Both the position numbers and the translations under genes were made by a program. A DNA stretch of 22,499 nucleotides from a virus. Below the pieces are notes generated by a model. That model was given only the letters and a program-made list of their open reading frames with translations. It ran no database searches and was not told the DNA's origin. The stretch lies in IMG/VR virus record IMGVR_UViG_3300031785_000060, positions 1-22,499 of that record; one strand, 5' to 3'. Of this stretch, positions 1-22,499 are shown in pieces (positions within the stretch are counted from its first letter, which is position 1; each line of letters begins with the position of its first letter).

Positions 1-64
1 ATGCCTGGATGCAACCTATGGGGAAGGAACTTATATTCTTAAAAAGAAAGTTACATCCAGGTAT
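1..64. repeat. Imperfect inverted repeat at left edge
   Basis: Bases 1-11 pair with 54-64: eight perfect base pairs (CCTGGATG at 4-11 with CATCCAGG at 54-61), then one G-U and two further pairs outward. A smaller hairpin (TTCTT/AAGAA, 36-40 with 44-48) lies inside. No U-tract follows, so it is not a classic terminator. It may be a structured RNA element, a site related to the nearby recombinase, or chance within the cut-off end of an upstream gene: two forward frames are open from the left edge, ending at 88 and at 116. Confidence 0.4.
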
Positions 65-104
65 TGTAATCATATCAAATTTATGTAATAAATATACTAT
101 ATCT

Positions 105-143
105 TTTGATATATAATAATAACCATAAAATGGAAGGTAAATT
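105..143 (+). promoter_or_regulatory. Candidate sigma70-type promoter and leader of the plus-strand operon
   Basis: A perfect TATAAT lies at 112-117, with a TG a few bases upstream (107-108) that resembles an extended -10 element. No good -35 hexamer is seen at the usual spacing. A strong Shine-Dalgarno (GGAAGG, 132-137) follows, six bases before the GTG start at 144. The region is very AT-rich, so a TATAAT match alone is weak evidence. Its place ahead of the first complete gene of the operon is what makes it credible. Confidence 0.4.
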
Positions 144-848
144 GTGTTAACAACGGGTTTTGAAATAAAAGATTATCCTTTTTCTAAAGCTAAGATTTTT
201 ATTGATAAATATCACAAGCATAATATAAGACCACAAGGCCATAAATTTACTCTAGGAATATTTAGAAATAAAGATTGGGATCTAGATACATTAGATGACA
301 CATCAATGTATAGTGGTTTTAGTGTTAAAGATATTATTGATGAAGATTTTGATGAGGAAAATTGGGTAGAAGAAAGTAATAAATTATATTATTGTATGAA
401 AACTGATAGATATATACTTGATACACTCAATGGTTATTTTGTTGTAGAACCAAAACCATCAAAAATACTTAATGGGATTGCTGTATGTGGCAGACCGGTA
501 AATCGTTATCTAGATGATGGTAACACTTTAGAAATAACTAGAGTTTGTTTTGCTAATGAAAAAGATGCGGATGAATTTGATTTACAAATGCACACGAAAA
601 ACTTGGATCATTCATCTTCTGTCGCAAGTGAGCTTGTAGCAGCTGTATGTAAGAAAGCAAAAAAGTTAGGTTATAGTAGGATTATTACTTACACTCGTAA
701 AGATGAGAATGGTAGTTATTATAAAGCTGTTGGTTTTACGATTACAAATGTTCAGAAGTATGCAAGAGTATGGAAGAGCAAAAATGCCAAAATTATTAAC
801 AATAAATCTACACCCCAACCAAAAATTCGTTGGGAAAAAACATTATAA
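144..848 (+). CDS. XF1762-family (GNAT-like) phage protein with internal insertion
   Basis: The ends of this 234-residue protein look like the phage XF1762 family, which is related to GNAT N-acetyltransferases. An N-terminal stretch of the type H-K-H-N-x-x-P-Q-G-H-K-F (residues 24-35) is followed much later by GIAVCGRPVNRYLDDG (111-126), LEITRVC (129-135) and a C-terminal GYSRIITYT plus AVGF segment. The family's substrate is not known to me. Between G-H-K-F-T-L-G and the GRPV motif lie about 70 acidic residues (about 41-109) that I do not expect in the family. Translation starts at GTG, chosen because GGAAGG sits six bases upstream and no better start exists. The next gene's SD begins three bases after the stop. 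Family call fairly sure; function unknown. Confidence 0.7.
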   Translation: MLTTGFEIKDYPFSKAKIFIDKYHKHNIRPQGHKFTLGIFRNKDWDLDTLDDTSMYSGFSVKDIIDEDFDEENWVEESNKLYYCMKTDRYILDTLNGYFVVEPKPSKILNGIAVCGRPVNRYLDDGNTLEITRVCFANEKDADEFDLQMHTKNLDHSSSVASELVAAVCKKAKKLGYSRIITYTRKDENGSYYKAVGFTITNVQKYARVWKSKNAKIINNKSTPQPKIRWEKTL

Positions 849-864
849 AAAAGGAAGGTAAATA

Positions 865-1602
865 ATGATAAAAGATGTATGTTATGGACGGGTTTCTATT
901 GAATTGCAAGATGAAGCTCGTCAGCAGTATTTGTGGGATAAGGCAATGGCCGGGAAAAAGTATATCAAGTTTTTTGATAAAGGTGTCAGCGGAGAAACAG
1001 ATCCAATGACGCGTCCACAATTATGTAAAGCTGTTAAATATTGTATTGAAAATAACTGTCGTTTAGTTGTTACTGACATTGACAGATTATGTCGTAAGGC
1101 GTGGAAAACTGAACGCTGGATCGAAGAGGTTATTGAGCCGAATGATATTGAGCTTGTTGTCATAAATGACCCGGAAGCAATTTCACATCCGGATATTCGT
1201 TTGATAAAATCAACACTTTCGCAAGTAGAAAAGCGTCTTATTCGTGCGCGAACAAAAGCTAAAATGGAGCAGATAAAAAGTGAAATAGATAACAAGGGTT
1301 TTTATGTTACTAAAGCTGGTCGCAAAATATCAAAATTAGGTGTACATAAAAATATGTCATACGCTCATAAAAGAGCGGGTGAAGCAGCTGCTGCAAATGC
1401 AATGAATCATTATGAATCTATTATGATATTTATTGAGGATGCAACTAAGAATTGTTCATCACTATCACAGATCGCTTGTTATCTAAATACTCGTAAAGTT
1501 TCTACGCCAAGAGGTGGTAAATGGCATCCGTCATCTGTTAAAAACATCTTGGCCAGGAAAAATAGTAATGCAATTATGAAAGGAGAAAAATATGCGCATT
1601 GA
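865..1602 (+). CDS. Compact serine site-specific recombinase (resolvase/invertase family)
   Basis: This 245-residue protein has the serine recombinase catalytic core. GRVS near the N-terminus gives Arg9 and the nucleophile Ser11, then come FDKGVSGETDPMTRP (37-51), the DRLCR motif (73-77, equivalent to DRLSR) and VEKRLIRARTKAKM at the start of the linker helix. A second domain ends with SLSQIACYLNTRKVSTPRGG and a winged-helix-like tail typical of the 'Recombinase' domain. It stops there, without the zinc ribbon and coiled coil of large serine integrases. The family cuts and rejoins DNA at paired sites through a 5'-phosphoserine link. Possible roles are integration, resolution of multimers or inversion; no paired site was identified. 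A strong SD (AAGGAAGG, 851-858) precedes the ATG. The 3' end overlaps the next gene by 11 bases. Confidence 0.85.
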   Translation: MIKDVCYGRVSIELQDEARQQYLWDKAMAGKKYIKFFDKGVSGETDPMTRPQLCKAVKYCIENNCRLVVTDIDRLCRKAWKTERWIEEVIEPNDIELVVINDPEAISHPDIRLIKSTLSQVEKRLIRARTKAKMEQIKSEIDNKGFYVTKAGRKISKLGVHKNMSYAHKRAGEAAAANAMNHYESIMIFIEDATKNCSSLSQIACYLNTRKVSTPRGGKWHPSSVKNILARKNSNAIMKGEKYAH

Positions 1603-1783
1603 TATTAATAAAATAAAATTTAAATTAAGAGAATGGATTGAAGTTATTCCATCCCTAATTTTTTTAGCTATATTTATGTTTTTAATGTACGGCTTTATGC
1701 TTATAGGTTGTGCTATGGATGAATATGGTTGTTATCGTATGCATATGCAATCTATTGTTGAGGTGCCATATGAGCCGAGATAA
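1592..1783 (+). CDS. Small single-pass membrane protein
   Basis: This 63-residue protein is not recognised. It has a basic N-terminus (residues 1-14, rich in K and R), one strongly hydrophobic segment (about 19-40, rich in I, L, F and M) and a short C-terminal tail with two Cys. An SD (AAAGGAG) ends just before the ATG, inside the end of the recombinase gene. The start overlaps that gene by 11 bases and its own end overlaps the exonuclease gene by 14, so it is embedded in a translationally coupled operon. The overlaps and the SD are the main support for it being real. A role in host-membrane interaction is only a guess. Confidence 0.6.
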   Translation: MRIDINKIKFKLREWIEVIPSLIFLAIFMFLMYGFMLIGCAMDEYGCYRMHMQSIVEVPYEPR

Positions 1784-2777
1784 AGATTTAACCAATAAAT
1801 TTTCACGAGATGGATATGAATTAGGTCAATCAAAAAATGCAGCTGTAATGCAAGGCCAGGATTCTTTTGGTATGTCCGTTGAATATCTGCGTAAACTTTT
1901 TGTTAAGATTCGTAATCCCGAAAAATATCCTGAACTTGATGAAAAGATTATTTGGAATGAAGATGGAACTGTACAAGGTATTGATAATACTAAATTTAAA
2001 AAAGCAGCAGAGCGTGGTCAAAGAATGGAACCTATGTTGCGTGAGTGGGCTTGTGATATGATTGATAATTTGTGTTACGAATACCATAGGACTATGTCTT
2101 GTGATTTGCATATACCCAAGCAAGGATTTAGGAAAAAGGAACATCGTATGGTAGCGTCATTAGATGCTGTAATTGAAATTATGAATGGTAAACTTCCTTA
2201 TCATTGTCCACACACTCACACCGAACATACTTTGTTTGGTAAAGGTGTTTTAGAAATAAAAACGAGTGCTGATTATCTTGTGCCAAGTGTTGATAATGTT
2301 TTACAGATACAAGGCCAAATGTTTTGTTCTGGTTACAACTGGGGCTTCATTGGCATATACAATAAAAAGCAACATTTTGATTTACACTTTTATAAACGCA
2401 ATCAAGAAATAATTAATAAGCTACTTGAAAAGGTTGATGAATTTTGGAACCGGGTCGATAACGACATAGAGTATCCAGAATCATTAAAACAAAAAAAAGA
2501 GTTTGTTGATTATAACAATCATAAAGCATCTAATGCACTCATTGATGCCATTAACACATACCAGGAAGCTAAACATAAAGTTACTGAGTGGACAAACATC
2601 AGAGAAGATTGTAAGGCAACTCTTGCGTCAATATTAAAAAACGAAAATGCACCACACATAACTATTGGTGATCATAATATTTCGTTAGATCTTATAACGC
2701 GAAACGCTACCCCCGAACAAGTTGTACCCGCTAAACCGGCAACTACATATGAAAAATTAACAGTAAAGGAAAAATAA
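1770..2777 (+). CDS. YqaJ/lambda-Exo-type PD-(D/E)XK exonuclease
   Basis: This 335-residue protein shows the motif order of YqaJ-type viral recombinase nucleases: Glu87 in RGQRMEP, Asp132 in VASLDAV, Glu162-Ile-Lys164 in VLEIKTS, and the QIQGQ helix (179-183). By analogy with lambda Exo it should be a 5'-3' double-strand exonuclease making 3' single strands for annealing. The next gene encodes a RecT/Bet-like annealase, the usual partner. The start at 1770 (MSRDKD) is chosen because a GAGG-type SD (1760-1763) sits six bases upstream. A longer frame from 1710 would begin deep inside the membrane-protein gene with no SD. The C-terminal third (about 260-335) is less conserved and may be helical. 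Confidence 0.85.
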   Translation: MSRDKDLTNKFSRDGYELGQSKNAAVMQGQDSFGMSVEYLRKLFVKIRNPEKYPELDEKIIWNEDGTVQGIDNTKFKKAAERGQRMEPMLREWACDMIDNLCYEYHRTMSCDLHIPKQGFRKKEHRMVASLDAVIEIMNGKLPYHCPHTHTEHTLFGKGVLEIKTSADYLVPSVDNVLQIQGQMFCSGYNWGFIGIYNKKQHFDLHFYKRNQEIINKLLEKVDEFWNRVDNDIEYPESLKQKKEFVDYNNHKASNALIDAINTYQEAKHKVTEWTNIREDCKATLASILKNENAPHITIGDHNISLDLITRNATPEQVVPAKPATTYEKLTVKEK

Positions 2778-2778
2778 T

Positions 2779-3348
2779 ATGGAAAATAAAAACGCATTAG
2801 CTAGAGTAATTCTAGAGGGAGATTTAAAAAAACTAACTGAAGAACAAAAAGTTCAATATTATAGCTCATTATGTAAAGCTCTTAAACTTAATCCATTTAC
2901 TAAACCTTTTGAGTATATGGATTTAAAAGGTAAGCATACTTTATACGCAACCAAAGGGTGTGCTGACCAGCTGCGAAAACTTCACGGAGTAAGCGTACAG
3001 ATTACAAAAACCTGGGATATAAAAGGTGTGTATTTTGTACAAGTAAAAGCAACGGATAAAGATGGTCGTATTGATATGGCTACCGGGTTTGCAAATGTAG
3101 GTAATTTTGGTGGAGAAAGTTTAGGCAACGCAATGTTAAAAGCTGAAACTAAAGCAAAAAGACGCGTAACTTTGTCAATTTGTGGGCTTGGTGCTTTCTT
3201 AGATGAAAATGAAGTCGATGATACACCAGGTGCTAAAAAACAAAGGTCAAAATCAGCCGTGAACGCACAAACTACATCTAAAACGACTCGTACATCAGAA
3301 GATGTTGCAAAGCATCTACAGCTGGCTGAAAACCCCGTTAAAGAGTAA
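2779..3348 (+). CDS. RecT/Bet-like single-strand annealing protein
   Basis: This 189-residue protein resembles the RecT/Red-beta superfamily: LCKALKLNPFTKPFEYM (31-47), a glycine-containing turn and LYATKGCADQLRKLHG (55-70), a central beta region with FVQVKATDKDG, then LGNAMLKAETKAKRR (115-129) and TLSICGLGAFLDENEV. This is the compact variant, followed by a polar Lys/Thr/Ser-rich tail (about 150-189). It would coat and anneal the 3' single strands made by the exonuclease encoded just upstream, for recombination-dependent repair or replication. Only one base separates the two genes, and an AAAGGA SD lies in the end of the exonuclease gene. Superfamily placement is by remembered motif pattern, so a related annealase clade is possible. 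Confidence 0.75.
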   Translation: MENKNALARVILEGDLKKLTEEQKVQYYSSLCKALKLNPFTKPFEYMDLKGKHTLYATKGCADQLRKLHGVSVQITKTWDIKGVYFVQVKATDKDGRIDMATGFANVGNFGGESLGNAMLKAETKAKRRVTLSICGLGAFLDENEVDDTPGAKKQRSKSAVNAQTTSKTTRTSEDVAKHLQLAENPVKE

Positions 3349-3352
3349 GTCA

Positions 3353-3565
3353 ATGGCAAGGTATAAAAAAGGAGAGCTGATACCAGCGGTTTACGATTTT
3401 ATAATAAATTTTAACAAGGCAAATGGGTTTTATCCTACAGAAAGAGAAATTGCTGAAGGTTTAAATACAGTTCAATGTTCAGTTAGATACGCTATACAAA
3501 AATTAGCGAATGACAAAAAGATTGAAAGGCCTAGTGCTAAATCAAGAACCTTTATAATTTTGTAA
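3353..3565 (+). CDS. LexA-like winged-helix DNA-binding protein
   Basis: This 70-residue protein is almost entirely a LexA-type N-terminal winged helix: AVYDFIINFNKANGFYPTER corresponds to the first helix and the 'G-P-T-x-R-E-I' turn, followed by EIAEGLN (helix 2) and SVRYAIQKLANDKKIER (recognition helix and wing). There is no peptidase domain, so it cannot be a self-cleaving repressor. I chose the ATG at 3353, four bases after the annealase stop. A longer frame from 3302 would overlap the annealase by 47 bases and add non-family residues. The SD is weak (GAGTAAG). It is probably a small transcriptional regulator of the phage; the target is unknown. Its last 24 bases overlap the end of the opposing nuclease gene. 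Confidence 0.7.
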   Translation: MARYKKGELIPAVYDFIINFNKANGFYPTEREIAEGLNTVQCSVRYAIQKLANDKKIERPSAKSRTFIIL

Positions 3566-3952
3566 CACTATCATAGCTCGTTTCCAACTGGTGCGAGCTA
3601 TACTTCTATCTTCAAATAATTTTACTCTAATTCGTGCTGTAACATTTAATTGTTTTGTAACAGCCATAAAAAAAACTGTTTCGTGTGGAATGCTAACTAA
3701 TGCAACAATATCACAATCAATATGACTTAGTGGTTCTTTTTTACCACCTTTAGCTGTTGCCCACATAAAATGTGATGGACGGCTTGTGTCAGGTTTAGAT
3801 CTTGACTTAACTTGTATTCTATAAATTTCACTATTGGTACACGCAATAAGATCAAAAGCACCAACAGAACACATACCAGTACGAACACCAATCTGCTCAA
3901 GTCTTAAAGCAGCAATAAATTCACCAATCCTACCGGTAACAATTTCACTCAC
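3542..3952 (-). CDS. PD-(D/E)XK nuclease, Holliday-junction-resolvase-like
   Basis: This 136-residue protein has the pattern of small archaeal-Hjc-like or intron-endonuclease-like nucleases: TGRIGEF with Glu11, FDLIA with Asp34, and RIQVKS with Gln47 and Lys49. Gln stands where the motif usually has Glu; this occurs in some PD-(D/E)XK families. A role in resolving branched DNA before packaging would suit its late position, but a restriction-like or homing activity cannot be excluded. It starts with GTG, overlapping the endolysin stop (GTGA), so translation is coupled. It is the last gene of the late block and its end overlaps the opposing winged-helix gene. Confidence 0.7.
   Translation of the reverse strand: MSEIVTGRIGEFIAALRLEQIGVRTGMCSVGAFDLIACTNSEIYRIQVKSRSKPDTSRPSHFMWATAKGGKKEPLSHIDCDIVALVSIPHETVFFMAVTKQLNVTARIRVKLFEDRSIARTSWKRAMIVLQNYKGS
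3573..3601. terminator. Hairpin at the convergent transcription junction
   Basis: A perfect 8-bp inverted repeat (ATAGCTCG at 3573-3580, CGAGCTAT at 3594-3601) encloses 13 bases whose CCA and TGG could pair further. It lies eight bases after the plus-strand winged-helix gene stop and inside the 3' end of the minus-strand nuclease gene. Neither side has a proper U-tract, so intrinsic termination is doubtful. Its position where two operons converge suggests mRNA 3'-end protection or pausing. Confidence 0.4.
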
Positions 3953-4395
3953 ACTAATTTAAAAAGATTAGCTACGCGTTTGGCTCTTTTTGGTGTTTGC
4001 TCTGCCCATTTAGAATCTAAACATTCTTCAGCTGCTTTGTAGTAATCTTTGTTTTCTAAATGACCTAACATATTTTTAAACTTTTTCATTGTAGGCATTC
4101 CCAGCTGAAAACACATATAAATCATTCCTTCCTGAACATCTTGCGGCATATCCCACCACCATTGAAAATTAGCAGCTAACTCATTTGTACAATTTGTAAT
4201 ATCGTTTGTTAATAAATACATAGCTTCATCATCAGTAATTCCGGATCCACGAACATCAGGATCAATTAATCGGCCATAACCAAGTGTTAATTTATCTTCA
4301 CTACAACGATAGGGAATGTGTTTGTCATTAAGATTTTTAACAGTTCCTTCATCTTCTATTAATGTCGCAGCTATGCGCTCTGCAAAAGTATCCAT
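3949..4395 (-). CDS. Endolysin, T4-lysozyme type (GH24 muramidase)
   Basis: This 148-residue protein matches the phage lysozyme family, which cleaves the MurNAc-GlcNAc bond of peptidoglycan at lysis. The N-terminal catalytic Glu16 lies in IEDEG, followed by PYRCSEDKLTLGYGRLID, where Cys31 and Thr37 keep the family's five-residue spacing between the second and third active-site residues (Asp or Cys, then Thr). The helical remainder includes the typical DEAMYLLTNDI and a C-terminal PKRAKRVANLF. No signal peptide or SAR helix is visible, so export should depend on the holin encoded just upstream. The SD (AGGAG) overlaps the stop codon of the holin gene. Confidence 0.9.
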   Translation of the reverse strand: MDTFAERIAATLIEDEGTVKNLNDKHIPYRCSEDKLTLGYGRLIDPDVRGSGITDDEAMYLLTNDITNCTNELAANFQWWWDMPQDVQEGMIYMCFQLGMPTMKKFKNMLGHLENKDYYKAAEECLDSKWAEQTPKRAKRVANLFKLV

Positions 4396-4403
4396 AATAT
4401 CTC

Positions 4404-4796
4404 CTATTTAGTTAGCTTTTTTGATTTCTCTACAGTTCTTAGTGTACCTAATCCTAACATACCCAACAATACTGTCATCAATGTGTCCATATCAAAAGAT
4501 GGTAATTCCATTTTTAATCCAAACAATGTTAAAAAAAATATTAGAAAAGGTTGTATGATAAAATGATAACCCATTGCTAATGCACAAATCCATCCGGTAG
4601 CTGGACGCCATCCCGCTATCCACCAATGCCTAGATTTTGCTTCTTCCGCATTGACTTCAATATTAGCTTTTGCAATTTCGTGACTATGCTTGTCAGCCAT
4701 AGTAGCTATCTCGTGAGCTAATTTATTTTTCTGATCCTTGTCTTCTATAAATTTGTCTAACAAAGATGTAACGGGGCCTATAAGTGCTTGTAACAT
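4404..4796 (-). CDS. Holin of the 3TM (GTA-type) family
   Basis: This 130-residue protein begins with an amphipathic, charged helical region (1-55), followed by RHWWIAGWRPATGWICALAM, a signature of the three-transmembrane holin family also found in gene transfer agents. Hydrophobic segments lie at about 61-76, 80-93 and 105-119. The protein would form lesions in the inner membrane to release the endolysin encoded directly downstream. A good SD (AAGGAG) lies five bases before the ATG. The holin-endolysin pair supports the call. Confidence 0.85.
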   Translation of the reverse strand: MLQALIGPVTSLLDKFIEDKDQKNKLAHEIATMADKHSHEIAKANIEVNAEEAKSRHWWIAGWRPATGWICALAMGYHFIIQPFLIFFLTLFGLKMELPSFDMDTLMTVLLGMLGLGTLRTVEKSKKLTK

Positions 4797-4805
4797 AATA
4801 TCTCC

Positions 4806-4997
4806 TTAATGAATGTGAATATCCTCTTCCTCTTCAAGAGTCAAAGAATCTGTGTTAAGCATAATGTTTAAATGTTCAGCTAGTTTTTCTGCGTCACTCA
4901 TATTTTCACAACCATAAAATCTAATACAAACTGTTGGCGGTTGTTTTTTTGTTTTTGCTTTTTCAATGGCAACTGTAAATGTATAAAACGGACTCAT
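4806..4997 (-). CDS. Hypothetical small acidic-tailed protein
   Basis: This 63-residue protein is not recognised. It begins MSPFYTFTVAIEKAK, looks like a small alpha/beta fold with a central CIRFYGCENMSDAEKLAEHL helix region, and ends in a very acidic run and HIH. There is no membrane segment. Its ATG overlaps the stop of the upstream gene (ATGA), and the holin gene follows after nine bases. Conservation of coupling on both sides is the reason to accept it. Its place in the lysis cassette suggests a link to lysis timing, but nothing in the sequence shows this. Confidence 0.55.
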   Translation of the reverse strand: MSPFYTFTVAIEKAKTKKQPPTVCIRFYGCENMSDAEKLAEHLNIMLNTDSLTLEEEEDIHIH

Positions 4998-5467
4998 ATT
5001 CTACTCATTATAAATTTTATTTCAAACATTAAAAATGCTACGGCTACGGATATTGCTGCAAGTATAATTAATCTATTTTTAAATCTTTTTTTTCTTTCTT
5101 GCATTTCTTTAATTCTTTGTTTTTGCATAGCGCGTTGATGCGCTATTTCTTTTTGTAACATTTCCCATTTTGCTAATCCATTATCTAAATACAGTAAAAA
5201 CATTTGACGCATATCATTGCGCATTGCTTCTAGTTCTTGTTTACGCAGAAAGGCAGCCACAGCATCTTGCTCGGCTCCCGTAAGTTTTCCTAAAACTCCC
5301 GTCTTACCTTTTTTACTTGCGTGTGTTTCTAAGTGAGCTTCGTTTGACGCCCATTTCATAATCGGGCCACCTAGTTCGTGTAAATCTTTACCGGCTTTAA
5401 TACCGCGTTCGAGCAACGACATTCCCGATTTAATGGCCGCAAAACAAGTTAAAGGATCTATTAACAT
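4994..5467 (-). CDS. Coiled-coil protein with C-terminal membrane anchor
   Basis: This 157-residue protein starts with a hydrophobic/glycine-containing helix (MLIDPLTCFAAIKSGMSLLE), has a linker KKGKTGVLGKLTGAEQDAVA (about 53-72), a long charged coiled-coil-like helix (about 73-129) and a C-terminal transmembrane segment (about 132-153, LIILAAISVAVAFLMFEIKF). It resembles proteins I recall from marine podophage fibre-to-lysis intervals, but I know no assigned function. The TM is at the wrong end for a typical inner-membrane spanin. No SD is evident. The ATG lies one base after the upstream stop (TAAAATG), so translation is probably by re-initiation. Confidence 0.6.
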   Translation of the reverse strand: MLIDPLTCFAAIKSGMSLLERGIKAGKDLHELGGPIMKWASNEAHLETHASKKGKTGVLGKLTGAEQDAVAAFLRKQELEAMRNDMRQMFLLYLDNGLAKWEMLQKEIAHQRAMQKQRIKEMQERKKRFKNRLIILAAISVAVAFLMFEIKFIMSRI

Positions 5468-5468
5468 T

Positions 5469-5657
5469 TTAGAGCTTTGTAAAAACAGATATTAACGCAC
5501 ACACTACGGCTACTGTGTTTAACATAATAATACCTTCAAGACGCTTTATGCGTGATTTTAAATCACTTATGTTTTCGTGTATGTTACGATAACGCTCACT
5601 ACATACTTCTTCGTGTTTTGATATTCTCATTTCGTTTTTATCTGCTTTAGTTACCAT
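5469..5657 (-). CDS. Small XhlA-like coiled-coil/TM protein
   Basis: This 62-residue protein has a charged N-terminal helix with heptad-like spacing (about 10-42, ending DLKSRIKRLEG) and a C-terminal transmembrane segment (about 44-60, IIMLNTVAVVCALISVF). This layout resembles haemolysin XhlA-type or holin-accessory proteins, which sit on the membrane and assist lysis. The match is by architecture only. A good SD (AAGGAAAG) overlaps the end of the upstream 39-residue gene, and start and stop overlap as TAATG. It lies in a run of small membrane-associated genes leading into the holin. Confidence 0.6.
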   Translation of the reverse strand: MVTKADKNEMRISKHEEVCSERYRNIHENISDLKSRIKRLEGIIMLNTVAVVCALISVFTKL

Positions 5658-5776
5658 TACTTTCCTTTTTTATAACCCCATCTATTCTCTGATAAATCAT
5701 TAACCCTTTTTGTTTCAGGAGGAATTTTTATCATAAAATATTTAGATAGGATAATATGGTCTTTTGTTAATTGCAT
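5657..5776 (-). CDS. 39-residue hypothetical protein, coupled at both ends
   Basis: A 40-codon frame from ATG (5776-5774) to TAA (5659-5657) starts MQLTKDHIILSKYF, continues with KIPPETKRVNDL and ends in a basic tail with GYKKGK. It fills exactly the 118-base space between the tail chaperone gene and the 62-residue gene. Its ATG overlaps the upstream stop and its stop overlaps the downstream ATG, both as TAATG. AAGGA lies about ten bases upstream of the start. The function is unknown. The exact fit and the coupling make it likely to be translated despite its size. Confidence 0.6.
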   Translation of the reverse strand: MQLTKDHIILSKYFMIKIPPETKRVNDLSENRWGYKKGK

Positions 5777-6072
5777 TACTTAGGTTCCTTCGGCATAGTT
5801 ACAGCTTTAGCTTTATCAACTGTATCTACATCTTTAGTTATATCTCTTAACTTTTGTCTATAAGTTTTCCAAGAGCTTGACATAGTTACATCTGACATTC
5901 CCATCCAATCTGTTTTAACTAAAAGATCAGTTCTTTCTTGACGAATACTAGCCATAAGACGATCATATTCTCCGTCTTTCCACTCTTTATCTCGTTTCTC
6001 AAGAGCAGATATTTCGTCAACAGTTAATTTTACTTCCTTACCATTAACCATTTTAGTTTTATAAATAGACAT
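5776..6072 (-). CDS. Tail assembly chaperone (Phage_tail_APC-like)
   Basis: This 98-residue protein has the hallmark of small phage tail assembly chaperones in its second half: RQERTDLLVKTDWMGMSDVT (about 44-63) followed by WKTYRQKLRDIT (about 68-79), matching the pattern R-x-x-L-L-x-x-T-D-W ... Y-R-Q-x-L-R-D. The charged N-terminal half is helical. Such proteins help fibre or tail proteins fold or trimerise and are not usually in the virion. It follows the last fibre gene by 16 bases, with the strongest SD in the late block (AAGGAGGT). Its position directly after the fibres fits a fibre-chaperone role. Confidence 0.75.
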   Translation of the reverse strand: MSIYKTKMVNGKEVKLTVDEISALEKRDKEWKDGEYDRLMASIRQERTDLLVKTDWMGMSDVTMSSSWKTYRQKLRDITKDVDTVDKAKAVTMPKEPK

Positions 6073-6088
6073 ATTTACCTCCTTTCTG

Positions 6089-6670
6089 TTATTCTACTAT
6101 TCCGTAAACTATAAACAATCCTTCATCAATAGTTCCAGATGAGGGAAAAAATTTTATATAATTCATTGCACTTGTTAAAGAACTAGAAAAATAGTTTATA
6201 TTACCATAATGATTATTATTATTGTTATAATGAATCCAATTACAAATATATTTTTTATAATCATTTGTTCCAGAACGACCAAAGTTTGTTAAATCAAATT
6301 CCAAATAATTTCCAACATTTGCTTTAAAATTCCAACCTTGAAAGTCATAGTAATTTGAAGTGCTTCCAGAACCCAGAGCGTGAGATGCTGAACCTAATTG
6401 TGCATAATGAGAAGCAAAATAACCAGTAAAAGAAATTGTAGACCCATTATCTGGTGAATCTGCAAATCGTAAATCTGCTGTTGTTGAATGTGTAAGATTA
6501 TGCACTACTATTTTAAATCTATTATACCCTGTCATAGTAGAACTATTAAACACAACTTCTGAAACACTAGAACTTACATTTGTTTCTGTAATTTTAACTA
6601 ACCCACCCGTTGTAAAAGGTAATGCAGTTACACTAGATAAAGTATTATTGTTTGCTCTAATTATTGCCAT
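6089..6670 (-). CDS. Fibre-type receptor-binding protein, smallest copy
   Basis: This 193-residue protein is Ser/Thr/Asn/Gly-rich and beta-predicted, with no signal or membrane segment. From about residue 30 it follows the same layout as the two fibre genes upstream: a VSEVVFNSSTMTGYNRFKIV strand region, a DNGSTI loop, an aromatic middle with a run of five Asn (IHYNNNNNHYGN), and an ending SSGTIDEGLFIVYGIVE that mirrors the STGNI-x-x-GTF-x-LYG ends of its neighbours. It is probably a distal fibre or tip subunit, since it lacks a tail-attachment module. Its ATG overlaps the upstream stop as TAATG. Confidence 0.6.
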   Translation of the reverse strand: MAIIRANNNTLSSVTALPFTTGGLVKITETNVSSSVSEVVFNSSTMTGYNRFKIVVHNLTHSTTADLRFADSPDNGSTISFTGYFASHYAQLGSASHALGSGSTSNYYDFQGWNFKANVGNYLEFDLTNFGRSGTNDYKKYICNWIHYNNNNNHYGNINYFSSSLTSAMNYIKFFPSSGTIDEGLFIVYGIVE

Positions 6671-7722
6671 TAGCTTTTCACCAATCCATATAAACTAAAT
6701 GTTCCACTAGCTATATTACCCGTAGAAAATCTAAAACTAAAATAATCTACAGCTCCATCAGCATCTCTAAAAAAACCATCTGCCATAGTATAGATTAAAC
6801 CATTTGATGCCATTTGTGTATTCTGTCCATAAAATGCTTTTGATCCAGTATTATTTAAACTGTTTAACCACATCTGATAATTGCCTTTTTCCCTTGTATT
6901 TGTACCCATTGCATTAATTACTTGCAAAGTATTAGAATTACTAGTAACTCCATTACCACCACTTCCACTATTATCAAATCTTACATAAATACTATTTGAA
7001 TACCAAGCAGAGTGTATTGAGCTTCCATTATCTCCTGAAGTTTCCCATTGTGGGTAAGCACCATCACTAACAGGAATTACATCATTCATCTTAAATAAGT
7101 AATCATCATAAGTAGATGTTATAATACTGTTATTAAAAATAACTGATGCTGTTGAAGAAGATACTACTTGTCTACTTAACAATTTTAAACCTCCACTTGG
7201 TGCATCAACAAAACTTAAATTACCTGAACCATCTGATTGTAACATTTTATTCGCAGCTGGTGCTGTGCTTGGGAGGACTAATGTATATGACTGTGCTGCG
7301 CTGTGCGGAGGCCCTTTTATTGATACTCCGTGGCTGTTATTTTCGCAGTTTAATTTTATAGCTCCTGAATCTGATCCCGCTCCTTTTGATATAAGCGTTG
7401 GAGCTGTATTTAATTTATCATTTGTAATGGTATTGTCGCTAGGTGTGCCTATATCTAATACATCACCTAAAGCTAAAATAAAATCTATTGAATCACCGGT
7501 AACAAGATTAGATGCAAAAGTTATTGTTGATCCGGATACAGTAAATGATGAGCCGGGGTTTTGTATAATACCATTTAAACTCACTATCAAATGATTTGCA
7601 CTAGCCGGACTATAAGCAGCTGAACCACTTTGCATTGCATATGCAGCTTGACCATTAACAACAGATATAGTGTCTAGCTTTTTATATGCACCAAGTTCAG
7701 GGCGTTTACCTACATATGGCAT
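6670..7722 (-). CDS. Tail fibre protein with MPYVG-type N-terminus
   Basis: This 350-residue fibre protein begins MPYVGKRPELGAY, the N-terminus common among marine phage fibre ORFs. A small beta domain follows (about 15-90, with LIVSLNGIIQNPGSSF), then a linker repeat-like segment and a second module with IKLNCENNSHGVSIKGPPHS and LVLPSTAPAANKMLQSDGSG (about 122-170). The C-terminal beta domain (about 180-350) is shared with its neighbours and ends FSFRFSTGNIASGTFSLYGL. It is probably a trimeric fibre that contacts the host receptor. Start and stop are both TAATG overlaps. The middle module (about 7260-7350) is visibly richer in G and C than its surroundings. Confidence 0.7.
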   Translation of the reverse strand: MPYVGKRPELGAYKKLDTISVVNGQAAYAMQSGSAAYSPASANHLIVSLNGIIQNPGSSFTVSGSTITFASNLVTGDSIDFILALGDVLDIGTPSDNTITNDKLNTAPTLISKGAGSDSGAIKLNCENNSHGVSIKGPPHSAAQSYTLVLPSTAPAANKMLQSDGSGNLSFVDAPSGGLKLLSRQVVSSSTASVIFNNSIITSTYDDYLFKMNDVIPVSDGAYPQWETSGDNGSSIHSAWYSNSIYVRFDNSGSGGNGVTSNSNTLQVINAMGTNTREKGNYQMWLNSLNNTGSKAFYGQNTQMASNGLIYTMADGFFRDADGAVDYFSFRFSTGNIASGTFSLYGLVKS

Positions 7723-8351
7723 TAGCTTTTAACTCCATACAATGTAAATGTTCCATTAATATTTCCGGTACTCATATATAATTGAATTGCTGTTCCGTTA
7801 ACAATTTCAGAACTTTCAACAAATGTGCAAGTACCAAACGCAGTAGATTGTACATTACCTGATATTGGATAACCTAAAAACCAATTTGTTTGTGGAGGAT
7901 GGTTTGAATCACCCATTCTAAATAAATCCATTGTTCCACTTAAAAATTCAAAAGTATCACCTGGCATATAATAACCACTTGACGCATTTGCCGCTAACCA
8001 CATTTGAGCCGCACCACCAGCACCTTGTTGTTGCAAACCCGCTACATTTGAAAACCCATTAACAAATACAGTATTATAATTTGATGAAGAATTATATGTT
8101 GGCGTTGAACCAATACCAAATCTTGCATAAAATAGAGCCGCATTATCGCTTTGAGCTGTAACATTATCCATAACAATTCTATACATTGAATAAGTTGATG
8201 TAGTATCTAATCCAGTAAATGAAACATTAGCCGCATTACTTGCTGTTGTTGTAGATATTTTAACCATTTGACTTGCACCACTTACTGTACCCGTAAAGGC
8301 ATAAGTATCGGCTAGGTTCATTGATTCAGCTTGTATTTTACTTAATGGCAT
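7722..8351 (-). CDS. Fibre-type receptor-binding protein
   Basis: This 209-residue protein has a short N-terminal leader, MPLSKIQAESMNLADTYAFT followed by GTVSGA, a module often seen before fibre tip domains in marine phages. A single C-terminal beta domain (about 35-209) follows, with TYSMYRIVMDNVTAQSDNAA, an aromatic Gly/Asn-rich middle and a final MSTGNINGTFTLYGVKS. The domain is paralogous by eye to those of the next two genes. No attachment domain is seen, so it may assemble onto the gp17-like anchor or another fibre. An AAAGGA SD precedes the ATG by about nine bases. Its stop is coupled to the next gene by TAATG. Confidence 0.65.
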   Translation of the reverse strand: MPLSKIQAESMNLADTYAFTGTVSGASQMVKISTTTASNAANVSFTGLDTTSTYSMYRIVMDNVTAQSDNAALFYARFGIGSTPTYNSSSNYNTVFVNGFSNVAGLQQQGAGGAAQMWLAANASSGYYMPGDTFEFLSGTMDLFRMGDSNHPPQTNWFLGYPISGNVQSTAFGTCTFVESSEIVNGTAIQLYMSTGNINGTFTLYGVKS

Positions 8352-8354
8352 AAT

Positions 8355-8630
8355 CTATTCCTTTGGGTATTTATCCTTAACTGTTTTTATTGTTTTTTTC
8401 CAACCATCTATTCCATTATGGTATATATCATCTAATTGATCTTCTATTCTTGGGTATTCGTTTTCTCTTTTGTATTGATATTCATTAGGGTCTTTCCAAG
8501 CATTGACTTTTGTCCAATCAATAGTTACTTCTTTGTTATCTTTATCCGTTGCAACAATAGTTTTTTCTGTATCACCATCAACAACTACTACTGTAGAATG
8601 TATTGCTCGTATGGCTTTATGTAAATCCAT
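8355..8630 (-). CDS. Small fibre-associated protein, chaperone-like
   Basis: This 91-residue protein has an alpha/beta N-terminal part (IRAIHSTVVVVDGD, then a KNKEVTIDWTKV strand region) and a C-terminal helix pair, YPRIEDQLDDIYHNGIDGWK ending VKDKYPK. The tail pattern E-Y-P-x-I-x-D-Q-L-D ... V-K-x-K-Y-P recurs in small proteins encoded beside phage tail fibres and is often taken as assembly-associated. The start at 8630 is preferred over an in-frame ATG 21 bases upstream because GGAGGTAGGAG ends four bases before it and it overlaps the previous stop as TAATG. Lying between two fibre genes, it probably helps fold or attach one of them. Confidence 0.65.
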   Translation of the reverse strand: MDLHKAIRAIHSTVVVVDGDTEKTIVATDKDNKEVTIDWTKVNAWKDPNEYQYKRENEYPRIEDQLDDIYHNGIDGWKKTIKTVKDKYPKE

Positions 8631-9451
8631 TATGCTCCTACCTCCATACAAGTTAAACTTGTTGATCCTCTAAATAAATCATCAGAACTTCTTCTGTTAA
8701 TATAATAAGTATAAGAACCACTACTTCCTCTAAAATATAATTTATAAGTTATTTCTGATGTAGTGTTTGGTGAGTCTAAAAAATTATGACCTACTGTATG
8801 ATAATATCCATTACCCGCATAAGAACCCGCACCATAGTTATAAGAACCACCACCAGTACCAAGACCAATGGCATTATATCCACCACCGCCAATATCTCTG
8901 TAAGCTGTAAAAAACATATGAGCATTATAATTATTACCCATAGTACCTACATCAAACATTACTAACACTTTACTAGATGTTGCTGATGGAGTTAAAGTTA
9001 AAGATAATCCTGTAATGGCAACATCACTTGTAGAAGTTGTACTTGCAGTATCAGATTTAAATGCTGATTGCACTTGTAGTATTTTACCACCACTTGGAAC
9101 AGCAAAACTATTATCACCTCTTAAAAATGTACTACTACTCTTTGTTCCTGATGCTGATAACTGTGCTAAACCTACACTCCCGGTTGGCGGATTTACTGTA
9201 CCTACTGCTTTTCCTAAATATACACAATACATATCATCTCCTGAAGCAGTTGCAGCTGTAAGAGTTAATGCTGTTCCACTACAAGAATAGGCATAGGTAG
9301 GTTCTTGTCTTACATTGTTTATAAATAAAGCTATGTCGTTAGCACTTGTTACAGATTGTGATAGTGTATAGCTTGTTGTTGCACTAACAGAAAAATCTTG
9401 CTTCACTAACGAATGAAACGATGTAGCTGGTTGTTGTCCTATATATGGAAT
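8630..9451 (-). CDS. Tail fibre protein, probably started at ATT
   Basis: The reading frame is open from just after the upstream TAG. It contains no ATG, GTG or TTG until a GTG at 9406 that has no SD. Instead, AGGAG (9462-9458) is followed six bases later by ATT at 9451-9449, and translation from there gives (M)PYIGQQPATSFHSLV, the expected N-terminus of this fibre type. The product is then 273 residues: an N-terminal beta domain with LFINNVRQEPTYAYSCSG, a linker (VNPPTGSVGLAQLS) and a C-terminal domain rich in Gly/Tyr ending SSDDLFRGSTSLTCMEVGA, a common phage fibre ending. It would be a receptor-binding fibre. A sequencing error at the start codon is the simplest alternative. If GTG is used, the gene is 258 residues. 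Confidence 0.7.
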   Translation of the reverse strand: MPYIGQQPATSFHSLVKQDFSVSATTSYTLSQSVTSANDIALFINNVRQEPTYAYSCSGTALTLTAATASGDDMYCVYLGKAVGTVNPPTGSVGLAQLSASGTKSSSTFLRGDNSFAVPSGGKILQVQSAFKSDTASTTSTSDVAITGLSLTLTPSATSSKVLVMFDVGTMGNNYNAHMFFTAYRDIGGGGYNAIGLGTGGGSYNYGAGSYAGNGYYHTVGHNFLDSPNTTSEITYKLYFRGSSGSYTYYINRRSSDDLFRGSTSLTCMEVGA

Positions 9452-9463
9452 AATATTCTCCTA
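9440..9463 (-). promoter_or_regulatory. Ribosome-binding site with non-canonical ATT start
   Basis: Read on the minus strand this is TAGGAGAATATTATTCCA. The upstream stop TAG overlaps an AGGAG Shine-Dalgarno, six bases follow, then ATT. The holin-endolysin junction of the same phage (TAGGAGATATTATG) has nearly the same context with ATG in that place. Together with the MPYIG-type peptide downstream, this marks ATT as the probable start. Confidence 0.6.
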
Positions 9464-9787
9464 TGTACTTATTGCATCTACTACGCTAACCCAAACATCT
9501 ACAGAACTAGCTGTATCTGAAATAACTTTAAGTGCATCACCTGATTGTACCACAAACTTTGCACCTCCGTCTAATACTTGTAATGCGGATCCAGCGGGAA
9601 TAGATACATCCTTAACTAAACTAATATCGTTTGAACCATCATTAATATAACAATGAACTGTTATCGCATTGGCGTTGACATTTGCCAAACTAATACCAAC
9701 AACAGTATCATAACTATTTGCAGTAAATATTGTTGCAGCTGAAGTTCCTACTCCATTACTTGTAAATCTTCTAAAATTTTGTGCCAT
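9461..9787 (-). CDS. Small structural protein of the fibre region
   Basis: This 108-residue protein begins MAQNFRRFTSNGVGTSAATI and is beta-rich throughout, with GISLANVNANAITVHCYIND (about 31-50), then SIPAGSALQVLDGGAKFVVQ and a final VDVWVSVVDAIST. I recall similar small proteins encoded next to fibre genes in marine podophages and other short-tailed phages, taken to be virion proteins. No enzymatic motif is seen. It could be a small capsid-decorating or fibre-base protein. A strong SD (AAGGAG) lies five bases from the ATG. It sits between the fibre anchor gene and the first distal fibre gene. Confidence 0.6.
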   Translation of the reverse strand: MAQNFRRFTSNGVGTSAATIFTANSYDTVVGISLANVNANAITVHCYINDGSNDISLVKDVSIPAGSALQVLDGGAKFVVQSGDALKVISDTASSVDVWVSVVDAIST

Positions 9788-9796
9788 ATTTCTCCT

Positions 9797-10498
9797 TTAT
9801 AAAGCTATACTCATTGCTATTGCAAACCCAGCTGAAACTTCTCCGTCAGATCCGTCAGATCCGTCAGATCCCGCAGCTCCGGTTGCACCCGTTGGTATGC
9901 CTAATGTTAAATTTAATTGATCACCACTTACACTAGCTGAACCCGTAGCACTTGCGCCAGCTGATAATGTATTCGTTGTTAAAGCAACTGTAGAAATTCC
10001 TTTACTTAATAAAGTTAAATCAGTTCCATTCGTATTATAACCAATAACTTTGTTAGCGTTATCAGATGCTGTGTCATTATATGGAACAGTTAAACTTGGT
10101 GGTGTTGATCCAGTAACATATTCAGGTAACTGTAAAGTTCTATCAATGGTTTCATTAAATTGCTGCAAAGTCATAATAGTGTTATCAAAATCTGATTCCA
10201 AACTTGCAGCTGTAAAAGATGCTCCCGTTGAATAAACACTTGTTCGAGAAAGAGGTCTATTAGCAAGGATTGTTAATTTTTGGCCGGTGCTTGGAGCAGA
10301 ACTATAATTAACAGTTCCCGTGCCATCAGTATTAACAGTAACAGTATAATCACTTGATAAATTTTGTGTCGTGGTTCCTAATATCACCTTTAACTCAGAT
10401 GCTTCATTGATCTGAAAAGAAAAATTAAAAGCAGTTGTACTGCCATTAGTTGTGTATTGAACTCTTCTATTAGTATTATTAATGTCAAAAGTTGCCAT
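9797..10498 (-). CDS. T7 gp17-like tail fibre anchor with collagen-like end
   Basis: The first about 120 residues of this 233-residue protein follow the N-terminal tail-attachment domain of T7 gp17: a hydrophobic F-N-F-S-F-Q strand early on, a glycine turn, YTVTVNTDGTGTVNYSSAPS, TILANRPLSRTSVY and LESDFDNTIMTLQQFNETID. This domain binds the tail hub. Then come a linker and LNLTLGIPTGATGAAGSDGS, a short G-x-y run ending in three GSD units, and a hydrophobic end. T7 gp17 is far longer (553 residues), so here the shaft and tip appear to be separate downstream genes. The SD is weak (AAGG, about ten bases from the ATG), after a 50-base AT-rich gap, the largest in the late block. Confidence 0.75.
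   Translation of the reverse strand: MATFDINNTNRRVQYTTNGSTTAFNFSFQINEASELKVILGTTTQNLSSDYTVTVNTDGTGTVNYSSAPSTGQKLTILANRPLSRTSVYSTGASFTAASLESDFDNTIMTLQQFNETIDRTLQLPEYVTGSTPPSLTVPYNDTASDNANKVIGYNTNGTDLTLLSKGISTVALTTNTLSAGASATGSASVSGDQLNLTLGIPTGATGAAGSDGSDGSDGEVSAGFAIAMSIAL
9842..9868. repeat. Perfect 9-bp tandem triplication in the fibre anchor gene
   Basis: TCCGTCAGA occurs three times in a row (9842-9850, 9851-9859, 9860-9868), followed by a partial TCC. On the coding (minus) strand it encodes Ser-Asp-Gly three times within the collagen-like G-x-y run. Changes in copy number keep the frame and would lengthen or shorten the linker by one collagen triplet. Confidence 0.9.
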
Positions 10499-10548
10499 AA
10501 ATTAAACCTTAATATTTTTTATACACTATTTTCATAAAATTTACCACT
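10499..10548 (-). other. AT-rich gap between ejection-protein and fibre-anchor genes
   Basis: This is the longest non-coding stretch in the late block. Read on the minus strand it contains GTGTATAAAAAATATTAAGG leading to the fibre-anchor ATG. A TATAAA-like element suggests a possible internal promoter for the fibre and lysis genes, but no matching -35 element or phage-specific motif is seen, and no hairpin terminator is visible. Confidence 0.3.
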
Positions 10549-13500
10549 TTATTCTGCGCTTCCACCAAATTGATCAATAAGATTTTGACGCATTTTTTTA
10601 ACTCTTTTTTCTTCTCTAACAATCTCAAATAATTTGTATAACTCAGGAAACATTGTTTCATTGTTTGTTAATCTCTCAACAGCTCGTTGACGCCTTTCAT
10701 TAAATATAGTGTTAAGAGCTAAAGATTTACCAACATTATCTAATGACTTGTATTCAGATGAATTTATTTCATTTAATAGTGTACCTTTTAAATTATTCTC
10801 TTTTCTATAACCTGACTCCCCATCTACATAACCTAAATCATCCATCTCTGACCATAGATAATTAAACCTATCTTTTTGCTCTTTGTTTAATTGTATTCCA
10901 TCGATTTCTTTTACATTCCAGGATGGAGCTAGATTTTTATCGTAGCCATCAGAACTAATTGCTAGTTGATATAACTCTTCCTCAACACGATCTCGTTTAG
11001 ATGTTGTAATATTCCACGGACTTAATATATGTTCGTAGCCACCAAATATATGTTCTTTTGCTCCTCTGTCTTTGTAGAACATACCCTTGCGCATCTCAAA
11101 AGAATCATTTAAAGCTGGATTGTTTGCTCTTATTTTATCAATCTCATCATAGTAGTAACGAAAGAAAGGGTGCATTTCATAGCGTTGTATAACACTATAA
11201 TCATATGTTGTGTCTTTAATTGTTGGATCATCTAGAATTGCCATTCTTCTTTGCCAGGATGATGATGGTGCAAGGTTTCTAACAAAACTGCCTAAAGGTT
11301 GTGGTAATTCACTATCACGACCATATTTAGCAACATAGTTACCAAATGGAATACCAAAAGGATTTAAAACAGATTCCGTTGTTCCTTTTATTTGTGCAGC
11401 TTTCTGACCAAAAAATTTCGCCCATCTATCACCTTTACCACCTTGTAAAACAACATTGTTAAAATCAGAAACACCTTGTAAAAAAGGTTGATCACCAACA
11501 TAATTCGCTATACTCAAGGTCATTATTTGTGCGAGTTTATCTAATTCTTCTGCATCCATATATTCTGACATTTGTACATAATCTGCTGACATAGCTAACA
11601 AACCAGAAATAGGATCTAATCTTGTAAACGGAACATATTTATATGATCCATCATCTTGTTTAAAACCAGCAGAATAATTTTGTATTCCTTGTGAACGCAG
11701 ATAATCGCGAACTTTTTTATCAGGATGCGGGCCACCAACTATTTTTACTTGATCACCAAACATTCCACTTGCCAGCATTACTGTTGACCACACGATAAAT
11801 TGACCACTTACCATTTTGGCTAATGCTTTATCAAATTCTTTTCCTTGTCCTCTACTTAACGCATCAACAACTGGAAAAATGTTAAATGAATTATCTAATG
11901 TCGTTTTACCTACATTAAGTGGTGTTTTTACAAATGGTGCTAAAAAATTTAATCCTGGTAATTTAAAGACATTAGCTAAAGATCGTTCGAACGGGCCTAA
12001 TTCTTGTTGAAAAGTCATTTTGCGAGCGTGTTCATCAGCACGAGTTAATGTGTTAGGAGAAAAATGAGATGTAGGAGCTGCCATCATTTCCAAAATTTTA
12101 CTTTCCATTTTTACTTCAGCTTGATATGCACTCATCCCATTTCTGACATCGTGTTCGAAAACTGTACCAGCTCTTTTAAATGCTTCTTCATACAAAAACG
12201 CACGCTTAGCTATGTATTTAAAAAAGGTATCTTCAGCAATCATAAATCGTGTTGATATTCTTGCAGAAACACCTAGCATATTCATTGCAGCGTGAACATA
12301 GTTTCCATTTGATAATTGATCAAATATATCTAACATATTATCTGTACCCGCAGCTCCAGGTGCTTTTATAACGGGATCTTTTTTAAAATCAAATTTTGTA
12401 ACAGAATCCGGCCCTTCACCAGTTGCCATCATTTTAAAAAAAAGTTTAGCTGCATCTTTTACCGAGTTTGCTTGAGCAGCTGCTCGTCCATTAACCATTT
12501 TAAATGTATGTCTATCGTATTGTGAAACATCTTGACCAAAAACACTCATTGCTTTTTGCCTAACATTTCCTATACCCGCAGCTAGATAAGTATCAGCTTG
12601 ATCTTTCATCATATGTAATTTTACACCTAATGTGTTTACTAAATGAGTAGGGCCACCAGATAATAAAGCATTATAATACAATTCCATAACAGCATCATAA
12701 GCAAACTTAACACCATTTTTTCCAGCATCAGTTATGCGTTGCCACCATTGCGGATCCATTTGATCAACAACGCGAACCATCTCACCCGCTTTGAAATTCA
12801 TAAACATACGACTTATTGTTTGTAATGTTTCTTGATTCATATTGGTAAAATTTAAATCTAAATCTAAAAGATTACGAAGTGTCGTATCATAGTCTAAAGT
12901 AAATACTTTTTTAGTATGCTGGGCCATAGCTAATTTTTGTCCAGCTAAACTTAATTCTGTATTAACAACATCACCCATTTCTTTAAGCATAACAAATCGA
13001 GCCACAGTATTTTTTGTTAATCTTGTTTTTTGTTCTACATCTGTAGCACTTGCCGTTCTTTGTAATAGGGTATTAAAATCATTAAATACATTGATTGCAT
13101 TGGCCATATTTAAAACAAGATTTTTTGTGCTTATTTTACCCGTTTCTTTATAACGAAAAACAGCCATTAAAGATTCTTCAATATCTTTTTCAGAAGCGTT
13201 CATAACAATTTCTTCTACATTAATTTTAGCAAACTGATTTTGTGATGAACTACTGCCAGCTAAATTATTAAGTTCTCTAAAAAAAACTTGTGATTTAACG
13301 GGATCATCTGTTACATCATCTTGCAAACGACCTAAAAATCGTGATAAGTTTGTTGCATTTTCTTTAGTTGGGTCTAATAAATTTTGTAAAGGATCCTCTA
13401 ATATTTTACTTACATTTTCAGGTATATCAGTATCAGCTCTTATTGTAATAGTGTCACCAAACACATCTAAGGTATTCATTTTATCATCATAGTTTTTGCC

Positions 13501-13578
13501 TTCAATATCAATACCCGGACGGACTATATTTTGCGTTTTAATTTTAAAATAATCAGCAAGAGCTTTAATTGGATTCAT
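10549..13578 (-). CDS. Large internal virion (ejection) protein, gp16 position
   Basis: This 1009-residue, mostly helical protein lies last among the internal virion genes, as T7 gp16 does. Recognisable features of podophage ejection/polyvalent-type C-terminal regions are YYNALLSGGPTHLVN (about 298-312), FFKYIAKRAFLYEEAF (about 446-461), PGLNFLAPFVKTPLNV (about 541-556) and a hydrophobic segment around 595-610 (FIVWSTVMLASGMFG). The NALLSGP-T-H-x-x-N and PF-x-(K/R)-T-P-x-N motifs are shared by many such proteins, which leave the capsid with the DNA and help form a conduit across the envelope. No lytic transglycosylase motif was seen; T7 gp16 has one at its N-terminus. The start (SD GAGGG) overlaps the 1433-residue gene by 14 bases. 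Confidence 0.75.
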   Translation of the reverse strand: MNPIKALADYFKIKTQNIVRPGIDIEGKNYDDKMNTLDVFGDTITIRADTDIPENVSKILEDPLQNLLDPTKENATNLSRFLGRLQDDVTDDPVKSQVFFRELNNLAGSSSSQNQFAKINVEEIVMNASEKDIEESLMAVFRYKETGKISTKNLVLNMANAINVFNDFNTLLQRTASATDVEQKTRLTKNTVARFVMLKEMGDVVNTELSLAGQKLAMAQHTKKVFTLDYDTTLRNLLDLDLNFTNMNQETLQTISRMFMNFKAGEMVRVVDQMDPQWWQRITDAGKNGVKFAYDAVMELYYNALLSGGPTHLVNTLGVKLHMMKDQADTYLAAGIGNVRQKAMSVFGQDVSQYDRHTFKMVNGRAAAQANSVKDAAKLFFKMMATGEGPDSVTKFDFKKDPVIKAPGAAGTDNMLDIFDQLSNGNYVHAAMNMLGVSARISTRFMIAEDTFFKYIAKRAFLYEEAFKRAGTVFEHDVRNGMSAYQAEVKMESKILEMMAAPTSHFSPNTLTRADEHARKMTFQQELGPFERSLANVFKLPGLNFLAPFVKTPLNVGKTTLDNSFNIFPVVDALSRGQGKEFDKALAKMVSGQFIVWSTVMLASGMFGDQVKIVGGPHPDKKVRDYLRSQGIQNYSAGFKQDDGSYKYVPFTRLDPISGLLAMSADYVQMSEYMDAEELDKLAQIMTLSIANYVGDQPFLQGVSDFNNVVLQGGKGDRWAKFFGQKAAQIKGTTESVLNPFGIPFGNYVAKYGRDSELPQPLGSFVRNLAPSSSWQRRMAILDDPTIKDTTYDYSVIQRYEMHPFFRYYYDEIDKIRANNPALNDSFEMRKGMFYKDRGAKEHIFGGYEHILSPWNITTSKRDRVEEELYQLAISSDGYDKNLAPSWNVKEIDGIQLNKEQKDRFNYLWSEMDDLGYVDGESGYRKENNLKGTLLNEINSSEYKSLDNVGKSLALNTIFNERRQRAVERLTNNETMFPELYKLFEIVREEKRVKKMRQNLIDQFGGSAE

Positions 13579-16500
13579 CGCTACCCTCTTGGTTTGTTAT
13601 GGCTAATCCACCAACACTAAACATTGATAAACCTTTTTTTATAAAGTTTTTTAGCTCCGGTGTCATTTTTATAGTATCTCTGCGACCAGCTGCATATTCT
13701 TTAGGTACATTTGAAGTTTGTAAACCAGTTATATCTGCGTGTACTCCCGCATCACTACTAAAAAATTCTGTAAAAAAACTTGGGGCTTCTCGACTATGTC
13801 GTGAAATAAAATTATTTTCAAAACCTATGTTTTTAAGAATATCTTTAGCTGTATCAGGAATTGTTTTTTCATAATGTTGTTTTGGTACATTAGCAAATTC
13901 GGCAGCAATCCATCCTGGTCTAAATATTATACCATCGTAATCTCCTTGATATGCAAGCGTCAATAATTTTTTTATAGCTAATCTAGTCCATTTTGATGAT
14001 TCATCGATGAAAGGCCCTCGCATTTGACCATTTTCATTTTCAACATACATCTGTTTAAGTTCTAATAAATCTTTTGCCATAGATTCAAAACCTGGATCTA
14101 ATATTTTTTTAAAATCAGGGTTATCAATTAATTTCACACCCCCAACACCGGGCATATTTATATCTCGCGTAACAATTTTTTTTACAAGCTGTCTTATCTC
14201 TGCTTGATTTTTTTTGAATTTATTGAAAAATACTCCATCTGAGCTTTCTTTAGTATTTCTTGTATATACATCGTGTCTTACTTGGCCTACCAGCGCATTA
14301 AGATTTTTTAAATCTTTATATAATTCCATTGGCATATATCTTTCAACAGTTTCTATTGCTGCTTGCTGTCGAGTTTTAGCTTCTGCACTTAGACGACCAG
14401 TTTGTCGAATATCGTACAACATTACATTTTGTTGCAACTCATTAGGAATTAACGATTTTGTTAATTTAACTAATTTATTTAATATTTTTCTGTTTTCTTT
14501 AACAATAGGTACTAACTCTTTAGTTCGTGGACTATCAAACATAGGTATTAGTTCTGTTGGTTTCCCTGGTACATAATAATCTCTATATTTTTGCCCCCAA
14601 TCACTTTGTATTTCAAAAGGATATAAATATTTTTTACCTTGTTCATCAAATCTATCTTCAGTTCTAAAATGAACAACCTGATCCTCTGCACCAAGTCCTC
14701 GGTGATTAAAATGCTGCCCTTCTATATCAAAAACTGGCTCACCCATAAGATCCATATAAGTGTCCAAACCACGAAATCTATCAAGGTTTAAAGTGTGTTC
14801 TTTATAGTTTGCTTTTGCATCATCTCTAACTGATTCTCTTTGATAATTAGTAAATTCAGTAAAAGTTTCACCATCTATATCTACTTCCTGTATATAGTTT
14901 TGTTCATTACGATTTAATTGAATTAATGCTTCTTCTTTACTTGGCCATATTCCATTTTCATTACCTATTGAATCAATTCCAACTTGATCATTATTTCTAA
15001 AAGCAACCCACTTGTCGCGCGCACCAACAATCATTATCTCTACATCTTCGCCATAAAATTCTTCTTCATAAGTATACATTTCTATATCAGGAGTATTATC
15101 ATCAATTATTTTTTTTGTTTTAGGAAAATACTCTTGTATAGCAATTTTATTTCTTATAACATTTCCAGCAAATTTTTCTGCGTATCTATTACGCATATCA
15201 GCATAATTACTTTGAATATACATTGCTAAATCTTGTATGAAAAGTTCATCTGTAGCAGCATAATTATTTTCACCAGCCATTCCTTTTTGTAAACTTTCAA
15301 TACTTTTAGGAAGTTTTATTGGCCCCATATTAGCTAAATGCTCGTTTATATATTCCATCATAAATGGCTCATTTTTAAATTCGTTTTTGAATGCTATTTT
15401 GGCTGGTAGTGTATCTAATTTTTGTGATGAAAACTCTCTACCAGTAAGACCTTGATTGATTAAATTATCAAATCTTGGTTTAAGGTATGCTATAATTTCT
15501 TCTCTTAATGTTTTTTCAAATTCAGGAAAAACTTGTTCATTATTCCTAATTACAAGCAATGCTTCATCATACATTTCACCTTCTAACGCTTCTACAGCAG
15601 CTATGTTATTAGCTCCTCTATATGAAGAATCATTAATACCTAAACCAGTTATTGCTTCATCAGCTTGTTCTCTTGCATAATTTTCAACAAAATCGTGGTC
15701 AGCTGTTCCGTCTAGATCTCCTCTGACCTCATCATAAGTTGCTTTAAAATCTGGGTTTGAGTGATTTCTAGCACCTTCAGTTTTTAAGTCAGAAAAATCT
15801 GAAATTCTATAGGTAGCTACCGGAGGGCCATCTATAATTTCTTCAGGATCATAAACACTTGATTTATTTTTTGTTGACGCTAAATAACTAAAATCCATCA
15901 TATTAGCTCTAATTCTTGATCGTAAATAATCTTTTGTAACCAACTCTTGATTTTCTTTCATATTATCTAAACCTAACCACAAAAGCTCATCATCTTTTAC
16001 ATTAAGGCGTTTAAATTGTTTATAAAAATGTCCTTTTTTAGCTTTTTTTGCTGTCATTTTATTAAGAGCTGCTTCTGAACGAAGGTAAAAATTGTTTGCA
16101 TCCACATTACGAAATTCTTGTGGTCTAAATAAATTTTTATAATAATCAATATATTGTTGCTTCATTGCGTTTTCATAAATGTTTGTTTCTTCTAAACCTT
16201 CTAACAAAGTTCCATCTTCTAGAATTATTCTATTACTAGCGTGATCTCTTGGTGCTATTGTTACACTTTTGCGCATATCTTCTGGTTTGTTTATTTTTCC
16301 ATTTATTATATCTATAACATCTTCATCACGAAGAGCATTTTGATTTGAATTTTTAAAAGGATCTTTTGGATCTGGTCGTGTCATTTTAAAATATTCTTCT
16401 ATAGTTTTATCATTTTCGTGCATTAATTTATCTTCTATTGGATCTGGACTTTTATTATTATTTAATTTTAATTCACGAGTGTTTCTAAGTTTAAAAGGTT

Positions 16501-17866
16501 TTACAATAACTGGTTTTAGATCGTCAACTCGTGCTATAATCTCACCTTCTTTTCTTAATAATCTTTCAGATATTTTTTTTGTGTTTTTTAATCTTGCATC
16601 GGTTTCTGTTCCACCTAGTCTTGCACGCAATCTATCAATTTCGGGTTGATTATATTCTTGTAATCTTTTTTGTGTACCTTTTGTATATTTACCAATAGTT
16701 TTTAAATGACCTAATATATGATTTGTGTCTAATGGAATGTCATATTGTAATAAAATTGTGTCACCTCGTGCTAACTCTTCAATTCCCGCTGGTTTTATTG
16801 ACACAGATGCAAACTTTTCGCGTTTGTAAGGAGTGTTATCATTTACAGTTACTACTCTAAAAGTTCGTATTGTATTATTTCTAAAATCTACCCCTGGTTC
16901 ATTTTTTAATTTTTCTACTGACATATCTTTAGCAATAAAATCGTTATCTAATACTTTTACTAATTTTTCACGAGAAAATAATCTTGGTGATTGTACATAA
17001 TTAATAACAGCATCCTGTGTTGATATAAAATTTATTCCTTTTGCTAACTCACCATCAGGATTTAACATACTTCCCATTGTTTGTTTATCTAACAAATTAC
17101 TGGCTTGTTTTTGTATAACATTTTCCATTTTTTTTAGATCATTGGTGTTTACTTTTTCACCTTTTCTTTTTGCAAAATATTTACTTAAATAATGCCCAAG
17201 TGTAATTCCAATACCTTCAAATGGTAAATCGGCTATAGCGTTATTAAAACGATTTGCAAACTCACTTCTATTTTCATCGTATATTAAATCACGAACTAAT
17301 GGTGCATCCTCTGGAACACCTAAACTAACAACCATATCTGCCAAATTTTCGTCTTTACCTTCGTAAGCTGTAATAACAGAACCAAACGAACTTAAAAATT
17401 CTGGCATATAACGACCGCCTTTTTTTAAAATTTCCCCAACTTTTCCCGCTCTTAAAATTTTACCTAATCCTAAATAAGAACCAAAAAATTTTGCTGTTTC
17501 TTTACTAAATGTTTGTAATGCAGTTTTAGCTTCGACATCAGTAAGTTTGTCAATAGTTTTAGCAATATCGCTATCTTGACCCACAAAAAGTTTTAATGGA
17601 TTAGTAATACCACCTTTAATTAATCCACTTCTAAAAGTTTCAGGAACCCCACCTAAAAATTTATTACCAAATTCCATCAACTTATCATCTGCGTCTTTAA
17701 TTAATTTTATAGGCATTAATAAATCAGCAAAAGCATCAAATTCTGGTGTAGGATCAGGATCAACCTCTAATGTTCTTTGACCATCTTTAACAACAGTTTT
17801 TAATGGTTCATTACCTAAAAGTAAATCTCGTTCTTCTAAATATGTATCAAATAAATCTTGTGTCAT
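13565..17866 (-). CDS. Giant polyvalent-type internal virion protein
   Basis: This is the largest gene in the window (1433 residues), placed between the gp15-like and gp16-position genes, so it is probably packaged in the capsid and ejected. The N-terminal 280 residues are helical with small glycine-rich amphipathic stretches. About 330-395 (TFRVVTVN, FASVSIKPAG, ILLQYDIPLDTNHILGHL) is weakly reminiscent of ADP-ribosyltransferase folds in phage polyvalent proteins, but the key Glu motif is not clear. Around 1065-1320 lies a domain with HFRTEDRFDEQGKKY, PFEIQSDWGQ (near 1085) and, later, WTRLAIKKLLTLAYQGDYDG. This is a signature I associate with large polyvalent proteins, of unknown function. 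The start follows the previous stop directly (TAAATG), without an SD. Confidence 0.65.
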   Translation of the reverse strand: MTQDLFDTYLEERDLLLGNEPLKTVVKDGQRTLEVDPDPTPEFDAFADLLMPIKLIKDADDKLMEFGNKFLGGVPETFRSGLIKGGITNPLKLFVGQDSDIAKTIDKLTDVEAKTALQTFSKETAKFFGSYLGLGKILRAGKVGEILKKGGRYMPEFLSSFGSVITAYEGKDENLADMVVSLGVPEDAPLVRDLIYDENRSEFANRFNNAIADLPFEGIGITLGHYLSKYFAKRKGEKVNTNDLKKMENVIQKQASNLLDKQTMGSMLNPDGELAKGINFISTQDAVINYVQSPRLFSREKLVKVLDNDFIAKDMSVEKLKNEPGVDFRNNTIRTFRVVTVNDNTPYKREKFASVSIKPAGIEELARGDTILLQYDIPLDTNHILGHLKTIGKYTKGTQKRLQEYNQPEIDRLRARLGGTETDARLKNTKKISERLLRKEGEIIARVDDLKPVIVKPFKLRNTRELKLNNNKSPDPIEDKLMHENDKTIEEYFKMTRPDPKDPFKNSNQNALRDEDVIDIINGKINKPEDMRKSVTIAPRDHASNRIILEDGTLLEGLEETNIYENAMKQQYIDYYKNLFRPQEFRNVDANNFYLRSEAALNKMTAKKAKKGHFYKQFKRLNVKDDELLWLGLDNMKENQELVTKDYLRSRIRANMMDFSYLASTKNKSSVYDPEEIIDGPPVATYRISDFSDLKTEGARNHSNPDFKATYDEVRGDLDGTADHDFVENYAREQADEAITGLGINDSSYRGANNIAAVEALEGEMYDEALLVIRNNEQVFPEFEKTLREEIIAYLKPRFDNLINQGLTGREFSSQKLDTLPAKIAFKNEFKNEPFMMEYINEHLANMGPIKLPKSIESLQKGMAGENNYAATDELFIQDLAMYIQSNYADMRNRYAEKFAGNVIRNKIAIQEYFPKTKKIIDDNTPDIEMYTYEEEFYGEDVEIMIVGARDKWVAFRNNDQVGIDSIGNENGIWPSKEEALIQLNRNEQNYIQEVDIDGETFTEFTNYQRESVRDDAKANYKEHTLNLDRFRGLDTYMDLMGEPVFDIEGQHFNHRGLGAEDQVVHFRTEDRFDEQGKKYLYPFEIQSDWGQKYRDYYVPGKPTELIPMFDSPRTKELVPIVKENRKILNKLVKLTKSLIPNELQQNVMLYDIRQTGRLSAEAKTRQQAAIETVERYMPMELYKDLKNLNALVGQVRHDVYTRNTKESSDGVFFNKFKKNQAEIRQLVKKIVTRDINMPGVGGVKLIDNPDFKKILDPGFESMAKDLLELKQMYVENENGQMRGPFIDESSKWTRLAIKKLLTLAYQGDYDGIIFRPGWIAAEFANVPKQHYEKTIPDTAKDILKNIGFENNFISRHSREAPSFFTEFFSSDAGVHADITGLQTSNVPKEYAAGRRDTIKMTPELKNFIKKGLSMFSVGGLAITNQEGSDESN

Positions 17867-19684
17867 TTATTGGTTTTGTTTTAAAATTATTATTCTACTG
17901 TCTATTTTGTCGTACAGCGTATTATATTGTTGTTTTCCATATTGTCCAAAATCTTCTATTATATCTCGTTTGTTTTCTTCTAATATTTTTTGTGCTGCTA
18001 GTAAACTTTCAAGATTATCTTCTACTTTAGTTATACCATATCTTTTAAATAAACTTGTATGTTGTTGGTTTAAATCGTTAACTGTGCTTTTAGTAAGTCT
18101 TTCTATATCAGCTATGTTAACTTGTAAATCTTCTTGTTTTATAATTTTTTGAAATGCTAATTCTGGATCAAATTTTTCATTATTTTGTACTGCTTTTAAC
18201 GCTTCAGCATTCATTCTTTGTAAAACAATTTTTTGAAATTGATGTTCAAGTTGAGCAGCTCTTGCTAAATCTTGTATTGCTGTTGGATCATATTTTCTTT
18301 TAAAATATTGTTTAGTACCATATGCTTGTGTTTCCCAATTTTTTATGTCATCAGTTAGCTGATAATTTCTTGCTTTACCTAAATAATCTAAATAAGTTTT
18401 ATATGTAAGTTTTTGTTTTTCTGCAATCACATCAGGAACTTCAATAGTTCCATTACCAAACTTTTTATCTAACGAAACTGTAACACCACTATCATCACTT
18501 ATTGCGTGGCCCAGCTCAATGTTTTTCAATCGTTCTTTATAAAAGTTGACACTTGTTGCTCCCATTTTATCTAACTCATTTAAGGAATTTTTAATGTTTT
18601 GTGGTATTTCAATTTTGCCTGGTGTTGCTGCATTCTCGTTAATGTACTGGTCTAAAATTTGTTCAAAATTAATAGTTCTTTGATTAACATTAGCTTTTGT
18701 TTGTTCTGATTGTATTGACGCTATCTCATTATTTAATTTAATAACATCACTCATAGTTGAATTTATATTAGCTCGACCTTCTTCTGACATAGCTAGAACA
18801 ATAAAATCAATTTTTGGATTACTTGTGCTTGTGCCTTTTCTAATATCTTGAGCTACAGAAGTTAAACTTAAACCACTTGTTTTAGCTTCTTCAACAATTA
18901 ATGTCATCAAACCCTCATCAATTTTTTTATTTTGCTCAACTAATATTTTAAATTGTTCGTTAGTCGTTAATTTTGTTTTTGCTAAATTATTTTCTAATTT
19001 ATCTCTTATTTCTTGAATTTTATTAAATATTTTACCGGGATTCATTCCTGGTGTATTTAACAAACCCGTAATCGTAGTAGGTAATAATTCTATAGCTGTA
19101 TTTGTTGATGTTAAAAAATTTAAATGTTCTTGCTTTTCTTGAATTTTATTTTTTTCTTTAACAAAGTCTTGATAATATTTAGATGAAATAACAGATAATT
19201 TTGAACGAACATTGTGAGCAACAACTGGATCTATGTCTTTTAATCTTTTTGTAAATCCTAAAGATATAGCATCTAAATCGTCAGCTACAGTTTCATAATC
19301 ATAATCATTATTTTGTGCTTCTGTCATATAATCTGTCATATCTTTGGCAGCTGCTAGTTCTATGTCATTAGCTAACGATTCAAAAGCAACACCTCTGGCA
19401 ATTTTACCTCGCGCACCATATCCGTATTTACCTAATATGTTTTCACCGCGTTCTATTTTCTCTAAATCTTCTAAAGTTATCGGGTTTGTAGCTCCATAAA
19501 TTGTTGCTTCTTCTTTAATATATTCCATACCTTGATCACTTAAAAACGATGACATTTGATCTAACATTTTCATAAGAGGAGCTTGACCTTCAATATGTTG
19601 CTTATACACACCTCCTATAGTATCGCTCATTGGAGAATATTTAGGACTTAAAAGTTGTCGTTGATATGTTCTTCTTTCTGCCAT
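17867..19684 (-). CDS. Internal virion protein, gp15-like
   Basis: This 605-residue protein is strongly charged and helical almost throughout, with few aromatic residues and no catalytic motif. It starts MAERRTYQRQLLSPKYSP and contains long heptad-like stretches. Its position after the gp14-like gene and before the giant ejection proteins matches T7 gp15, a 747-residue helical core protein that helps form the ejection channel. Sequence similarity itself is not evident, so the call rests on order, size and composition. The ATG overlaps the upstream stop (TAATG). A GGAGGT lies 17 bases upstream, too far for optimal use, so coupling probably matters. Confidence 0.6.
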   Translation of the reverse strand: MAERRTYQRQLLSPKYSPMSDTIGGVYKQHIEGQAPLMKMLDQMSSFLSDQGMEYIKEEATIYGATNPITLEDLEKIERGENILGKYGYGARGKIARGVAFESLANDIELAAAKDMTDYMTEAQNNDYDYETVADDLDAISLGFTKRLKDIDPVVAHNVRSKLSVISSKYYQDFVKEKNKIQEKQEHLNFLTSTNTAIELLPTTITGLLNTPGMNPGKIFNKIQEIRDKLENNLAKTKLTTNEQFKILVEQNKKIDEGLMTLIVEEAKTSGLSLTSVAQDIRKGTSTSNPKIDFIVLAMSEEGRANINSTMSDVIKLNNEIASIQSEQTKANVNQRTINFEQILDQYINENAATPGKIEIPQNIKNSLNELDKMGATSVNFYKERLKNIELGHAISDDSGVTVSLDKKFGNGTIEVPDVIAEKQKLTYKTYLDYLGKARNYQLTDDIKNWETQAYGTKQYFKRKYDPTAIQDLARAAQLEHQFQKIVLQRMNAEALKAVQNNEKFDPELAFQKIIKQEDLQVNIADIERLTKSTVNDLNQQHTSLFKRYGITKVEDNLESLLAAQKILEENKRDIIEDFGQYGKQQYNTLYDKIDSRIIILKQNQ

Positions 19685-20334
19685 TATATAAAATTCATAC
19701 CTCCACCGGCAGTATTAAACACACCTCCACTAAGAGGACTTGTTTGGCCGACAAACATAGGATTGACAGCTCGATTCATTGCTACATTACCAGCTGTATT
19801 TATTTGTGAAACATTGCCAGCTATACCAGGACTAGCTATAGCACCTTGTCCACCGACAAAACCTGGTGATTGTAATGCTCCGCTCATACCTAATTGTAAA
19901 CCCGCCATTGCTAAGTTACCTAATGCTGATGCGTAACCTTGGCGTTTTGCAATATCTCCTTGCATTTCTAAATTTCTAGCTTCTCGATTAGCTTTCTCTA
20001 TATCTAAAATTTCTTGCATTTCTAATATACCAACATCTAAAGCACCTGGCCTTAATACTTGTTGTTTATTAACAGTATTTATAGAACCAAAATATGGATT
20101 TACACCACTTGCATATCCACCGGCAATATTACTTGCTAAAGCTATTTTTGTTCTTCTTAAAACTTCAACGGCTTTTTCTTTTGCTTCTACAGCTTTTACA
20201 CGACCTTCTAATCTTTTATCTCGTGCCAAAGCATCATAATATTTTTCTGTAGCTCTTGCATTAGCTCTAGCTTGAAAAAATTGTACACCGCTTAATAAAA
20301 AACTACCTACTGAAAATGCTGTACCTATACTCAT
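19684..20334 (-). CDS. Internal virion protein, gp14-like
   Basis: This 216-residue protein has an N-terminal hydrophobic segment (SIGTAFSVGSFLLSGVQFF) followed by an Ala/Arg/Lys/Glu-rich helix (about 22-65), a Gly/Asn/Pro linker (GGYASGVNPYFGS), another charged helix (about 100-135) and a Gly/Ala/Asn-rich C-terminus. This layout is typical of podophage gp14-type proteins, which are ejected first and insert into the outer membrane. T7 gp14 is a similar size (196 residues). The ATG overlaps the nozzle stop (ATGA), and the stop overlaps the gp15-like ATG. The order nozzle, gp14, gp15 supports the call. Confidence 0.65.
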   Translation of the reverse strand: MSIGTAFSVGSFLLSGVQFFQARANARATEKYYDALARDKRLEGRVKAVEAKEKAVEVLRRTKIALASNIAGGYASGVNPYFGSINTVNKQQVLRPGALDVGILEMQEILDIEKANREARNLEMQGDIAKRQGYASALGNLAMAGLQLGMSGALQSPGFVGGQGAIASPGIAGNVSQINTAGNVAMNRAVNPMFVGQTSPLSGGVFNTAGGGMNFI

Positions 20335-22499
20335 TGACTACCACTCACACTATACTCTAAGGCCAACATTGTAAAAAATAATGGTTTCGTTTGGCTAATT
20401 GTTAATTGTACTTCTTTATTATAACCTAATATTGGCGTAACTCTTTTACGACCAGTAAACAAAGTTTCACTAGAATCTAAAGTATAAGGAAATTGTTTTA
20501 GGGGAATCTCTTTACCATTAATAGCAATGTTTTGTGTTAAATATAACATCGGACTTGCTTCAACAATCCTTTTTAATCTTCCGGTCATTGTACCCGTTGG
20601 TAATTTTGGTTCCGGTGGTAATGTTTTTGCTTCTACATCATAATGTAAACCAATCTCTACATAAGTTGTAGGGATTTGGTCTATAGTTATTTCCCCCGAA
20701 ACAACATCTTTCGTACCCAGGAATATATCATCTCTAATAACTTCCACAGTTTCGCCTTCCAAGTGGGTAAGTCCTGAAACTGTTGTGCTGGTAGGTTTAT
20801 TCCCGTCCACAGCCCCATCAGATAACTGATGAGAACAATCAGTAGTTCTATCATCGTCTAATAACTCCACATAATATTTAGTTGATTCTACAAAATTTGT
20901 CGTTGCAAGTCGAGTAGAATCTGTTGTTGTAACATTTAAATTATTGCTGCCAGGTGCATCACGAACGATGCTTACAACATTAGCAGCGGGATTGGCAACT
21001 GTAAATCCCGACACAGCATTCAATGCTGTATATATATTATCTGCTGTAGTATTGTTGTTTTGGTATGGTCTAAAAAAATGAGTATTACCACTTGCGCTGC
21101 TTGGGCTACCGCTACCAGCTGCTTCTGATTGTAAAGTAATTACAGTTCCATCGTTTTTTGTAAAGGTTAATTTCGTTCCTACTGCTATGTTAGCGTAATC
21201 AGTTACAGTTACAGTTGCCGTTACATTAGTTGCTATCGACCTTTTTGTAATTACATAAATATCAGTTATGTCTACTGCACAATCTTCAAATGTTCCTGAT
21301 GTAATAAATTCACTAGGAGCAACAACTTTTTGTGTTCTATGAATAGAATAAGCAGCAATAGTGCCGTCAGTTGCATTCACTATCATCAATAAATCGCCAT
21401 CATCTGTAGATGTTGCTCTGCGAAACGCCATCTTTACTGGATTTTTTAGTAAATGGCTAGATAATAAAGATATGTTATTTGATTGATAAGACAGCTCTAC
21501 ATCACTAAATAAAAATTCTCGTAATGCTTTGCCTGATCGTTGCAAAAATATAGTACCGCCTTCAGCTGCTATTGGCATAATACCTTCTTTTGATCCTGAT
21601 TTGGTAGCTGCTTTAATTGTTAAGTTCCCTGGTGTTATTGGCTCACCTTCACCTTGCTGAACAAAAAATTCATTACCCGTAGAAAATATTTGCAAATCCC
21701 TACCAGAGCGTAAACCCGTAATTGCGTTAACACTATCTGTGCTGAGGACGGCAAAAATAGCATCATCATCAAGGGCTTCAGATTCTTTAAAATTAAAAAA
21801 ATCTCCTACTTTTGAACCAAACAAAGCATTAGGTAAACTTTTAGAACCACCAAAATATAAACGACCTTCGTGAAATGTTCCGCTCCGCGGATAACCTCTT
21901 GATGTACTCCAAACATCTTCATACCCACCTTCAAAATTCCAGCTACCATTAGAAATAGCACTTGTATTAAAAAAAGGGATTTCCACAGTTGCTTTTACAA
22001 CTGTAGCTGATGTAAATTCTATAATTCTTGCACGGCCAAAACCATTTTCATTATTAACATAATTACCTTCTTGACTATCTACGGCAAAAGTTGTTGTAGC
22101 GTCAGGTTGTGTTGTCCAATTTTCACTTACTGTTGCTACTTTAGATGAGCCAACATAATCAGATATATATCGTGTTTGACCACTACCCGTACCTCCAGTT
22201 GTTCTTATAGATGAACCTATATAAAGATCATCAGTAGAACTTGCTCCTGAATCAAGTGTAATTGTATTTGTTCCACCGGCTTGAGCTGTTCCGGTTCTTC
22301 CATTATGAAAAACAGATGAGGATGCTGTTAAAGTTGCTGTACCATCAATAGATGAAGGTGTTAATGTTCCTGGTGGATTGTTTGTTGTAACAGTAAACGC
22401 ATATCTCGAAGATGTTAACGATAAAGATGTTACTGTCCAAGTTTGGTTATTAGCGCCCCTTACTACAGATACCGGATTTAAATCTTCGTGCATAAGTAT
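20331..22499 (-). CDS. Tail nozzle protein (gp12-like), 5' end outside the window
   Basis: The core matches podophage tail tubular protein B/nozzle proteins: TWTVTSLSL near the left end, then GYPRSGTFHEGRLYFGGSKS and FGSKVGDFFNF (about 199-235), LRSGRDLQIFSTGNEFFVQQ, a GNLTIKAATKSG segment, and YYVELLDDDRTTDC near 537. It forms the distal closed end of the short tail. The frame stays open to the right edge. The first ATG (22493) lies inside what homologs have as a mid-protein 'T-H-x-x' segment, so the true start is upstream. Two extra modules interrupt the core: about 67-140 (GTAQAGG ... FAVDS) and about 421-533 (TATVTVTDYANIAVGTKLTF ... ATTNF). Confidence 0.8.
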   Translation of the reverse strand: MLMHEDLNPVSVVRGANNQTWTVTSLSLTSSRYAFTVTTNNPPGTLTPSSIDGTATLTASSSVFHNGRTGTAQAGGTNTITLDSGASSTDDLYIGSSIRTTGGTGSGQTRYISDYVGSSKVATVSENWTTQPDATTTFAVDSQEGNYVNNENGFGRARIIEFTSATVVKATVEIPFFNTSAISNGSWNFEGGYEDVWSTSRGYPRSGTFHEGRLYFGGSKSLPNALFGSKVGDFFNFKESEALDDDAIFAVLSTDSVNAITGLRSGRDLQIFSTGNEFFVQQGEGEPITPGNLTIKAATKSGSKEGIMPIAAEGGTIFLQRSGKALREFLFSDVELSYQSNNISLLSSHLLKNPVKMAFRRATSTDDGDLLMIVNATDGTIAAYSIHRTQKVVAPSEFITSGTFEDCAVDITDIYVITKRSIATNVTATVTVTDYANIAVGTKLTFTKNDGTVITLQSEAAGSGSPSSASGNTHFFRPYQNNNTTADNIYTALNAVSGFTVANPAANVVSIVRDAPGSNNLNVTTTDSTRLATTNFVESTKYYVELLDDDRTTDCSHQLSDGAVDGNKPTSTTVSGLTHLEGETVEVIRDDIFLGTKDVVSGEITIDQIPTTYVEIGLHYDVEAKTLPPEPKLPTGTMTGRLKRIVEASPMLYLTQNIAINGKEIPLKQFPYTLDSSETLFTGRKRVTPILGYNKEVQLTISQTKPLFFTMLALEYSVSGSQ

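Follow-up and report, generated by a model that had tools for sequence, protein, structure and literature searches.

A tail fibre gene apparently initiated at AUU in a marine viral contig, and the recurrence of this start among its homologues

Introduction

Where does a tail fibre gene begin when its reading frame offers none of the usual start codons? The question is raised by a stretch of viral DNA of 22,499 nucleotides (IMG/VR virus record IMGVR_UViG_3300031785_000060, positions 1-22,499; hereafter the window), in which a fibre frame on the minus strand contains no ATG, GTG or TTG between the TAG stop of the gene upstream and a GTG at 9406, 45 bases in. The program-made list of open reading frames opens the fibre frame at this GTG. 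AUU starts are exceptional in bacteria, where two E. coli genes, infC and pcnB, have them (PMC9410913). A preliminary description of the locus had nevertheless proposed that the fibre is initiated at an ATT, and we have followed up this proposal by comparison with homologous loci.

Results

The start site and its surroundings

Read on the minus strand, the bases after the TAG are GAG AAT ATT ATT CCA TAT ATA GGA CAA CAA CCA. The features of the locus are as follows.

9461..9787, minus strand: virion structural protein gene, 108 aa, whose homologues are annotated as virion structural protein
9463-9461, minus strand: TAG stop of the 108-aa gene, overlapping the fibre Shine-Dalgarno sequence and in frame with the fibre gene
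9462-9458, minus strand: Shine-Dalgarno sequence AGGAG, overlapping the TAG of the 108-aa gene
9451-9449, minus strand: ATT (AUU), proposed fibre start codon; the same codon is found in contigs L009, L011, L023, L028 and L091
8630..9451, minus strand: tail fibre gene, 273 aa plus stop, with a phrog_18673 N-terminal domain and a predicted TNF/C1q-like jelly-roll tip (about 122-273)
9404..9406, minus strand: in-frame GTG, codon 16, rejected as a start; GTA in the ATT homologue L009

The preliminary description was correct that the frame opens only at ATT and that a textbook Shine-Dalgarno sequence stands six bases before it, the gap occupying 9457-9452. Translation from the ATT gives I/M-PYIGQQPATSFHSLVKQDF..., an N-terminus that homologues begin with ATG, and residues 2-146 match the tail fibre family phrog_18673 in a profile search (E 6.7e-22); the conserved fibre N-terminus claimed for this translation is confirmed. 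Two ATT codons stand side by side here. The first was rejected as the start, being AAT in L011 and L028, and it is therefore the second that is conserved. ATT is not a general start codon of this phage, since the other genes checked on the same strand nearly all begin with ATG (among them the gene starting at 8630) and one with GTG, at 3952. No phage tRNA gene able to read AUU was found in the window.

One point was absent from the earlier account: the upstream TAG shares the frame of the fibre. Because it does so, and because only nine bases separate this stop from the ATT, read-through of the UAG had to be tested as a rival explanation (see below).

In the Pelagibacter phages HTVC035P, HTVC203P and Lederberg EXVC029P, too, a tail protein gene is followed by the 108-aa virion protein gene and then by the fibre gene; HTVC100P has the order of the window with one extra gene. 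From these relatives the host is likely to belong to the SAR11 bacteria, the commonest in the ocean. A megablast search of the window against isolate phages gave no match. Near the contig end, at 865-1602 on the plus strand, lies a serine recombinase gene (Pfam Resolvase, 5e-18, and Recombinase domain; PHROG invertase/integrase), which could be an integrase or could act on fibre modules.

The fibre protein

The fibre had no match in Pfam, and comparison by sequence with solved structures gave nothing significant. An AlphaFold2 model built from 20 sequences (mean pLDDT 78.6, pTM 0.55) is flexible over residues 1-13, with a beta domain at 16-78 and a jelly-roll at about 122-273; pLDDT is mostly above 80 over residues 122-273. 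Foldseek matched the model to the TNF-like lectins 9ib7/9ib9 (E 1e-5) and to the BC2L-C N-terminal domain 2wq4 (E 4e-4), the overall range for these lectin matches being E 1e-5 to 6e-4. Pgp3 was also among the closest solved folds, and the fibre of one isolate relative is annotated as C1q-head-like. Judged by fold match, the C-terminal part is likely to be a receptor-binding tip.

The ATT recurs in divergent homologues

IMG/VR was scanned with protein and DNA-pattern searches for the same start site. Five other assembled viral contigs with differing flanks (L009, L011, L023, L028 and L091) carry ATT at the aligned codon. A further contig matched by the ATT pattern, L083, does not count as a case, because an ATG stands in frame shortly before the ATT. 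With the start codon left free, a scan for sites flanked by the end of the upstream gene, AGT(A/T)CATAGG, and by the PYxG motif returned 85 distinct sites, four of them unrelated chance matches; none of the sites had ATC, ATA or CTG as start codon. Alignment of homologous fibre genes at this codon, which the preliminary description had suggested as a check, thus comprises 81 distinct sites, with ATG in 72, ATT in 6 (the window and the five other contigs) and TTG in 3 (L026, L032 and L113). Where the N-terminus is exactly of the PYIGQQPA type, five other contigs have ATT and a further five ATG; two of the latter (L334 and L335) have a different fibre. Cultured relatives have ATG at the aligned codon, but HTVC115P has GTG.

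It is clear that the ATT copies are not one sequence assembled repeatedly. Over the N-terminal domain the six contigs diverge by up to 24% in nucleotides, and in the four ATT copies that reach that far the first 360 fibre bases are 76-88% identical to the window. Two backgrounds can be distinguished: the window, L009, L023 and L091 (group A) have the spacer AATATT, and L011 and L028 (group B) have GATAAT. The spacer of group B is different, and yet the AGGAG, the six-base gap and the ATT are all kept. All six copies have AGGAG and six bases before the ATT, two of them with AGGAGG; the SAR11 16S tail CACCTCC was found in two loci. Within group A, 35 of 324 sites vary upstream and 15 of 123 downstream, compared to 0 of 18 across the Shine-Dalgarno sequence, spacer and ATT.

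The preliminary description had allowed that the ATT might be an ATG altered by a single-base error, or a population variant of it. The ATT alleles are indeed only a few bases from ATG copies, and the contigs are metagenome assemblies; however, with six contigs of such divergence and two spacers all showing ATT, an artefact of sequencing or assembly, or an ATG mutated in one phage alone, has almost no likelihood. The idea of a population variant fared better in part, since ATT is indeed found beside ATG among nearly identical phages, but with five other contigs bearing it the ATT is not a stray one.

Coding constraint begins at the ATT

No conventional start codon precedes the GTG at 9406 in the fibre frame, and the preliminary description had considered this GTG as the alternative start; it is also conceivable that the gene is dying in the ATT phages. 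In codons 2-15 the six ATT copies show five changes, all five of them at third positions and synonymous, the chance of which is around 0.0008 under a simple model (24% of single changes in this segment being synonymous). Constraint on the coding sequence therefore extends from the ATT onward, which fits neither a start at codon 16 nor decay. Furthermore, the GTG has no Shine-Dalgarno sequence and is GTA in L009, where the next conventional starts lie far inside the domain, so that an internal start is excluded in that phage. The open reading frames run for 272-288 codons in every ATT copy that is not cut by a contig end, which also argues against a dying gene. Initiation at the GTG, or loss of the gene, is therefore very improbable. 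Part of the selection on codons 2-15 could predate the ATT, having acted while a lineage still had ATG.

Read-through of the upstream stop

Alternatively, the UAG might sometimes be read through, so that the 108-aa virion protein and the fibre are made as one fused chain and the ATT is just an internal codon. In the ATT copies the TAG, three spacer codons and the fibre do form one frame, and the second in-frame stop of the nearest ATG copies (ATA TAA/TAG ATG) is absent. Against this, the three spacer codons read ENI in one ATT group and EDN in the other, under an unchanged Shine-Dalgarno sequence and spacing. Each of the 114 distinct homologues of the upstream gene terminates here, 94 with TAG and 20 with TAA, and none of them is a fusion. 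In many ATG homologues the fibre is not in the frame of the TAG, or there is a second stop; the TAG itself is accounted for by its overlap with the Shine-Dalgarno sequence (TAGGAG). When the locus was tested as a programmed read-through gene, relatives were found not to conserve the downstream frame as a continuation of the upstream protein. Read-through is thus improbable.

Strength of the ribosome binding site

In bacteria weak starts can be compensated by stronger Shine-Dalgarno sequences (PMC5622118). The median strength is -7.3 in ATT copies and in ATG copies alike, and such compensation is therefore not visible here; a general strengthening in the ATT alleles was accordingly rejected. 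One pair, L028 (ATT, AGGAGG) and L040 (ATG, AGGA), does fit it. In-silico folding of group A leaves the Shine-Dalgarno sequence and the start partly paired, although such short folds are unreliable.

Evolution of the start codon

In a tree of 1.1 kb upstream of the fibre the ATT copies do not form one clade, at least three changes being needed, and a single ATT clade is rejected both on this alignment (p-AU 6e-5) and on 365 bases including L011 (p-AU 2e-6). L028 and L040 share 97.8% identity in the 2988 bases upstream of the fibre, but in its first 360 bases the identity falls to 76%. This contrast suggests, from the sequences compared, that fibre modules have been exchanged with breakpoints near the fibre start; alternatively, the recurrent ATT may have arisen by convergence.

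Non-ATG starts recur in the fibre gene cluster, with TTG in the first fibre and GTG in the second fibre and in HTVC115P. The second fibre, the homologue of window 7722-6670, begins with GTG in L026, L031, L033, L035, L036 and L042 and with ATG elsewhere; in L026, as in L032, the first fibre begins with TTG too. It is possible, and we put it forward tentatively, that the strength of the start codon (ATG, TTG, GTG or ATT) is a setting of fibre dosage in phages of the SAR11 type, switched by recombination between nearly identical phages, with ATT kept because scarcer fibre is useful, for instance in balance with the second fibre.

Discussion

Initiation of the fibre at the AUU is, in our assessment, highly probable. 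We infer that initiator fMet-tRNA would start the fibre at 9451-9449, the ribosome being directed there by the AGGAG six bases upstream and probably assisted by ribosomes that end the 108-aa gene nine bases earlier (termination-coupled re-initiation). Since AUU is an inefficient start against which IF3 discriminates, the allele would be expected to make less fibre than the ATG version; a low fibre level is plausible by analogy with the known weakness of AUU. Most likely the allele persists as a tolerated or favoured dosage of fibre and moves between phages when the fibre region recombines.

It could be added to initiation at AUU, rather than set against it, that the codon makes fibre synthesis follow the level of IF3 or the translation state of the host, as in E. 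coli infC; the preliminary description had drawn this link to initiation-factor supply. E. coli IF3 discriminates against non-canonical starts and in excess inhibits their use (PMC2268962), and the medium can influence non-canonical starts in S. aureus, although it had no such effect on the AUU one (PMC13009471). SAR11 bacteria do encode IF3, infC having been found in 20 of 20 genomes. However, the SAR11 infC begins with GTG in all 14 genomes with a readable start, so the parallel finds no support in the likely host, where an autoregulatory AUU circuit is not visible; infC has AUU or AUA starts in E. coli and S. aureus. We consider this addition unlikely, although IF3 could weigh on the phage AUU as it does in E. 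coli. In the SAR11 infC loci (L307-L325) the GTG directly follows the upstream stop, that of thrS in L307, with no evident Shine-Dalgarno sequence.

We know of no phage virion gene with an AUU start, and none was found in the open literature searched; a search there for work on pelagiphage start codons gave nothing relevant. Gene finders limited to ATG, GTG and TTG would clip such genes by at least 15 residues, in this case the conserved N-terminal end. The ATT and ATG alleles of nearly identical phages are a natural experiment on fibre dosage and the choice of start codon.

The closest systems for comparison include the cultured relatives. HTVC035P, HTVC100P, HTVC203P and Lederberg EXVC029P share with the window the gene order, the upstream virion protein, the aligned N-terminus and the TAGGAG leader, but all four start the fibre with ATG. 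In E. coli infC and pcnB the AUU limits translation (PMC9410913), to which the fibre AUU can be likened; these are, however, cellular regulatory genes, infC being autoregulated by its own product, whereas here the gene is a structural one of a phage, ATG alleles coexist with the ATT and the likely host's infC uses GTG. In Streptomyces sigR a rare start codon is likewise found where gene dose may matter, but the codon is GTC, the gene belongs to the host and repression by IF3 was tested (PMC5472188). S. aureus cvfC1 combines an AUU with a strong extended Shine-Dalgarno sequence, gives around 10% of the output of AUG in poor medium (PMC13009471) and is like the fibre in having AUU and a good Shine-Dalgarno sequence conserved across relatives, in its case staphylococci; it was demonstrated by ribosome profiling and reporters, whereas the fibre start is proposed from sequence and is polymorphic with AUG. 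Set beside these systems, the fibre AUU appears, with good support from the comparison of homologues, to be a start of a rare but known kind in an unusual place, a phage virion gene.
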